Positions 1 through 64,000 of a stretch of 64,000 bases of DNA are shown piece after piece (position 1 is the first letter of the stretch; each line of letters starts with the position of its first letter). The DNA is taken from contig JBBCGQ010000001.1 in assembly GCA_037200845.1 (NCBI GenBank), forward strand, positions 930,001 through 994,000. The letters are read 5' to 3'. The DNA comes from Bauldia sp. GTDB lineage: Bacteria > Pseudomonadota > Alphaproteobacteria > Rhizobiales > Kaistiaceae. Under the pieces are notes generated by a model that had not been told where the DNA came from, searched no databases, and saw nothing but the letters and a program-made list of their open reading frames with translations. Both the position numbers and the translations under genes were made by a program.

Positions 1-1
1 C

Positions 2-1162
2 ACGGTAAGCCGCCTCATCGCCACGGTCGAAATGCCGCCCGACGTCGACTCGATGATCGACCTCCGCGTCATGAATCCTACGAGCGACATCGGCGAGGCG
101 TTCGCCACGCTGTTCTCGCCGACGCCGCGCATCATCCGCGTCGTCGGCGGCGCGCGCTCCGGCGCGACGCTGGAACTCGTCATCAGCGACCGCCCGCTCC
201 GCGATGCGATGCTGCGCTATTCCGTCAACATCATCTGGCTGTCGCTGCTTATCTCGGTCATCACCGCCGGCCTGCTCTATTTCTCGATCAACCGCCTGTT
301 CGTCCGCCCGATGCGCCGGCTGACCGACAACATGGTCGCCTTCTCGACCGCGCCGGAAGACGTCGGCCGGGTGATCACGCCAAGTGGCCGCAGCGACGAG
401 ATCGGCGTTGCCGAGGAGCACCTCGCCGCCATGCAGGAGGCGCTGCAGGGGACGCTCCGCGAGCAGCGCCACCTTGCCGACCTCGGCCTGGCGGTATCGA
501 AGATCAACCACGACCTCCGCAACATGCTGGCCGCCGCGCAACTGTTCTCCGATCGCCTCGGCAGCCTGCCCGACGAGAACGTCCAGCGCTTCGCCCCCAA
601 GCTGATCGCCGCCCTCGACCGCGCCATCTCCTATGCCCAGACGACGCTCGCCTACGGCAAGGCGCGCGAGGCCGCGCCCGCGCGCCGCCTGCTGGCGCTG
701 GACCGCCTCGTCGACGACGTCGCCGACTCCACCGGCCTCACCGGCCACCCGACGATCCAGTTCGAAAACCGCGTCCCCGCCGGCCTCGAGATCGACGCCG
801 ACCCCGACCAGCTCTTCCGCGTCCTGGTCAATCTTTGCCGCAACGCCGCCCAGGCGCTGGAGGGCGACTTCGGCCCGGCGGTGGTTCGCCGCCTGACCGT
901 GAGCGCCAGCCGCACCAACGGCTCGGTCGCCATCCGAGTCGCCGACACGGGCCCGGGCATCCCGCCGGCAGTGCGCGCCAACCTCTTCCGCGCCTTCCAG
1001 GGCACCGCAAGGCCCGGCGGCACCGGCCTTGGCCTAGCCATTGCCGCGGAGCTTGTCCGCGCCCACGGCGGCTCGATCGCGCTGCTCGACACCGGCGGCG
1101 CCGGCGCCACCTTCGAGGTCATAATCCCCGACCGCCCGACGGCCGGGGGCCGCACCGGCTAG
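2..1162 (+). CDS. sensor histidine kinase, 5' end outside the window
   Basis: The frame is open from the left edge of the window, so the true start probably lies upstream; the first in-window ATG is at 32. A membrane segment follows (about residues 65-85 counted from that ATG), then a HAMP-like linker beginning VRPMRRLTD. The phospho-acceptor H box reads KINHDLRNML. The ATPase domain has an N box (NLCRNAAQAL), a G1 box (ADTGPGIPP) and a G2 box (GGTGLGLAIA). It is therefore an inner-membrane kinase with a catalytic C-terminus. The sensor part and any partner response regulator lie outside the window, so the signal is unknown. The stop is followed 43 bases later by a tRNA. Confidence 0.85.
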   Translation, partial: TVSRLIATVEMPPDVDSMIDLRVMNPTSDIGEAFATLFSPTPRIIRVVGGARSGATLELVISDRPLRDAMLRYSVNIIWLSLLISVITAGLLYFSINRLFVRPMRRLTDNMVAFSTAPEDVGRVITPSGRSDEIGVAEEHLAAMQEALQGTLREQRHLADLGLAVSKINHDLRNMLAAAQLFSDRLGSLPDENVQRFAPKLIAALDRAISYAQTTLAYGKAREAAPARRLLALDRLVDDVADSTGLTGHPTIQFENRVPAGLEIDADPDQLFRVLVNLCRNAAQALEGDFGPAVVRRLTVSASRTNGSVAIRVADTGPGIPPAVRANLFRAFQGTARPGGTGLGLAIAAELVRAHGGSIALLDTGGAGATFEVIIPDRPTAGGRTG

Positions 1163-1205
1163 CCGCTTGCCATCCGCCGGCCCCATGGAGTAGCAACACC
1201 CCCAC

Positions 1206-1282
1206 GCGCCCGTAGCTCAGCTGGATAGAGCATCAGACTACGAATCTGAGGGCCGGGAGTTCGAATCTCTCCGGGCGCGCCA
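1206..1282 (+). tRNA. tRNA-Arg (anticodon ACG)
   Basis: Acceptor stem GCGCCCG pairs with CGGGCGC, with discriminator G and an encoded CCA at 1280-1282. The anticodon stem TCAGA/TCTGA encloses loop CTACGAA, giving anticodon ACG at 1240-1242 (read as ICG for CGN arginine codons). The T loop is TTCGAAT. The 77-nt cloverleaf is complete. A broken Rrf2 gene begins directly at its 3' end, which is where tRNA-targeting integrases recombine. Confidence 0.97.
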
Positions 1283-1444
1283 ATCGATGCCGTCGTTGCG
1301 AAGCTCGACGAGAATCGCGTCCATGAACTTCTTGGGGAGATTGTTGGCGGCCGCGATGTCGCCGCCGGGCGCGGTCTCGCCCGGCGCCAGACGCGCAAGG
1401 TGGAGCAGGGCCTTAAGGCCGTATTTCCCCTTCTTGGTGAGCAT
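1283..1444 (-). pseudogene. truncated Rrf2-family transcriptional regulator
   Basis: From an ATG at 1444-1442 the minus strand reads MLTKKGKYGLKALLHLA and continues to ...KKFMDAILVELRNDGI. This is the characteristic N-terminal winged-helix start of Rrf2 proteins (IscR, CymR, NsrR, RirA type). After about 54 residues the frame runs straight into the reverse complement of the tRNA-Arg gene, so the wing, the dimerisation helix and the usual Cys cluster (full length about 150 residues) are missing. No C-terminal remainder is visible on the other side of the tRNA. It is most simply a remnant left by recombination at the tRNA 3' end. Its intended targets were probably the divergent sulfur genes, because Rrf2 regulators often sit beside cysteine-metabolism genes. 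Confidence 0.75.
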
Positions 1445-1535
1445 GGAAGTCCCGCGGAATGTGGCCGGCACTATAGGTTCGCGCGGCAAAGCGTCAACGC
1501 GGCGCAGGGCGGCGGATCGTCCGTGCTTTTTTCCA

Positions 1536-1557
1536 ATTCCTACTGGAACAGTAGAAT
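1536..1557. promoter_or_regulatory. inverted repeat, candidate Rrf2-type operator
   Basis: CTACTG (1540-1545), GAA, CAGTAG (1549-1554) form a perfect 6-bp inverted repeat. It extends on both sides with ATTC (1536-1539) and GAAT (1554-1557). The site lies about 90 bp upstream of the broken Rrf2 start and 44 bp upstream of the CMD/CBS/CGL operon, where a shared divergent operator would be expected. The link to Rrf2 is inference from position. Confidence 0.5.
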
Positions 1558-1600
1558 AAGCTCGCTTGAGAAAGACCGCCTGCGGCCTTCTGCTTCGCAC

Positions 1601-2041
1601 ATGAGCCGCGAAGCCCGCACCGCGACCTATCCCGCCCCGCCGACCGCGCCGCTGCGCGTGCCGCCGATCCCCGGCTGGCGCGACGATCCTGCTTCGCTGG
1701 CGCAAGTCTTCGTGAGCGACGAGGCGAGTGGCCTGACGCCCGGCGAGCGCCGCGCCGCCGCGCTCCGCGTCGCGATGCTGAACGGCAACCAGACGCTGGC
1801 CGACACCTACCGTCCGCCGGCTGCCGGAGATGGCGAGCCGTCGCGGCGTCTGGCCGAGATCCTGCGCTACGTCGAGCGTTTCGCCGGCGATGCCCGCGCC
1901 ATCCGCTGCGCCGACATCCGCGCGCTGGAGGCCGCCGGCCTCAGCATTGCCGACGTGACGGCGCTGACGCGCGTCGTCGCCTTCGTGACATATCAGGCAC
2001 GCTTGCTCGCCGCCCTCGACTTGATAGAACCGGGCGCATGA
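1601..2041 (+). CDS. CMD-like (carboxymuconolactone decarboxylase / AhpD-type) small protein
   Basis: A 146-residue soluble protein. The C-terminal third (IRALEAAGLSIADVTALTRV followed by VAFVTYQARLLAALDL) resembles the helix pair of the AhpD/CMD-domain proteins of rhizobia, although the redox CxxC motif of true AhpD proteins is absent, so peroxidase activity is not supported. The first in-frame ATG after the promoter palindrome was taken as start; a longer reading would run through that operator. Its TGA overlaps the ATG of the next gene (ATGA at 2038-2041), so it is translationally coupled to cystathionine beta-synthase and probably works with sulfur amino-acid metabolism. Function not established. 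Confidence 0.65.
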   Translation: MSREARTATYPAPPTAPLRVPPIPGWRDDPASLAQVFVSDEASGLTPGERRAAALRVAMLNGNQTLADTYRPPAAGDGEPSRRLAEILRYVERFAGDARAIRCADIRALEAAGLSIADVTALTRVVAFVTYQARLLAALDLIEPGA

Positions 2042-3453
2042 CCGCTGTCCCTCGCGTCATCGGCACGGACGCGCCGCGCGAATCCGTGTCCACCCTCGTC
2101 GATCTCATCGGCCACACGCCGATGGTCGAGCTGAAGAAATTCAACGCCGATCCGTGCCGGCTGTTTGTCAAGCTGGAGAGCCAGAACCCGTCCGGCTCGA
2201 TCAAGGATCGCATCGCGCTGTCGATGATCGAGGCGGCCGAGAAGGACGGACGCCTGCGCCGCGACGGCACCATCGTCGAGGCGACCGCCGGCAACACCGG
2301 CCTCGGCCTGGCGCAGGTCGGCCTGCCGCGCGGCTATCGCCTCGTCCTCGTCGTGCCCGACAAGATGTCGCGCGAGAAGGTGCAGCATCTGCGCGCGCTC
2401 GGCGCCGACGTGCGCATGACGCGTTCCGACGTCGGCAAGGGCCACCCCGAGTATTATCAGGACATGGCGCAACGCATCGCGTCGGAGACGCCGGGCGCCT
2501 TCTACGTCAACCAGTTTTCCAATCCCGCCAACCCGCTGGCGCACGAGCGTACGACCGGCCCGGAGATTTGGGAGCAGCTCGGCCACAACGTCGATGCCGT
2601 CGTCGTCGGCGTCGGCTCCGGCGGCACGCTGACCGGCCTCGGACGCTTCTTCAGGAGCGTCTCGCCGAAGACCGAGATCGTGCTCGCCGATCCGGTCGGC
2701 TCGGTGCTGACGCCGTTCGTCGAGACCGGGGTGCTGATCGAGGCGGGAAGCTGGGCAGTGGAAGGCATCGGCGAGGATTTCGTCCCGCCCAACGCCGACC
2801 TGTCGCTGGTCAAGCGGGCCTACTCGATCCCCGATCGCGAGAGCCTGATGACCGCCCGCGCGCTGCTCGCCCGCGAGGGCATCCTCGCCGGCTCGTCGTC
2901 GGGCACGCTGCTTGCCGCGGCGCTGCGCTATTGCCGCGAACAGACGAAGCCGAAGCGCGTCGTGACGCTGGTCTGCGACAGCGGCAACAAGTACCTGTCC
3001 AAGTTCTACAACGACTTCTGGCTGATCGAGCAGGGCATCGCCGAGCGCAAGCCCAAGGGCAACCTCGGCGACCTCGTCACGCGCAGCTACCGCGACGGCG
3101 GCGCCGTCGTCGTCGGGCCGGACGATACGCTGCTCACCGCCTACAGCCGGATGCGCACCACCGACGTGTCGCAGCTTCCCGTGCTCGACGGCAAGCGCCT
3201 GGTCGGCATCCTCGACGAGAGCGACATTCTCACCGCCGTCGAGGGTGCGGAGGGCGAGCGCAAGCAGCGCTTCGCCGCGCCGGTCAGCTCCGCCATGACG
3301 ACGAAGCTGCACACCGTGCAGGCGAGCGCCAGGATCGATGCGCTGCTGCCGCTGTTCGAGCAGAACGAGGTGGCGATCGTCGTCGATGGCGACGAGTTCG
3401 TCGGCCTGGTCACGCGCATCGATCTCATCAACCACCTGCGGCTCGGCCCGTGA
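2038..3453 (+). CDS. cbs: cystathionine beta-synthase with C-terminal CBS-domain pair
   Basis: A 471-residue PLP enzyme that condenses serine with homocysteine to give cystathionine, the first step of reverse transsulfuration. The PLP lysine lies in SGSIKDR (K56), and the substrate loop ATAGNTG and phosphate-binding loop GSGGT are present. Residues about 1-330 form the fold type II catalytic core. About 345-470 carry two CBS modules, the layout of the regulated CBS enzymes rather than plain CysK. The ATG overlaps the previous stop (ATGA), and its own TGA overlaps the GTG of the downstream gamma-lyase (GTGA at 3450-3453), so the three genes form one tightly coupled operon. A cysteine synthase role cannot be excluded without assay, but the gamma-lyase partner favours CBS. 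Confidence 0.88.
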   Translation: MTAVPRVIGTDAPRESVSTLVDLIGHTPMVELKKFNADPCRLFVKLESQNPSGSIKDRIALSMIEAAEKDGRLRRDGTIVEATAGNTGLGLAQVGLPRGYRLVLVVPDKMSREKVQHLRALGADVRMTRSDVGKGHPEYYQDMAQRIASETPGAFYVNQFSNPANPLAHERTTGPEIWEQLGHNVDAVVVGVGSGGTLTGLGRFFRSVSPKTEIVLADPVGSVLTPFVETGVLIEAGSWAVEGIGEDFVPPNADLSLVKRAYSIPDRESLMTARALLAREGILAGSSSGTLLAAALRYCREQTKPKRVVTLVCDSGNKYLSKFYNDFWLIEQGIAERKPKGNLGDLVTRSYRDGGAVVVGPDDTLLTAYSRMRTTDVSQLPVLDGKRLVGILDESDILTAVEGAEGERKQRFAAPVSSAMTTKLHTVQASARIDALLPLFEQNEVAIVVDGDEFVGLVTRIDLINHLRLGP

Positions 3454-4625
3454 GCGACAAGCCGCCGTCGAAGAATCGCCTGGCCTTCGATACCCGCACC
3501 ATCCACGGCGGCCAGAGCCACGACCCGACCACCGGCGCCGTCATGGTGCCGATCTACGCCACCTCGACCTACGCCCAGCAGAGCCCGGGCGTGCACAAGG
3601 GCTTCGAGTACGCGCGCAGCCAGAACCCGACGCGCTTCGCCTTCGAGCGCTGCATCGCCGACCTCGAAAGCGGCAGCGCCGGCTTCGCTTTCGCCTCGGG
3701 CCTCGCGGCAATCGCCACCGTCTTCGAGCTGCTCGACACCGGCGCCCACATCGTCGCCACCGACGACATCTACGGCGGCACGTTCCGGCTGCTCGAGCGC
3801 GTGCGCAAACGCTCGGCCGGCCTGGCGGTGAGCTTCGCCGACTTCACCGATCTCGCGTCGGTGGAAGCCGCGATCCGCCCCGAGACGCGGATGCTGTGGG
3901 TCGAGACGCCGACCAACCCACTGCTCCGCGTCGTCGATCTCGAAGCCGTCGCCGCGCTGGCGCGCCTCCGCGGTCTGATCTCCGTCGCCGACAACACCTT
4001 CGCCAGCCCCTACATCCAGCGGCCGCTGGAACTCGGCATCGACATCGTCGTCCACTCCACGACGAAATATCTCAACGGCCATTCCGACATGGTCGGCGGC
4101 ACGGCCGTGGTGGGGCCAAACCGCGACCTCGAGGATCGCCTGCGCTTTCTGCAGAACGCGATCGGCGGCATCTCTGGCCCGTTCGATTCTTTCTTGGCGC
4201 TGCGCGGGCTGAAGACGCTGGCGCTGCGTATGGAGCGGCATTCGCAGAACGGACAGGCGATCGCCGAGTGGCTGGAGCGGCGGAACGACGTCCGCCGCGT
4301 CATCTATCCCGGCCTCGCCAGCCACCCGCAGCACGCGCTGGCGCGCCGCCAGATGCACGGCTACGGCGGCATGGTCACCGTCGAGCTCGACCGCGACCTC
4401 GCCGGCACCAAGCGGATGCTGGAGCGGGTGCAGATATTCGCGCTCGCCGAAAGCCTCGGCGGCGTCGAAAGCCTCATCGAGCATCCCGCCACCATGACCC
4501 ACGGCAGCATCCCGGAAGCGCAGCGCGCGGCGATCGGCATCTCGCCGTCGCTGATCCGCATCTCGGCCGGCATCGAGGACGCCGGCGACCTGATCGCCGA
4601 TCTCGACCAGGCGCTGGCCGGCTGA
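3450..4625 (+). CDS. cystathionine gamma-lyase / trans-sulfuration PLP enzyme
   Basis: A 391-residue Cys/Met-metabolism PLP enzyme starting at GTG 3450, which overlaps the CBS stop; the frame is open far upstream but those codons lie over the CBS gene. Family motifs include YARSQNPTR, SGLAAIATVF, ETPTNP and the PLP-lysine signature HSTTKYLNGHSD. Together with CBS it would convert cystathionine to cysteine, 2-oxobutyrate and ammonia. Gamma-lyase, gamma-synthase and beta-lyase are hard to separate by sequence; the operon partner makes gamma-lyase the most likely reading. The last gene of the coupled trio; the next gene begins 122 bases later. Confidence 0.85.
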   Translation: MSDKPPSKNRLAFDTRTIHGGQSHDPTTGAVMVPIYATSTYAQQSPGVHKGFEYARSQNPTRFAFERCIADLESGSAGFAFASGLAAIATVFELLDTGAHIVATDDIYGGTFRLLERVRKRSAGLAVSFADFTDLASVEAAIRPETRMLWVETPTNPLLRVVDLEAVAALARLRGLISVADNTFASPYIQRPLELGIDIVVHSTTKYLNGHSDMVGGTAVVGPNRDLEDRLRFLQNAIGGISGPFDSFLALRGLKTLALRMERHSQNGQAIAEWLERRNDVRRVIYPGLASHPQHALARRQMHGYGGMVTVELDRDLAGTKRMLERVQIFALAESLGGVESLIEHPATMTHGSIPEAQRAAIGISPSLIRISAGIEDAGDLIADLDQALAG

Positions 4626-4747
4626 CCGAAATCCCTACCGATTGGTATGCGAATGCTACGTGACCGGCGAAAATTAGAAACGCCGTTCTGTCGCCCGCGC
4701 CGCCGCCTCCTACTATCGGCGCAAGGGCTGGGGAGCTGGTGAGTCCA

Positions 4748-4915
4748 ATGCAGACCGCGTCCGTCAACGTCGTAGACCTCGACACTTACCGCAACCGCCG
4801 CCGCTCGCTGCAGGCGGCGCAGGCCTATGCGGCGCCAATGCCGGTCGCCTGGGTCGTGGTCTGGTTCGCCCCGGTCGTCTTCGTCCAGCCCTACGCCAAC
4901 TACGCCCAGCATTGA
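4748..4915 (+). CDS. small protein of unknown function (55 aa)
   Basis: A short reading frame, MQTASVNVVDLDTYRNRR..., with a basic N-terminal part and a hydrophobic stretch (about residues 31-48, VAWVVVWFAPVVFVQ) that could be one membrane helix. Its TGA at 4913-4915 overlaps the ATG of the XRE regulator (TGATG), which argues that it is translated and coupled. The start could instead be GTG 4739, which is closer to the purine-rich GGGGAG upstream; ATG 4748 is the conservative choice. No family recognised. Confidence 0.5.
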   Translation: MQTASVNVVDLDTYRNRRRSLQAAQAYAAPMPVAWVVVWFAPVVFVQPYANYAQH

Positions 4916-5544
4916 TGGCGGCGCTCGTGGGCGACGCCGGTCCCTCCGACAGTCTCCCGGCATCCGACGGCGCTACCGATCTTCCGTCGATCCTCGGCCG
5001 CAATCTCCGCCGCCTGCGCACCCGCCAGGGTCATTCGCTGGAGCGGCTCGCCAAGGCGTCGGGCGTCAGCCGCGCCATGCTCGGCCAGATCGAGAACGGC
5101 AAGAGCACACCGACCATCGGCCTGTTGTGGAAGATCGCGACCGCGCTCGGCCTGCCGTTCGCGACGCTGCTCGACAGCCAGGAGACGCGCGGCACGGTCG
5201 TGCTCCGCCGCGACAAGGCGAAGATCCTAGGCTCCAGCGACGGCAAGTTCACCTCGCGCGCGCTGTTCCCCTTCGACGGCGAGCGCAAGGTCGAGTTCTA
5301 CGAATTGCGCCTCGCGCCGAAGCATCTCGAAAGTGCCGAGGCGCACGCGCCGGGAACGATGGAGAACATCATCGTGGTCAGCGGCTCGGTCGAGATCAGG
5401 CCGGGCAAGGAAGAGCCGAGCAAGCTCGGCGAGGGCGACGCGATCCTCTTCGAGGCCGATGTGCCGCACACCTACCGCAACCTCGGCGACCGCGAGGCGG
5501 TGCTCTATCTCGTCATGACCTACGTCGAATCGGTCGGCGGCTGA
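4915..5544 (+). CDS. XRE-family regulator with C-terminal cupin domain
   Basis: A 209-residue cytoplasmic transcription regulator. Residues about 25-80 are a helix-turn-helix of Cro/C1 type (LERLAKASGVSRAMLGQIE). About 125-205 form a cupin barrel (GTMENIIVVSGSVEIRPG, GDAILFEADVPHTYRN) that normally senses a small ligand. Members of this group regulate sulfur, amine or amino-acid genes. Start at ATG 4915 overlaps the preceding small gene's stop. The neighbouring transsulfuration genes make a sulfur or amino-acid ligand plausible, but that is only context. Followed by a strong hairpin terminator. Confidence 0.85.
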   Translation: MAALVGDAGPSDSLPASDGATDLPSILGRNLRRLRTRQGHSLERLAKASGVSRAMLGQIENGKSTPTIGLLWKIATALGLPFATLLDSQETRGTVVLRRDKAKILGSSDGKFTSRALFPFDGERKVEFYELRLAPKHLESAEAHAPGTMENIIVVSGSVEIRPGKEEPSKLGEGDAILFEADVPHTYRNLGDREAVLYLVMTYVESVGG

Positions 5545-5555
5545 TCCAAAAACAA

Positions 5556-5578
5556 AAAGGCCCCGGAGAGGGGCCTTT
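5556..5578. terminator. bidirectional rho-independent-type hairpin
   Basis: AAAGGCCCC (5556-5564) and GGGGCCTTT (5570-5578) form a 9-bp perfect stem with a 5-nt loop. It lies between the convergent XRE regulator and the methionine-rich gene, and A-rich/T-rich flanks allow it to work in both directions. Confidence 0.85.
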
Positions 5579-5606
5579 CGTTTCGCGGCGATCGAAGAAG
5601 CGTGGC

Positions 5607-5972
5607 CTAGGCCATCGCTCCCATCATCATCATGCCGCCGCACGCCATCATCATCGGCATGCCGCCCTGCATCATCGCCATCATGCGCTTGCAGTATTCC
5701 ATGAACATGTCCTTCGACATGTCGTCCATCGGCATCATCTCGCAGACCATGCCGGTGGCGGTCATCTTGCAGGTCATTTTGCACATCATCATGGGCATCG
5801 GCATCATGCCGCCCATCATGTTCATCATGCCGTTCATCGGCATCATGCCGTTCATCATGCCTTGCGGCATCATCCCGCCCATCATCGGCATCATCTGGGG
5901 CATGTTCATCATCTGGGGCATCATGCCGCCCATCGGCATGTTCATCATCGGCATCTGCATCTGGGGGTTCAT
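5607..5972 (-). CDS. extremely methionine-rich protein (121 aa)
   Basis: Reading from ATG 5972, 55 of 121 residues are methionine and 5 are cysteine. The first half is a low-complexity run of MMP, MMG and MMN units. The second half keeps a more ordered pattern: MCKMTCKMT, MVCEMMPMDDMS, MFMEYCKRMM and a final MACGG. No signal peptide is seen, so it is presumably cytosolic. Clustered Met and Cys residues are typical of Cu(I) ligands or oxidant-sacrificial proteins, but no known family can be assigned. The opposite strand also has a long open frame here (Ile/Met or His rich) that is a composition artefact. The ordered Cys motifs, the shared terminator and the same direction as the upstream gene support the minus strand. 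Confidence 0.7.
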   Translation of the reverse strand: MNPQMQMPMMNMPMGGMMPQMMNMPQMMPMMGGMMPQGMMNGMMPMNGMMNMMGGMMPMPMMMCKMTCKMTATGMVCEMMPMDDMSKDMFMEYCKRMMAMMQGGMPMMMACGGMMMMGAMA

Positions 5973-6147
5973 TTCGCGTCCGCTCCGTCTCGCTTTGGAT
6001 CCGACACGGTCGTCCGCGTCGTCGTTGGGCGGACCTGTACGCCGCCGGAATCCACGGGACAATGCGGTTATGCGCGCATCCGGTGCTTTCCTCCGCTCCG
6101 AACGGAGGCTCTGTTCACTGGATTGGAATTTCGGCCGGTATCCAGGC

Positions 6148-7593
6148 TCAGCGCGGCGAACTGGGCCGGCGGACGGCGCCGGGCGGCCGAATCGCGACGG
6201 GCGCTGCCGCGATCTCCCGATGATCGGCACCGCCCGCCAGCCGCGCGGCAAGGGCTGATGCCTGTTGCCTGATCTCGGCGACGGCCGTCGACTCCCAGAA
6301 GCGGCCCGCCGTGATCGGCCCTACCGCGAACAGGCGCGTGGAGGTCTGGCCGGTGCGCGAGACGACACGGCAGTCCGCGTCCACGTCGAGTCCGACGGCG
6401 AGCGGATCGGGGCGGGCGAGGCCGGCCGCGACCAGGCCGGCGACGGCCGGGTTGGCGGCAAGCGACGGGAAGCGGCCGGGGCCGGTGCAGTTCACGATCC
6501 ACTCGAATGGGCGAATGCGGACAAGGCGCGTACGCCGGTCGCGGATCGCGGCGGTGACGAATTCGCCGGCGGCGCGCACGGCGACCACCCGGCCGGCGGC
6601 AACCTCGACGGTGCCGCCGGACCGGACCTCCGCCACCCGGTCCGCGATCGCCGGCGCCATGCGGTGGCGGACCACGGCCCAGTACGACTCGACATGACGC
6701 AGGAACCGCCGCTGCTCGGCGATGGTGAATGCCTGCCAGATCTCCTGCGTCGCCGGCCGCAGTCCGTCGATGATCGCGCGCCAATCCTCGCCGGCAGCTT
6801 CGGCGGCGCGCGCCGCCTTGGCGACCATGCGGAACACGGCGAGCAGTCGCCCCTTCGCCTCGGCGAGTTCGAGGCGCACCGGCGCGCTCGCCGAAGCCGC
6901 GTGCGTGGCCGGCAGGCGCCCGTGCCGGGAAACGGCCACGATCGCGGCCGCGTGGCCGTTGCGGCGCAGCGTCAGAATCTGGTCGACCATGGTCAGCCCG
7001 GCGCCGACGAGGAGCACGCGATCGTCAGCCGCGATCCGCTGCATGCGCGGATCGTTCCACGGGTCGGCGATCATGCGGCCGTGCGCCGCCGGCTCGATGG
7101 CGCGGTCGGCGATCCGGAATTGCGGCGGAGGGTTGCCGAGGCAGAGCGCGACACGGGCCGCGCGGAAGCGCCCGCCGCTCGCCAGCCGGATGTCGAAAGC
7201 GTCCGTCGCCGGGGTTATCGCCGCCACCGTCCCTTCGACCAACTCGACGCGGCCCGCCGCCGCGGCGATCGCGGCCATGAGCGCGCCGTGGACATAGCGC
7301 CCGTAGTCGGCACGGCAGGCAAAGCTGCCGGGGGGATGGCGCGCCGAATTCTCCGCCAGCCAGCGCACGAAGGCGCCGGGATCGTCCGGATCGATGCTCA
7401 GCCTCTCGGCGGGCACGTTGAGAAGGAGATCGGGGTTGCCGTCGCGATAGGCGAGGCCGCGGCCGGTTTCGTCGGGCCGCCCGATGAGCACGATGCGCGC
7501 GTCCTTCGGCATCCGGCGCGCAAGCTGGATGGCGAGGGCCGACCCGCTAAGGCCGGCGCCGACGATCGCGATATCGTGGGACGTTGCTTCCAT
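6148..7593 (-). CDS. FAD/NAD(P)-binding protein (NAD_binding_9 type)
   Basis: A 481-residue soluble flavoprotein-like protein. The N-terminus DIAIVGAGLSGSALAIQLA carries the GxGxxG dinucleotide fold. RGLAYRDGNPDLLLNVPAERL and the central segment VLLVGAGLTMVDQIL (a second GxG fold) match the FAD-NAD(P)-binding family often annotated near siderophore or N-hydroxylase enzymes. ATG 7593 was chosen because it immediately precedes the first beta strand; the frame is open upstream only over non-coding DNA. The gene lies 80 bp downstream of the osmoprotectant permease on the same strand and may be co-transcribed with it. Substrate unknown. Confidence 0.75.
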   Translation of the reverse strand: MEATSHDIAIVGAGLSGSALAIQLARRMPKDARIVLIGRPDETGRGLAYRDGNPDLLLNVPAERLSIDPDDPGAFVRWLAENSARHPPGSFACRADYGRYVHGALMAAIAAAAGRVELVEGTVAAITPATDAFDIRLASGGRFRAARVALCLGNPPPQFRIADRAIEPAAHGRMIADPWNDPRMQRIAADDRVLLVGAGLTMVDQILTLRRNGHAAAIVAVSRHGRLPATHAASASAPVRLELAEAKGRLLAVFRMVAKAARAAEAAGEDWRAIIDGLRPATQEIWQAFTIAEQRRFLRHVESYWAVVRHRMAPAIADRVAEVRSGGTVEVAAGRVVAVRAAGEFVTAAIRDRRTRLVRIRPFEWIVNCTGPGRFPSLAANPAVAGLVAAGLARPDPLAVGLDVDADCRVVSRTGQTSTRLFAVGPITAGRFWESTAVAEIRQQASALAARLAGGADHREIAAAPVAIRPPGAVRRPSSPR

Positions 7594-7673
7594 GGAAACA
7601 CGCCTCCGCTTACCGGCAAAAAGACTAGCAACTCGGTCGTGATTAGCAAGCCTGCGCGGAAACCGAGACTTTT

Positions 7674-8465
7674 CTAGGCGTCCGCCGCGAGCCCCAGACG
7701 CCGGCGCATGCGGACATCGAGGCCCGCGAAGGCCCGATCGGTCGCAATCGCCAGCGCGCCCACCAGCAGCGCGCCCTGCAGCACGTAGGCGGTGTTGGAC
7801 CCCGTGAGGCCCTCGATGATCGGCGAGCCGAGCGTCAGTGCGCCGACGGTCGAGCCGATGGTGGCGGTGCCGATGGCGATCATCACCGACGTGCGGATGC
7901 CGGCGAGGATGACCGGCGCCGCCAGCGGCAGCTCGATCCGCCACAGGCGCCCGCGCGCGGTGAAGCCCATGCCGGCCGCCGCGTCGAGCGCCGCGGGCGC
8001 CACGGAGCGCAGGCCGGCAATCGTGTTGTCGACGACGGGCAGGATGCCGTACGCGATCAGCGCGATCAGCGTTGGCGCCGGTCCGTAGCCGACGAGCGGA
8101 ACGGCAATGGCGAGCACCGCCGCCGGCGGAAAGGTCTGGCCGATGGCGGTGATCGTATCGAGGATGCCGGCGAACTCGCGGCCGGACTGGCGCGTGACGC
8201 CGATCCCCGCCGCGACGCCGAGGACGATCACCGGCATACTCGCCGCGACGACGATGGCGATGTGGTCGAGCGTCAGCGTCACGAAGCTGGCGCGCGTGTA
8301 GACCGGCCGCTCAAGGGCCGGGAACAGCCAGTGAAAAATCGGCGCCAGCGCCGGCATGCCGACTGCGAGCAGCACGAGCACCACCAGCGGCACGAACGTG
8401 CCCAGCCTCCGCCGCCACGCGGCCGGCGCAACGGCCTCGGCTTCAGTGTGCGCGACGGATGACAT
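7674..8465 (-). CDS. osmoprotectant-type ABC transporter permease
   Basis: A 263-residue inner-membrane protein with about six hydrophobic segments and the binding-protein-dependent transport fold of the ProW/OpuCB/OsmW family (VTRQSGREFAGILDTITAIG, VGYGPAPTLIALIAYGILPV, then the EAA-like loop AAAGMGFTARGRLWRIELP). Its ATG at 8465 lies 23 bases inside the end of the ATPase gene, showing tight coupling. It is one of two permeases in this operon, so the channel is probably a heterodimer. Substrate class: betaine, choline or a related quaternary amine. Confidence 0.88.
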   Translation of the reverse strand: MSSVAHTEAEAVAPAAWRRRLGTFVPLVVLVLLAVGMPALAPIFHWLFPALERPVYTRASFVTLTLDHIAIVVAASMPVIVLGVAAGIGVTRQSGREFAGILDTITAIGQTFPPAAVLAIAVPLVGYGPAPTLIALIAYGILPVVDNTIAGLRSVAPAALDAAAGMGFTARGRLWRIELPLAAPVILAGIRTSVMIAIGTATIGSTVGALTLGSPIIEGLTGSNTAYVLQGALLVGALAIATDRAFAGLDVRMRRRLGLAADA

Positions 8466-9375
8466 CGCCGAGCCTGATGCTGCCCTGCCGCCTTCCGGCG
8501 CTATCGACCACGGCGAGTACGTCGCGTCCGCGCGAAAGCATCCGCGCCAGCGCGGCGTCGAGCGGCGCGGTCGCCTCGATCGTGTCGTCGGCGGGCGATG
8601 TATCGGGGACCGTAACCTCCGCCACCGTGCGGATGCGGAGCAGGCGGAAGCTCGCCGCCTCGCCGCCGGTGAGGCGCTCGACAAACGCATTCGCGGGAGA
8701 GGCGAGAATCTCCTTCGGCGCGGCGTCCTGCACGACCTTGCCGCCTTCCATGATCACGATGCGCGAGGCCAGGCGGATCGCCTCGTCGACATCGTGCGTG
8801 ACCATGAGCACCGTCTTGCCGGTCGCGGTCTGGATGCGCGCCATCTCGTCCTGCAGCGTCTGCCGGGTGACGATATCGAGCGCGCCGAACGGCTCGTCCA
8901 TCAGCAGCACGTCCGGATCGCCGGCGAGCGCGCGGGCGACGCCGACGCGCTGCTGCTGCCCGCCGGACAACTGGCTCGGATGCCGATTGCGGAAAATTGT
9001 CGGATCGAGACCGACCAGCACGAGGAGCTCGTCGACACGCTCGGCGATGCGCTCGCGCGGCCAGTGCAGCAGCCGCGGCACGGTCGCGACGTTCTCGCCG
9101 ACGGTCCAATGCGGAAACAGTCCGATCGACTGGATGACGTAGCCGAGCCGCCGGCGGAGCGCGACCGGCTCGAGATTGGCGACGTCGGCGCCCTCGACGC
9201 GGACGACGCCGGAGTCCGGATCGATCATCCGGTTGACCAGGCGAAGCGCCGTCGACTTGCCGGCGCCGGAAGGCCCGAGCAGCGCGCAGAACTCGCCGGC
9301 GCCGATGTCGATGGAAACATCCGCCATCGCGGCGCGGCCGCCGTACGTCTTGGTGACGTGCTCGAAGGCGATCAC
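8443..9375 (-). CDS. osmoprotectant-type ABC transporter ATP-binding protein with CBS-like tail
   Basis: 310 residues, starting at GTG 9375 so that it overlaps the preceding permease stop (GTGA). Walker A is GPSGAGKST, the signature is LSGGQQQR, Walker B is VLLMDEP and the switch histidine is in VTHDVDEA. The C-terminal 70 residues (APLDAALARMLSRGRDVLAV...) form a CBS-type module like that of ProV and OpuCA, which senses ionic strength in characterised homologues. Energises uptake through the two flanking permeases. Confidence 0.9.
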   Translation of the reverse strand: MIAFEHVTKTYGGRAAMADVSIDIGAGEFCALLGPSGAGKSTALRLVNRMIDPDSGVVRVEGADVANLEPVALRRRLGYVIQSIGLFPHWTVGENVATVPRLLHWPRERIAERVDELLVLVGLDPTIFRNRHPSQLSGGQQQRVGVARALAGDPDVLLMDEPFGALDIVTRQTLQDEMARIQTATGKTVLMVTHDVDEAIRLASRIVIMEGGKVVQDAAPKEILASPANAFVERLTGGEAASFRLLRIRTVAEVTVPDTSPADDTIEATAPLDAALARMLSRGRDVLAVVDSAGRRQGSIRLGDVIRRAH

Positions 9376-10577
9376 GGCGCGGTCGCCCGCAACGAAATCT
9401 GGGTCAGCAGGCGCAGGAGCCCATCGGCGACGATGGCGATCGCGATCGCCGACAGCGCACCGAGGAGCACGAGGTCGGTCGCCGTCTGACCGAGGCCGAG
9501 GAAGACGAACGCGCCGAAGCCGCCGGCGCCGATCAGCGCGGCGACCACGGCGAGGCCGATGAGCTGCACCGTGACGATCCGCAGGCCGGCGAGCAGCACG
9601 GGCAGGGCGAGCGGCACGGACACCCACGCCAGGATCTGGAGCTTCGTCATGCCCATGCCGCGCGCGGTCTCGATGGCCGCATCGGGGACGCTCAGGATTC
9701 CGGCCTCGGTGCTGCGCGCGATCGGCAGCAGGCCGTAGAGAGTGAGCGCGATCACGGCGGGAACGAAACCGATGCCGCTGAGGCCGATGTCATGCAGCCA
9801 GGGCAGGGCGTCGCCGAGCGCCGTGAGCGGACCGATCAGCAGGCCGAACAGCGCGATCGACGGGATCGTTTGCACGAGATTGAGGACGGTGAAGATGGGG
9901 CGTGACAGGCGCGGCCGGCCGGCGGCGGCGATGCCTATCGGCGCGCCGATGATAAGGGCGAAGCCGAGCGAGGTGCCGACCAGCGTCAGGTGCTCGCCGA
10001 AGGCGGCACCGTACGCCTCGCGGCGGTTGGCCCATTCACGCGCGAGCGAGAGATTGTCGAACCAGCCGCCGAATGCCAGCGCGCTGACGGCAACCGCCAC
10101 TATGGCGGCGAAAGCCAACCGAAGGCCGAGGTGCACATTGAGACGACGCAGCGCCTCCGTCATCGCCAGCGCCGAGACCAGCGCGACGGTCCAGAAGGCG
10201 CCGCCGAGAGAAACGCGCGCTGCGGTGCTGGTGACCGTCGCGAGCGCGGCGGTCGCTCCGGCACCGGCGCCTGCAACGGCGGACGCAAACACCAGCGTCG
10301 CGCCGGTGAGGACTGCAACTTGCCGCCAGCGATTGGAGCTGATCGCCAACGCGGCGACGACGAGCGCCGCGCCGAGCGCAACGCCCGCCGAGGTCACGCC
10401 GGGCGTCACCTGCCAGAGATAGATGGGCTTGGCGGAGAGGATGCGGTTCGGCGAGAAGCCGAGAAAGCCGAACGCGGCCGCACCGGCCGCGCCCGCGAGA
10501 AGCAGCAGGAGGATGACCTTGCGTCCGGTCGTCTCCTCCTGCCCGCCGTTGTTTGCGCCGACCGGCCGATCCGTCAT
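9372..10577 (-). CDS. osmoprotectant-type ABC transporter permease, long form
   Basis: 401 residues. The N-terminal half (about 20-190) is an extra run of hydrophobic helices. The C-terminal half (about 200-395) is the ProW-like permease with LVGTSLGFALIIGAPIG, VLNLVQTIPSIALFGLL and the EAA loop ETARGMGMTKLQILAWVSVP. Long permeases of this build occur in OsmY/YehY-like betaine systems. It starts 23 bp after the binding-protein gene and overlaps the ATPase start, so it belongs to one operon. Some helices may be dispensable for transport, a point the sequence cannot settle. Confidence 0.88.
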   Translation of the reverse strand: MTDRPVGANNGGQEETTGRKVILLLLLAGAAGAAAFGFLGFSPNRILSAKPIYLWQVTPGVTSAGVALGAALVVAALAISSNRWRQVAVLTGATLVFASAVAGAGAGATAALATVTSTAARVSLGGAFWTVALVSALAMTEALRRLNVHLGLRLAFAAIVAVAVSALAFGGWFDNLSLAREWANRREAYGAAFGEHLTLVGTSLGFALIIGAPIGIAAAGRPRLSRPIFTVLNLVQTIPSIALFGLLIGPLTALGDALPWLHDIGLSGIGFVPAVIALTLYGLLPIARSTEAGILSVPDAAIETARGMGMTKLQILAWVSVPLALPVLLAGLRIVTVQLIGLAVVAALIGAGGFGAFVFLGLGQTATDLVLLGALSAIAIAIVADGLLRLLTQISLRATAP

Positions 10578-10600
10578 GCGCTATCGCTACCAGCGATCGG

Positions 10601-11518
10601 CTAGTTGAGGAAACCCTTCTCCGTCAGGTAGTCGGTCGCCACCTTCTTCGCGTCCTCGCCGTCGACCGCGATCTTGGCGTTGAGCGTCTGCAGCGTCTCC
10701 AGCGTCAGCGACTTGAACACCGGCTCGAGCAGATCCTTGATCTGCGGATACTTGGCGAGGATGTCGGCGCGGACCGTTGGCGCCGGCTCGTACACCGCCT
10801 GCACGCCCTTGGTGTCGGTGAGGACGACGAGGCCGAGCGCGGCGAGCTGGCCGTCGGTGCCGTAGGCCATCGCGGCGTTGACGCCGGAAGTCTGCTCGGC
10901 CGCGGCCTTCTCGGTCGCCGAGGTGTCACCGCCCGAGAGGACCAGCAACTGGTCGGCGGTAAGCTTGAACCCGTAGGCATCCTGGAAGCCGGGCAGCGCC
11001 GCCGGGCTTTCGACGAACTCGGCCGAGCCGGCGAGCTTCACCTTGCCGCCGCCGGCGACCCACTTGCCGAAATCTTCCAGCGTCACGAGCTTGTTGGCGT
11101 CGGCGAGATCCTTGCGGACCGAGATCGCCCAGGTGTTGTTGGCCGGCGCCGGGGCAAGCCAGACGATCTTGTTCGCCGCGTCGAGTTCCTTCGCCTTGGC
11201 GTAGGCGGCGTCCGGGTTCTTCCACGCCGGGTCGGAATCGACGCTGTAGAAGAAGCCGGCGTTGCCGGTGTACTCCGGATAGATGTCGATGGCGCCCGAG
11301 GTCAGCGCCTCGCGCACGATCTTGGTCGGGCCGAGGCTCACCTTGTTCACGACCGGCAGCTTCGCGTGCTCAAGCACGTCGACGATGATGTTGCCGAGCA
11401 GCGCGCCCTCGGTGTCGATCTTGGAGGCGACGACGATGCCGTCGGCGGCATGCGCCGTGCCCGCCAGAGCGACGAGGCCAAACGCTGCGGCGAGCAAAGT
11501 CTTCCGGAACTGGGTCAT
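10601..11518 (-). CDS. osmX: osmoprotectant ABC transporter periplasmic binding protein
   Basis: A 305-residue protein with a clear Sec signal peptide (MTQFRKTLLAAAFGLVALAG, cleaved after the THA in TAHAADG). The mature part has the OpuAC/OsmX pattern: VASKIDTEGALLGNIIVDVL, VREALTSGAIDIYPEYTGNA and NTWAISVRKDLAD. It would capture a quaternary ammonium osmoprotectant in the periplasm and hand it to the two permeases encoded downstream. It is the first gene of a minus-strand operon; the divergent promoter region contains a 19-bp palindrome. Confidence 0.9.
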   Translation of the reverse strand: MTQFRKTLLAAAFGLVALAGTAHAADGIVVASKIDTEGALLGNIIVDVLEHAKLPVVNKVSLGPTKIVREALTSGAIDIYPEYTGNAGFFYSVDSDPAWKNPDAAYAKAKELDAANKIVWLAPAPANNTWAISVRKDLADANKLVTLEDFGKWVAGGGKVKLAGSAEFVESPAALPGFQDAYGFKLTADQLLVLSGGDTSATEKAAAEQTSGVNAAMAYGTDGQLAALGLVVLTDTKGVQAVYEPAPTVRADILAKYPQIKDLLEPVFKSLTLETLQTLNAKIAVDGEDAKKVATDYLTEKGFLN

Positions 11519-11601
11519 GATCTCTCCTGAAACGAAATGCAGCGAATGGGTTTCGCTTTGGAGGGGAACGTACCTACGCCCCGGCTGCCGTAGAAGATAA
11601 T

Positions 11602-11620
11602 CTCTATCAATTTGGTAGAG
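11602..11620. promoter_or_regulatory. 19-bp palindromic operator candidate
   Basis: CTCTATCAATTTGGTAGAG is an inverted repeat centred on 11611, with one mismatched (G-T) position in nine pairs. It sits in the 146-bp divergent region between the osmX-type gene and the desaturase gene, 84 and 45 bp from the two starts. A further AGAGAGAT-like half-site follows at 11624-11631. The regulator is unknown; no regulator gene is adjacent. Confidence 0.6.
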
Positions 11621-11664
11621 TTAGAGAGATATTCTATCCTCAGAGGCGTCAGGAAGAGGGTGCC

Positions 11665-12594
11665 ATGAGCACCGCCGTCAAAGTCAAAGCCGCCAGCCGC
11701 AGCCGCGTGCGCGTCGAAGCGCCGACGGTCGCGCTCGCCGTGACGATCTATGGCGGCTGGATCGCAGTGACGCTCGCCTGGCGGTTCATTCCGTGGCCGC
11801 TGCTGGTGCTGGTCGGCGGATGGCTCACCGCCTGGCAATCGTCGCTGCAGCACGAGACCATCCACGGCCACCCGACCCGGTCGCGGGCGATCAACGACGC
11901 TGTCGGCTGGCCGCCGCTGTCGCTCTGGCTGCCGTATCAGGTCTATCGCGCAAGCCACCTGCGCCACCATCACGACGAGCGGCTGACCGATCCGATCGAG
12001 GATCCCGAGTCGGCCTACGTCACGTCCTCGGTGTGGAACCGGATCGGACCGGTCGGGCGCTTCGTTCTGAAGCTCAACACGACGCTGGTCGGCCGGCTGC
12101 TGATCGGCCCGGCGATCATGATTTTCGGATTCCTCGGGTCGGAGCTCCGCGCCGTCGTCGGCGGCGATCGCCGGCATCTCGGCATCTGGGCGCGGCACGC
12201 GGTCGGCATCGCCGCGATCCTGATCTGGCTGGTCGCCGTCTGCGGCATGCCGGTGTGGCTCTATCTGGTCGCTTTCGTCTATCCGGGCGCCGCGCTCATG
12301 CGGCTGCGCTCGTTCGCCGAGCATCGCTGGGCGGCGCAGGTTTCGCATCGCACCGCTGTCGTGGAGGCGTCGTGGCCGTTCGGCCTGCTGTTCCTCAACA
12401 ACAATCTGCACGCGCTGCATCACGCCAGGCCGACCGTTCCCTGGTACGATCTGCCCGACGTCTACGCCCGCGAGCAGAGCGAGATCACGGCGCGGAACGG
12501 CGGCCTCGTCTACAAGGGCTACAGCGACGTGGCGCGCAATTTCCTGCTTCGCTCCCACGACGACCCGGTGCATCCGGATCGCAAACAGTGGTGA
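11665..12594 (+). CDS. membrane fatty-acid-desaturase-like di-iron enzyme
   Basis: 309 residues with four to six hydrophobic segments and the three histidine clusters of the integral-membrane desaturase/hydroxylase superfamily: HETIHGH (residues 63-69), HLRHHH (98-103) and HALHH (near 250), plus an EHRW motif that often supplies another ligand. These bind a di-iron centre that activates O2. The substrate could be a fatty acid, but relatives hydroxylate carotenoids, alkanes or demethylate small amines, so the name should be kept broad. The divergent neighbour is a betaine-type transporter. Translation stops 4 bp before the convergent PhnD-like gene. Confidence 0.8.
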   Translation: MSTAVKVKAASRSRVRVEAPTVALAVTIYGGWIAVTLAWRFIPWPLLVLVGGWLTAWQSSLQHETIHGHPTRSRAINDAVGWPPLSLWLPYQVYRASHLRHHHDERLTDPIEDPESAYVTSSVWNRIGPVGRFVLKLNTTLVGRLLIGPAIMIFGFLGSELRAVVGGDRRHLGIWARHAVGIAAILIWLVAVCGMPVWLYLVAFVYPGAALMRLRSFAEHRWAAQVSHRTAVVEASWPFGLLFLNNNLHALHHARPTVPWYDLPDVYAREQSEITARNGGLVYKGYSDVARNFLLRSHDDPVHPDRKQW

Positions 12595-12598
12595 GCGC

Positions 12599-13408
12599 CT
12601 ACGCCAGCTCCGGGTAGCCGGCCGCGGCCGCCCCGGCTTCATAAGCGAGCACGACGTCATAGGCTTCGTCGGGCAGGACGGTGAACCCCGTCAGCCGCAG
12701 TATCTTCCGCGCGTCGGCGGTGGCCGGCGATGCGACGGCCGCGGCAAGCGCATCGCGCAGCATCGCGAGTTCCCGGTCGGAGGTCCCGCGCCGCGTGATG
12801 AGCGGCAATCCGGGACTGACCGGCGTCTCCGCCAGTATCCGGACGCGGTCCGCCAGCAGGGGCCGTTCGCGCATCACGAACCAGAAAGAGACGCAGTCGA
12901 TGGCGGCGACGTCCGCCGAACCTTCCGCGATCGCCGCGAGGCTGTTGGCATGGGCATCGGTGACGCGGACGCTGGCGAACATCGGCCGCCCGCCGGCGAT
13001 CGGAGCGAGCGCGGCGCGGAAAAGATTCATGCCGCTGTTGCTGTCGTAGCCGTTCACCGCCGCCCGAGCGCCACGCAACTCGGCAAGTGAAGCGTACGGC
13101 GCGTCGGCCGCAACGACGATGAAGCTGCGATGCATCGGACCAACGCAGCCGGGCGCATCGTAGCTCGGCGTTGCGATGTAGCGCACCGCATCGCCGAGAT
13201 GTTTGCGCAGCGGATAGCCGCACGTCTGCGCGAGCAGCAGGTCGGGTTCGCGCCAGATCGCCTCAAGCGACCGGTCGTGCGCCAGGTGCGCCGGCACATC
13301 GGCCATGCCGCGCGCGACAAGGTCGAGCGCAACCCAGTCCCACAAGGCATCGAGGGCATCGTGAGTGGCCCGAAAATCGTACATGCCGAAGCCTGCGAGG
13401 CGCGTCAT
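12599..13408 (-). CDS. PhnD-like substrate-binding-fold protein without signal peptide
   Basis: 269 residues of the phosphate/phosphite/phosphonate binding fold. Characteristic stretches are YPLRKHLGDAVRYIATP, FIVVAADAPYASLAELRGAR, VNGYDSNSGMNLFRAALAP and ADVAAIDCVSFWFV. The N-terminus (MTRLAGFGMYDFRATHDALD) is not a signal sequence or lipobox, and no permease or ATPase gene is adjacent. It therefore probably acts in the cytoplasm or as a sensor-like binding protein rather than as a transporter subunit. Convergent with the desaturase, with only 4 bp between stops. Ligand unknown. Confidence 0.7.
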   Translation of the reverse strand: MTRLAGFGMYDFRATHDALDALWDWVALDLVARGMADVPAHLAHDRSLEAIWREPDLLLAQTCGYPLRKHLGDAVRYIATPSYDAPGCVGPMHRSFIVVAADAPYASLAELRGARAAVNGYDSNSGMNLFRAALAPIAGGRPMFASVRVTDAHANSLAAIAEGSADVAAIDCVSFWFVMRERPLLADRVRILAETPVSPGLPLITRRGTSDRELAMLRDALAAAVASPATADARKILRLTGFTVLPDEAYDVVLAYEAGAAAAGYPELA

Positions 13409-13516
13409 GTCCCGCCCTTACTACGGCACGCGCGCCGGAACCACACCCGGCCGGGGCTGTCTACACGATGGCGCCCCGCCGCCGGCGTGGCGGCGGGAGC
13501 GCATCGGCACCGAGCA

Positions 13517-14347
13517 TCAGCCCTTGATGAAGGCCAGGAGATCGGCGTTGACGAGGTCCGGGTGGGTGGCGAACACCCCGTGCGAGAGGCCCTCGTAGGT
13601 CTTCAGCGTGCCGTTGCGGAGCAGCTTGATCGCCTTGTGCGCCGAGTCCGCGATCGGCACGATCTGGTCGTCGGTGCTGTGCAGCACCAGGACCGGAACC
13701 GTGATCGCCTTCAGGTCTTCGGTGAAGTCAGTCTCGGAGAACGCGGCGATGCAGTCGTATTGCGCCTTCGCGCCGCCGGTCATGCCCTGCCGCCACCAGT
13801 TGTCGACCAGCCCCTGCTTCACGTCCGCGCCCTTGCGGTTGAAGCCGTAGAACGGGCCGGCCGGAACGTCGATGAAGAACTGGGCGCGGTTGGCGACCAG
13901 CGCAGCGCGGAAGCTGTCGAACACCGCCATGGGCAGGCCTTCCGGATTGGCCGCGGTCTGCAGCATGATCGGCGGCACCGCGCCGATGAGCACCGCCTTC
14001 GCGACCCGGCCCGCCTCGGCGCGCGCGACATAGCGGGCGACTTCGCCGCCGCCGGTCGAGTGGCCGATGTGCACGGCGTTCTTGAGATCGAGGGCGCGGG
14101 CGAGTTCGATGACGTCGGCGGCGTAGGTGTTCATTTCGTTGCCGGTGTCGGTCTGGTCCGAGCGCCCGTGTCCGCGGCGGTCGTGCGCGATCACGCGATA
14201 GCCCTTCGCCAGGAAGAACAGCATCTGGTTGTCCCAGTCGTCGGAGCTCAGCGGCCAGCCGTGATGGAAGACGATGGGCTGCGCGTTCTTGGGGCCCCAA
14301 TCCTTGTAGAAAATCTTCGTGCCGTCGCGGGTGGTGATCGTGCTCAT
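13517..14347 (-). CDS. alpha/beta hydrolase, non-haem chloroperoxidase type
   Basis: 276 residues, the usual length for this family. Motifs: [16 protein letters not shown] around the oxyanion region, [10 protein letters not shown], the nucleophile elbow GHSTGGGE, the acid in [10 protein letters not shown] and the catalytic histidine in GLSHGVF. Such enzymes are serine hydrolases that show cofactor-free perhydrolase/haloperoxidase activity in vitro. Start at ATG 14347. It is divergent from a GlxA-type regulator whose promoter carries 21-bp-spaced repeats, so it is a probable target of that regulator. Confidence 0.88.
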
Positions 14348-14432
14348 TGCCGTCGTCCTTGTTCCGTTTGGGGCAACCCCTTGCCGCCCCCCGATGTGGA
14401 CAAGATGCTGCAGCGGGCTGCAGAATGCCGGT

Positions 14433-14468
14433 GGCGGAATCGACAATTATCGAGGCGGAACCGACAAT
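14433..14468. promoter_or_regulatory. two direct repeats with 21-bp period, candidate AraC-type sites
   Basis: GGCGGAATCGACAAT (14433-14447) and GGCGGAACCGACAAT (14454-14468) differ at one base and start exactly 21 bp apart, two helical turns. The second copy overlaps the start codon of the GlxA-type regulator. AraC-family proteins commonly bind tandem direct repeats at this spacing, so autoregulation and control of the divergent hydrolase are plausible. A CTGCAG pair at 14408-14423 lies just upstream. Confidence 0.55.
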
Positions 14469-15471
14469 GGCCAGAAATCGGAAAATCGTCGCGGAAATCG
14501 GCTTGCTGATCTACCCCGACGCGCAACTGGCTGCGGTCCACGGCCTCACCGACCTGTTCCGTATCGCCGGCGAATGGGCGCCGTCAGACAAGGACGGCGT
14601 GCGTGCCGCGGTCCGCGTCAGTCATTGGCAGGCCGGCGCCGACGACGGCGACATCCAGTGCATCTGGGACAGTCATCCGGGCACGAAGCACCGGTTGACG
14701 CATGCGATCGCGCCGCCGAGCCTTGTCATGCCCGACAAGATGCGCCCGATGCACGTGCCGGCGGCATGGCTCGTCGAGCGGCATGCCGAGGGTACGACGC
14801 TCTGCTCGGTATGCGCCGGCGCATTCGTGCTCGCCGCGTCCGGGCTGGTCAACGGACGCCGCGCCACGACGCACTGGGCCTTCGCCAATGCACTGGCCGA
14901 TCGCTTCCCCGAGATCGACGTCGCGGTCGAGCGCATGGTGATCGACGACGGCGACATCATGACGGCGGGAGGAATCCTGGCGTGGGTCGATCTCGGCCTC
15001 ACGCTGGTGGAAAAATTCATGGGGCCGAGCACGATGCTCGCCACCGCGCGCTTCCTGCTCATCGAACCGCCGGGCAGGGAGCAGCGACCGTACAGCCAGT
15101 TCATACCGCGGTTCGATCATGGCGACGCCGCGATCCTGCGGGCCCAGCATCATCTGCACGCGACCGGCGCGCAGGCGCACGAGCTGGCGGAGCTGACCGC
15201 GATCGCGGGGCTGGAGGAGCGCACGTTCCTGCGCCGCTTCAGCAAGGCAACCGGCATGCGGCCAACCGAATACGCACAGCAGGTGCGCATCGCCAAGGCA
15301 CGCGAATCGCTCGAAGCGACCAATCAGCCGGTGGAGCAGATTGCCTGGGAGGTGGGATACTCCGATCCCGCCGCGTTCCGGAAAATCTTCCAGCGGATCA
15401 CCGGAATGGGGCCGAGCGCCTACCGCCAGCGCTTCGGCGTCGCCGACGCCCGCGACGCGCGGCCGGCTTGA
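14467..15471 (+). CDS. GlxA-family transcriptional regulator (DJ-1/PfpI plus AraC HTH)
   Basis: 334 residues from ATG 14467. The N-terminal half (about 8-190) is a DJ-1/PfpI-like class I amidotransferase fold with the elbow sequence TTLCSVCAGAFVLAASGL. The C-terminal 100 residues hold the two AraC helix-turn-helix units (ELTAIAGLEERTFLRRFSKA and QIAWEVGYSDPAAFRKIF). Such proteins act as ligand-sensing activators or repressors. The in-frame codons upstream lie in the divergent promoter and lack a ribosome site. Its most likely target is the chloroperoxidase-type hydrolase read away from it. Confidence 0.88.
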   Translation: MARNRKIVAEIGLLIYPDAQLAAVHGLTDLFRIAGEWAPSDKDGVRAAVRVSHWQAGADDGDIQCIWDSHPGTKHRLTHAIAPPSLVMPDKMRPMHVPAAWLVERHAEGTTLCSVCAGAFVLAASGLVNGRRATTHWAFANALADRFPEIDVAVERMVIDDGDIMTAGGILAWVDLGLTLVEKFMGPSTMLATARFLLIEPPGREQRPYSQFIPRFDHGDAAILRAQHHLHATGAQAHELAELTAIAGLEERTFLRRFSKATGMRPTEYAQQVRIAKARESLEATNQPVEQIAWEVGYSDPAAFRKIFQRITGMGPSAYRQRFGVADARDARPA

Positions 15472-15558
15472 TCGCGGAACGATCCGATGGACGAGATTGA
15501 CGCTACGCCGTTCGGGCCGCTCTAAGAGACCGGCGGCACGGGCAGCTCGGGAACGGCG

Positions 15559-16446
15559 TTGAGCAAGACCACATCCACTCTCATCGGCTGCGCGGCGATC
15601 CTCACGTGGTCGTTCCTCGCGCTGCTGACGACGGCGTCCGGCGCGATCCCGCCCTTCCAGTTGGCGGCGATGGCCTTCACTATCGGCGGCCTCGTCGGCG
15701 CGGTGAGCTGGATCTTCCGCCCCGCGGCCATCGCCTCGCTTCGCCAGCCGTGGCGAGTGTGGGCGCTCGGCATCGGCGGGCTCGCCCTCTACCACTGCTT
15801 CTATTTCTTCGCGATCCAGTCGGCGCCGCCGGTCGAGGCGAGCCTCATCGCCTACCTCTGGCCGCTGCTCATCGTCGTCTTCGCGGCGTTCCTGCCCGGC
15901 GAGAAGCTGAAGCTGCACCACGTCATCGGCGTCGCGCTGGGACTGGCCGGCGCGGTCGTGGCGATAACCAAAGGCGGCAGCGTCGGCCTCGCCGATGGCA
16001 TCAAGCCCGGCCACCTCATGGCGCTCGCCTGCGCCTTCATCTGGTCCGGCTACTCGGTGCTGTCGCGCCGCTTCGGCAGCGTCCCGACCGACGTCGTCGC
16101 CGGCTTCTGCCTCGTCACCGCCGTCGTCACGCTGGCGCTGCACATCGCGCTGGAACCGACGGTGTGGCCCGCGACGCCGACGCAATGGATCGCGGTCGCG
16201 CTGCTCGGCGCGCTGCCGCTCGGCGCCGCGTTCTACGCCTGGGACTACGGCGTCAAGCACGGCGACATCATGGTGCTCGGCGCGCTCTCCTATGCGGCGC
16301 CGCTGCTGTCCACTATCGTCCTGCTCGCCGCCGGCTTCGGCGTCTTCACCTGGTCGGTGGCGCTCGCCTGCGTCCTCATCACGCTCGGCGCCGTGATCGC
16401 TGCCCGCGACATGATTTTCGCCCGCCGCCGCGCCCCCGCAACCTGA
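15559..16446 (+). CDS. EamA/DMT-family transporter
   Basis: 295 residues with about ten hydrophobic helices arranged as two EamA repeats (first ending ...VAITKGGSVGLADG, second starting GHLMALACAFIWSGYSVLS). This is the drug/metabolite transporter superfamily, inner-membrane exporters of amino acids or metabolites. The start is taken at TTG 15559 because the first ATG would remove most of helix 1 (LIGCAAILTWSFLALLTT). It lies 87 bp after the GlxA-type regulator and could be part of the same unit. Substrate unknown. Confidence 0.8.
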   Translation: MSKTTSTLIGCAAILTWSFLALLTTASGAIPPFQLAAMAFTIGGLVGAVSWIFRPAAIASLRQPWRVWALGIGGLALYHCFYFFAIQSAPPVEASLIAYLWPLLIVVFAAFLPGEKLKLHHVIGVALGLAGAVVAITKGGSVGLADGIKPGHLMALACAFIWSGYSVLSRRFGSVPTDVVAGFCLVTAVVTLALHIALEPTVWPATPTQWIAVALLGALPLGAAFYAWDYGVKHGDIMVLGALSYAAPLLSTIVLLAAGFGVFTWSVALACVLITLGAVIAARDMIFARRRAPAT

Positions 16447-16489
16447 GCGCGAGACGCCAGACAGCACCCGCGAGGCCTCCGTACGCCAT

Positions 16490-16515
16490 GGAACAAAGCG
16501 GCGGCGGGCGACGTT
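16490..16515 (+). promoter_or_regulatory. EcfG-type (general stress sigma) promoter candidate
   Basis: GGAAC (16490-16494) and CGTT (16512-16515) with 17 bp between them match the alphaproteobacterial EcfG consensus GGAAC-N16/17-CGTT. It lies about 105 bp upstream of the HWE kinase start, in the 173-bp gap after the EamA transporter. No other gene is in the gap. Confidence 0.55.
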
Positions 16516-16619
16516 TATGCCTGTCGGGGGAGGGTTAGTGATTGCCCTTGGCGAGGTTAAGGCTTTGGCGACAAAGAGGAACTAGCTCTGCTCGCACGAT
16601 GCGCTCCTCGGGGTGAAGC

Positions 16620-18518
16620 GTGGATCCAAGGGAACCGGCTGTAAAAATGTCTTCCGTGCGATCGGGTTCCGCTCCGACCACCCTCGTTGCCCAGGTCGAT
16701 GAGCTCGCCGCCCTCTACCGCCTGACCGACGCCCTCTACCGCGCCCGCAGCTCCAGCGACGTTTACGAGGCCGCGCTCGATGCGATCCTCACCACGCTCG
16801 GCACCGGCCGCGCCTCCATCCTCCTGTTCGACAAGGCCGGCGTCATGCGCTTCGTCGCCTGGCGGGGGCTGTCCGACGAATACGTGAAGGCCGTCGAAGG
16901 CCACTCGCCGTGGACGACAGCCGAGCGCGATCCGCTGCCGATCTTCGTCGAGGATGCCGACCTCGCCGACGAGCCGGCGCCGATCAAGGCCGCGATAAAG
17001 CGCGAAGGCATCCGCGGCCTCGCCTTCATTCCGCTGGTCGCGCAGGGCGTCGTCATCGGCAAGTTCATGACCTACTACCGCACGCCGCACATCTTCGCGC
17101 CGCACGAGACCGACCTCGCCATCGCCATCGCGCGGCAGGTCGGCTTCAGCATCGAGCGCATCCGCGCCGAGAATGCGCGCCAGCTCGCCGAAGAAGAATT
17201 GCGCACCTCCGAGGAACGCTTCCGCCTGATGTCGGAGCACGCGCCGGTGATGATCTGGATCAGCGATCCGGTCGGCCGCTGCGTCCGCCTCAACACGATG
17301 CTGCGCACCTTCTGGGGTGTCGGCGAGGACCAGATCGCGACCTTCGACTGGCGCGATACGATGCATCCCGAGGACGAGGCCCGCATCACCGGACGCATGG
17401 TGGAGGCGACCATGCATCAGACCGAGGTGACGGTGAAGGGCCGCTTCCGCAACGCCGACGGCGCCTACCGCATACTGGAGACCAACGCCAAGCCGCACTT
17501 CTCGGCCAAGGGCGAATTCCTCGGCATGATCGGCGTCAACGTCGATGTCACCGAACGCGAGGAAGGCGAAAGCCGGCTGCGCGCCAGCGAGGAGCGCTTC
17601 CGCCTCGCCGTCGAGGCCGCGCCATCGAGCATGATGATGACCGACGCCGAAGGCCGCATCGTGCTCGCCAACGCGCAGGCCGAGCGCCTGTTCGGCTTCA
17701 CCCGCGAGGAACTCGCCGCGCGCGATATCGCCACGCTGATCCCCGACGGCCACGCCCGCGCCGAGCCGAAGCCGCTGGGCGAGGGCGCCGAGACCCGCGC
17801 CATCCGCAAGGACGGCAGCGAGGTGCCGGTCGAGGTCGGCCTTAGCCCGATCGAGATGAGCGGCGGGCCGATGACGCTCGCCTCCGTCGTCGACATCAGC
17901 TACCGCAAGCAGGCCGAGTCGCAGCGCGACCTGCTGCTCGCCGAGCTCAACCATCGCGTCAAGAACACGCTGGCCGTGGTGCAGAGCATCGCGCACCAGA
18001 CCTTCCGCGGCAACGATACCTCGCCCGACGCGCGCGCCGCCTTCGAAGGGCGGCTGGTGGCGCTGGCGACGGCGCACAATCTGCTCACCGAGGCGAACTG
18101 GAAGGGCGCCTCGCTCGAGCGCGTCGCCGGCGACGTGCTGCAGGTGCGCGACGTCAACCGCGAGCGCGTCACGCTGATGGGACCGGACGTGTCGCTGCAG
18201 CCGAAGGAGGCCCTCGCCATCGCCATGGCGCTGCACGAGCTGTCCACCAACGCCACCAAATACGGTGCCCTCTCCAACGACGGCGGCCATGTCTCGCTCG
18301 AGTGGGCGTGGATGGACGAGCCGAACGGCCTCCGCGTCGTCTGGCGCGAGCGCGGCGGCCCGCCGGTCACGGCGCCGACGCGCCGCGGCTTCGGCTCTCG
18401 TCTGGTCGAGCGCACCGTCGAGCAGGACCTCGACGGGGAGATCGCGATGGACTTCCGCGAGGACGGCCTGATCTGCTCGATGGAAGCCCACCTGCCGCGC
18501 CTTTCCGGTGAGCTTTGA
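16620..18518 (+). CDS. GAF-PAS-PAS HWE-family sensor histidine kinase
   Basis: 632 residues, soluble, no membrane helix. GAF domain about 35-180, PAS about 190-315 (FRLMSEHAPVMIWISDPVGR), PAS about 320-430 (FRLAVEAAPSSMMMTDAEGR). Next comes the HWE/HisKA_2 phospho-acceptor AELNHRVKNTLAVVQSIAHQ (His near 445) and an HWE-type ATPase with ALHELSTNATKYGALS and RGFGSRLVE. Proteins of this class feed the PhyR/NepR/EcfG general stress pathway or phosphorylate single-domain regulators. Start GTG 16620 precedes an alternative ATG 16647; the choice affects only nine residues. The stop overlaps the TTG of a response regulator, and an EcfG-type promoter motif lies upstream. Confidence 0.9.
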   Translation: MDPREPAVKMSSVRSGSAPTTLVAQVDELAALYRLTDALYRARSSSDVYEAALDAILTTLGTGRASILLFDKAGVMRFVAWRGLSDEYVKAVEGHSPWTTAERDPLPIFVEDADLADEPAPIKAAIKREGIRGLAFIPLVAQGVVIGKFMTYYRTPHIFAPHETDLAIAIARQVGFSIERIRAENARQLAEEELRTSEERFRLMSEHAPVMIWISDPVGRCVRLNTMLRTFWGVGEDQIATFDWRDTMHPEDEARITGRMVEATMHQTEVTVKGRFRNADGAYRILETNAKPHFSAKGEFLGMIGVNVDVTEREEGESRLRASEERFRLAVEAAPSSMMMTDAEGRIVLANAQAERLFGFTREELAARDIATLIPDGHARAEPKPLGEGAETRAIRKDGSEVPVEVGLSPIEMSGGPMTLASVVDISYRKQAESQRDLLLAELNHRVKNTLAVVQSIAHQTFRGNDTSPDARAAFEGRLVALATAHNLLTEANWKGASLERVAGDVLQVRDVNRERVTLMGPDVSLQPKEALAIAMALHELSTNATKYGALSNDGGHVSLEWAWMDEPNGLRVVWRERGGPPVTAPTRRGFGSRLVERTVEQDLDGEIAMDFREDGLICSMEAHLPRLSGEL

Positions 18519-18886
18519 GCCTGATCGAAGGCAAGCGCATTCTGGTGGTGGAAGACGAGGGCCTCGTCTCGGCGATGGTCGAGGACATGCTGGCCGAACT
18601 CGGCGCGCTCGTCGTCGGCACCGCCTCGACGATCGCGCGCGGCATGCTGCTCGCCCGCACCATCCGCGAGCTCGATGCCGCGATCCTCGACGTCAACGTG
18701 CGCGAGGAGCGCATCGACCCGGTCGCCGAGGCGCTGATCGGGCGCGGCGTGCCGATCGTGTTCGCCACCGGCTACGGCGCTGCGCCGGCGGTGGCCAGGG
18801 GGACGGCCGTGGTCCTCGACAAGCCCTACACCCGCGACAAGCTCGCTCGCGCGCTCAGCACCGTATTGTCCCATACTGCACCGTAG
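18515..18886 (+). CDS. single-domain response regulator
   Basis: 123 residues forming only a receiver domain: acidic pair in VVEDEG, phospho-acceptor aspartate in AAILDVNV, and KPYT carrying the conserved lysine. There is no output domain, so it would act by protein contact or as a phosphate sink or shuttle, as single-domain regulators do in alphaproteobacterial stress signalling. The TTG start at 18515 overlaps the kinase stop (TTGA), so the pair is coupled and the HWE kinase is the obvious partner. Confidence 0.88.
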   Translation: MSLIEGKRILVVEDEGLVSAMVEDMLAELGALVVGTASTIARGMLLARTIRELDAAILDVNVREERIDPVAEALIGRGVPIVFATGYGAAPAVARGTAVVLDKPYTRDKLARALSTVLSHTAP

Positions 18887-18896
18887 GCGAAGCCTC

Positions 18897-18921
18897 GGAA
18901 CGAGTCGGGCGGGCCGGTGTT
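18897..18921 (+). promoter_or_regulatory. EcfG-like promoter candidate upstream of the YciF-like gene
   Basis: GGAAC (18897-18901), 16 bp, then TGTT (18918-18921), one base off the CGTT -10 consensus of EcfG promoters. It ends 35 bp upstream of the YciF-type ATG. YciF-type ferritins are commonly general-stress genes, which fits. Confidence 0.45.
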
Positions 18922-18956
18922 GCAGAGGGAGACTTCCCCTGCCGCCGGAGCACCCC

Positions 18957-19457
18957 ATGGCCAAGATGCCGAAAACCCTCGACGTTCTTTTCCACGACAC
19001 GTTGAAGGACATCTACTTCGCCGAGAAGAAGATCCTGTCGACGCTGCCCAAGATGGAAAAGGCGGCGCAGAGCGCCGACCTGAAGGCGGCGTTCGCCAAG
19101 CATCGCGGCGAGACGGCGGGCCACGTCGAGCGCCTCGAGGAAGTCTTCGGCATGATCGACAAGAAGCCCCAGGCCAAGACCTGCGACGCGATCATGGGCA
19201 TCACCGAAGAGGGCGCCGAGATCATGAAGGAATACAAGGGCTCGCCGGCGCTCGATGCAGGGCTGCTCGCGGCGGCGCAGGCGGTTGAGCACTACGAAAT
19301 CTCGCGCTACGGCACGCTGCGCACCTGGGCGCAGGAGCTAGGTCTCGACGATGCGGTCGAGCTGCTGCAGGCGACCCTCGACGAGGAGGAAGCGACCGAC
19401 GAGGCGCTGACCGAGATCGCCGAGACCGTGGTCAACCAGGAAGCCGAAGCGGCGTAG
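18957..19457 (+). CDS. YciF/DUF892 ferritin-like stress protein
   Basis: 166 residues, mostly helical. It opens with LDVLFHDTLKDIYFAEKKIL and contains the conserved HRGETAGHVERLEEVF and AVEHYEISRYGTLRTWA segments of DUF892. The Glu/His residues in these helices make the four-helix ferritin-like di-metal site. The family is stress induced in many bacteria; the exact chemistry is unsettled. It lies 70 bp after the response regulator with its own EcfG-like promoter candidate. Confidence 0.9.
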   Translation: MAKMPKTLDVLFHDTLKDIYFAEKKILSTLPKMEKAAQSADLKAAFAKHRGETAGHVERLEEVFGMIDKKPQAKTCDAIMGITEEGAEIMKEYKGSPALDAGLLAAAQAVEHYEISRYGTLRTWAQELGLDDAVELLQATLDEEEATDEALTEIAETVVNQEAEAA

Positions 19458-19515
19458 CCCGCCTTCCGGGCGCGGCCAGTTCCGCCGCGCCCGCCGTTGT
19501 GGCAATCTCCGGCCC

Positions 19516-19875
19516 ATGACGGGCAACACCCTCCGCCGCTTCGTGGCAGTGCTGGCGGCCTATCTCGTGCTCCTGCACGCGCTCGGCATGGGCGCCATGG
19601 CGGCGCCTGCGGGTGCGCAAGCCGGCCCGCTGCTCGTCGTTTGCACGATCGACGCGCACGCGTCGTCTCCGGCTTCGCCGGACCACGCGCCGGCCGAGCA
19701 TACGCCGTGCGCGCTTTGCGGCCTCGGTGCCTGCGCCGCGGCGCCGCCGTCCGATGCATCCCTGCCGGCGCCGGTGGCGATCGCAATCGCGCCGCCGGCC
19801 GCGGCGACCGTCTCGGTCCTGCCGACCCGCGTCGTCGAATCGGCGGCGCCGCGCGGCCCGCCTCCGGCGGCCTGA
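19516..19875 (+). CDS. DUF2946-like small secreted or membrane-anchored protein
   Basis: 119 residues. The N-terminus (VAVLAAYLVLLHALGMGAM) is a signal peptide or anchor. The middle has HTPCALCGLGACAA, a cysteine cluster like that seen in DUF2946 proteins, which are usually found near copper-handling genes. The tail is Ala/Pro rich. It is followed 64 bp later by a YcnI-type gene and a CopC-CopD fusion, so a periplasmic copper role is the best guess; direct evidence is limited to the Cys/His content. Confidence 0.65.
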   Translation: MTGNTLRRFVAVLAAYLVLLHALGMGAMAAPAGAQAGPLLVVCTIDAHASSPASPDHAPAEHTPCALCGLGACAAAPPSDASLPAPVAIAIAPPAAATVSVLPTRVVESAAPRGPPPAA

Positions 19876-19939
19876 ACCGAACCTCCACCATTGCTTCAAC
19901 CCCGGCGGCCGCATCGCGTGCCGCGCCCGGAGTCACACC

Positions 19940-20473
19940 ATGCCCAGATTCCATTTCGCCGCGGCGTTCGGCGCCGTCCTCGCATTCCCGCTCGCCGCTT
20001 CCGCCCATATCACGCTGGAAAAACAGCAGGCCGCCGTCGGTGGCAGCTACAAGGCCGTGTTCCGCGTGCCCCATGGCTGCGGCGGATCGCCGACCGTCGC
20101 CATCCGCATCAAGATTCCGGACGGCGTCATCTCGGTGAAGCCGCAGCCGAAGCCCGGCTGGAAGGTGGCCACCGTCAAGGCCGCCTACGCCAAGCCCTAC
20201 AAGCTTTACGGCGACACGCTGACCGAAGGCGTCACCGAGGTCGATTTCACCGGCGGCAACCTTCCCGACGAATTCTACGACGAGTTCGTCGTCAGCACCT
20301 ATGTCACCGCCGACCTGAAGCCCGGCGACGCGCTCTACTTCCCGGTCGTACAGGAATGCGCCTCGGGCACCGAACGCTGGATCGAGATACCGGCGCTCGG
20401 CAAGAAGGCGCAGGAGAGCGAGCGCCCGGCGCCCAGCGTGACGCTGACGCCCGCCGCGGGCGACGGCGACTAG
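19940..20473 (+). CDS. YcnI-like (DUF1775) periplasmic copper-associated protein
   Basis: 177 residues with signal peptide (FHFAAAFGAVLAFPLAASA) cleaved before HITLEKQQA. In YcnI proteins the mature N-terminal histidine and a conserved tryptophan bind Cu(II); here the mature protein would begin with His and retains the PKPGW motif. The domain continues with FRVPHGCGGSPT and VVQECASGTERW. The next gene, nine bases on, encodes CopC-CopD, the usual partner. Confidence 0.88.
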   Translation: MPRFHFAAAFGAVLAFPLAASAHITLEKQQAAVGGSYKAVFRVPHGCGGSPTVAIRIKIPDGVISVKPQPKPGWKVATVKAAYAKPYKLYGDTLTEGVTEVDFTGGNLPDEFYDEFVVSTYVTADLKPGDALYFPVVQECASGTERWIEIPALGKKAQESERPAPSVTLTPAAGDGD

Positions 20474-20482
20474 GCGCCGCCG

Positions 20483-22009
20483 ATGCTCCGTGCGCTTGCC
20501 CTCGCATCGTTGCTGGCGCTCGCGGGCGCCGGCAACGCCTTTGCGCACGCCACGCTGCTGACGGCCAATCCCGCCGACGGCAGCGTGGTGGCGGAGGCGC
20601 CATCGGCATTCGTGCTCACCTTCGACGAGCCGGTCTCGCCGATCGCGCTCCGTCTGATCGAACCCGACGGCAGCGGCACCGATCTTGCCGGCGTCGTCGC
20701 GCGCAACGCGACGGTATCGGCGGCGGCGCCGGCGTTGGCGAAGGGCACGCATGCGCTGAGCTGGCGCGTCATCTCCGCCGACGGCCACCCCGTCGGCGGC
20801 TCGGTCGTCTTCTCCGTCGGCGGCATCTCGACCATGACCATGGCGTCGCCGCCCGCATCGCCGGCCGGCCGCGCCGTCGCCATCTGGGCAGCGCGGCTGC
20901 TGCTCTACCTCGGCCTGTTCGCCGGCGTCGGCGGCGCGTTCTTCGCGGCGTGGATCGCGGATGGCCCGCTGCCGGCCGGCCCGGCGCGCTTCGTTCGCCT
21001 GAGCATCGGCGTTGGCATCGTCGCCGCCGCCGCTTCGTTCGCACTTCAGGGCCTCGACGTCGTCGACGCGCCGTTCGCCGCGCTCGCGACGCGCGGGCCG
21101 TGGGCGGCGGCGCTGGCGACCAGCTACGCCTACACGATCGCGATCGCGGTCGTCGCGCTGTTGCTGGCGGCAGCCCCGCAACGATGGTCCACCGCGGTCG
21201 CGCTCGCGCTCGTCGGCGCCGCGCTCGCCGCCAGCGGGCATTCCGCCGACGCGCCTCCCTTCGCCCGTGTCGCCGTCTTCGTCCACGGCATCAGCATCGC
21301 GTTCTGGCTGGGCGCGCTGATCCCGCTTGCCGCGACCGTCCGCACCGGCGCGCTCGCCCGCTTCTCGCGCATCGCGCCCCTGCCGATTCTGACGCTCGTA
21401 GCGTCGGGCATAGCGCTGGCCGTCGCGCAGTTGGGCGCCATCTCCGCGCTGTGGGAGACCACCTACGGCCGCATCCTCGCAGCCAAGATCGCGCTCGTGG
21501 TCCTGCTCCTCGCCATCGCGGCATGGAACCGCTACCGCCTGACGCCGCGCGCCGATATCCGCGGCCTGCGCCGCGCCATCGTCGCCGAGGTCATCCTCGC
21601 GATCCTGATCCTCGGGCTCGTCGCGACCTGGCGCTTCACCCCGCCGCCGCGCACGCTGGCGGAGGTCGAGGTCCAGGCGACGCCGCTCCATTTCCATATC
21701 CACGGCGAGAAGGCGATGGCCGATGTCAGCCTGACGCCCGGCGGCCCCGGTCCCGTCGCGGTATCGCTGGCGATCCAGTCGGGCGACTTCGGTCTGCTCG
21801 ACGCGAAGTCCGTGACCCTGACGCTGACCAACCCGGCGGCCGGCATCGAGGCCATCCGCCGGGAGGCCAAGCACCTCGACGGCGCCCTGTGGCGGATCGA
21901 CGATCTGATACTGCCGGCACCTGGAAAGTGGACGGCGAAGATCGACATCCTGGTCACCGACTTCGATCAGGTGACGCTGGAGCAGAGCTTCGACGTTCCG
22001 CCCGCGTGA
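20483..22009 (+). CDS. CopC-CopD fusion, copper resistance/uptake membrane protein
   Basis: 508 residues. A signal sequence precedes the CopC beta-sandwich, whose mature start HATLLTANPADGS keeps the N-terminal histidine ligand and whose end has HALSWRVISADGHPVGGS. Residues about 130-390 contain roughly eight membrane helices of the CopD domain. The last 110 residues form an extra soluble domain with a HFHIHGEKAMADV histidine cluster, which resembles YtkA/FixH-type periplasmic modules. With the upstream YcnI-like and DUF2946-like genes it forms a periplasmic copper-handling set, nine bases apart from the YcnI stop. Confidence 0.88.
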   Translation: MLRALALASLLALAGAGNAFAHATLLTANPADGSVVAEAPSAFVLTFDEPVSPIALRLIEPDGSGTDLAGVVARNATVSAAAPALAKGTHALSWRVISADGHPVGGSVVFSVGGISTMTMASPPASPAGRAVAIWAARLLLYLGLFAGVGGAFFAAWIADGPLPAGPARFVRLSIGVGIVAAAASFALQGLDVVDAPFAALATRGPWAAALATSYAYTIAIAVVALLLAAAPQRWSTAVALALVGAALAASGHSADAPPFARVAVFVHGISIAFWLGALIPLAATVRTGALARFSRIAPLPILTLVASGIALAVAQLGAISALWETTYGRILAAKIALVVLLLAIAAWNRYRLTPRADIRGLRRAIVAEVILAILILGLVATWRFTPPPRTLAEVEVQATPLHFHIHGEKAMADVSLTPGGPGPVAVSLAIQSGDFGLLDAKSVTLTLTNPAAGIEAIRREAKHLDGALWRIDDLILPAPGKWTAKIDILVTDFDQVTLEQSFDVPPA

Positions 22010-22081
22010 CAGGCGCCACTTGGCCAAATCCCGGCCAATGGTATCTATTCGCCGGATAAGTGTCGGGCGGCGAGGGTGACG

Positions 22082-22993
22082 ATGACGGACGCGACGGCGG
22101 CCACGCGGGAGAAGCACGCCATAGAGCGCGCCGCCCGCCTGCCGATCTGGAAGGGCAAGGTCACGCCGGTGCGGCTGCCCGGCGGCATCACCAACATGAA
22201 TTTCACGGTCGAGGACGCCGGCGAGCGCTACGTCGTGCGCGTCGGCGACGACATTCCCGTCCACCAGATCCTGCGTTTCAACGAACACGCCGCCTCCAAG
22301 GCCGCGTTCGACTCCGGCGTCTCGCCCGAGGTCGTGCACATCGAGGCCGGCATCCTCGTCATCCGCTACATCGCCGGCACGACGCTCACCGCCGCCGACG
22401 TCCGCGACCCGGCGCGGCTGACGCGCATCGTGCCGATGCTTAAGCGCGTCCACCGCGACATGCCGCACCATCTGCGCGGCCCGCTGCTCGCCTTCTGGGT
22501 GTTCCACGTCATCCGCGACTACGCCCACACGCTCACGGAGCGGAAGAGCCGCCACGCGCCGCGTCTGCCGGAACTGGTCGATATCGCCGAGGGTCTCGAG
22601 CTCGAGGTCGGCCCAGTCGACTTCGTCTTCGGCCACAACGACCTGCTGCCATCGAACTTCATCGACGACGGCAAGCGCATCTGGGTGATCGACTGGGACT
22701 ACGCCGGCTGGAACTCGCCGCTGTTCGATCTGTCGAACCTCGCCTCCAACGCCGAATTCTCGCCCGAGCAGGAGGAGCGCCTGCTGGTCGCCTACTTTGG
22801 CCGCACGCCCGACCAGCGTCTGTGGACCAGCTACAACGCGATGAAATGCGCCTCGCTGCTGCGCGAAACGATGTGGAGCATGGTGTCGGAGATCACATCG
22901 CAGCTCGATTTCGACTACGCCGCCTACACCGAGGATTATCTCGGCCGCTTCGTCGCCGCCAACGCCGCGCGCAAGGCCCGCCAGCGCGCCTAG
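22082..22993 (+). CDS. choline/ethanolamine-kinase-like phosphotransferase
   Basis: 303 residues of the APH/choline kinase fold. LPGGITNMNFTVEDAGERYV is the N-lobe start, VFGHNDLLPSNFI is the catalytic (Brenner) loop with the catalytic Asp, and WVIDWDYAGWNSPLFDLSNL supplies the Mg-binding Asp. This pattern is close to choline kinase-type enzymes rather than aminoglycoside kinases. ATG 22082 is preferred over GTG 22076 because GAGGG sits at the right distance. The stop codon shares CTAG with the convergent next gene. Confidence 0.8.
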   Translation: MTDATAATREKHAIERAARLPIWKGKVTPVRLPGGITNMNFTVEDAGERYVVRVGDDIPVHQILRFNEHAASKAAFDSGVSPEVVHIEAGILVIRYIAGTTLTAADVRDPARLTRIVPMLKRVHRDMPHHLRGPLLAFWVFHVIRDYAHTLTERKSRHAPRLPELVDIAEGLELEVGPVDFVFGHNDLLPSNFIDDGKRIWVIDWDYAGWNSPLFDLSNLASNAEFSPEQEERLLVAYFGRTPDQRLWTSYNAMKCASLLRETMWSMVSEITSQLDFDYAAYTEDYLGRFVAANAARKARQRA

Positions 22994-23469
22994 GGCACCG
23001 TCGAAGCTTCGACGATCTTGTTGCGCTCGGCCGTCATTGACACCGAATAGACCACCGGCACGCCGAACACGGTGACGCCCACCTCGCACGACCGCTGCTT
23101 CCGCGCCGCGGCGCAATTTCTGACCGACATGATCGCGCGGTACTGCACGATGCAGGTGAAGTCCGAATAGGCGAAGCCGGCCCTGGCCCTGTTCGGCCGC
23201 GGCGTCTTCTCGATGGGATCGGCGCGGCCGCTCAGCGCATATTCGCGCGTGCGCCCGTCGCGCAGGGTGACGTGGATGGTGGCGCTCGCCCACACGTAAG
23301 TCGCCTTCAGCCCGAAGCGCAGGTCCTCGACATCGACCGAGGCGACGTCGGCCCGGCTGGGCTCGCAGGCGATGAGCTGATTGTTGTCGACCGGCGCGGC
23401 CGACGCTGACATCGCCGACGCCGAAAGCGCGGCGAACCCCGCCGCGGCCAGCCATCCCAACCCTCTCAT
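22990..23469 (-). CDS. secreted protein of unknown function
   Basis: 159 residues with a signal peptide (MRGLGWLAAAGFAALSASAM..., likely cut after ASA). The mature part has four cysteines (IACEPS, FTCIVQYR, RNCAAARKQRSCEV) suited to disulfides, and an alternating beta-rich pattern. No family recognised. Its stop codon lies in the same CTAG tetranucleotide as that of the convergent phosphotransferase, so the two coding regions overlap by four bases at their ends. Confidence 0.7.
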   Translation of the reverse strand: MRGLGWLAAAGFAALSASAMSASAAPVDNNQLIACEPSRADVASVDVEDLRFGLKATYVWASATIHVTLRDGRTREYALSGRADPIEKTPRPNRARAGFAYSDFTCIVQYRAIMSVRNCAAARKQRSCEVGVTVFGVPVVYSVSMTAERNKIVEASTVP

Positions 23470-23662
23470 GTGCTCCCCCCGCGTCCGTTTCGCCGCTTCG
23501 ACGCGTTCACCGAATCGCCGACCGCAATGACGCTAGCGCCCGAATATCTCAGTTTTATCATGCCCGTTAGCGTTGCACTGTTGCAGCACTGCCACTGCCG
23601 CTTGCCGTTCCGGACTGCGGTTTTCCGTGCCATAACCGCCCCGGAAGGGGAGGCGCAACCAC

Positions 23663-26101
23663 ATGATTCCCGATCGGGCGGGCGTCGTCGTCATCGGCGG
23701 CGGGATCATCGGCTGCTCCACCGCCTACCATCTCGCCCGTGACCACAAGGCCGATGTCGTGCTGATCGAGCGCGGCAAGCTGACCGGCGGCTCGACCTGG
23801 CACGCCGCCGGACTCGTCGGCCAGCTCCGCTCGTCGGCATCGATCACGCAGGTGCTGCGTTGCTCGGTCGAGCTCTACAAGAAGCTCGAGGCCGAGACCG
23901 GGCTCGCCACCGGCTGGCGCCAGACCGGCTGCCTGCGGCTCGCCACCAACGCCGACCGCTGGACCGAATTCCGTCGCCAGGCGACGACCGCCGGCTCCTT
24001 CGGCCTCGACATGCATCTGCTGTCGCCGGCGGAGGCGAGGAAACTCTGGCCGCTGCTTGAGACGCACGATCTCGTCGGCGCGACCTTCATGCCGAGCGAC
24101 GGGCAGGCTTCGCCCTCCGACATTGCCCAGTCGCTGGCACGAGGCGCGCGCACCCACGGCGCGAAATTCCACGAGGGCGTCGCCTGCACCGGCTTCGACG
24201 TCCGCGACGGCCGCGTCGTCGGCGTCCGCACCAGCGAGGGGACCATTGCGTGCGAGAAGGTCGTCGTCTGCGCCGGCCTCTGGTCGCGCCAGGTAGCGGC
24301 GCTCGCCGGCGTCAGCGTGCCGCTCCAGCCGGTCAAGCATCAGTACGTGATCACCGAGAAGATCGCCGGCATCGAGCCGGGCATGGCAACCATCCGCGAT
24401 CCGGATCTGCGGACCTACTTCAAGGAGGAAGTCGGCGGCCTCGTCTTCGGCGGCTACGAGCCCGACCCGGTGGCGTGGGTCACCGGCGATGCGCCCGACG
24501 ACTTCGAGTTCCAGTTGTTGGAAGACGACTGGGGCCATTTCGAGCAGCACATGAGCGCTGCGCTGCAGCGCATCCCGGCGCTGGAGACCGCCGGCATCAA
24601 GCAGATGATCAACGGGCCGGAGTCGTTCACGCCGGACGGCAACTTCATCCTCGGCGAGGCGCCCGAGGTGCGCAACTTCTTCGTCGGCGCCGGCTTCAAC
24701 GCCTTCGGCATCGCGTCCGGCGGCGGGGCAGGGTGGGTGCTCGCCGATTGGGTGGCGCGCGGCGAGCAGCCGATGGACCTCTGGGTCGTCGACATCCGCC
24801 GCTTCTCCGAGCTGCACAAGGACAAGGCGTGGACCCGCGAGCGCACGCTGGAGGCCTACGGCAAGCACTACACGGTCGCGTACCCGCTGGAGGAATACGA
24901 GAGCGGCCGCCCGCGCATCGTCTCGCCGCTCTACGAGCGGCTGAAGACTCGCCGCGCGGTGTTCGGCTCGAAGCTCGGCTGGGAGCGCGCCAACTGGTTC
25001 GCGCCCGAGAGCGTTGAGCCGCGCGACGTTTACACCTTCGGCCGCGGCAACTGGTTCGATCACGTCGGCCGCGAGCACGAGGCGTGCCGCGAACGCGTCG
25101 CGATCTTCGACCAGTCGTCATTCGCGAAATTCGAGATGCGGGGCAGGGACGCGGCGAAGGCTCTGTCGTGGATCGCCGCCAACGACGTCGCCAAGGCGCC
25201 TGGCCGGCTGACATATACGCAGTTGCTCAACTCCCGCGGCGGCATCGAGTGCGACCTCACAGTCGCCCGCCTGGCGGAGGATCACTTCTATATCGTCACC
25301 GGCACCGGCTTCCGCACGCATGACTTCGCCTGGATCAGGCAGAACACGCCGCTGGGATTGGACGCGACGCTCACCGACGTCACCGAGCAGTACGGCACGC
25401 TGTCGCTGTTCGGTCCGCGCGCCCGCGATGTGCTGGCCGCCGTCACTGATGCCGACATATCGAACGCCGCGTTCCCCTTCGGCGCGGTGCGCGAGCTGAC
25501 GCTCGCCGGCCGCAAGGTCCGTGCCCTCCGCGTCACCTACGTCGGCGAGCTCGGCTGGGAGCTACACATGCCGATCGCCGACACCGGCGTCGTCTTCGAC
25601 GCCCTGATCGCCGCCGGCGCGCCGCACGGCATCGCGCCCGCCGGCTACCGCGCCATCGAGTCGCTGCGGCTGGAGAAGGGCTACCGCGCCTGGGGGCAGG
25701 ACATCACGCCGAACGACACTCCGCTGCAGGCCGGCCTCGGCTGGGCGGTGAAGCTGAAATCCGCGCAGCCATTTCTCGGCCGCGAGGCGGTGGAGAAATC
25801 AGCGACCGCGCCGCTGGTGAAGCGGCTGATGACCTTCACGGTCGCTGATCCCAAAATCGCGCTGGTCGGCCGCGAGACCATCTTCCGCAACGGCGAGCGC
25901 GTGGGCTACCTGACCTCCGGCGGCTGGGGCTACACGGTCGGCGCGAACATCGGCATGGGCTACGTGCGCAATCCCGCCGGCGTCTCGGACGAATATCTGA
26001 ATTCCGGCACCTACGAACTGGAAGTTGCGACCGTTCGTGTGCCCGCCGCGTTGCATGTGGGTCCGCTCTACGATCCGGCGGGCTCGCGCATCAAGGCGTG
26101 A
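23663..26101 (+). CDS. dimethylglycine/sarcosine dehydrogenase-type flavoenzyme (DAO plus GcvT)
   Basis: 812 residues. The N-terminal half (about 5-380) is a D-amino-acid-oxidase-like flavin domain with VVVIGGGIIGCSTAYHLA and the flavinylation-type segment LTGGSTWHAAGLVGQLR. An FAO_M-type linker follows. The C-terminal half (about 430-810) is a folate-binding GcvT/aminomethyltransferase domain (YTQLLNSRGGIECDLTV, VGELGWELHMP, GYRAIESLRLEKGYRAWG). Such fusions oxidatively demethylate dimethylglycine, sarcosine or related methylamines and pass the one-carbon unit to tetrahydrofolate. A strong AGGGGAGG site precedes ATG 23663. Betaine-type uptake encoded at 7.6-11.5 kb would supply suitable substrates, but the genes are not adjacent. 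Confidence 0.88.
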   Translation: MIPDRAGVVVIGGGIIGCSTAYHLARDHKADVVLIERGKLTGGSTWHAAGLVGQLRSSASITQVLRCSVELYKKLEAETGLATGWRQTGCLRLATNADRWTEFRRQATTAGSFGLDMHLLSPAEARKLWPLLETHDLVGATFMPSDGQASPSDIAQSLARGARTHGAKFHEGVACTGFDVRDGRVVGVRTSEGTIACEKVVVCAGLWSRQVAALAGVSVPLQPVKHQYVITEKIAGIEPGMATIRDPDLRTYFKEEVGGLVFGGYEPDPVAWVTGDAPDDFEFQLLEDDWGHFEQHMSAALQRIPALETAGIKQMINGPESFTPDGNFILGEAPEVRNFFVGAGFNAFGIASGGGAGWVLADWVARGEQPMDLWVVDIRRFSELHKDKAWTRERTLEAYGKHYTVAYPLEEYESGRPRIVSPLYERLKTRRAVFGSKLGWERANWFAPESVEPRDVYTFGRGNWFDHVGREHEACRERVAIFDQSSFAKFEMRGRDAAKALSWIAANDVAKAPGRLTYTQLLNSRGGIECDLTVARLAEDHFYIVTGTGFRTHDFAWIRQNTPLGLDATLTDVTEQYGTLSLFGPRARDVLAAVTDADISNAAFPFGAVRELTLAGRKVRALRVTYVGELGWELHMPIADTGVVFDALIAAGAPHGIAPAGYRAIESLRLEKGYRAWGQDITPNDTPLQAGLGWAVKLKSAQPFLGREAVEKSATAPLVKRLMTFTVADPKIALVGRETIFRNGERVGYLTSGGWGYTVGANIGMGYVRNPAGVSDEYLNSGTYELEVATVRVPAALHVGPLYDPAGSRIKA

Positions 26102-26178
26102 CTATCTCCGCTTTCGTGGGGAAAACGAGCGGCGCACATTTCTGCCACACGCAGCGCAGAGATTCTTTTGCACTGCAC

Positions 26179-26203
26179 CGAACCTTTCCGCCGGCCGGGC
26201 GTT
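26179..26203 (+). promoter_or_regulatory. EcfG-like promoter candidate upstream of the glycosyltransferase
   Basis: CGAAC (26179-26183), 16 bp, CGTT (26200-26203): the -10 element and spacing fit the EcfG consensus, and the -35 differs at one base. It ends 25 bp before the GT4 start codon, so a transcript would have a short leader with GGAGG just before the ATG. Confidence 0.35.
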
Positions 26204-26228
26204 CTCCTCACTCGTTGAAGGAGGGCCC

Positions 26229-28607
26229 ATGCCTGCAGATCAGCCGACCAAACGTCGTAGCGGACCGAAGAAGGTGTCTTTTATCGGGACGTACGTTCCT
26301 CGTCGCTGTGGCATTGCCACGTTTTCCAACGATCTGCTGACCGCGCTGTCGAAGGAAGCAGCATCGACCGAATGGTGGTCGGTCGCGCTCAACGACGGTG
26401 CGGAAAATTATGATTACCCGCCCGAGGTGCATTTCGAGATCGCGCAGAAGAGTCTCGCCGACTACCGCAAGGCCGTCGATTTCCTGAACATGAATCAGGT
26501 CGAGGCCGTCAGCCTGCAGCACGAGTTCGGCATCTACGGCGGCTCGGCCGGCAGCTACATCCTCCGACCGCTCGAAAATCTCCGCATGCCGGTGGTGACG
26601 ACGCTGCATACCGTGCTCAAAGAACCGAACTCCGAGCAGAAGGACATCATCCGGGCGATCGGCGAATTCTCCGACCGCGTCGTCGTGATGAGCGAGATGG
26701 CCGAGCAGGTGCTCACCTCGGTCTACGGCATCCCCAAGGAGCGCGTCGCGGTGATCCCGCACGGCGTGCCCGACATGCCGTTCCTCGACACGTCCTACAA
26801 CAAGGACCAGTTCGATCTGGTCGGCAAGAAGGTGATCCTCACCTTCGGCCTTCTCTCGGAAGGCAAGGGCCTCGAATACGTCATCGAGGCGCTGCCCGAC
26901 ATCGTCAAGGTTCACCCTGAGGCGATCTTCGCGATCCTCGGCGCCACCCACCCCGAGGTGAAACGGCGCGAGGGCGAAGCGTATCGCCAGATGCTCCAGC
27001 GCAAGGCGCTCGACCTCGGCGTGGGCGACAACGTCGTCTTCTACAATCAGTTTATCGACACGCCGACACTGCTGGCCTTCCTGTCGGCGGCCGACGTCGT
27101 CGTCACGCCCTATCTCGGCCGCGAGCAGATCGTCTCCGGCGTGCTGTCGTATGCGCTGGGCGCCGGCAAGGCCATCGTGTCGACGCCGTACTGGTACGCC
27201 GAGGAGATGCTCGCCGATAACCACGGCGTCCTTGTTCCCTTCAAGGACGCGAAGGCGACCGGCGCGGCGATCACCGAGCTTCTGTCCAACGACATCGAGC
27301 GCAACGCCATGCGCAAGCGCGCCTATCTCCGCGCCCGCCCGATGATATGGAGCGAAGTCGCACAGCAATACCTGCGCCTGTTCCGCGACGTGCGCCGCGA
27401 GCGCGGCGTGCGGCCGCGCGTCTACCGGATGAAGACGCTGGAATCGACGGCGCTCGACCTGCCGTATCCGCGGCTCGACCATCTGCGCGTGCTGACCGAC
27501 GACACCGGCATCCTGCAACACGCACGCTTCGACATTCCCGACCGCGACCACGGCTACTGCACCGACGACAATGCGCGTGCGCTGATCGTCACGCTGCAGA
27601 CGCAGCATGTGCTTGCCGATAGGGACGACGATCGCGGCGTGCTCGCGCACCGCTACCTGTCGTTCCTGCAGCAGGCCTACAACGAGCAGAACGGCCGCTT
27701 CCGGAATTTCATGGGCTACGACCGCCGCTGGAAGGAGGAGGAAGGCAGCGAGGATTCGCATGGCCGCGCCCTCTGGGCGCTGGGCCAGACCGTGCTCGAT
27801 TCTCCGTCACAAAGCATGGCGGCGGCCGCCATGGCGCTGTTCGAACGCGCGCTGCCCCGGGCCATCGAGCTCGAGTCGCCGCGCGCCGTCGCTTACTCGC
27901 TGCTGGGCGTCGAGGCGTACCTCCGGCGCTTCAGCGGAGCGACCGAAGTCCGCCGGGCTCATCTCGTTCTGGCGGAGCGGATACTGGAGGCGTTCACGCT
28001 CAACGCGAAAGCCGACTGGCCGTGGCCGGAGGAGACGCTTACCTACGCCAACGGCCTTCTGCCGCATGCCTTGATCGGCGCCGGCAATCGCCTCGGCCGG
28101 CAGGAAATGATCGACACCGGCCTGCGTACGCTGCAGTGGCTGAGCGAGCTGCAGACCGATCCCAAGGGGCATTTCGTCCCGATCGGCAATCGCGGCTGGT
28201 TCAGCCGCGACGGTGTGCAGGCGCGTTTCGACCAGCAGCCGATCGAGGTCCAGCACATGACGGACGCCGCGCTGGAAGCTTTCCGCGCCACCGGCGACCA
28301 CCAGTGGCTGGATGTCGCCCGCCGCGCCTTCGAATGGTTCCTCGGCCGCAACGATCTCGGCCAGCCGGTCTGCGACCACGCCACCGGCGGCTGCCGCGAC
28401 GGCCTGCAGCCCGAGGGGCTGAACCACAACCAGGGCGCGGAATCGACGCTCGCCTGGCTGCACTCGCTGCTCGCGATGCACATCGCCACCGGCACAGCGT
28501 CCGTCGCCGTACGCGACATCACCACGGCGCGTCGCGCGTCGCCCGTGCCTTCGAACAGCGCGCCCGTTCCCGAGCGCGCCGTCGGCGCCCCCCACATTCG
28601 AGGTTGA
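26229..28607 (+). CDS. GT4 glycosyltransferase fused to an (alpha/alpha)-barrel-like C-terminal domain
   Basis: 792 residues. Residues about 15-400 are a GT-B, family 4 glycosyltransferase: GTYVPRRCGIATFSNDLL at the start, VIPHGVPD, LTFGLLSEGKGLEYVIEALP and the donor-binding EQIVSGVLSYALGAGKAIVS. Residues about 430-750 are a helical domain with an acidic DRDHGYCTDDNARALIVTLQ segment and repeated WLDVARRAFEWFLGR-like helices, reminiscent of (alpha/alpha)6 glycosidase or epimerase barrels. ATG 26229 has GGAGG upstream. It is followed four bases later by a GH130 gene and then by ManC, so GDP-mannose is the likely donor. The acceptor and linkage are unknown. Confidence 0.85.
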   Translation: MPADQPTKRRSGPKKVSFIGTYVPRRCGIATFSNDLLTALSKEAASTEWWSVALNDGAENYDYPPEVHFEIAQKSLADYRKAVDFLNMNQVEAVSLQHEFGIYGGSAGSYILRPLENLRMPVVTTLHTVLKEPNSEQKDIIRAIGEFSDRVVVMSEMAEQVLTSVYGIPKERVAVIPHGVPDMPFLDTSYNKDQFDLVGKKVILTFGLLSEGKGLEYVIEALPDIVKVHPEAIFAILGATHPEVKRREGEAYRQMLQRKALDLGVGDNVVFYNQFIDTPTLLAFLSAADVVVTPYLGREQIVSGVLSYALGAGKAIVSTPYWYAEEMLADNHGVLVPFKDAKATGAAITELLSNDIERNAMRKRAYLRARPMIWSEVAQQYLRLFRDVRRERGVRPRVYRMKTLESTALDLPYPRLDHLRVLTDDTGILQHARFDIPDRDHGYCTDDNARALIVTLQTQHVLADRDDDRGVLAHRYLSFLQQAYNEQNGRFRNFMGYDRRWKEEEGSEDSHGRALWALGQTVLDSPSQSMAAAAMALFERALPRAIELESPRAVAYSLLGVEAYLRRFSGATEVRRAHLVLAERILEAFTLNAKADWPWPEETLTYANGLLPHALIGAGNRLGRQEMIDTGLRTLQWLSELQTDPKGHFVPIGNRGWFSRDGVQARFDQQPIEVQHMTDAALEAFRATGDHQWLDVARRAFEWFLGRNDLGQPVCDHATGGCRDGLQPEGLNHNQGAESTLAWLHSLLAMHIATGTASVAVRDITTARRASPVPSNSAPVPERAVGAPHIRG

Positions 28608-28611
28608 ACAG

Positions 28612-29583
28612 ATGCTGACCCAGGCTCCTTTCCGCGAACTGTTCACCCGCCACAAGGCGAACCCGATCATCACGGCAAAGGATCTGCCATACCGCGCGAG
28701 CACCGTGTTCAATCCCGGCGCCACGCTGTTCGAGGGCGAAACGCTGCTAATGATCCGCGTCGAAGATTTTCGCGGTCACTCGCACTTGACTGTCGCCCGC
28801 TCCAAGGACGGCGTCTCCAACTGGCGCTTCGACAAGGAGCCGACGTTCCTGCCCTCGCCGGAGAAATACCCGGAGGAGATCTGGGGCGTCGAGGATCCGC
28901 GCATCACCTACATCGAGGACCAGAAGAAATACGTCATCTGCTACACCGCCTTCTCCGTCGGCGGTCCGCTGGTCTCGATGGCCACCACCACCGACTTCCA
29001 GACCTTCCAGCGTCTGGGCCCCGTGATGCCGCCCGACGACAAGGACGCGGCGCTCTTCCCGGTCAAGTTCAAGGGCCGCTGGGCGATGCTGCATCGTCCG
29101 GTGCCGACGACGTCGGCCTCCGGCGCGCATATCTGGCTGTCGTGGTCGCCCGACCTGAAGCATTGGGGCGATCACCACATCCTCTTGTGGGCGCGCCGCG
29201 GTGGCTGGTGGGACGCCAACAAGATCGGCCTGTCGCCGCCGCCGCTGTGGACCCCGGAAGGCTGGCTGCTGATGTATCACGGCGTGCGCATCAACGCCTC
29301 CGGCGCCATCTATCGCCTCGGCCTGGCGCTGCTCGATCTGGAAAATCCGACGCAGGTCATCTCGCGCGGCGACGAATGGATCTTCCAGCCGGAGCAGGAC
29401 TACGAGCGCTTCGGCGACGTGGACAAGGTCGTGTTCCCGTGCGGCTGGGTCGAGCAGGACGGCGAGGTTCGCATCTATTACGGCGCCGCGGATTCGAGCA
29501 TTGCGCTCGCTACCGCCAGCGTCACCGAGATGCTCGACTGGCTGAAGCACACCCAGGCCCAGCCCCGCCGCGCCGACGTCTAG
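28612..29583 (+). CDS. GH130-family mannoside phosphorylase-like protein
   Basis: 323 residues, cytoplasmic. The five-bladed propeller signatures of GH130 are visible: FNPGATLFEGETLLMIRVED, WGVEDPRITYIEDQKKYVIC (with the catalytic-acid-type Asp), ALFPVKFKGRWAMLHRP, GWLLMYHGVRINASG and a final VVFPCGWVEQDGEVRIYYGA. Characterised relatives cleave beta-mannosides with phosphate to release mannose 1-phosphate; some run as mannosyltransferases. The start is four bases after the GT4 stop, so the two are coupled. The next gene (ManC) uses mannose 1-phosphate, which fits a phosphorylase role. Confidence 0.85.
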   Translation: MLTQAPFRELFTRHKANPIITAKDLPYRASTVFNPGATLFEGETLLMIRVEDFRGHSHLTVARSKDGVSNWRFDKEPTFLPSPEKYPEEIWGVEDPRITYIEDQKKYVICYTAFSVGGPLVSMATTTDFQTFQRLGPVMPPDDKDAALFPVKFKGRWAMLHRPVPTTSASGAHIWLSWSPDLKHWGDHHILLWARRGGWWDANKIGLSPPPLWTPEGWLLMYHGVRINASGAIYRLGLALLDLENPTQVISRGDEWIFQPEQDYERFGDVDKVVFPCGWVEQDGEVRIYYGAADSSIALATASVTEMLDWLKHTQAQPRRADV

Positions 29584-29666
29584 CAACGGCGGCGCTAACG
29601 GCGCCCCGTTCCCATCGTCGTGGTTTTTCGCTACCTAGCCTCCTTCTCGTTTCGAATGAGGGTCGC

Positions 29667-31094
29667 GTGATCGTTCCTGTCATCATGTCCGGCGGCGCCG
29701 GAACGCGCCTGTGGCCTGCCTCCCGGCTCGACGCGCCGAAGCCTTTCCTGCCGCTCGTCGACGGTCAATCGACGTTTGCGCTGACGCTCACCCGCATCGC
29801 CGACCGCGGCCGCTACGCCGAGCCGCTGATCGTCACCAGCGCCGACCATCGTTATTTGGTCGAGACTGCGTTGGAGAAGGCCGGTGTGAGCGCCGCCCTG
29901 CTGCTTGAGCCGATGGCGCGCGACACCGCCGCCGCGGTCGGCGCGGCGGCCGCCTTTGCCGTGTCTAAGGACAAGAACGCCGTGATACTCGTGCTCGCGG
30001 CCGATCATCTCATCGACGATGGCGACGCCTTCGCGAGCGTCGTCGACGCCGCGCTGCCCGCCGCCGAAGCCGGCCGCATCGTCGTCTTCGGGGTGAAGCC
30101 GCGCGGCGCCTCGACCGCCTTCGGCTACATCAAGCCGGGCGCCGCGACCGGCCAAGGCACCGCCAAGGCGGTCGAGCAGTTCGTCGAGAAGCCCGACGCC
30201 AAGCGCGCCGCCGAACTGGTCAAGGACGGCTACCTCTGGAACTCCGGCATCTTCCTCATGCGCGCCTCGGTCGCGCTGTCGGAGCTCGACGCCTACGCCG
30301 CCGAGATAGGCGCCGCCGCGCGGAAGGCAGTCGCCGCCGGCCAGGTCGACGGCAACGTCACGACGATCGACAAGGCCGCCTTCGAGGCCGCGCCGAAAAA
30401 ATCCATCGACTACGCCGTCATGGAGAAGACGAAGCTCGCCGTGGTCGTGCCTGCCGACTTCGACTGGAACGATCTCGGCACCTGGTCGTCGGTCTGGGAC
30501 GAGAGCCAGAAGGACGAGGACGGCAACGTCGCGGTCGGCAACGTCACGTTCGTCGATGCCAAGGACAACTACGTCTCGAGCGAGACCGACACCGTCGGCG
30601 TCGTCGGCGTCGGCGATCTGGTGGTCGTCGCGGCCGACGGCTCGATCCTGGTGACGACGCGCTCGCGCGCCGCCGAGGTCAAGGAACTGGTCGCCGCCGT
30701 GCAGGCCAAGCCCGAGGCGAACTTCGGCGACTTCGTCCGCCACTTCCGGCCATGGGGCAACTACCAGTCCCTCGATCAGGGTCCGCGCCATCAGGTGAAA
30801 CGCATCGTAGTGACATCCGGCGCCCGCCTGTCGCTGCAGAAGCATTTCCACCGCGCCGAGCACTGGACCGTGGTCTCGGGCATCGCCGACATCACCATCG
30901 GCCCCGACATGGATAACCTGAAGACGATCCGCGTGAACCCGAACGAGTCGGTGCACATCCCGCTCGGCCACATCCACCGCATGGCCAACCCGGGCAGGGA
31001 GCCGATGACGCTGATCGAGGTGCAGATCGGCGACTATCTCGGCGAGGACGACATCGTCCGCCTGCAGGACGACTACGGCCGCAAAGACGCCTAG
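29667..31094 (+). CDS. manC: mannose-1-phosphate guanylyltransferase / mannose-6-phosphate isomerase
   Basis: 475 residues starting at GTG 29667 (GAGGG upstream). The nucleotidyltransferase domain opens PVIMSGGAGTRLWPASR and has AADHLI, FVEKP and the WNSGIFLMRA loop. The C-terminal type II isomerase cupin (about 365-475) has FRPWGNYQSLDQGPRHQVKR and QKHFHRAEHW. It makes GDP-mannose from mannose 1-phosphate and GTP, and interconverts mannose and fructose 6-phosphates. It follows GH130 by 83 bp, providing donor for the GT4. It may also serve polysaccharide synthesis in general. Confidence 0.93.
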   Translation: MIVPVIMSGGAGTRLWPASRLDAPKPFLPLVDGQSTFALTLTRIADRGRYAEPLIVTSADHRYLVETALEKAGVSAALLLEPMARDTAAAVGAAAAFAVSKDKNAVILVLAADHLIDDGDAFASVVDAALPAAEAGRIVVFGVKPRGASTAFGYIKPGAATGQGTAKAVEQFVEKPDAKRAAELVKDGYLWNSGIFLMRASVALSELDAYAAEIGAAARKAVAAGQVDGNVTTIDKAAFEAAPKKSIDYAVMEKTKLAVVVPADFDWNDLGTWSSVWDESQKDEDGNVAVGNVTFVDAKDNYVSSETDTVGVVGVGDLVVVAADGSILVTTRSRAAEVKELVAAVQAKPEANFGDFVRHFRPWGNYQSLDQGPRHQVKRIVVTSGARLSLQKHFHRAEHWTVVSGIADITIGPDMDNLKTIRVNPNESVHIPLGHIHRMANPGREPMTLIEVQIGDYLGEDDIVRLQDDYGRKDA

Positions 31095-31215
31095 GCGCGT
31101 TTACCGTCCGTAAACCAGCCCGCGAGAGCGGCCGAAACCGCGCCGCCGATTCCGCCGTATCTGACTCCATTCCAGTGGGCGACGGCTACGTATTATTCAC
31201 GAGTCGCGCGCTTCC

Positions 31216-32628
31216 GTGTCCGACCAATCCGGGAAACCGCGCGTGCCGCCTGCCACCACGCTTAAAATTATCTCGCCCACGCCGGCGGCCGACGAAGAGG
31301 CGCTCCGCCTCTCCGAGCTTCTGAGCGCGCTGAGCCATGCGCTGGACCTGACCGAGGGCCAGCCGGAAGGGCACTGCGTCCGCTGCTGCTGGATCGGCAC
31401 CGCGATCGGCCGCGAGCTCGGCCTCGCCGAGACCGAGTTGTGGGAACTCTACTACACGCTGCTCCTCAAGGACGTCGGCTGCTCGTCCAACGCCGCCCGC
31501 ATCTCCGCGCTCTACAAGACCGACGATCTGCTGTTCAAGCACGACGTCAAGATCGTCGGCACCAGCCTGCCGGCGCTGCTCGGCTTCGTCGTCTCGCACA
31601 CCGCCGGCGCCGCGAGCCTCGCCGACCGCGTGCAGACGATCCTGTCGGTCGTGCCGCAGACCCCGCGCGTCGCTAACGAGATTATCAAGACGCGCTGCGA
31701 GCGCGGGGCCGACATCGCCCGCCGCCTGCGCTTCTCGGAACGCGTCGCGAGCGGCATCCACGACCTCGACGAACATTGGGACGGCAGCGGCAACCCCGCC
31801 GGCAAGAAGGGCGAGGCGATCCCGGTCTATGCCCGCATCGCGCTGCTGGCGCAGGTCGTCGATGTGTTCAACACTGCCTACGGCCGCATCGAGACGCGCA
31901 AGGAAGTCGCCCGCCGCGCCGGCTCGTGGTTCGACCCGGCGCTGGTCGCAGCCTTCACGCGCGCGCAGGGCAAGCTCGGCTTCTGGGAGGGGCTGGCCTC
32001 GCCGCACCTCGAAAGCACCATCCTCGAGCTTGAGCCGGGCCGCCAGGCCAAGACTCTGGATGACGATTTCCTCGACGATATTGCCGAAGCCTTCGCCGAG
32101 GTCGTCGACTCGAAAAGCCCGTATACCAGCGGCCATTCCTCGCGGGTCGCCGCCTTTGCCGACATGATCGCCGCCGAGCTGGGCTTCCCGGAGGAACGCC
32201 GCCGCTGGCTGAAGCGCGGCGCGCTGCTCCACGATATCGGCAAGCTCGGCGTCTCCAGCGCCATCCTCGACAAGCCCGCCCGGTTGACCACCGCGGAGCG
32301 CGACGCCATGCGCCAGCACGCCGCCCTGACCGAGACGATCCTGTCGCGCATCGCCGCCTTCGCCGAACTCGCCCGCGTCGCCGGCGCCCATCACGAGCGC
32401 CTCGACGGCAAGGGCTACCCGCACGGCCTCGCCGGCGACGAGATCGCGATGGAAACGCGCATTCTGACGACCGCCGACATCTTCGACGCGCTGACCGCCA
32501 AGCGGCCCTACCGCGACGCCCTGCCGGAAGACACCGCGCTGGAGATCATGGCGGCCGAAGTCGGCAGCGCGATCGACCCGCGCTGCTTCACCGCGCTCCG
32601 GATCGCGCTGGCGAAGCGCCGCACCTAG
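31216..32628 (+). CDS. tandem HD-GYP-type protein with degenerate first copy
   Basis: 470 residues from GTG 31216. The second half (about 285-470) is a good HD-GYP: HSSRVAAFADMIAAELGF, LLHDIGKLGVSSAILDKP and HHERLDGKGYPHGL, so a metal-dependent cyclic-di-GMP-type phosphodiesterase is likely. The first half (about 30-260) follows the same plan with altered ligands: LLLKDVGCSS in place of the HD motif, and HDLDEHWDGSGNPAGKKGE with GNP for GYP, then IPVYARIALLAQVVDVF. It looks like an internal duplication in which copy one lost catalysis. No sensor or membrane domain is present. The GTG is 121 bp after ManC, so a separate promoter is possible. Confidence 0.8.
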   Translation: MSDQSGKPRVPPATTLKIISPTPAADEEALRLSELLSALSHALDLTEGQPEGHCVRCCWIGTAIGRELGLAETELWELYYTLLLKDVGCSSNAARISALYKTDDLLFKHDVKIVGTSLPALLGFVVSHTAGAASLADRVQTILSVVPQTPRVANEIIKTRCERGADIARRLRFSERVASGIHDLDEHWDGSGNPAGKKGEAIPVYARIALLAQVVDVFNTAYGRIETRKEVARRAGSWFDPALVAAFTRAQGKLGFWEGLASPHLESTILELEPGRQAKTLDDDFLDDIAEAFAEVVDSKSPYTSGHSSRVAAFADMIAAELGFPEERRRWLKRGALLHDIGKLGVSSAILDKPARLTTAERDAMRQHAALTETILSRIAAFAELARVAGAHHERLDGKGYPHGLAGDEIAMETRILTTADIFDALTAKRPYRDALPEDTALEIMAAEVGSAIDPRCFTALRIALAKRRT

Positions 32629-32686
32629 CGCCACATGGGGGAGGGCACCTTGCCCTCCGCTCCCCATGCGCTAGAACCCACGCCCG

Positions 32687-34276
32687 ATGTCCGCTCCGAC
32701 CCCATCCTCCCTCCGCCGCACGTTTGCGATCATTTCGCATCCCGACGCCGGCAAAACGACGCTGACCGAGAAGCTCCTGCTTTTCGGCGGCGCGATCCAG
32801 TTGGCGGGCGAGGTGCGAGCCAAGAAGAGCGGCGCCCAGACGCGTTCCGACTGGATGGCGATGGAGCGCGAGCGCGGCATTTCGATCGTCACATCCGTCA
32901 TGACCTTCGAGCACGACGGCCTGATCTTCAATCTGCTCGACACGCCCGGCCACGAAGACTTCAGCGAGGACACCTACCGGACGCTGTCCGCGGTCGATTC
33001 CGCCGTCATGGTCATCGACGCCGCCAAGGGCATCGAGGCGCGCACGCTGAAGCTGTTCGAGGTCTGCAGGCTCCGCGACATCCCGATCATCACCTTCATC
33101 AACAAGCTCGACCGCGACGGCCGCCATCCCTTCGAACTGCTCGAGGAGATCGAGAAGCGCCTGGCGCTCGACACCGCGCCGCTGTCGTGGCCGCTGGGTT
33201 CCGGCCGCAGCTTCGCCGGCGTTTTCGACCTGGAGAAGAACGTCGTCCGCCGCCTTGACGATCTCGGCGCCGAGCCCGCGTCTGCGGGGAACCTCGATGC
33301 GGCCGCCTTCGCGAAATTCCTGCCCGAGGCGGAGGCCGAGACCGTCGCCGAGGAGATCGCGCTCGCCAAGGCTGCCTGCCGCCCCTACGACGAGACCTCG
33401 TTCCGCGAGGGCCACCTGACGCCGGTGCTGTTCGGCTCGGCGCTCCGCAACTTCGGCGTCCGCGACCTGATCGACCGCCTCGCGGCGATCGCGCCGTCGC
33501 CGCTGCCGCGCGTCGCCGAAGAGCGCACCGTGACGCCGGACGAACCGGCAATGACCGGCCTCGTCTTCAAGATCCAGGCGAACATGGATCCCAACCACCG
33601 CGACCGCATCGCCTTCGTCCGCGTCTGCTCCGGCAAGCTGACACGTGGCATGAAGGCGAAGCTGATGCGCACCGGCAAGCCGATGAGCCTCAACGCGCCG
33701 CAATTCTTCTTCGCTCGCGAGCGCACCGTTGCCGACGAAGCCTGGGCCGGCGACATCGTTGGCATCCCCAACCATGGCACGCTCCGCATCGGCGACACGC
33801 TGACCGAGGGCGAGACGCTCAACTTCCGCGGCGTGCCGAGCTTCGCGCCGGAAATTTTGCGCCGCGTCCGCGTCGCCGACGCCATGCGCGCCAAGAAACT
33901 GCGCGAGGCGCTCCGCCAGATGGCGGAGGAGGGCGTCGTGCAGGTGTTCATGCCGCTCGACGGCTCGCCGCAGATCGTCGGCGTCGTCGGCGCCCTGCAG
34001 CTCGACGTGCTGAAGGCGCGTTTGGCGCAGGAATACGACCTCGAGATCGAATTCGAGCAGCCGCGCTTCACCGTCGGCCGCTGGATCGCCGCCGACGATC
34101 CCGCCGACCGCGACGCCTTCATCGCGGCCCACCGCGGCGACATGGCCGAGGACCTCGACGGCGCGCCGGTGTTCATGGCGCCGTCGGCGTTTCTCTTGAA
34201 CTACGAGATCCAGCGCGCGCCCAAGCTGACGTTCTCCGACGTCAAGGACTACCAGCGCCACACTGCGGCGGCGTGA
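32687..34276 (+). CDS. prfC: peptide chain release factor 3
   Basis: 529 residues, the standard RF3 length. GTPase motifs: G1 SHPDAGKTT, the RF3-specific KKSGAQTRSDWMAMERERGI, G3 DTPGHED and G4 NKLDRDGR. Domain II and the RF3 C-terminal domain follow (GVPSFAPEILRRVRVADAMR). It recycles RF1 and RF2 from the ribosome using GTP. ATG 32687 lies 58 bp after the HD-GYP stop. Confidence 0.95.
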   Translation: MSAPTPSSLRRTFAIISHPDAGKTTLTEKLLLFGGAIQLAGEVRAKKSGAQTRSDWMAMERERGISIVTSVMTFEHDGLIFNLLDTPGHEDFSEDTYRTLSAVDSAVMVIDAAKGIEARTLKLFEVCRLRDIPIITFINKLDRDGRHPFELLEEIEKRLALDTAPLSWPLGSGRSFAGVFDLEKNVVRRLDDLGAEPASAGNLDAAAFAKFLPEAEAETVAEEIALAKAACRPYDETSFREGHLTPVLFGSALRNFGVRDLIDRLAAIAPSPLPRVAEERTVTPDEPAMTGLVFKIQANMDPNHRDRIAFVRVCSGKLTRGMKAKLMRTGKPMSLNAPQFFFARERTVADEAWAGDIVGIPNHGTLRIGDTLTEGETLNFRGVPSFAPEILRRVRVADAMRAKKLREALRQMAEEGVVQVFMPLDGSPQIVGVVGALQLDVLKARLAQEYDLEIEFEQPRFTVGRWIAADDPADRDAFIAAHRGDMAEDLDGAPVFMAPSAFLLNYEIQRAPKLTFSDVKDYQRHTAAA

Positions 34277-34300
34277 TGATGGCCTTAGCCCACTCTCCGC

Positions 34301-34386
34301 TTTCCCCGCGAAAGCGGCGATCCAGGTGCCGCATACGGGATCTCGCGTCTATTGTTGATACCTGGGCCCCCGCTTTCGCGGGGGAA
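34301..34386. repeat. long imperfect palindromic intergenic repeat (type 1)
   Basis: TTTCCCCGCGAAAGCGG...TCCAGGT at 34301-34326 is answered in inverse orientation by ACCTGGG...CCGCTTTCGCGGGGG at 34360-34386. It can fold into a long hairpin with a 33-nt loop, between prfC and the ABC-F gene. Related copies lie at 46265-46359 and 57912-58000, all with the core CGCGAAGGCGG or CGGCGAAAGCC and an ATCCAG/CTGGAT boundary. Confidence 0.75.
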
Positions 34387-34436
34387 GCGGGGAGGGGAGG
34401 CCTCGCGCGCCTCCTCCACAGGCGGCGAGCGTAACC

Positions 34437-36254
34437 ATGCCCCCGCTTCTTCTCCTCCAGAACATCGCCCTCACCTTCGGCGGCACGCCGCTGCTGACGC
34501 AGGCCGAACTGTCGGTCAGCGAGCGCGAGCGCCTGTGCCTCGTCGGCCGCAACGGCTCGGGCAAATCGACGCTGATGAAGATCGCCGCCGGCGAGGTGAA
34601 ATCCGATACCGGCACGCGCTTCCTGCAGCCCGGCACGACGCTGCGCTACCTGCCGCAGGTGCCCGACCTCACCGGCTTCGCCACGACGCTGGCGTTCGTC
34701 GAGGCCGGCATGACCGGCGACGACCCGGCGCACCGCGCGCGCTACCTGCTCGAGACGCTGGGCCTCACCGGCGACGAGGAGCCGTCGCGCCTCTCCGGCG
34801 GCGAGGCGCGCCGCGCTGCGCTGGCGCGCGTGCTGGCGCCGGAGCCCGACATCCTGCTGCTCGACGAGCCGACTAACCATCTCGACCTAGCGGCGATCGA
34901 GGGGCTGGAGACGGCGCTGAAAGATATGCGCTCCGCCATCGTGATGGTCAGCCACGACCGCCGCTTCCTCGAAAATCTGTCGAACGCCACCGTATGGCTC
35001 GACCGCGGCGAGACGCGCCGGCTCGACAAGGGCTTCGCCGATTTCGAGGCGTGGCGCGACGAGGTGCTGGCCGAGGAGGAGCTCGCCGCCCACAAGCTCG
35101 ACCGCAAGATCGTCAACGAGGAACATTGGCTGCGCTACGGCGTCAGCGCGCGGCGCAAGCGCAACCAGAAGCGCCTCGGCGACCTGCATGGCCTGCGCGC
35201 CGAGCGCAAGCAGCTCCGCGCCACCCGGCCGCAGGGCGACGTGTCGCTGAACGTGCAGGATGCCAAGGTTTCCGGCAAGCTCGTCGTCGAGGCGACCGCC
35301 ATCGCCAAGAGCTACGGCGACCGCGCCATCGTGCGCGATTTCTCGACCCGCATCGATCGCGGCGATCGCCTCGGCATCGTCGGGCCGAACGGCGCCGGCA
35401 AGACGACGCTGATCAATCTGCTCACCGGCATGCTGGCGCCGGATAGCGGCATCATCCGCGTCGGCACCAACCTCGAGATCGCGACCCTCGACCAGAAGCG
35501 CGAGTCGCTCGATCCGGAAACCACCGTCGCCAACGTGCTGACCGATGGCCGCGGCGACGCCGTCGTCATCGGCGGCGAGGTGCGCCACGTCATCGGCTAC
35601 CTCAAGGATTTTCTTTTCCGCCCCGAGCAGGCGCGCACGCCGGTCAAGGCACTCTCGGGCGGCGAGCGCGGCCGCCTGATGCTGGCGCGCGCGTTGGCCA
35701 AGCCGTCGAACCTGATGGTGCTCGACGAGCCGACCAACGACCTCGACCTCGAGACGCTCGATCTGCTGCAGGAGATGCTCGCCGCCTATCCCGGCACGCT
35801 GATCCTGGTCAGCCACGACCGCGACTTCCTCGATCGCGTCGTGACCTCGGTGATCGCGGCGGAAGGCGACGGCACCTGGCAGGAATACGCCGGCGGCTAC
35901 ACCGACATGCTGGCGCAGCGCGCGCCGACGGCGGCAGCAGCGCCGGCGAAGGAAAAGACGAGGCCGGGACCGGCGGGCATCGCGATGGCGCCGACGGCGC
36001 CGCCGAGGCCGAAACGGAAGCTGAGCTTCGCCGAGCAGCACGCGCTGAAGACGCTGCCCGGCCGCATGGAGAAGCTGGCCGCCGAGATCAAGCGCCTCGA
36101 GGCGGCGCTGTCGGCGGCCGACCTCTACCGCAAGGATCCGACGACCTTCACCAAGACGACCATGGCGCTCGCCATGGCCAAGGCCGACCTCGGCAAGGCC
36201 GAGGAGGAATGGCTGCGGGTGGAGATGCTGCGGGAGGCGGTGGAGGGGACGTAG
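34437..36254 (+). CDS. ABC-F family ATPase (Uup-like)
   Basis: 605 residues with two ABC domains and no membrane segments. First domain: Walker A GRNGSGKST, signature LSGGEARR, Walker B LLLDEPTNHLDL. The linker between the domains has charged helices. Second domain: Walker A GPNGAGKTT, LSGGERGR, VLDEPTNDLDL. Residues about 540-605 form a coiled-coil tail, as in Uup, which binds DNA or ribosomes. ABC-F proteins act on the ribosome. It ends before a 360-bp gene-free stretch. Confidence 0.9.
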   Translation: MPPLLLLQNIALTFGGTPLLTQAELSVSERERLCLVGRNGSGKSTLMKIAAGEVKSDTGTRFLQPGTTLRYLPQVPDLTGFATTLAFVEAGMTGDDPAHRARYLLETLGLTGDEEPSRLSGGEARRAALARVLAPEPDILLLDEPTNHLDLAAIEGLETALKDMRSAIVMVSHDRRFLENLSNATVWLDRGETRRLDKGFADFEAWRDEVLAEEELAAHKLDRKIVNEEHWLRYGVSARRKRNQKRLGDLHGLRAERKQLRATRPQGDVSLNVQDAKVSGKLVVEATAIAKSYGDRAIVRDFSTRIDRGDRLGIVGPNGAGKTTLINLLTGMLAPDSGIIRVGTNLEIATLDQKRESLDPETTVANVLTDGRGDAVVIGGEVRHVIGYLKDFLFRPEQARTPVKALSGGERGRLMLARALAKPSNLMVLDEPTNDLDLETLDLLQEMLAAYPGTLILVSHDRDFLDRVVTSVIAAEGDGTWQEYAGGYTDMLAQRAPTAAAAPAKEKTRPGPAGIAMAPTAPPRPKRKLSFAEQHALKTLPGRMEKLAAEIKRLEAALSAADLYRKDPTTFTKTTMALAMAKADLGKAEEEWLRVEMLREAVEGT

Positions 36255-36308
36255 CAGACGAGGTCGGCGAACTCTGGCGGCGGGAAGGCGAGGGAACGTA
36301 GAGCGCGG

Positions 36309-36449
36309 CCCCTCCCCAAACGGCCTTCGGCCGTTTGACCCTCCCGCAAGGGGAGGGTTCGGCTTGTTGAAACGCCACGCTCCAACAAACTCCGCTTGAG
36401 CTCTCCCCTGTGGGAGGGCCAAAACCGCGACGCGGTTTTGGGGAGGGGT
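36309..36449. repeat. 141-bp composite palindromic repeat (type 2)
   Basis: Hairpin units CCAAACGGCCTTCGGCCGTTT, CCCTCCCGCAAGGGGAGGG and CCAAAACCGCGACGCGGTTTTGG are joined by a spacer that reads CACGCTCCAACAAACTCCGC. The same order and spacer occur at 60996-61139. The stretch 36255-36614 has no gene: it holds this repeat and the palindrome at 36548, and nothing else was seen. Confidence 0.8.
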
Positions 36450-36547
36450 GTCTCTCCTCCTCGACGTCGTCCGCCACGATATGCACGAGCTGTCCGCCCA
36501 ATTCCCATGCGCCGCGCCCACTTCTTGCGCTTGACCTCAACTCTGGA

Positions 36548-36567
36548 ATTTGTCCAAATGGACAAAT
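36548..36567. promoter_or_regulatory. perfect palindrome with 2-bp spacer, RutR-box-like
   Basis: ATTTGTCCA-AA-TGGACAAAT is a perfect 9-bp inverted repeat around AA, ending 47 bp upstream of preT. The layout equals the RutR box (TTGACCA-N2-TGGTCAA) with the third central position changed (GTCC for GACC). It is probably the operator of the preT-preA operon, bound by RutR or a relative. Confidence 0.65.
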
Positions 36568-36614
36568 CTTGGGGACCGGCGTCATGCGCCGGATGAGGCG
36601 CGGAGTGATGGCCG

Positions 36615-37967
36615 ATGGCCGTGGAACGCGTACCTGACATCGCCTCCGGGCGGCTTCTGGCGGAAGACTACGCCGCGAATTTCAGCGACCTCAACCCGCC
36701 GCTCGACGCCCATCAGGCCGTCGTCGAGGCCGATCGCTGCTACTTCTGTTACGACGCGCCGTGCATGAATGCGTGCCCGACGGGCATCGACATCGCGATG
36801 TTCATCCGCGAGATCCGCTACGGCAACCCGAAGAGCGCGGCCGAGACCATCCTCGAGGAAAACATCCTCGGCGGCATGTGCGCCCGCGTCTGCCCGACCG
36901 AGACATTGTGCGAGGAGGCCTGCGTCCGCGAAGCTGCCGAGGGCAAGCCGGTGCGCATCGGCGAGCTGCAGCGCTACGCCACCGACGTGATGATGAAGGA
37001 AGACGGCCGCCAGCCATTCGAGCGTGCGGCGCCCACGGGCAAGCGCGTCGCCGTCGTCGGCGCCGGCCCTGCCGGCCTGTCGTGCGCGCACCGCCTCGCC
37101 ATGCACGGCCACGACGTTGTCATCTATGACGCCAGGCCCAAGGCCGGCGGCCTCAACGAGTACGGCATCGCCGCGTATAAATCGCCGAACAACTTCGCCC
37201 AGGCCGAGGTCGATTTCGTCCTGTCGATCGGCGGCATCACGGTGGAAAACGACCGCGCGCTCGGCCGCGACATCGCGCTTGGCGAACTGCGTCGTTCGTA
37301 CGATGCCGTGTTCCTCGCGATCGGCCTTGGCGGCGTCAACGCCCTCAACATCGCCGACGAAAACGCCTCCGGCGTGGAGGACGCGGTCGACTACATCGCC
37401 GGGATCCGCCAGGCGACCGACCTCGCGACGCTCCCCGTCGGCCGGCGCGTCGTCGTCGTCGGCGGCGGCATGACCGCCATCGACATCGCCTCGCAATCTA
37501 AGCGCCTCGGCGCCGAGGACGTGACCATCGTCTACCGCCGCGGACCGGAGAAGATGGGCGCCAGCAGCTACGAGCGCGAATTGGCGCAGACCGACGGCGT
37601 CAGGATCAAGTTCAACGCCATGCCGAAGCGGCTGGTGACCAACGGCGGCAACGTCGTCGCCGCCGAGTTCGAATACACCGCCGAGCGTGACGGCAGGCTG
37701 GTCGGCACCGGCGAGACGTTCACGCTGGACGCCGACGTCGTCTTCAAGGCGATCGGCCAGACGCTGACGCCGGCCGGCCTGAACGGCAACGCCGAGCCGA
37801 TCGAGCTGCAGGGCGGCCGTATCAAGGTCGATGCCGAGCGCCGCACGTCGGCCAACGGAGTCTGGGCGGGCGGCGATTGCGTCTTCGGCGGCGAGGATCT
37901 GACCGTGGCCGCCGTGCAGGACGGCAAAGTCGCGGCTGAATCCATCCATCGCGCACTCACCGCATGA
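36615..37967 (+). CDS. preT: NAD-dependent dihydropyrimidine dehydrogenase, FAD/NADH subunit
   Basis: 450 residues. The N-terminal segment has the Fe-S cysteine groups CYFCYDAPCMNACPTGID and CARVCPTETLCEEACV. A FAD fold (VAVVGAGPAGLSCAHRLA) and an NAD(P)H fold (VVVVGGGMTAIDIASQSKR) follow, ending with GGDCVFGGEDLTVAAVQDGK. This is the glutamate-synthase-small-subunit-like electron-input chain that feeds PreA. Together they reduce uracil and thymine to the dihydro forms, the first step of reductive pyrimidine degradation. GGAG stands nine bases before ATG 36615. A palindrome lies just upstream and preA follows after 165 bp. Confidence 0.92.
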   Translation: MAVERVPDIASGRLLAEDYAANFSDLNPPLDAHQAVVEADRCYFCYDAPCMNACPTGIDIAMFIREIRYGNPKSAAETILEENILGGMCARVCPTETLCEEACVREAAEGKPVRIGELQRYATDVMMKEDGRQPFERAAPTGKRVAVVGAGPAGLSCAHRLAMHGHDVVIYDARPKAGGLNEYGIAAYKSPNNFAQAEVDFVLSIGGITVENDRALGRDIALGELRRSYDAVFLAIGLGGVNALNIADENASGVEDAVDYIAGIRQATDLATLPVGRRVVVVGGGMTAIDIASQSKRLGAEDVTIVYRRGPEKMGASSYERELAQTDGVRIKFNAMPKRLVTNGGNVVAAEFEYTAERDGRLVGTGETFTLDADVVFKAIGQTLTPAGLNGNAEPIELQGGRIKVDAERRTSANGVWAGGDCVFGGEDLTVAAVQDGKVAAESIHRALTA

Positions 37968-37973
37968 ACCCGC

Positions 37974-38095
37974 GCCCCCTCAGTCGGCTGCGCCGACAGC
38001 TCCCCTGTAAACGGGGGAGCACCGCCGGTTGCGCCGACGGTCCTCCCCTGCGAAGCGGGGGAGGGGGACCATGCGAAGCATGGTGGAGGGGGCGC
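37974..38095. repeat. type 2 palindromic repeat between preT and preA
   Basis: Nested hairpins CAGTCGGCTGCGCCGAC, CTCCCCTGTAAACGGGGGAG and GACCATGCGAAGCATGGTGG fill most of the 165-bp gap between two genes that should be cotranscribed. The same GACC...GGTGG element closes the copies at 41173 and 61201. Confidence 0.7.
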
Positions 38096-38132
38096 CCACC
38101 CATTCGGCACACGCAGCCCGAGGAGGCTGACC

Positions 38133-39437
38133 ATGGCTGACCTTCGTTCCGATTTCGTCGGCATCAAATCGCCGAACCCGTTCTGGCTGGCCTCGGCGCC
38201 GCCGACCGACAAGGAATACAACGTCGTCCGCGCCTTCAAGGCCGGGTGGGGCGGCGTCGTGTGGAAGACGCTCGGCGAGGATCCGCCGGTGGTCAACGTC
38301 TCCGGCCCGCGCTACGGCGCCATCCACTCCGGCGACCGCCGCCTGATCGGCCTCAACAACATCGAGCTGATCACCGACCGCCCGCTCGAGGTGAACCTCC
38401 GCGAGATCAAGGAAGTGAAGCGCGCCTGGCCGGATCGCGCCGTCGTCGTCTCGCTGATGGTGCCGTGCGAGGAAAAAAGCTGGAAGACGATCCTGCCGAT
38501 GGTCGAGGAGACCGGCGCCGATGGCGTCGAGCTCAACTTCGGCTGCCCGCACGGCATGAGCGAGCGCGGCATGGGCTCGGCCGTCGGCCAGGTGCCGGAA
38601 TACATCGAGATGGTCGTGCGCTGGTGCAAGGAAGCGACGCGCATGCCGGTGATCGTCAAGCTGACGCCCAACATCACCGACATCCGCCGCCCGGCGCGCG
38701 CTGCCAGGGCCGGCGGCGCCGATGCCGTATCGCTGATCAACACGATCAACTCCATTACCTCGGTCAACCTCGACGACTTCGCGCCGGAGCCGACCATCGA
38801 CGGCAAGGGCAGCCACGGCGGCTACTGCGGCCCGGCGGTGAAGCCGATCGCGCTGTCGATGGTTTCGGAGATCGCGCGCGACGACGACACCCGCGGCATG
38901 CCAATTTCCGGCATTGGTGGAATTACCAACTGGCGCGACGCCGCCGAGTTCATGGCGCTCGGCGCCGGCAACGTGCAGATCTGCACCGCCGCGATGACCT
39001 ATGGTTTCCGCATCGTTGAGGAAATGGCCTCCGGCCTGTCGCGCTATCTCGACGAGCGCCAGATGAAGCTCGGCGATCTCGTCGGCCGCGCCGTGCCGAA
39101 CGTGTCGGACTGGAAGTATCTCAATCTCAACTACGTCACCAAGGCGCGCATCGATCAGGACCTGTGCATCGAGTGCGGCCGCTGCCACGTCGTCTGCGAG
39201 GACACCTCGCATCAGGCGATCACGTCGATGAAGGATGGCCGTCGTCACTTCGAAGTGATCGACAGCGAGTGCGTCGGTTGTAACCTTTGCGTGAACGTCT
39301 GCCCGGTCGAAGATTGCATCACGATGGAGCAGATCACCGTCGGTGCGGATCCTCACGGCGGCGGCCCGACGACTGGATATCGCAACTGGACGCAGCATCC
39401 GAACAACCCGTCGCGAGTCGTCGAACCGGCCGAATAG
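38133..39437 (+). CDS. preA: NAD-dependent dihydropyrimidine dehydrogenase, FMN/Fe-S subunit
   Basis: 434 residues. Residues about 1-310 are a dihydroorotate-dehydrogenase-like FMN barrel (GAIHSGDRRLIGLNNIEL, LNFGCPHGMSERGMGSA, then PISGIGGITNWRDAAEFMAL). The C-terminal 90 residues hold two 4Fe-4S clusters (CIECGRCHVVCEDTSHQA and CVGCNLCVNVCPVEDC). This is the catalytic subunit that reduces the pyrimidine ring with electrons from PreT. GAGGAGG precedes ATG 38133. Confidence 0.93.
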   Translation: MADLRSDFVGIKSPNPFWLASAPPTDKEYNVVRAFKAGWGGVVWKTLGEDPPVVNVSGPRYGAIHSGDRRLIGLNNIELITDRPLEVNLREIKEVKRAWPDRAVVVSLMVPCEEKSWKTILPMVEETGADGVELNFGCPHGMSERGMGSAVGQVPEYIEMVVRWCKEATRMPVIVKLTPNITDIRRPARAARAGGADAVSLINTINSITSVNLDDFAPEPTIDGKGSHGGYCGPAVKPIALSMVSEIARDDDTRGMPISGIGGITNWRDAAEFMALGAGNVQICTAAMTYGFRIVEEMASGLSRYLDERQMKLGDLVGRAVPNVSDWKYLNLNYVTKARIDQDLCIECGRCHVVCEDTSHQAITSMKDGRRHFEVIDSECVGCNLCVNVCPVEDCITMEQITVGADPHGGGPTTGYRNWTQHPNNPSRVVEPAE

Positions 39438-39569
39438 AAAATTTTAGAGGAATGCCGCCGGCGTTTTGAATGGTTAAGGCGGACGCCCGGTAACTAATCT
39501 TCCTCACGTTCTGTCAAGAAATGTGCGCCATCGTACGCCTGCGTTTCAAACCGCAGGGACCTTACGACC

Positions 39570-39740
39570 ATGACCAAACTTATGTCTCGCTTCCTCCGTG
39601 AGGAGTCGGGTGCGACCGCCATCGAGTACGGCCTCATCGCCACGCTCATCGCCGTTGCCCTGATTGTCGGTGCCGGCCTTCTCGGCACCAGCCTCAACCA
39701 GGTGTTCAGCAACATCTCGACCAAGATCTCGGTCAGCTAA
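39570..39740 (+). CDS. flp: Flp/Fap-type pilin (class III prepilin-like)
   Basis: 56 residues: short basic leader MTKLMSRFLREESG, prepilin-peptidase motif G|ATAIEY, then a hydrophobic helix YGLIATLIAVALIVGAGLLG. This is the standard architecture of Flp pilins assembled by Tad systems. No tad, cpa or rcp genes are in the window. A separate hairpin terminator follows. It sits between preA and other genes, an unusual place for a pilin. Confidence 0.9.
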   Translation: MTKLMSRFLREESGATAIEYGLIATLIAVALIVGAGLLGTSLNQVFSNISTKISVS

Positions 39741-39756
39741 GTCTGGACGACGCTAT

Positions 39757-39789
39757 CGGCGGGCGCGGGGTTCATCCCCGCGCCCGCCG
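39757..39789 (+). terminator. GC-rich hairpin after the first Flp gene
   Basis: CGGCGGGCGCGGGG (39757-39770) and CCCCGCGCCCGCCG (39776-39789) form a perfect 14-bp stem with loop TTCAT; CCGTTTCC follows. It should end the short flp transcript, separating it from the second pilin gene. Confidence 0.75.
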
Positions 39790-39897
39790 CCGTTTCCGGA
39801 CGGCCCGCGCCGGATGGCCAAGAAAGCGTTGACGTTAGCCGCCGGCTAACCACGCTTCGTCACTTTCTCGAAACTCGTGGTCCCTAGGCTACGCCGC

Positions 39898-40074
39898 ATG
39901 AGACAGCTCGTGGCACGGTTTCTCATCAGCGACTCGGGCGCGACCTCGATCGAGTACGCGCTGATCGGCACGTTGATCAGCATTGCGATCATCGCCGGCG
40001 CTTTGGCGCTCGGCACCAGCCTCAACGTCGTCTACACGAACCTCGGTGCGAAGATGAGCGCCGCCGCCGGGTGA
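39898..40074 (+). CDS. flp: second Flp/Fap-type pilin
   Basis: 58 residues: MRQLVARFLISDSG leader, processing motif G|ATSIEY, helix ALIGTLISIAIIAGALALG, then a short polar tail. It shares the leader/SGAT.IEY/GTSLN pattern with the pilin 160 bp upstream, so the pair looks like a tandem duplication that has diverged. ATG 39898 gives the normal short leader; a GTG further upstream would lengthen it. Confidence 0.88.
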   Translation: MRQLVARFLISDSGATSIEYALIGTLISIAIIAGALALGTSLNVVYTNLGAKMSAAAG

Positions 40075-40203
40075 CGCGCGTCACACCGCCGCCGCCCGCC
40101 TTCGGCGACAATCGTCCCGCAACCCAGCCCTGCGTCGGCAGCAGTCGCACCGGCTGAGCGGCCGTCTTATATGCGCGCCGCTGTGGTTCGAAGGGGCAAG
40201 CGC

Positions 40204-41154
40204 ATGCAACTTGGCGGCATTCATCATCTGACGGCGATCTCGGCGAACGCCAAGGGCAACGTCGAATTCTACACCGGGCAGCTCGGGCTGCGTCTCGTCA
40301 AGAAGACGGTCAACCAGGACGACGTCACCGCCTATCATCTGTTCTACGCCGACGGCCTCGGCTCGCCCGGCAGCGACCTCACCTTCTTCGACTGGCCGGC
40401 CGCGCCTGAGCGTCGCGGCACCAACGCGATCGTGCGCACTGCGCTCCGCGTCGGCGGCGAGGCGAGCCTCGAATGGTGGGCGAAGCGGCTGACCGACGCC
40501 GGCATCGCCAACACCGGCACGAAGCTCCGCGACAGCCGCGCCACCATCCAGTTCGAGGACCCGGAAGGCCAGCGTCTCGCGCTGATCGACGACGGCGGCG
40601 CCGGCGACGCCCACCCGTGGGCGGCGAGTTCGGTGCCGGCAAGGCACCAGATCCGCGGCCTTGGCCCGATCACGCTGAGCGTCCCCGACCTCAAGCCGAC
40701 CGACTCGATCCTGACCCGCGTCATGGGCATGACGGCGGTGCGCGAATACGGCGCCGCTGCCGATGGCAGCGGCCCGCGCGTCCATGTCTACGAGATGGGC
40801 GAGGGCGGTGCCGCGGCCGAACTCCACGTCACCGTCGAGCCGAACGCCGAGCGCGCCCGTTCCGGCCGCGGCGGCGCCCATCACGTCGCCTTCCGCACGC
40901 CCGACGAGGCCGGCTACAACGCCTGGGTCGAACGCCTGCGTTCGCTGGGCGTGCCGAATTCCGGCAAGGTCGACCGCTTCTATTTCCAGAGCCTCTATTT
41001 CCGCGAGCCGAACGGCATTCTGTTCGAGATCGCCACCGACGGCCCGGGCTTCGCCAGCGACGAGCCGCTGGCGACCTTGGGCCAGAAACTGTCGCTGCCG
41101 CCGTTCCTCGAGGGACGCCGCGCGGAGATCGAGGCTGGGCTGAAGCCGATTTAG
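40204..41154 (+). CDS. VOC-superfamily (glyoxalase/ring-cleavage dioxygenase-type) protein
   Basis: 316 residues with two VOC modules. [20 protein letters not shown] opens the first, and [20 protein letters not shown] opens the second. The likely metal ligands are the His in GIHH, the His in GGAHHVAF and the Glu in [13 protein letters not shown], as in the MhqO/LinE-like ring-cleaving dioxygenase group. No aromatic-pathway genes are adjacent, so the substrate is unknown. ATG 40204 matches the family start ([10 protein letters not shown]). Confidence 0.82.
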
Positions 41155-41172
41155 TTCGGGTCGGGCGCCGCG

Positions 41173-41307
41173 CCCCCACCCGAAATCGCTGACGCGATTT
41201 CGACCTCCCCGCAAGGGGAGTAAAGCGGACTCTGCTGCGCGAGCGGAACTCCACTTGTCCCTCCCCTTTACAGGGAGGGGGACCACGCGAAGCGTGGTGG
41301 GTGGGGC
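41173..41307. repeat. type 2 palindromic repeat after the VOC gene
   Basis: Contains CGAAATCGCTGACGCGATTTCG, CCTCCCCGCAAGGGGAG, CTCCCTTTACAGGGAG-like and GACCACGCGAAGCGTGGTGG hairpins. The end matches those of the 37974 and 61201 copies. It lies between convergent genes and may act as a terminator. Confidence 0.7.
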
Positions 41308-41311
41308 ACGC

Positions 41312-41962
41312 CTATCCCACGACCATCCCGTCGAGTATCCGCCGCACGCTCTCGACTTCATCCGGCACGATCGTGTGCGCCGCGTGCGGATAGATGCGTT
41401 CCGTAACCTCCCCGCCGAGATGCGCCATGACCGCAGCCGACTCCTGCACCCGCGCCAGCGGGATAAACGGATCGGTGTCGCTGCATCCGACGAACACCGG
41501 CGTCCCGGCAAGCGAACCGGCATAGGCCGAAACGGGAATCGCCTCGCCGATCAGCCCACCCGACAGCGCGATTACCGCGCCGTAGCGGCGCGGATTGCGC
41601 GCCGCGAATTCAAGCGCCAGGCACGCGCCCTGCGAGAAGCCGACGAGCGCCGTGCGCTCCAGCGGAATGCCGGCGAGCCCGACCTCGGCAACGAGATGCG
41701 CGACGACGCCCTTGGCCGACGACAGCCACGGTTCGTTGCCGGCGACCGGCGTCATGAACGGCCGCGGATACCACGCGTGGCCGGCGGCGTCCGGCGCGAG
41801 ATACGCGAGGTCCGGCCGGTCGATGACACGCGACAGGCCGATGATATCGGCCGCATCGGCGCCGCGCCCGTGCAGCATGATCACCGCGCCCTTGGCCTCG
41901 GCGATCGGCGCGCCGGCGGTGAGCACCGGCTGGCCGCGGTGCGGATCGGTGGCGGTGTTCAT
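41312..41962 (-). CDS. alpha/beta-hydrolase, carboxylesterase/phospholipase type
   Basis: 216 residues. Nucleophile elbow GFSQGACLALEFAARN (Ser), acid in VGCSDTDPFIPLARV and histidine in YPHAAHTIVPDEV; MLHGRGADAADI is the oxyanion loop. This is the small carboxylesterase family (phospholipase/carboxylesterase fold). The ATG at 41962 overlaps the Nudix stop (ATGA), so it is the last gene of the rutR-Nudix-esterase operon. Substrate unknown; no signal peptide. Confidence 0.82.
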   Translation of the reverse strand: MNTATDPHRGQPVLTAGAPIAEAKGAVIMLHGRGADAADIIGLSRVIDRPDLAYLAPDAAGHAWYPRPFMTPVAGNEPWLSSAKGVVAHLVAEVGLAGIPLERTALVGFSQGACLALEFAARNPRRYGAVIALSGGLIGEAIPVSAYAGSLAGTPVFVGCSDTDPFIPLARVQESAAVMAHLGGEVTERIYPHAAHTIVPDEVESVRRILDGMVVG

Positions 41963-42549
41963 CCGGCGAGTTTCTCCAAGGCCGCATATTGCAGCAGCAT
42001 GATCGTCTTGGCGTCGATGATGACGCCTTGTGCCACCATCGCCAGCGCCTCGCCGAGCGGCAGCTCCAGCACCTCGATGTCCTCGCCTTCGCTCCGCTCG
42101 CCGCCGCCCGCAGAAATCCGGTCGGCCGGCGAATATTCCGCGACGAACAGCGACAGCCGCTCGCTGACACTGCCCGGCGACATGAACGCATCGTAGACGC
42201 GCCGCACCGACTTGAGGCGGAAGCCCAGTTCCTCCTCGGCCTCCTTGCGGATCGCGGTTTCCGGATCGTTCCTGTCGAGCAGCCCGGCGCACACCTCGAT
42301 CAGCATGCCGCCGTCGTGCGGCGGCTTGTTCATCCAGACGGGCATGCGGAACTGGCGGACCAGCAGCACCGTCCCGCGCGCGGGGTCGATCGGCAGGATG
42401 CCGGCGCCGTCGCCGCGGTCGTAGACCTGCCGGATCTGCGTCTCGCGCCCGCCGTCGCGGCGCGTGAATTCGATCGTGTATTTGGTCAGCTTCGCCCAGT
42501 CGTCGGCGAGCACCTCGGACGAGAGGATGCGCACACGCTCGCCGCTCAT
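41959..42549 (-). CDS. Nudix hydrolase, NudK (GDP-mannose pyrophosphatase)-like
   Basis: 196 residues. The Nudix box reads GLLDRNDPETAIRKEAEEEL; the spacing follows the NudK-type box, with Asp for the first Glu and Lys for Arg of REUxEExGU. FRMPVWMNKP and MLIEVCAG before it also follow NudK. NudK cleaves GDP-mannose to mannose 1-phosphate and GMP; ADP-ribose pyrophosphatases are close relatives, so the substrate is uncertain. ATG 42549 overlaps the RutR stop. A GDP-mannose link would connect it with ManC at 29.7 kb. Confidence 0.72.
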   Translation of the reverse strand: MSGERVRILSSEVLADDWAKLTKYTIEFTRRDGGRETQIRQVYDRGDGAGILPIDPARGTVLLVRQFRMPVWMNKPPHDGGMLIEVCAGLLDRNDPETAIRKEAEEELGFRLKSVRRVYDAFMSPGSVSERLSLFVAEYSPADRISAGGGERSEGEDIEVLELPLGEALAMVAQGVIIDAKTIMLLQYAALEKLAG

Positions 42550-43202
42550 TTATTGCCGACGCCCTTGAGGAACACCTGCTCCAGCGTCGCCTTGGCGAGC
42601 GCGAAATGCGCCGGCCGCTCGGCACGCGCGCCGAGGATCGAGCGAATCTGCACCTCGAAATCGGCGTAGTGCTGCGTCGTCGCCCATACCATGAAGATCA
42701 GGTGATACGGATCGACCGGCGCGAGCTTCCCCTCGGCCACCCAGCGGCGGATGATCGCGGCCTTGTCGTCGACCAGCGTCTTCAGCCGCCCGGCGAGCAC
42801 GTCGCCCAGCACCGGCGCGCCCTGGATGATCTCCATGGCGAACAGCCGCGACGCCTTCGGGTTGTCGCGCGCCATCTCCAGCTTGCGGTCGATGTAGTCG
42901 GAAATCTCGGTCGCCGGATCGCCGTCCGCGACCAGTTCCTCGAGCGGCTGCAGCCACATCTCGTGCGTCCGGTTGAGGACGGCGAGGTAGATGTCGCGCT
43001 TGCGGCGGAAGTAATAGAGCAGGTTCGGCTTGGTCATGCCGGCCCGCTCGGCGACCTGATCGACCGTCGCGCCGCGGAATCCGTGTGTGGAAAACACGTC
43101 GAGGGCCGCATCGAGGATGCGTTCCTCGTTGGCCGCCTGGATACGCGTGCGCTTGCGCGTCTTGGCGGCGCGGGCGCCTTCCGCGTGGCCTGCCTGCGTC
43201 AC
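42546..43202 (-). CDS. rutR: RutR-like TetR-family regulator of pyrimidine use
   Basis: 218 residues from GTG 43202. The N-terminal HTH reads AALDVFSTHGFRGATVDQVA with MTKPNLLYYFRRK. The C-terminal domain has KASRLFAMEIIQGAPVLGD and PVDPYHLIFMVWATTQHYAD, which closely follow E. coli RutR, a TetR-type repressor that senses uracil and thymine. E. coli RutR also starts MTQ, which supports GTG 43202 over TTG 43253. It is the first gene of a minus-strand operon with a Nudix and an esterase gene, all overlapping by ATGA. A near-perfect RutR box lies 75-90 bp upstream, between it and the divergent aminotransferase operon. Confidence 0.88.
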   Translation of the reverse strand: MTQAGHAEGARAAKTRKRTRIQAANEERILDAALDVFSTHGFRGATVDQVAERAGMTKPNLLYYFRRKRDIYLAVLNRTHEMWLQPLEELVADGDPATEISDYIDRKLEMARDNPKASRLFAMEIIQGAPVLGDVLAGRLKTLVDDKAAIIRRWVAEGKLAPVDPYHLIFMVWATTQHYADFEVQIRSILGARAERPAHFALAKATLEQVFLKGVGNK

Positions 43203-43276
43203 GTCGGCGCCTCCGCTACGCTGCCAATCGAGGGCGAAGCCCCTTGAGGCCAATATGGAAACTGTCTAACGTTCTC

Positions 43277-43292
43277 TTGACCAAATGGTCAG
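43277..43292. promoter_or_regulatory. RutR box
   Basis: TTGACCA-AA-TGGTCAG matches the published RutR consensus TTGACCA-N2-TGGTCAA at all but the last base. It lies in the divergent gap between rutR and the aminotransferase-led pyrimidine operon, where one dimer could control both directions. Ligand release by uracil would be the expected switch. Confidence 0.85.
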
Positions 43293-43389
43293 GAAATCTC
43301 GCTGTTTCTCCTAGAGGAAAAGGCTTCCCCCTGCAATCGGGCGCGTGGGGTGTTAGCTCCCGGATGATGCGGCGCAGTGGAGGCAGGCG

Positions 43390-44718
43390 ATGAACGAGCA
43401 GCCGCGCGTAAAGACGAACAATCTCGAAGCCTATTGGATGCCGTTCACGGCGAACCGGCAGTTCAAGAGCGCGCCGCGCATCATGGTCGCGGCCGACGGC
43501 ATGTACTATCGCACGGCGGATGGGCGAAAGGTGCTCGATGGCACCGCCGGCCTCTGGTGCTGCAACGCCGGCCACGCCCGGCCGAAGATCGTCGAGGCGA
43601 TCGCCAGGCAGGTGAAGGAGCTCGACTACGCGCCCGCCTTCCAGATGGCGCACCCGAAAATCTTCGAGCTCGCATCGCGCCTCGTCACCTACATGCCGGA
43701 CGGCATCGACCACGTCTTCTTCACCAACTCCGGTTCCGAGTCGGTCGAGACGGCGCTGAAGATCGCGCTCGCCTACCAGCGCGCCATCGGGCAGGGGACG
43801 CGCAATCGCTTCATCGGCCGCGAGCGCGGCTACCACGGCGTCAACTTCGGCGGCATGTCGGTCGGCGGCATCGGCACCAACCGCAAGCAGTTCGGCCAGC
43901 TCCTGCCGGGCGTCGCGCACATTCGCCACACGCACGATCCGGCGCGCAACGCCTTCACCAAGGGCCAGCCGGTGCACGGCATCGAGTTTGCCGACGATCT
44001 CGAGCGCACGCTCATCGTCAACGATGCCTCGACCGTCGCGGCCGTCATCGTCGAGCCGGTCGCCGGTTCCGCCGGCGTACTGGTGCCGCCCAAGGGCTAC
44101 CTCGAGAAGCTGCGCGCCATCTGCGACAAGCACGGCATCCTGCTGATTTTCGACGAGGTCATCACCGGCTTCGGTCGCCTCGGCACGCCGTTCGCCGTCG
44201 ACTACTTCGGCGTCGTCCCCGACATGGTGGTCACCGCCAAGGGCCTCACCAACGGCGTCGTCCCGATGGGCGCCGTGTTCGTGCAGAAGAAAATCTACGA
44301 CGCGCTGATGGATGCGCCCGACAACACGATCGAGCTGTTCCACGGCTACACCTATTCCGGTAATGCGGTGGCCTCCGCCGCAGCGCTCGGCACCCTCGAC
44401 ACCTACGAGGAGGAAGGGCTGCTCACCCGTGGCGCCGAACTCGCGCCGTACTGGGAAGAGGCGCTGCATTCGCTGAAGGGCCTGCCGCACGTCATCGACA
44501 TCCGCAACCTCGGCCTGATCGGCGCGATCGAGCTCGATCCGGTAGCCGGCAAGCCGACGCAGCGCGCGTTCTCGACGTACTTGCAGGCGTTCGAGAAGGG
44601 CGTGCTGATCCGCACCACCGGCGACATCATCGCGCTGTCGCCGCCACTCATCATCCAGAAGTCCGAGATCGACGTGATCTTCGACACGCTGCGCGGCATC
44701 CTCAAGTCGCTCGCCTAA
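43390..44718 (+). CDS. beta-alanine:pyruvate / omega-amino-acid aminotransferase
   Basis: 442 residues, class III PLP aminotransferase. It opens with [19 protein letters not shown], and has [18 protein letters not shown] for PLP phosphate, [15 protein letters not shown] for the Asp, and [15 protein letters not shown] with the PLP lysine. YWMPFTANR is typical of beta-alanine:pyruvate transaminases. It would turn beta-alanine from uracil into malonate semialdehyde. First gene downstream of the RutR box, followed 14 bases later by the dehydrogenase. Confidence 0.9.
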
Positions 44719-44731
44719 CCGGAGTATTGTT

Positions 44732-46228
<1,497 letters not shown>

Positions 46229-46264
46229 GGAGTTCACTACGAGTGCGGTCCGCGTCCCTCTTGT

Positions 46265-46359
46265 TGTCATTCCCGCGAAGGCGGGAATCCAGTAGTCGCC
46301 GGCAGGGCGGCCATCGCACCGGCGGCGCGTACTGGGTCCCCGCCTGCGCGGGGACGACA
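46265..46359. repeat. type 1 palindromic repeat
   Basis: TGTCATTCCCGCGAAGGCGG...ATCCAGT (46265-46293) is answered by ACTGGG...CGCGGGGACGACA (46331-46359). It occupies the 162-bp gap between mmsA and hyuC within the pyrimidine operon. Confidence 0.75.
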
Positions 46360-46390
46360 ATTGGTGCGATGGCGGGGGAGCGAGGCTGAT

Positions 46391-47641
46391 ATGGCCGCTC
46401 CCGGCGAAAACCTGCGCATCAATCCCGACCGTCTGTGGGACTCGATCCACGCGCTGGCCGAGATCGGTCCGGGGATCGCCGGCGGCTCCAATCGCCAGAC
46501 GCTCACCGACGACGACGCCAAGGGGCGGTCGCTGTTCAAGAAGTGGTGCGAGGACGCGGGGCTCAAGATGGGCCTCGACCAGATGGGCACCATGTTCGCC
46601 CGCCGCGAGGGCACCGAGCCGAACCTCGATCCGGTCTATGTCGGCAGCCATCTCGACACCCAGCCAACCGGCGGCCGCTACGACGGCGTACTCGGCGTGC
46701 TGTCGGGGCTCGAACTGATCCGCACGCTCAACGACCTCGGCATCAGGACGCGGCGCCCGATCGTCGTCGTCAACTGGACCAACGAGGAGGGCGCCCGCTT
46801 CGCGCCTGCGATGCTGGCGTCGGGAGTCTTCGCCGGCATCCATACGCTCGACTACGCCTACGGCCGCAAGGACCCCGAGGGAAAGACTTTCGGCGACGAG
46901 CTGAAGCGCATCGGCTGGGTCGGTGACGAGAAGGTCGGCGCGCGCAAGATGCACGCCTACTTCGAATATCACATCGAGCAGGGCCCGATCCTCGAAGCCG
47001 AGAAGAAGCAGATCGGCGTCGTCACCCACGGGCAGGGCCTGTGGTGGCTGGAGTTCACGCTGACCGGCAAGGAAGCCCACACCGGCTCGACGCCGATGGC
47101 CATGCGCGTCAACGCCGGCCTCGCCATGGCGCGCATCCTCGAGATGGTTCAGGGCGTCGCGATGAGCGAGCAGCCGGGCGCCGTCGGCGGCGTCGGCCAG
47201 ATGCGCTTCTCGCCCAATTCGCGCAACGTCCTGCCGGGCACGGTCGTCTTCACCGTCGACATCCGCTCGCCCGAGCAGGCCAAGCTCGACCGCATGCGCG
47301 CGAAAATCGAGGCCGAGGCGCCGAAGATCTGCGCGGCGCTCGGCGTCAAATGCGCCGTCGAGCCGGTCGGCCATTTCGATCCGGTGACCTTCGACCCGAC
47401 GCTGGTATCGCGCGTCCGTTCGGCGGCCGAGAAGCTCGGCTACAGCCACATGAACATCATCTCGGGCGCCGGCCACGACGCCTGCTGGACCAACCGCGTC
47501 GCCCCCTCGACGATGATCATGTGCCCCTGCGTCGATGGCCTCAGCCACAACGAGGCGGAAAACATCTCGAAGGAATGGGCGGCGGCAGGCGCCGATGTCT
47601 TGTTCCATGCCGTGGTGGAAACCGCGGAGATCGTGCCGTGA
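46391..47641 (+). CDS. hyuC: N-carbamoyl-beta-alanine amidohydrolase (Zn-dependent)
   Basis: 416 residues of the M20-like hydantoinase/carbamoylase family. Metal-site motifs are VYVGSHLDTQPTGGRYDG, WTNEEGARFAP, EYHIEQGPILE and SGAGHDACWTN; a dimerisation-lid segment GKEAHTGSTPMAM is also present. It hydrolyses N-carbamoyl-beta-alanine to beta-alanine, CO2 and ammonia, the step after dihydropyrimidinase. ATG 46391 has GGGGAG upstream. Its TGA overlaps the GTG of the DUF559 gene. Confidence 0.92.
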   Translation: MAAPGENLRINPDRLWDSIHALAEIGPGIAGGSNRQTLTDDDAKGRSLFKKWCEDAGLKMGLDQMGTMFARREGTEPNLDPVYVGSHLDTQPTGGRYDGVLGVLSGLELIRTLNDLGIRTRRPIVVVNWTNEEGARFAPAMLASGVFAGIHTLDYAYGRKDPEGKTFGDELKRIGWVGDEKVGARKMHAYFEYHIEQGPILEAEKKQIGVVTHGQGLWWLEFTLTGKEAHTGSTPMAMRVNAGLAMARILEMVQGVAMSEQPGAVGGVGQMRFSPNSRNVLPGTVVFTVDIRSPEQAKLDRMRAKIEAEAPKICAALGVKCAVEPVGHFDPVTFDPTLVSRVRSAAEKLGYSHMNIISGAGHDACWTNRVAPSTMIMCPCVDGLSHNEAENISKEWAAAGADVLFHAVVETAEIVP

Positions 47642-48141
47642 GCGGAACCGCCGACCTCGAGCGCGGCGTCCCCTCTCCCCGCGGGGGAGAGGGTGGCGCG
47701 AAGCGCCGGGTGAGGGCAGTCGGCCCACCCAATGCCATCCCGCGGGCGCGCCAATTGCGCGAAGCGATGACCGATGCCGAGCGGCGCTTCTGGAACCTGG
47801 TGCGAAACCGGAACTTCGAGGGGCTGAAGTTCGTGCGGCAATATCCGATTGGCCCGTTCATCGCCGATTTTGCGTGCCGCGATCAGATGCTCGTCGTCGA
47901 GATCGACGGAAGTCAGCACGCGCATTCGACGAATGACAACGCCCGAACGGCTTTTATCAATGCCGAGGGATATTCCGTTCTTCGTTTCTGGAATGACGAA
48001 GTCCTCGCCGATCTGACGGGGGTTGATGGTCTGCTGCGCGCGGTTATCGCGGGCCAAAGCCCCTCACCCGGCTGGCGATTCTCGCCAGCCACCCTCTCCC
48101 CTGCGGGGAGAGGGGACGCGACTGGGAGCATCACAGCATGA
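47638..48141 (+). CDS. DUF559 (Vsr/PD-(D/E)xK-like) protein inserted in the operon
   Basis: 167 residues from GTG 47638, which overlaps the hyuC stop; its TGA overlaps the hydA ATG. The real domain is about residues 44-140: MTDAERRFWNLVRN, FIADFACRDQMLVVEIDGSQ and EGYSVLRFWNDEVL. These are the DUF559 signatures, with conserved D and E residues like those of PD-(D/E)xK nucleases. The first about 28 and last about 25 residues are just translations of the bracketing repeats, so ATG 47767 may be the functional start. No relation to pyrimidine metabolism is apparent; it is a likely acquired cassette. Confidence 0.75.
   Translation: MSGTADLERGVPSPRGGEGGAKRRVRAVGPPNAIPRARQLREAMTDAERRFWNLVRNRNFEGLKFVRQYPIGPFIADFACRDQMLVVEIDGSQHAHSTNDNARTAFINAEGYSVLRFWNDEVLADLTGVDGLLRAVIAGQSPSPGWRFSPATLSPAGRGDATGSITA
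47666..47717 (+). repeat. left inverted repeat bracketing the DUF559 gene
   Basis: A 52-bp element with the hairpin CCCTCTCCCCGCGGGGGAGAGGG core and a GGCGCGAAGCGCC side stem. Its sequence matches the reverse complement of 48059-48119 along most of its length (both read GCGTCCCCTCTCCCC from the outer side). Confidence 0.8.
48059..48119 (-). repeat. right inverted repeat bracketing the DUF559 gene
   Basis: A 61-bp element whose reverse complement begins GCGTCCCCTCTCCCCGC and carries GGGTGAGGGGC at the inner end. It mirrors 47666-47717, but has a longer internal stem (GGCTGGCGATTCTCGCCAGCC). The two flank the DUF559 domain like terminal inverted repeats. Confidence 0.8.
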
Positions 48142-49586
48142 CCACCGTCATCAAGAACGGCACCATCGTCACTGCCGACCTGACCTACCCCGCCGACATC
48201 CTGATCGACGGCGGCGTCATCAAGCAGATCGGCAAGAACCTGAAGGGCGACAAGACGCTCGACGCCACCGGTTGCTACGTCATGCCGGGCGGCATCGATC
48301 CGCACACCCATCTCGAGATGCCCTTCATGGGCACGTACTCGACCGACGATTTCGAATCCGGCACGCGCGCGGCGCTGTCCGGCGGCACGACCATGGTCGT
48401 CGATTTCTGCCTGCCGTCGCCGAACCAGTCGCTGCTCGATGCGCTCAAGATGTGGAGCAACAAGACCTCCAAGGCGTCGTGCGACTACTCGTTCCACATG
48501 GCGATCACCTGGTGGGACAAGCAGGTGTGGGAGGAGATGGCGACGGTCGTCGATCGCGGCATCACGTCGTTCAAGCATTTCATGGCCTACAAGGGCTCGC
48601 TGATGGTCAACGACGACGAGATGTTCGCCTCGTTCCAGCGCTGCGCCGAGTTGGGCGCCCTGCCGCTGGTCCACGCGGAGAACGGCGACGTCGTCGCCGC
48701 GATGACGGACAAGCTGCTCGCCGCCGGCAACAACGGCCCCGAGGCGCACGCCTATTCGCGCCCCGCCGAGGTCGAGGGCGAGGCGACCAACCGCGCCATC
48801 ATGATCGCCGACATGGCCGGCGTCCCGCTCTACGTCGTGCACACCTCGTGCGAGCAGGCGCACGAAGCCATCCGCCGCGCCCGCCAGAAGGGCATGCGCG
48901 TCTATGGCGAGCCGCTGATCCAGCATCTGCTGCTGGATGAATCCGAATACATGAACAAGGACTGGGATTACGCCGCGCGCCGCGTGATGAGCCCGCCCTT
49001 CCGCAGCAAGCAGCACCAGGATTCGCTGTGGGCCGGGTTGCAGGCCGGCTCGCTGCAGGTCGTGGCGACCGACCACTGCGCCTTCACCACCAAGCAGAAG
49101 CGTGCCGGCCTCGGCAACTTCGCCAAGATCCCGAACGGCACGGGCGGCCTCGAGGATCGCCTGCCGCTGCTCTGGACCTACGGCGTCGGCACCGGCCGCC
49201 TGACGCCCAACGAATTCGTCGCGGTCACCTCGACCAACATCGCCAAGATTCTGAATCTATATCCGAAGAAGGGTGCGATCCTGGAAGGCGCCGACGCCGA
49301 TCTTATCGTCTGGGATCCGAACCGCGAGAAGACGATCTCCGCCGGCAAGCAGCAGTCGATCATCGATTACAACGTCTTCGAAGGCTTCAAGGTGAAGGGC
49401 CTGCCGCGCTACGTGCTGACGCGCGGCGAGGTCGCCATCGCCGAGGACAAGGTCGACGCCCACCAGGGCCACGGCCAGTTCGTGGCGCGCGAGGCGAAGA
49501 ACCCGGTCAACCGCGCGCTGTCGACGTGGAAGGAAATTACGGCGCCGCGCAAGGTCGAGCGCGCCGGCATTCCGGCAGGCGTGTGA
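48138..49586 (+). CDS. hydA: dihydropyrimidinase
   Basis: 482 residues, amidohydrolase superfamily. Metal ligands are in GGIDPHTHLEMP, the carboxylated lysine in GITSFKHFMAYKG, further histidines in LPLVHAENGD and LYVVHTSCEQAHE, and the catalytic Asp in VATDHCAF. It hydrolyses dihydrouracil and dihydrothymine to N-carbamoyl-beta-amino acids, between PreTA and HyuC. ATG 48138 overlaps the DUF559 stop. Confidence 0.93.
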   Translation: MTTVIKNGTIVTADLTYPADILIDGGVIKQIGKNLKGDKTLDATGCYVMPGGIDPHTHLEMPFMGTYSTDDFESGTRAALSGGTTMVVDFCLPSPNQSLLDALKMWSNKTSKASCDYSFHMAITWWDKQVWEEMATVVDRGITSFKHFMAYKGSLMVNDDEMFASFQRCAELGALPLVHAENGDVVAAMTDKLLAAGNNGPEAHAYSRPAEVEGEATNRAIMIADMAGVPLYVVHTSCEQAHEAIRRARQKGMRVYGEPLIQHLLLDESEYMNKDWDYAARRVMSPPFRSKQHQDSLWAGLQAGSLQVVATDHCAFTTKQKRAGLGNFAKIPNGTGGLEDRLPLLWTYGVGTGRLTPNEFVAVTSTNIAKILNLYPKKGAILEGADADLIVWDPNREKTISAGKQQSIIDYNVFEGFKVKGLPRYVLTRGEVAIAEDKVDAHQGHGQFVAREAKNPVNRALSTWKEITAPRKVERAGIPAGV

Positions 49587-49996
49587 TGTTGCGCCGCCTC
49601 ACACTTCTCGCGCTGCTCGCCGTCGCCGGCGCGGATGTGGCAGTCGCAGCCGAGGCGCTGCAGCCGGGCAGCGTCTACGGCACCGACGAGGGCTGCGCCG
49701 CAGTTGCCGCGGGCGAATACCCGGCGACGGACGATTGGACGGTCGTCACGCGCAAGTCTCTGCATCAGCACGAATCGGTTTGCGAGTTCGTGCAGACGCT
49801 GCCCGGCCGCGACGGATCGTTGTTCGTTAATGCCATCTGCTCGGGCGAGGGCGATACATGGCCCGCGACGTTTGCCATACTCGCCGGCGAAGACGACGGC
49901 GCGTTGCGCATAGCCGACAGCAACAACAATCCCTGGGACGTTCACGCCTGCGACGGTCAGACTGACGCCGCCGCCGACAAATTGTTCGGGGAGTAG
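49586..49996 (+). CDS. periplasmic protein of unknown function
   Basis: 136 residues with a signal peptide (MLRRLTLLALLAVAGADVAV, cut after VAA). The mature part has four cysteines (EGCAAV, SVCEFV, AICSGE, HACDGQ), enough for two disulfides, and is acidic. Its ATG overlaps the hydA TGA (TGATG) and its stop is one base before the ATPase gene, so it is embedded in the pyrimidine operon. No family recognised; a role in substrate capture or periplasmic processing is only positional inference. Confidence 0.7.
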   Translation: MLRRLTLLALLAVAGADVAVAAEALQPGSVYGTDEGCAAVAAGEYPATDDWTVVTRKSLHQHESVCEFVQTLPGRDGSLFVNAICSGEGDTWPATFAILAGEDDGALRIADSNNNPWDVHACDGQTDAAADKLFGE

Positions 49997-49997
49997 C

Positions 49998-50819
49998 GTG
50001 GACGCCAGCGCCAACCCCACGTCACGTGCTTCAACGACGGCAAACGCCGTCATCGCCATCGACAAGCTCGACCTCACCTTCACCACCAACGACGGCCCGG
50101 TCGTCGCTCTCTCCGACATCAACCTGAACATCGGTCGCGGCGAGTTCGTTTCGCTCATCGGCCCGTCCGGCTGCGGCAAGACCACACTGCTCCGCGTCAT
50201 CGCGGACCTCGAGAAGCCGACCGGCGGCGCGATCCGCGTCAACGGCGTGACGCCGGAACAGGCGCGCGAGGCCCGCGCCTACGGCTACGTTTTCCAGGCC
50301 GCCGCCCTGTATCCGTGGCGCACGATCGCCAGGAACGTCGCGCTGCCGCTGGAAATCATGGGCCTCGACAGGGCCGAGCGCGAGCGCCGCGTCGCCGCCA
50401 ATCTGGCGATGGTCAACCTCGAGGGCTTCGAGCGGAAATATCCGTGGCAGTTGTCCGGCGGCATGCAGCAGCGCGTCTCGATCGCGCGCGCTCTCGCCGT
50501 CGAGCCCGACCTTCTCTTGATGGACGAACCCTTCGGCGCGCTGGATGAAATCGTCCGCGATCACCTCAACGAACAACTGCTGCAGCTCTGGGCGAAGACC
50601 GACAAGACCGTCGTCTTCGTCACGCACTCGATCCCCGAGGCCGTCTTCCTGTCGACCAAGATCGTGGTGATGACGCCGCGCCCGGGAAAGGTCTACGACA
50701 TCATCGACTCCGACCTGCCGCGCCAGCGCACGCTCGACATCCGCGAGACGCCCGAGTTCCTGAAGATCGCGCATCGCGTGCGGGCGGGCCTCAGGGCGGG
50801 GCACAGCTATGAGGATTGA
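49998..50819 (+). CDS. ABC transporter ATP-binding protein, pyrimidine-cluster
   Basis: 273 residues from GTG 49998. Walker A GPSGCGKTT, Q-loop GYVFQAAALYPW, signature LSGGMQQRVS, Walker B LLLMDEPFG and switch VTHSIPEAV. This is the nitrate/sulfonate/taurine (SsuB/TauB/ThiZ) class, which pairs with NMT1-like binding proteins. It energises the two permeases downstream. It follows the periplasmic protein by one base. Confidence 0.9.
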   Translation: MDASANPTSRASTTANAVIAIDKLDLTFTTNDGPVVALSDINLNIGRGEFVSLIGPSGCGKTTLLRVIADLEKPTGGAIRVNGVTPEQAREARAYGYVFQAAALYPWRTIARNVALPLEIMGLDRAERERRVAANLAMVNLEGFERKYPWQLSGGMQQRVSIARALAVEPDLLLMDEPFGALDEIVRDHLNEQLLQLWAKTDKTVVFVTHSIPEAVFLSTKIVVMTPRPGKVYDIIDSDLPRQRTLDIRETPEFLKIAHRVRAGLRAGHSYED

Positions 50820-50882
50820 GACAGCCACGCGCGTTGCCAGTTGGTCACCTCTCCCTGAGGGAGAGGGGAAGCGGAGTACGCC

Positions 50883-51806
50883 ATGACCGCCGCAGCGATC
50901 GCCGCGCCGGCGGAGCCGAGCGCCATCTCCCGCCTGCTGGCCAGTCGCGCCTTCGCGATCTTCGTCATCGTCCTCGCCGTCCTCATCCTCTGGTACGCGG
51001 CGGCGATCTGGAAGAACGGCTGGGTCCAGGCGAACATGGACCACCTCAACGGCGTCAGCCATTCCCTCGGCGAGCTTGCAGTCGCAGCCCTCATGCAGGC
51101 GAAGCCGTCGGTGCCGGCACCGCATCAGGTGCTGATCCAGACGTTCCAGTCGGTGTTTCTCGCCAATCCCACGACGTCGGCGAGCCTCCTGTTCCACGGC
51201 TGGGTGACGCTGAGTTCCGCCCTCGTCGGCTTCGGCGCGGGCACCGTTCTCGGCATTGTTCTTGCAATCGGTATCGTGAACGTTCGCAGCCTGGAAAAGG
51301 GCCTGATGCCCTGGATCATCTCCTCCCAGACCGTGCCGGTGCTCGCGCTGGCGCCGATGGTCATCGTCGTTCTCGCCGCGATCGGCGTCAAAGGGCTGAT
51401 CCCTAAGGCGATGATCTCGACGTACCTGTCCTTCTTCCCGGTCACCGTCGGCATGGTGAAGGGCCTGCGTTCGCCGTCGTCGATCCATCTCGACCTGATG
51501 CGCACCTACAATGCCAGCCTGCAGCAGACGCTGTGGAAGCTGCGCGTCCCGGCGTCGATCCCGTTCCTGTTCGCCGCCATGAAGGTGGCGATCGCGGCGA
51601 GCGTGGTCGGCGCCATCGTCGCCGAGCTGCCGACCGGCGCGGTCGCCGGCCTCGGCGCCCAGTTGCTGCTCGGCACCTACTACAGCCAGTCGATCCAGTT
51701 GTGGTCGGCGCTGGTCGTCGGTTCCGTCATGGCGGCGCTTCTGGTCGCCATCGTCGGCGTTGTCGAGCGCGTGGTCGTCGGCCGCATGGGCGCGAGGCCG
51801 GGATGA
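50883..51806 (+). CDS. ABC transporter permease 1, pyrimidine-cluster
   Basis: 307 residues with six hydrophobic segments and the BPD_transp_1 fold (LFHGWVTLSSALVGFGAGTV; EAA loop LMRTYNASLQQTLWKLRVPA). The preceding 63-bp gap holds a short GGGAGAGGGG repeat fragment. It pairs with the next permease, whose ATG overlaps its stop (ATGA). Confidence 0.9.
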   Translation: MTAAAIAAPAEPSAISRLLASRAFAIFVIVLAVLILWYAAAIWKNGWVQANMDHLNGVSHSLGELAVAALMQAKPSVPAPHQVLIQTFQSVFLANPTTSASLLFHGWVTLSSALVGFGAGTVLGIVLAIGIVNVRSLEKGLMPWIISSQTVPVLALAPMVIVVLAAIGVKGLIPKAMISTYLSFFPVTVGMVKGLRSPSSIHLDLMRTYNASLQQTLWKLRVPASIPFLFAAMKVAIAASVVGAIVAELPTGAVAGLGAQLLLGTYYSQSIQLWSALVVGSVMAALLVAIVGVVERVVVGRMGARPG

Positions 51807-52948
51807 GCGCCGCCGCGATCTTCGCCGGCGATCGCGTTGCCGGCGCGCGTGCCGACGGTCCCTTCATTGCCGGCGCCTTTCTCCTCGTCGGCGGCGTGGC
51901 GCTCGCCACCGCTGCCGCCGGGGCGGCGCTTGTTGTCGTCGCGCTCTGCCTGGTCGGCGGCGCGCTCGTGCTGGCGACTGCGTGGCGAGCCGACCGCAGG
52001 GCGCTCTGGGCCGGCATCGTCGCGTCGCAAATCGCCGTCCCCCTGCTCGTTGCCCGCGTCGCGTCGGAGGCGGGCCATGTCTCGCCGTCGACGTGGCTGG
52101 CGCTCGTCGGTTGCTGGCTGGTTGCCATCCTCGCTGTCTCGCGGCTGTCCGCGTTGCCGCTCCTGTCGCCGGCGCTGCAGCGGCTGCGCGATATCGTCGT
52201 GGTGGCGCTGTTCGGCGCCTGGGTGCTGCTCTGGTGGCAGACGCTGGTCGTCGGCTTCGCCGTGCCGCTCATCCTGCTGCCAGCGCCGAGCGTCATCTGG
52301 TCCAAGATCGTCGCGAGCTACCCGGTGCTCTTCGCCGATTTCCGCCAGACGTTCCTGAAGGCGGTGCTCGCCGGCTACGCCTTCGGCTCCATCCTCGGCT
52401 TCCTCGCCGCCATCGCCGCCGATCGCGTGCCGTTCCTGCGCCGTGGCATGCTGCCGGTCGCCAACCTGGTGTCGGCGCTGCCGATCATCGGCGTCGCGCC
52501 GATCATGGTCATGTGGTTCGGCTTCGACTGGACGTCGAAGGCGGCGGTGGTCACGGTGATGACGTTCTTCCCCATGCTGGTCAGCACGCTCGCCGGCCTT
52601 TCGGCCTCCGACGCCATGGAGCGCGACCTGATGCGCACCTATGCAGCCGGCTACTGGCAGTCGATGTTCAAGCTGCGCCTGCCGGCAGCGCTGCCCTTTA
52701 TCTTCACCGCACTCAAGATCAACACGACTCTCGCCCTCATCGGTGCCATTGTCGCCGAATTCTTCGGCACGCCGATCGTCGGCATGGGTTTCCGCATCTC
52801 CATCGAAGTCGGGCGGATGCACCTCGACGCGGTTTGGGCGGAAATTGCGGTGGCGGCCTTAGCCGGCTCCGCATTTTATGGCATCGTCGCTATCGTGGAA
52901 CGTGCGGCGACCTTCTGGCATCCATCGTTTCGTCAAATCGTAAACTAA
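51803..52948 (+). CDS. ABC transporter permease 2, pyrimidine-cluster
   Basis: 381 residues. The first about 120 residues add four hydrophobic helices before the core permease (TFLKAVLAGYAFGSILGFLA; EAA loop LMRTYAAGYWQSMFKLRLPA). The extra N-terminal helices make it longer than permease 1, so the channel is asymmetric. Start ATG 51803 overlaps the stop of permease 1; the binding protein gene follows after ten bases. Confidence 0.9.
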   Translation: MSAAAIFAGDRVAGARADGPFIAGAFLLVGGVALATAAAGAALVVVALCLVGGALVLATAWRADRRALWAGIVASQIAVPLLVARVASEAGHVSPSTWLALVGCWLVAILAVSRLSALPLLSPALQRLRDIVVVALFGAWVLLWWQTLVVGFAVPLILLPAPSVIWSKIVASYPVLFADFRQTFLKAVLAGYAFGSILGFLAAIAADRVPFLRRGMLPVANLVSALPIIGVAPIMVMWFGFDWTSKAAVVTVMTFFPMLVSTLAGLSASDAMERDLMRTYAAGYWQSMFKLRLPAALPFIFTALKINTTLALIGAIVAEFFGTPIVGMGFRISIEVGRMHLDAVWAEIAVAALAGSAFYGIVAIVERAATFWHPSFRQIVN

Positions 52949-52958
52949 GGGGAACAAC

Positions 52959-53930
52959 ATGAGAAAAGCATTGCTTGGTGCACTGGCCCTGGCGGCGGCG
53001 ACTTTTGCCGTGCCGCAGGCCTTTGCCGCGGACGCCCTGTCGCTACAGCTCAAGTGGGTGGTCCAGGCCCAGTTCGATGGTTACATCGTCGCCAAGGCCA
53101 AGGGTTTCTACAAGGACGAGAATCTCGACGTGACGCTGCTGCCCGGCGGTCCGGACAGCAACCCGTCCCAGGTGATCGCCGGCGGCGGCGCCGACGTCAT
53201 CATCGACTGGATGGGTGACGCGCTTGCGGCGCGCGAGGCCGGCACCAAGCTGGTCAACATCGCCCAGCCGTTCGCCGGCGGCGGCCTGCTGATGATCTGC
53301 CCGAAGGACGGCCCCGTGAAGACGGAAGCCGACTTCAAGGGCAAGACTATCGGCGTCTGGTTCTTCGGCAACGAGATCCCGTTCTTCGCGTGGATGAACA
53401 AGCTCGGCATCAAGACCGACGGCGGCCCGGACGGCGTCACCATCCTGAAGATGGGCTACGACGTCGAGCCGCTGAAGCAGCATCAGGCCGATTGCATTGC
53501 CTCGATGACCTACAACGAGTTCCATCAGGCGATCCAGGCCGGCTACACGGCGGACAAGCTGGTGATCTTCAACTACTCGCAGATGGGCAACGGCCTGCTC
53601 GAGGACGGCCTCTACACCACCGAGGACAAGCTTGCCGACCCGGCGTTCAAGGACAAGCTCGCCCGTTTCGTGCGCGCTTCGATGAAGGGCTTCCAGTACG
53701 CCGCCGCCAACCCGGACGAGGCGGCGCAGCTCGTCGTCGATGCCGGTGGCCAGGATCTCGACCACCAGAAGTACATGGTCGGCGAAATCGCCAAGCTCGT
53801 CGGCAGCGGCGTTCTTGACGAGGCGGCCTACCAGCGCACGGCCGATGCCGCGCTCGCGCAGGGCATCATCAAGGCTCCCGCCACGGGCGCCTTCACGCAC
53901 GACATCACGACTGCCGCCGGCCTGAAGTAA
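52959..53930 (+). CDS. ABC transporter substrate-binding protein (NMT1/ThiY-like)
   Basis: 323 residues with signal peptide MRKALLGALALAAATFAVPQ..., cut after AFA. The mature start LSLQLKWVVQAQFDGYIVAK is the NMT1/THI5-like fold, which binds pyrimidine-like ligands in characterised thiamine-precursor systems. GGGADVIIDWMGDALAARE and TYNEFHQAIQAGY line the pocket region. Encoded last in the pyrimidine operon, before a terminator, so uracil, thymine or a dihydropyrimidine is the probable ligand. Confidence 0.88.
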   Translation: MRKALLGALALAAATFAVPQAFAADALSLQLKWVVQAQFDGYIVAKAKGFYKDENLDVTLLPGGPDSNPSQVIAGGGADVIIDWMGDALAAREAGTKLVNIAQPFAGGGLLMICPKDGPVKTEADFKGKTIGVWFFGNEIPFFAWMNKLGIKTDGGPDGVTILKMGYDVEPLKQHQADCIASMTYNEFHQAIQAGYTADKLVIFNYSQMGNGLLEDGLYTTEDKLADPAFKDKLARFVRASMKGFQYAAANPDEAAQLVVDAGGQDLDHQKYMVGEIAKLVGSGVLDEAAYQRTADAALAQGIIKAPATGAFTHDITTAAGLK

Positions 53931-53952
53931 GCCGACGCACTATTCGCTACGG

Positions 53953-53979
53953 AACGGGCGCCCTCGCGGCGCCCGTTTT
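53953..53979. terminator. bidirectional hairpin terminator
   Basis: AACGGGCGCC (53953-53962) and GGCGCCCGTT (53968-53977), loop CTCGC, followed by TT. It ends the pyrimidine/ABC operon and, from the other side, the oxidase gene. Confidence 0.85.
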
Positions 53980-53983
53980 CGTC

Positions 53984-55162
53984 TCAGACGACGTTCCGTT
54001 CGACGATCGGCCGCCCCGCGGCCACCCGCTCGTAGCCCAGCGGCGACAGGTCCAGCGTCAGCCAGCGCCCGTGCAGGATCAGCTCGGCCAGCCCGCGCCC
54101 GACGGCCGGCGATTGCTGCAAGCCGTGGCCGGAGAAACCCGACGCGATGACGACATTGTCGTAGGGCGGCAGCCGCCCGACGATGGCGTTTGCGTCGAAG
54201 GTGTTGAGGTCGTAGTGGCCGGCCCAGGCGCGCCCGACCCTGATCCGCTCGAACGCCGGCACGCGGTTCGCCAGCACCGGCCAGATCGCCTCCTCGAAGA
54301 AAGCGTGGTCGACGTCGAAATCCTGCGCCTCGGGATCGTTCTCCTCGGGCGGCGAGGCGCCGCAGATGTAGCGGTCGCCCTCCGGCCGCGCGTAGACGCC
54401 GGTCGGATCGATCAGCAGCGGAAAGGCGGGCAGGGCATCGCGGCACTCGAAGGTGAACACGAACCGCTTCCGCGCCTCCACTGGCAGGCGCACGCCAAGT
54501 TGCGCCGCGAGTTTCGGCGTGCCCGTGCCCGCAGCAATCGCCACCGTGCCCGCCGCGATCACGGTGCCATCGGCAAGCCGCACGCCCGTCGCCCGCTGGC
54601 CATCGATGATGACCTCTGCGACCTCGCCGACCATCGTCTCGACGCCGAGGGAAACAGCCTTGCGCCGTAGCGCCTGCATCAAACCGTAGCCATCGAACCA
54701 TCCTTCGCCGGTGCGCCCCCAGCACCCGGCAGCGAGGCCGTCCGTCGACAGCCACGGAAACTTCGCCGTCAGTCCCGCCGGATCGAGATGGACGATATCG
54801 GCGCCCATCGAGACCTGCAGCGCGTGGTTCTCAGCCAGCACGCCGGCACCCTCGGGCGTCGCCAGGAAAAGGTAGCCGCCTTCGCGCAGGCTGATCGCCG
54901 GCCGGTCGCCGTCCACCTCCAGCAGGTCGCCGACGTTGCGCAGGAACTCGATGCCGAACAGGGAGATCGCGATGTTCGCCGCCGTCGAAAACTGCTGCCG
55001 GATGGAACTCGCCGAGAGCGCGGTCGCCGCGCGCTGGAAGGTCGGGTCCTTTTCGATGAGCAGGACCCGGGCACCGGAATTGGCGGCGGCCAAGTGGTAG
55101 GCCAGCGAGGCGCCATGCGCGGCCCCGCCGACAATGATCACGTCATACGAACTGCTGGGCAC
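53984..55162 (-). CDS. FAD-dependent oxidoreductase, D-amino-acid-oxidase-like
   Basis: 392 residues. N-terminal FAD motif VIIVGGAAHGASLAYHLA, in which the third glycine of GxGxxG is Ala. LTAKFPWLSTDGLAAGCWG and GRAWAGHYDLNTFDANAIVG near the C-terminus follow the sarcosine/amino-acid oxidase family (FOXRED1-like). HGLQQSPAVGRGLAELI is the last FAD-contacting helix. Substrate probably an N-methyl or D-amino acid. Adjacent to the Lrp/ald pair, so amino-acid catabolism is a fair guess. Confidence 0.78.
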   Translation of the reverse strand: MPSSSYDVIIVGGAAHGASLAYHLAAANSGARVLLIEKDPTFQRAATALSASSIRQQFSTAANIAISLFGIEFLRNVGDLLEVDGDRPAISLREGGYLFLATPEGAGVLAENHALQVSMGADIVHLDPAGLTAKFPWLSTDGLAAGCWGRTGEGWFDGYGLMQALRRKAVSLGVETMVGEVAEVIIDGQRATGVRLADGTVIAAGTVAIAAGTGTPKLAAQLGVRLPVEARKRFVFTFECRDALPAFPLLIDPTGVYARPEGDRYICGASPPEENDPEAQDFDVDHAFFEEAIWPVLANRVPAFERIRVGRAWAGHYDLNTFDANAIVGRLPPYDNVVIASGFSGHGLQQSPAVGRGLAELILHGRWLTLDLSPLGYERVAAGRPIVERNVV

Positions 55163-55248
55163 GTGCGAAGCCTGTTGGACGAGCTAGGGCAGGGAGCATA
55201 GGGGCGCGGCGAGCCCCTGACGACTCCCGGGCAACGCGGCGATGCGTC

Positions 55249-55740
55249 CTATCCGATCGGCACCAGCGGCCGGTCGATCGCCTCGCGCAGCGCGAATTTC
55301 GACTCGATCCGCGCCACGCCGGGCAGGTGCCCCAGCACGTTGGCGTGCAGCCTCTCGAAGTCCGGCAGGTCGCGCGCCACGATGTGGATCAGGTAGTCGC
55401 TGGAGCCCGACATCAGGTGGCACGACAGCACGTTCGGGCACTTCGCCAGCCCCTTTTCGAAGGCGCGCAGCGTATCGTCGTTCTGCCGCTCCAGCGTGAT
55501 CTCGACGAAGATGTTGATGCCTAGCCCGACCGCCACCGGATCGATCATCGCGCGATAGCCGCGGATCGTGCCCGACGCCTCCAGCGCCTGCAGCCGCCGC
55601 GTCACCGCCGAGGGCGACAGGCCGACCTGCTGCGCGAGATCGACCGCCGAAAGCCGCCCATGCCTGGCCAGCACGGCAACGATCTTGCGGTCGAAGTCAT
55701 CCAGTTGCACGAAATCACTGCTACCACGGGCCATCCGCAT
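55249..55740 (-). CDS. Lrp/AsnC-family regulator
   Basis: 163 residues. HTH: LDDFDRKIVAVLARHGRLSA with VGLSPSAVTRRLQALEASG. The RAM/effector domain follows (NIFVEITLERQ, NVLSCHLMSGSSDYLIHIVA). ATG 55740 was chosen; MARG at 55734 or a longer start at 55762 are possible. It is divergent from alanine dehydrogenase, the usual arrangement for a dedicated ald activator, and a palindrome lies between the genes. Confidence 0.9.
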   Translation of the reverse strand: MRMARGSSDFVQLDDFDRKIVAVLARHGRLSAVDLAQQVGLSPSAVTRRLQALEASGTIRGYRAMIDPVAVGLGINIFVEITLERQNDDTLRAFEKGLAKCPNVLSCHLMSGSSDYLIHIVARDLPDFERLHANVLGHLPGVARIESKFALREAIDRPLVPIG

Positions 55741-55790
55741 ATATTGCTGCGCAAACCGCGTCATATCAACACAGGAATGCACGGAAACGC

Positions 55791-55803
55791 CGCGAATTTC
55801 GCG
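55791..55803. promoter_or_regulatory. 13-bp palindrome, candidate Lrp-type operator
   Basis: CGCGAATTTCGCG is a perfect inverted repeat around a single T, 51 bp from the Lrp-type start and 40 bp from the ald start. Lrp-family sites often have an A/T-rich centre like this. Confidence 0.5.
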
Positions 55804-55842
55804 ATATCCTTCGGAAAGTCGCGCTCAGGGAGGAGGCACCCC

Positions 55843-56958
<1,116 letters not shown>

Positions 56959-56982
56959 GACCGCCAGAACGCGGCGCGCCTC

Positions 56983-57015
56983 GAAAGCCCGCTCGGCCGA
57001 GCGGGCTTTCTTTTT
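56983..57015 (+). terminator. rho-independent terminator after ald
   Basis: GAAAGCCCGCTCGG (56983-56996) is directly followed by its inverse CCGAGCGGGCTTTC (56997-57010) and then TTTTT. The stem is very strong. Confidence 0.9.
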
Positions 57016-57044
57016 GCCCGTCATGGGCTATGAGGGCGCTTGTC

Positions 57045-57854
57045 ATGACCCTCCCCAACGACGCCGACCTCATCGACGCCCTCGTCGCCGCCGCCATTGC
57101 CGCAGGCGGGATCATTCTCACCGTGCGTGACGGCGGCCTCTCCGTCGAACGCAAGGCCGATGCTTCGCCGGTTACCGAAGCCGACCGCGCCGCCGAGCGC
57201 GAGATCACGACACGCCTCGCGAGCATCGCGCCGGACATCGCGGTGGTCGCGGAGGAGGCGGTGTCGGAAGGCCGCATCCCCGAGATCGGCGACGCCTTCT
57301 TCCTGGTCGACCCGCTCGACGGCACGCGCGAGTTCGTGAAGGGCGGCAACGACTTCACCGTCAACATCGGCTTGATCCGCAACGGCAAGCCCGAGGTCGG
57401 CGTCATCTACGTCCCGGCGACGAAAAAACTGTTCGCCGGCGCCGTCGGTCTCGGCGCCTGGCGCACGGAAGTTTCCGGCGGCGTCGCCGGCGAGCGCCGG
57501 CCCATGCGCGTGCGTGCCGCGCCGGATGGTCCGATCGTCGTGGTCGCCAGCCGCTCGCATCGCACGCCCGAGACCGACACTTTCATCCGCCGCTTCGACG
57601 TCGGCGAACTGATCAACCGCGGCTCGTCGCTGAAGTTCTGCGTTATCGCCGAGGGCAAAGCCGACCTCTACCCGCGCATGGGCACCACGATGCAGTGGGA
57701 CACCGCGGCCGGCGAAGCGATCCTGCGCGCCGCCGGCGGCCGCGTCGTCACCACCGATGGCACGCCGCTGTTCTACGGCCGCAATCGCGAGGGCGAGCTG
57801 TTCCGCAATCCGTGGTTCATCGCGACTGGCGGGATCGATCCGCTGCAAGGCTGA
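57045..57854 (+). CDS. cysQ: 3'(2'),5'-bisphosphate nucleotidase CysQ / inositol-monophosphatase family
   Basis: 269 residues from ATG 57045 (GAGGG nine bases upstream; 57030 is an alternative). Mg-site motifs: VVAEEAVSEGR, LVDPLDGTREFVKG and MQWDTAAGEAIL. The second Mg motif and spacing fit CysQ, which removes 3'-phosphoadenosine 5'-phosphate left by sulfate assimilation. The cysD-cysNC genes start 300 bases downstream, supporting that role over inositol phosphatase. Confidence 0.9.
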   Translation: MTLPNDADLIDALVAAAIAAGGIILTVRDGGLSVERKADASPVTEADRAAEREITTRLASIAPDIAVVAEEAVSEGRIPEIGDAFFLVDPLDGTREFVKGGNDFTVNIGLIRNGKPEVGVIYVPATKKLFAGAVGLGAWRTEVSGGVAGERRPMRVRAAPDGPIVVVASRSHRTPETDTFIRRFDVGELINRGSSLKFCVIAEGKADLYPRMGTTMQWDTAAGEAILRAAGGRVVTTDGTPLFYGRNREGELFRNPWFIATGGIDPLQG

Positions 57855-57911
57855 CCTGCTTCCTGGGCCGGCCGCCTCGTCAATCTTCCTTCCGCCTTCA
57901 CCTCCACTCTC

Positions 57912-58000
57912 CGTCACCCGGCGAAAGCCGGGGTCCAGCGCGACCCGTCACCGTGCGCTCCATCGGCATGAGCTGGATTCCGGCTTTCGCGGGAATGACG
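57912..58000. repeat. type 1 palindromic repeat
   Basis: CGTCACCCGGCGAAAGCCGG...TCCAGC (57912-57939) pairs with GCTGGATTCC...CGCGGGAATGACG (57972-58000). The 300-bp gap between cysQ and cysD (57855-58154) holds this element and a cysD promoter region; no gene was seen in it. Confidence 0.75.
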
Positions 58001-58154
58001 AGGAAGGGCATGGCTTTCCCTCAAATGCCTCCCGTGCGCCAAAAGCCGCGGCTTCCGGCCCGCAAATGCATCACATCATGCTTGAGCCGCCGCGCCGCCT
58101 GTGGCTAGGGTCCGCGCAAATCCCGGCAAAGCCCAGAATCCAAAGTCAGGCCCG

Positions 58155-59063
58155 ATGTCCGCTGAATCGCTGCCCCACCTTCGCCGCCTCGAGGCGGAAG
58201 CCATCTTCATCATGCGCGAGGTGGTGGCGACCTTCGAGCGGCCGGTGATGCTCTATTCGATCGGCAAGGATTCGTCGGTCATGCTGCATCTGGCGCTGAA
58301 AGCGTTCTATCCCGCGCCGCCGCCGTTCCCGTTGCTGCACGTCGACACGACGTGGAAGTTCCGCGAGATGATCCGCTTCCGCAACGAGACGGCGAAGAAG
58401 TATCACCTCGATCTCCGCGTCCATACCAACCAGGACGGCGTCGCCCGCGGCGTCAATCCGTTCACGCACGGATCGTCGCTCTACACCCAGATCATGAAGA
58501 CCGAGGCGCTGAAGCAGGCGTTGGATCAGGGCAAGTTCGACGCGGCCTTCGGCGGCGCGCGGCGCGACGAGGAGAAGAGCCGCGCCAAGGAGCGCGTCTT
58601 CTCGTTCCGCTCGGCGAGCCACGGCTGGGACCCGAAGAACCAGCGGCCCGAGCTGTGGTCGCTCTACAACACGCGCGTCAAGCCGGGCGAGTCGATCCGC
58701 GTCTTCCCGCTGTCGAACTGGACCGAGTTGGACATCTGGCAATACATCCTCGCCGAGAAGATCGACATCGTGCCGCTCTACTTTGCGGCCGAGCGTCCGG
58801 TCGTGCGCCGCGGCGGGCAGTTGATCATGGTCGACGACGATCGCATCCCGCTCAATCCCGGCGAAGTGCCGGAGATGAAGCGCGTCCGCTTCCGCACGCT
58901 GGGCTGCTACCCGCTCACCGCCGCAGTCGAGTCCGATGCCGCGACGCTGCCGGAGATCGTGGCCGAGATGTTTGTCGCGCGAACCTCGGAGCGTCAGGGC
59001 CGCCTCATCGACCACGACGAGGCCGGCTCGATGGAACTGAAGAAGCGCGAGGGCTACTTCTGA
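58155..59063 (+). CDS. cysD: sulfate adenylyltransferase subunit 2
   Basis: 302 residues. PP-loop [35 protein letters not shown] and [11 protein letters not shown] are typical of CysD. It makes APS from sulfate and ATP, driven by the GTPase CysN. ATG 58155. The TGA overlaps the cysNC ATG (TGATG at 59061-59065). Confidence 0.95.
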
Positions 59064-60970
59064 TGGCCCACAACGCCGGGCAACCCGACGGTTTTGCGTC
59101 CTTCATCGCCGCCAACGAGGGCAAGAGCGAGCTGCGCTTCCTCACGTGCGGCAGCGTAGACGACGGTAAGTCGACGCTGATCGGCCGGCTGCTCTACGAC
59201 TCCAAGCGCCTGTTCGAGGACCAGCTCGCGACGCTGAAGAACGATTCCGACAAGTACGGCACCGACGGCGCCAACATCGATTTCGCGCTGCTGGTCGATG
59301 GCCTGCAGGCCGAGCGCGAGCAGGGCATCACCATCGACGTCGCCTACCGCTACTTCGCCACGGACCGCCGCCGCTTCATCGTCGCCGATACGCCGGGCCA
59401 TGTGCAGTACACGCGCAACATGGCGACCGGCGCGTCCAATTCCGACCTCGCCATCCTGCTGGTCGACGCCCGCGCCGGCATCCTGACGCAGACCCGCCGC
59501 CACGCCTACATCGCCTCGCTGCTCGGCATCCGCCACGTCGTGCTGGCGGTGAACAAGATCGACCTCGTCGATTTCAGCGAAACCCGCTTCGCCGAAATCC
59601 GCGATGCCTTCAACGCCTTCGCCGCGCCGCTCGGCTTCCGCTCCGTCGCCGCCATCCCGATGTCCGCCCGCCACGGCGACAACGTCATGGAACGCAGCGA
59701 GCGCACGCCCTGGTACAAGGGCCCGGCGCTGCTGCCGTATCTTGAAAACGTCGACGTCGAAGGCGGCGCCGGCCTCAGCGCCTTCCGGCTGCCGGTGCAG
59801 TGGGTCAATCGCCCCGACGCCGATTTCCGCGGCTACGCCGGCACCATCGCCGCCGGCACGGTGCGCGCCGGCGACGCTGTCATCGTCTCGCGCACCGGCC
59901 AGACCGCCAACGTCGCGCGCATCGTCACCATGGACGGCGACCGCCCGTCCGCCACCACCGGCGATGCCATCACGCTGACCCTCGACCGCGAGATCGACGT
60001 CAGCCGCGGCGATATCCTGTCGCCGCCGCAGGGCCGGCCGGACGTCTCCGACCAGATCGCCGCGCACATCATCTGGATGTCGGAGGAGGCGCTGCTCCCC
60101 GGCCGCTCGTATCTGTTGAAGTCGGGCGGCCGCACGGTCGGCGCCGCGATCAGCGAGCTGAAGCATCAGGTCGACATCGACGACACCTTCAAGCCGCTGG
60201 CGGCCAAGACGCTGAACCTCAACGACATCGGCCTCTGCAACCTTTCGCTCGCCGAGCCGATCGCCTTCGACCCCTACGACGACAACCGCGCCACCGGCTC
60301 GTTCATCCTCATCGATCGCTTCAGCAATGCCACGGTAGCGGCGGGCATGATCCGCTTCGGCCTGCGCCGCGCCACCAACATCCATTGGCAGGCGCTTGAC
60401 GTCGACAAGAACGTCCGCGCCGGCGCGCTCGGCCAGAAGCCGTGCGTGGTGTGGTTCACCGGCCTGTCGGGCGCCGGCAAGTCGACCGTCGCCAACCTGG
60501 TCGAGAAGAAGCTCCATCTTCTCGGCCGCCACACGTATCTGCTTGACGGCGACAACGTCCGCCACGGCTTGAACCGCGATCTCGGCTTCACCGACGCCGA
60601 TCGCGTCGAGAACATCCGCCGCGTCGCCGAGGCCGCGAGGCTGTTCGTAGACGCCGGGCTGATCGTGCTCGTCTCGTTCATCTCGCCCTTCCGCTCCGAA
60701 CGCGACATGGCGCGCGAACTGCTCGAGCCGGGCGAGTTTGTCGAGGTGTTCGTCGATGCGCCGATCGAGGTCGCCGAGGCGCGCGATCCGAAGGGCCTCT
60801 ACAAGAAGGCGCGCGCCGGCGAGATCCGCAACTTCACCGGCATCGACTCGCCCTACGAGCCGCCGCTGAATGCGGAACTGCGGCTGGACACGACCGCGGC
60901 GGAGCCGGAGGAACTGGCGGATCGCGTCGTGGCGTGGTTGGGCGGCGCGACGTATCTGGGCGGACGCTAG
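59063..60970 (+). CDS. cysNC: CysNC fusion: sulfate adenylyltransferase subunit 1 / APS kinase
   Basis: 635 residues. GTPase motifs [26 protein letters not shown] and NKIDLVD make the CysN part (about 1-440). APS kinase follows (about 450-635) with [25 protein letters not shown] and [12 protein letters not shown]. The fusion makes PAPS from sulfate with CysD, as in NodQ-like rhizobial proteins. It is preceded by CysQ, which removes the PAP by-product. Confidence 0.96.
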
Positions 60971-60995
60971 GCAGGCTCCTGGCGGAGGCGGGAAA

Positions 60996-61139
60996 CCCCT
61001 TCCAAAACGCCTTCGGCGTCTGGACCATCCCGCAAGGGGAGGGTTCGTCGTGTGGAAGCGACACGCTCCAACAAACTCCACTTGTTGAGCCCTCCCCTTG
61101 CGGGAGGGCCAAAACCGCATCGCGGTTTTGGGGAGGGGT
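60996..61139. repeat. 144-bp type 2 palindromic repeat (partner of 36309-36449)
   Basis: Same hairpin order as 36309-36449, including CATCCCGCAAGGGGAGGG, the spacer CACGCTCCAACAAACTCCAC and the CCAAAACCGCATCGCGGTTTTGG stem. The gap 60971-61409 (439 bp) has no gene: it holds this repeat, a second repeat at 61201, and nothing else recognised. Confidence 0.8.
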
Positions 61140-61200
61140 ATGCCTCCGCGTGCACGACCGCCAAGGGAGCGACAGCGCCGAGTTCCGTGCATACGGCGTA

Positions 61201-61333
61201 CCCCACCCACCATGCCTTCGGCATGGTCCCCCCTCCCCGTAAAGGGGAGGGACAAGCGGAGTTCCGTTCGGCATACTCCATCCCTCCCCGTTCCGGGGAG
61301 GGGGGACCGCCGCGAAGCGGTGGTGGGTGGGGC
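61201..61333. repeat. type 2 palindromic repeat, GGTGGGTGGGGC-ended variant
   Basis: CCACCCACCATGCCTTCGGC at one end, CCTCCCCGTAAAGGGGAGG and CCCTCCCCGTTCCGGGGAGG in the middle, then GACCGCCGCGAAGCGGTGGT at the other end. The two ends are inverse to each other. Related to 41173-41307 and 37974-38095. Confidence 0.75.
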
Positions 61334-61409
61334 CCGCCTTCATCGATCAGATCGGGCCGGCGATCCCGCCCGCCGCTATCCGCAGCCCCGGAACGTCGCC
61401 CGTCGATCC

Positions 61410-62642
61410 CTACGACGCCAGAACGTCGATCCGGATCGACTGGATGTCCGCGCCGGTGCCGTCGCCGGGGATGCCCGGCTCGATCAGCAGGAAGTCGCCG
61501 GTGGAGGCCGTCCGCATCGTCGGCACGCGCCACAGCAGGCCGAGCGACTGGTAGTCGGCGCCGAGGTTGGCCGTCTGCCAGTGGCTGATGGCGAGCCCGC
61601 TCTGGTAGGCGAAGCGCATGTTGGCGGCGCCGAAGTCGGTGGACGAGCGCGCGTCGATCACGACCCGTACGTTGTGGCCGGCGAGGCGCGCGGCCAGCCC
61701 CGGCCCGATCATCACCTTGACGCCGGCGGCGCTGGTCGATGACGAGACGCGGGCGAACTTGTCGGTGTTGTCGAAGCGCACGGGATTATCCGGCGTCGTC
61801 GAGAACACGGTCGGATCGCGCCCGTCGAACACCGCGTAGCTTTGCGCGACCTTGACGTTGTCCTGCGGGATGCGCGCTGCCGTCGCGGCGTCGCTCACCT
61901 CGCGGCGCACGCCGATATCGACGGTGACGCCCTGCCGGCTGTGGGCACCGAGCATGAAGGCGCCGACGCCGACGAGCAGGATGAACAGCGCGCCGATGGC
62001 GATGGCGAGCAGGCGCGGCACGATCTGCTCGGGCGTGCCCAGCCACGACAGGTAGCTGGCGGCGTTGAGCGGCGGGAAGGCCGGCGTGATGCGCCGCGGC
62101 TCGGTCCGCCGCGGCTCCGACCAGCGGTCCGCCTCGCCGCGCCGCCGCGCCGGTGCGGGCCGCGTCTCTTCCTCGTACGCGACATCCTCGAAGTAGTCGT
62201 CGTTGGCCGCTTCCTCCATCGGCGGGGGCGGCTGGTAGGCCGCGGCGCGCTGGACGCCCGGGGCATATTCCGGCTGCTCGCGCGCCCATTCGGCGAGCGC
62301 CGCCGATGACTGGCCGCGGGCGCTCGGCGCATACGTCGCCATGCGCACCGCCTCCAGCGCCACCTTGCGCGCCGGCTTGGCAGGCACCACGGCCCGCGAT
62401 GGTTTGGGCGGCGGCGCGGAACTGGCGAAGGTGACACGCAGGTCCGCCTCGATGCGCTCCACCGCCTTGTCGTAGGCGCCGACCCGCATGTCGATCTCGT
62501 CGGCGGCAAGCGGCGGCCGGAAGTCCCAGAGCTGCTTGATCACCGCCCGCCGCGCCTGCGCGTAGACCTCCTCGCGATCGCCCGCCGAGCGGATTCCCCG
62601 GTCGAGGATCGATTGCTTGAGGAGGGCGTAGAAATCCGTCAT
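61410..62642 (-). CDS. single-span membrane protein of unknown function
   Basis: 410 residues. The N-terminal about 95 residues (MTDFYALLKQSILDRGIRSA, helical) resemble a short cytoplasmic domain. A Pro/Ala/Glu-rich linker follows (about 95-200). One membrane helix sits at about 215-240 (LLAIAIGALFILLVGVGAFM), then a 170-residue periplasmic domain with alternating beta patterns. The helical start beginning DFYALL with QARRAVIKQLWD recurs in rhizobial hypothetical proteins, but no function is known. It ends 14 bp upstream of the PPK2 stop side and is probably read after it in the same operon. Confidence 0.75.
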   Translation of the reverse strand: MTDFYALLKQSILDRGIRSAGDREEVYAQARRAVIKQLWDFRPPLAADEIDMRVGAYDKAVERIEADLRVTFASSAPPPKPSRAVVPAKPARKVALEAVRMATYAPSARGQSSAALAEWAREQPEYAPGVQRAAAYQPPPPMEEAANDDYFEDVAYEEETRPAPARRRGEADRWSEPRRTEPRRITPAFPPLNAASYLSWLGTPEQIVPRLLAIAIGALFILLVGVGAFMLGAHSRQGVTVDIGVRREVSDAATAARIPQDNVKVAQSYAVFDGRDPTVFSTTPDNPVRFDNTDKFARVSSSTSAAGVKVMIGPGLAARLAGHNVRVVIDARSSTDFGAANMRFAYQSGLAISHWQTANLGADYQSLGLLWRVPTMRTASTGDFLLIEPGIPGDGTGADIQSIRIDVLAS

Positions 62643-62655
62643 CGCGCTCTTGGGG

Positions 62656-63615
62656 CTAGGCGTCGAGAAGCTTGGGGCCGCCGAGGATCGCCTTGTCCGG
62701 CGTACCGACGATCGACTTGTCTTTGCCGCGATAATCGACCGCGCCGAGGATCGCGCGGATCACCGCGAGGTGCGCCCGCTTCTTGTCGTTCGCCGCGACG
62801 ATCGTCCATGGAGTCTCGGGCCGGTGTGTCGCCTCGATCATCGCCCCCAACGCCCTCGTATACGCGTCCCACTTCGTCAGCGCCGCATAGTCGACCGGCG
62901 ACAGCTTCCAGATCTTGAGCGGATTGTGCCGCCGGTCGTGGAAGCGCTTGAGCTGCATCTCGCGACCGATGTTCAGGTAAAACTTGAACAGCAGCACGCC
63001 GTCATCGACTAGCATCTTTTCGAGCATCGGCGCTTGGTTCAAGAAGGTCCGGCACTCGGAATCTGTGCAAAACCCCATGATCGGCTCAACCCCGGCGCGG
63101 TTATACCAGGAACGATCGAACAGGACGATTTCGCCCTTGGTCGGAAACTCGGCGATGTAGCGCTGGAAGTACCACTGGCCGCGCTCGACCTCGGTCGGCT
63201 TGGGCAGGGCCACGTCGCGCACCAGGCGCGGATTCATGTTTTCGCGGATTGCCATGATCGTGCCGCCCTTGCCGGCGGCATCGCGCCCCTCGAGCACGGC
63301 GATGATCCGCTGGCCGGAGGCGTTGACCGAGAGCTGCAGCTTGGCGAGCTCGACCTGGAGCACCTCGAGCTCGGCCGCGTAGTGCTTCTCCTTCATCTCG
63401 TCGTCGTAGGGATAGCCGCCCGACTGGAGCGCCCGCCGCTCCACCCATTCCGGCAGCACCGGGTCTTCCAGGTCGAACGAGCCGGCCTTGGTCTTGATCG
63501 TCGGGGCGTCTTCCTCGGGCAGGATCACGGCGGGGATGGCGAGGGCGTCCTTGCCGCCTTTTCCGCTGTGTCTTTTCTTTTTCACCTTGCCGCGCTTAAC
63601 CATGGTTCCGCCCAT
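62656..63615 (-). CDS. ppk2: polyphosphate kinase 2
   Basis: 319 residues. Walker A-like [20 protein letters not shown], Walker B-like [18 protein letters not shown], and [20 protein letters not shown] of the lid region match PPK2 class I. It uses polyphosphate to make GTP or ATP from the diphosphates, or the reverse. The Lys-rich N-terminus ([17 protein letters not shown]) is a poorly conserved extension. ATG 63615 is used; ATG 63603 is equally likely. The next gene in the same direction is the membrane protein. Confidence 0.92.
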
Positions 63616-63725
63616 TGCCGCCGTAGCTTCGGCGATTCTATATCCTGGCTAAGTGTTTCCGACGGCACGGCGGCAAATCGGAGGCACGGTTCGGCGACGT
63701 TTCGCCGCGAGGGAAGCCGCAGGAA

Positions 63726-64000
63726 ATGGCCACTACCGGCACCTATCCCGAGACTACAGCCGCCCGCTTTGGTGCGCGACTGGTCGAGGGGCGTTGGGTG
63801 ATCGCGGTCACAGCCGCCGCCGTGGCATTGCTGGCGCTCGCCGGCTCGGTTTCCGCTCTTGTCGGCGTCGCCATCGTCGCGGTGGTCGCCGCGGCCATCG
63901 CCTTCGTGCCGCGCACGCCGGTAGACGATATCAAGGCGATCGCGGCGCCGCCGGTTCCCGTCGTGTCGCTCGATGGCGGCGTGCGCTTCTTCGCCGACTC
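63726..64000 (+). CDS. membrane protein, truncated by window end (likely sensor kinase)
   Basis: The frame from ATG 63726 (AGGAA just before it) stays open to the window end, giving 91 residues. Two adjacent hydrophobic helices (VIAVTAAAVALLALAGSVSA and VGVAIVAVVAAAIAFV) are followed by APPVPVVSLDGGVRFFADS, which resembles the start of a PAS domain in PhoR-type sensor kinases. Divergent from ppk2, which would make sense for a phosphate-sensing kinase, but the catalytic part lies outside the window. Confidence 0.6.
   Translation, partial: MATTGTYPETTAARFGARLVEGRWVIAVTAAAVALLALAGSVSALVGVAIVAVVAAAIAFVPRTPVDDIKAIAAPPVPVVSLDGGVRFFAD

Follow-up and report, generated by a model that had tools for sequence, protein, structure and literature searches.

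A fused GT4-like glycosyltransferase and its GH130 partner as a possible cytosolic mannoside turnover unit in Bauldia sp.

Two neighbouring genes of Bauldia sp., encoding a GT4-type glycosyltransferase with an (alpha/alpha)6-barrel tail (GT4T) and a GH130 phosphorylase candidate, belong to a pair that is conserved far beyond chance. We propose, with a confidence just short of even, that these proteins, here together with ManC, act as one unit in the turnover of a mannoside in the cytosol, and that the general stress response (EcfG) probably controls this unit. A polymer reserve as the product of this unit is plausible, though unproven. A sequence-only reading of the window, i.e. the whole stretch of 64,000 nucleotides that was analysed, had described a possible internal mannan cycle at this site; the gene anatomy and the pairing support a functional unit of GT4T and GH130, whereas the closed cycle is not supported in its original form. 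The features are as follows.

26179..26203, plus strand: EcfG-like promoter candidate CGAAC-N16-CGTT, one mismatch to GGAAC-N16-CGTT
26229..28607, plus strand: GT4T (GT4-type GT-B domain plus (alpha/alpha)6-barrel tail), ATG at 26229, stop ends at 28607, 792 amino acids
Residues about 11-392 of GT4T: GT-B domain, GT4-type
27441..28508, plus strand: (alpha/alpha)6-barrel tail of GT4T, residues about 405-760, grouped in one family with PDB 7tem (YPO2471, a putative exported protein)
28612..29583, plus strand: GH130, short-type mannoside phosphorylase candidate, 323 amino acids, PF04041
29667..31094, plus strand: ManC, mannose-1-phosphate guanylyltransferase / mannose-6-phosphate isomerase, GTG start, 475 amino acids, TIGR01479

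The proposed GT4 enzyme with a helical, glycosidase-like tail was borne out by a match of GT4T to Pfam Glycos_transf_1 (70.2 bits, cut-off 26.4) and by the predicted (alpha/alpha)6 barrel at residues 405-760 (mean pLDDT 93.3). The same is true for the GH130 gene four bases further on, in view of the coordinates (28607 and 28612) and a PF04041 score of 214.2 bits (curated cut-off 26). ManC follows GH130 after 83 bases and scores 558.7 bits against TIGR01479 (cut-off 372.95).

In a set of 81 genomes, consisting of the own genome and relatives, GT4T was found in 14 and GH130 in the same 14 (Fisher 5e-16); 10 of these belong to one genus, and after collapsing to genera the co-occurrence is 5/62 (1.5e-7). 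A class-level sample of 240 genomes contained GT4T in seven and GH130 in eight, all seven being shared and adjacent, with one genome (G087) having GH130 but no GT4T. Among 80 named loci from many phyla, which were the best-scoring 80 of at least 590 GT4T relatives and thus lean to close relatives, a same-strand GH130 gene lies within 3 kb in 63, and within 120 bases or overlapping in 48. Ten genomes in which no same-strand GH130 lay near GT4T all carry a GH130 gene somewhere (10/10). Of the 14 loci for which no GH130 was found, eight had less than 2.6 kb of downstream sequence, and one of these (L036) contains a 99-residue GH130 piece below the score limit. Conservation of the gene pair, which had been suggested as a check, was seen in all three samples. 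The pair is not confined to Alphaproteobacteria and recurs across many bacterial phyla. It is also present in Lokiarchaeota MAGs, and scans of viral contigs with GT4T or its tail as the query revealed no relatives.

The GT-B fold of GT4T is indicated by VIA Z scores of 36.3 against sucrose-phosphate synthase and 35.2 against PimA. Polymerization of GDP-mannose by this domain, as initially suggested, is not supported in that form. The EX7E motif (looked for in residues 290-336) is absent from all 46 GT4T members, while it is present in 23/23 of the short GT4s that accompany GT4T loci, and an Arg in the loop that matches the donor-binding Arg of PimA occurs in 0/46. GDP-mannose is therefore not assured as the donor of GT4T, and the GT domain might accept a different donor or have a regulatory role. 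The similarity of the short GT4 partner to a glucosylsucrose synthase that uses UDP-glucose leaves room for glucose in the product.

The structural matches of the GT domain include the lipid mannosyltransferases PimA and PimB', which would suit a role of GT4T in extending lipid-linked or surface glycans, with GH130 acting in salvage only. It would also agree with such a role that ManC is the only GMP-PMI found in the genome (a single match), and therefore presumably feeds all uses of GDP-mannose. Nevertheless, we consider a function in envelope glycan synthesis very unlikely: among the 48 partner ORFs scanned (of 56 that are co-directional), families from outside the unit, including any for export or lipid carriers, are seen twice at most, and the pairing is nearly obligate with a GH130 that here has no evident signal peptide. 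A simple hydropathy scan detected no signal-peptide-like or membrane segment, in line with the intracellular location first suggested.

The tail of GT4T resembles PDB 7tem both at the profile level (E 2.7e-17) and in structure (VIA Z 38.9 over 335 residues, rmsd 2.6). Cellobiose 2-epimerase (CE) and the AGE superfamily also have the (alpha/alpha)6-barrel fold (Z about 30-31), and CE enzymes are known to work with GH130 in the catabolism of mannan. Several conserved residues of the tail (D446, D447, D724, N734, E738) are matched by identical residues in 7tem, and, with regard to the catalytic histidines of epimerases, H431 is the sole invariant His (46/46) among the tail positions tallied. With the fold in common, the tail may or may not be a member of the AGE epimerases. 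GH76 was considered as well, its mannanases matching the tail in fold (Z about 25-28), while for GH127 the Pfam score is below threshold (15.5 bits vs 24.9).

The nearest solved structure to GH130 is TM1225 (1vkd, E 2.1e-61). The catalytic Asp of the D-P/A-R motif is D95, and D95, R162, K/R204 and H223 are conserved in 55/55 short GH130s. By comparison with UhgbMP, in which R150 is the first phosphate Arg, the phosphate-site residues R162, K204 and H223 are kept and the position of R150 is occupied by V151; at this position, Glu is found in Lin0857 as well as in 9fj8, a 1,2-beta-oligomannan phosphorylase. The Val speaks against a phosphorylase, as does E94 just before the catalytic Asp, a residue type described in PMC4599007 for the non-phosphorylase group GH130_NC, although the phosphorylase Lin0857 also has Glu at that place.

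The combination of GT4T, GH130 and ManC into one unit, with ManC as the recharging enzyme, was only partly upheld. The GT4T-GH130 pairing agrees with it, but ManC adjoins the pair in just 5 of the 80 named loci, a manA-like gene in 2 and PMM alone in 0; these tallies, like that of the short GT4s, used profiles of one to three sequences each and took the longest ORFs as genes. Given this low frequency and its position as the sole GMP-PMI found in the genome, ManC is not a dedicated recharging enzyme, and with mannose-related neighbours so rare in the broad sample, it is chiefly GH130 that points to mannose in the product. Occasional mannose partners and fusions do occur: the gene order is ManC - manA-like - GT4T - GH130 - PMM in Sphingobium and manA-like - GT4T - GH130 in Devosia and Sinorhizobium, ManC-PMM and ManC-PMI-PMM fusions are present in L054, L088 and L090, and a PMI cupin is fused to the short GT4 in 6/22. 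A manA-like gene was found in 11 of 14 relative loci; these genes are divergent, with 4 of 5 tested scoring 51-57 bits against a TIGR00218 cut-off of 116.2.

Neighbouring genes also bear on the possibility of import and salvage, in which GH130 would phosphorolyse imported beta-mannosides and GT4T would serve another step. This has a published parallel in a Thermoanaerobacter cluster with two GH130 beta-1,2-mannoside phosphorylases, ManC, a GT4 and an ABC transporter (PMC4264767). In the three-gene unit and the two genes flanking it, no mannoside transporter was detected, and no transporter family recurs in the 48 of 56 co-directional partner ORFs scanned, with SBP_bac_3, MlaE and Na_H_Exchanger each seen once among the 25 of 66 families listed. 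Since, moreover, the constant GH130 partner in the sampled Alphaproteobacteria is a synthesis-type GT4T, we regard salvage of imported mannosides as improbable.

Concerning regulation, the candidate site in the window lies 25 bases before the ATG of GT4T. The motif SGAAC-N16/17-CGTT has 140 matches genome-wide, compared to 100 for a reversed control, and is thus too common to carry a claim of stress control alone. The weak site gains some weight from a relative (G004, locus L121) in which an exact GGAAC-N16-CGTT is spaced almost alike, with its end 22 bases ahead of GT4T; since alignment of the two promoter regions gave no convincing upstream homology, it is only the site geometry that is shared. 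Of 23 other alphaproteobacterial loci, 8 have an exact site ahead of the unit (7 of these 8 belong to a single genus), and in the remaining 15 none was found. The genome also encodes NepR. The stress control that had been suggested is therefore retained in part: the site, its exact form in some relatives and NepR speak for it, whereas the mismatch in the window and the weakness of the motif alone do not. As a sequence-derived proposal, stress control of the unit is plausible.

The promoter in some relatives would also suit a stress-induced, protective solute of low molecular weight, i.e. a short mannosylated or glucosyl-mannosyl oligosaccharide, not a polymer, made by GT4T and removed by GH130 after stress. 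Further points in this direction come from the gene surroundings: Sphingobium has groES-groEL immediately upstream, Devosia has a CsbD gene at a distance of about 6 kb on the upstream side, and in two loci RelA/SpoT genes immediately precede GT4T. The similarity of the short GT4 to glucosylsucrose synthase also fits. Still, no solute-type acceptor gene recurs, and some loci (Ilyobacter L017; L029, L033, L058) contain GH130s of both the short and the long type, which could mean that the two share the work according to chain length, as in Thermoanaerobacter. We find such a solute rather doubtful, but worth keeping in mind.

For a mannoside turnover unit, stereochemistry must be considered. GT4 enzymes retain configuration and yield alpha-mannosides, whereas GH130 acts on beta-mannosides, so the cycle in which GT4 polymerises and GH130 phosphorolyses is not closed as it was written and would require an extra step. 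A glycogen-synthase-type gene, which the genome carries as well, is a further point against the turnover unit. We infer the substrates, linkages, polymer length and storage role of the unit as follows. GDP-mannose would be made by ManC, with the help of its isomerase domain and of a mutase whose gene lies outside the unit. GT4T would be the glycan builder, its GT-B domain transferring a sugar, most likely mannose, and the (alpha/alpha)6 tail could trim or re-prime the product. GH130 would phosphorolyse a terminal beta-mannosyl unit to alpha-mannose 1-phosphate, which could be recharged by ManC or directed to glycolysis by a mutase. Because of the alpha/beta mismatch, we favour as the likeliest closure that GT4T primes or branches the glycan and that GH130 runs in both directions on beta-mannan, somewhat like Leishmania GT108.

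A wider proposal, which is possible but decidedly tentative, is that many prokaryotes have an equivalent of mannogen. This would be a mannan kept inside the cell as a reserve or protectant, synthesised by a new class of EX7E-less GT4-like enzyme that carries its own (alpha/alpha)6 trimming barrel, recovered by GH130 phosphorolysis, occurring in many bacterial phyla and in Lokiarchaeota MAGs, and switched on by general stress in some Alphaproteobacteria. If true, bacteria would possess an analogue of glycogen built on mannose. It would give a role to at least 590 relatives, for which the typical annotation is just 'glycosyltransferase family 4 protein', and to the GH130 genes next to them, and explain GH130 genes that have no uptake system nearby. 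GT4T would then also be a test of whether a GT-B enzyme lacking EX7E can still use GDP-mannose.

In the mannogen cycle of Leishmania, GDP-mannose is the donor. Dual-activity GT108 enzymes recycle this energy-storage beta-1,2-mannan, and they share with GH130 the beta-propeller fold of mannoside phosphorylases as well as a chemistry based on mannose 1-phosphate (PMC8950772). They are not GH130-type enzymes, as had been stated, but a family apart that is distant in sequence, and the system as described in that source does not include a fusion of GT4 with an (alpha/alpha)6 barrel (PMC8950772). Leishmania MTP4 (6Q50) was not among the 19 PDB sequences retrieved with GH130 at E ≤10, in a single-sequence search of a kind that can miss distant kin. 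No description of the GT4T-GH130 pair was found in the open-licence literature, the sole precedent being the Thermoanaerobacter cluster (Teth514_1785 to 1796), which likewise combines GH130 enzymes, ManC and GT4 but additionally encodes a GH5 enzyme and, in five genes, an ABC transporter, and for which import and salvage were proposed by its authors (PMC4264767). The mycobacterial methylmannose polysaccharide is, similarly, an intracellular mannose polysaccharide formed via a GT4 enzyme (ManT), with the hydrolase MmpH needed for its biogenesis (PMC9883506). ManT (7qsg) matches the GT domain of GT4T with Z 32.7 and MmpH (7qsj) its tail with Z 25.9, in both cases a likeness of fold only, with many matches ranking higher. 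No GH130 is known to take part in the mycobacterial system. ManT and MmpH are two separate proteins, whereas in GT4T the GT domain and the tail are fused.

The unit occupies three genes in the window, as the sequence-only reading had rightly observed:
26229-28607, + strand: GT4T, the first gene, a GT4-type domain with an (alpha/alpha)6-barrel tail (792 aa)
28612-29583, + strand: GH130, 4 bases 3' of GT4T
29667-31094, + strand: ManC, 83 bases 3' of GH130

A simple hydropathy scan found no membrane or signal-peptide-like segment in any of the three products. The flanking genes, a FAD oxidoreductase/GcvT-type gene on the 5' side and an HD-domain gene on the 3' side, do not look related to the unit. 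The HD_5 domain gene downstream of ManC (31216-32628, 176 bits) is kin to a NosR-type c-di-GMP phosphodiesterase model, with a score far under that model's cut-off.

What is new here is a GT4-(alpha/alpha)6 plus GH130 unit of wide distribution that is apparently undescribed, no description having been found in searches limited to open-licence papers. Among 81 genomes (own and 80 relatives) GT4T is present in 14, ten of them from one genus, and GH130 in exactly those 14. A class sample of 240 genomes gave GT4T in seven, all with an adjacent GH130, and GH130 in eight. The six plasmid records examined of 28 matching all have GH130 in the gene cluster of GT4T, unannotated in the Deinococcus case. 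A profile-guided scan returned at least 590 relatives of GT4T, the best 80 of which come from many phyla, judged by record title (Desulfobacterota, Chloroflexota, Planctomycetota, Acidobacteriota, Bacteroidota, Cyanobacteria and Lokiarchaeota MAGs). At 63 of these 80 loci a same-strand GH130 lies within 3 kb, in 48 cases overlapping GT4T or at most 120 bases away; simple assumptions put the chance expectation at about 0.2 of 80. For the other 17, GH130 was farther away (1), on the opposite strand (2) or not seen (14), and in the ten of these genomes that were searched whole it was always found. The putative Lokiarchaeota copies are on MAG contigs L028 and L077, and two plasmids carrying the unit are typed conjugative (L017, Ilyobacter polytropus pILYOP02; L018, Sphingobium yanoikuyae pSES220). 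In Sphingobium, groES-groEL precede the unit.

Regarding GT4T itself, residues 1-390 have the GT-B fold, with sucrose-phosphate synthase, BshA, MshA and PimA as nearest structural matches (VIA Z 35-36). The domain is unusual by its sequence, since the EX7E motif is missing from all 46 members, whereas it is retained by the short GT4s found with the unit at other loci (23/23). PimA Arg196 corresponds to Leu208 in one alignment and to Gly207 in another, both invariant, and no member has Arg within residues 205-213. Lys213 and His127 are conserved in 46/46. Residues 405-760 are predicted to form an (alpha/alpha)6 barrel (mean pLDDT 93.3), with YPO2471 (7tem) as nearest solved relative (profile E 2.7e-17; Z 38.9), followed by cellobiose 2-epimerases (Z ~31), GH9-like enzymes (30) and GH76 mannanases (28). 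As D424, D447, R450, D724 and N734 (46/46) and D446 and E738 (45/46) are invariant or nearly so, the tail probably holds an active site. GT4T-like proteins of ~410-440 residues, in which the tail would not fit, stand beside full GT4T at L025 (12421-13650), L027, L034 and L057 and are possibly a second subunit.

The window GH130 matches TM1225 (211 bits), UhgbMP (beta-1,4; 190) and Lin0857 (beta-1,2; 174), so that similarity does not reveal which linkage it acts on. It has Val where beta-1,4 enzymes carry one Arg and the solved Lin0857, 9fj8 have Glu. E94, D95, R162 and H223 are constant in 55 short relatives, all with Lys or Arg at position 204. Since GH130 hydrolases are without phosphate-binding basic residues (PMC4599007, excerpt), this enzyme is more likely a phosphorylase. 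The same excerpt names a Glu next to the catalytic acid as characteristic of GH130_NC, the non-phosphorylase group; the window enzyme has it, yet so does the phosphorylase Lin0857. A long GH130 (~440 residues) replaces the short type in 12/14 of the relatives sample, and Ilyobacter has both.

Neighbours at the best 80 of at least 590 loci include a short GT4 (21), ManC (5), a manA-like gene (2) and no free-standing PMM, so the core is GT4T plus GH130. The link to mannose is commoner in Alphaproteobacteria: a manA-like gene is found at 11/14 relative loci, ManC adjoins the unit in the window and in the relative genome G004, and the Sphingobium unit has ManC, manA-like and PMM genes. The manA-like genes are divergent, four of five tested scoring 51-57 bits against a TIGR00218 cut-off of 116.2, which that of L051 clears (134.5). 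Gene fusions also connect the unit with mannose: ManC-PMM without PMI (L054:5873-8410), ManC-PMI-PMM (L088:6717-9821 and L090:12464-15640), of which a single polypeptide could convert fructose 6-phosphate to GDP-mannose, and a mannose-6-phosphate isomerase cupin joined to the short GT4 (6/22). The short GT4 is nearest to a Thermosynechococcus glucosylsucrose synthase (PMC9909042, excerpt), so the product may contain glucose. Co-directional chains held 56 other ORFs; among the 48 scanned no family occurred more than twice, and SBP_bac_3, MlaE and Na_H_Exchanger, of transporter type, appeared once each among the 25 of 66 families listed. At two loci from desulfobacterial MAGs, RelA/SpoT-type genes stand directly 5' of GT4T (L022:6556-8043, L024:8491-9972) and hint at a stringent-response link. 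Elsewhere in the Bauldia genome (G000:C1:2725985-2726273), matches to phosphoglucomutase/phosphomannomutase fall in a pair of overlapping reading frames, of which one is interrupted by a TGA; the gene may be disrupted, or the sequence may hold an error.

The EcfG promoter consensus is reported as GGAAC-N16-CGTT (PMC7083833, excerpt), and in Sphingomonas melonis the putative motifs of genes under EcfG control include a CGAAC variant (PMC6599016, excerpt). The exact consensus stands just 5' of the unit in 8/18 upstream stretches and is absent from five further loci (L004, L016, L018, L019, L021), giving 8/23. Seven sites belong to one genus (7/10 genomes), where they precede the manA-like match by 114-116 bases, and count by shared ancestry as one lineage; the second is G004, 47 bases before the GT4T start. 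Recurrence in two lineages has a rough P of ~0.001. The only other exact match, at L116, is inside a gene, and none of the unit's genes was recognised in the L119 stretch. The site in the window differs from the consensus at one position and lies at nearly the distance seen in G004; NepR was found in the genome. The sequence-only guess of a mannose loop in the cytosol, controlled by stress, has more support than that reading could draw on.

The specific enzymology proposed is less settled: GT4 enzymes are retaining (PMC9883506, excerpt), and phosphorolysis of beta-mannosides by GH130 inverts to alpha-mannose 1-phosphate (PMC4264767, excerpt). GH130 would therefore not act on a GT4 product except in three cases: the glycan contains both linkage types, the GT4T domain departs from the GT4 norm, or the beta-chain is made by GH130 itself. 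We prefer the last, in which GT4T would prime or branch the glycan. The product may be a reserve polymer, a short protective molecule or of some other kind; there is also a gene of glycogen-synthase type. Among known systems, MmpH, hydrolase of the mycobacterial methylmannose polysaccharide, resembles the GT4T tail in fold as a lower-ranked match (Z 25.9), a likeness that, as for the tail's other fold matches, implies no function by itself. The suggested analogy with Leishmania is inexact. The GT108 enzymes there are described as dual glycosyltransferase-phosphorylases (PMC8950772, excerpt); a GH130 that builds its own beta-chain would resemble them in this dual activity.
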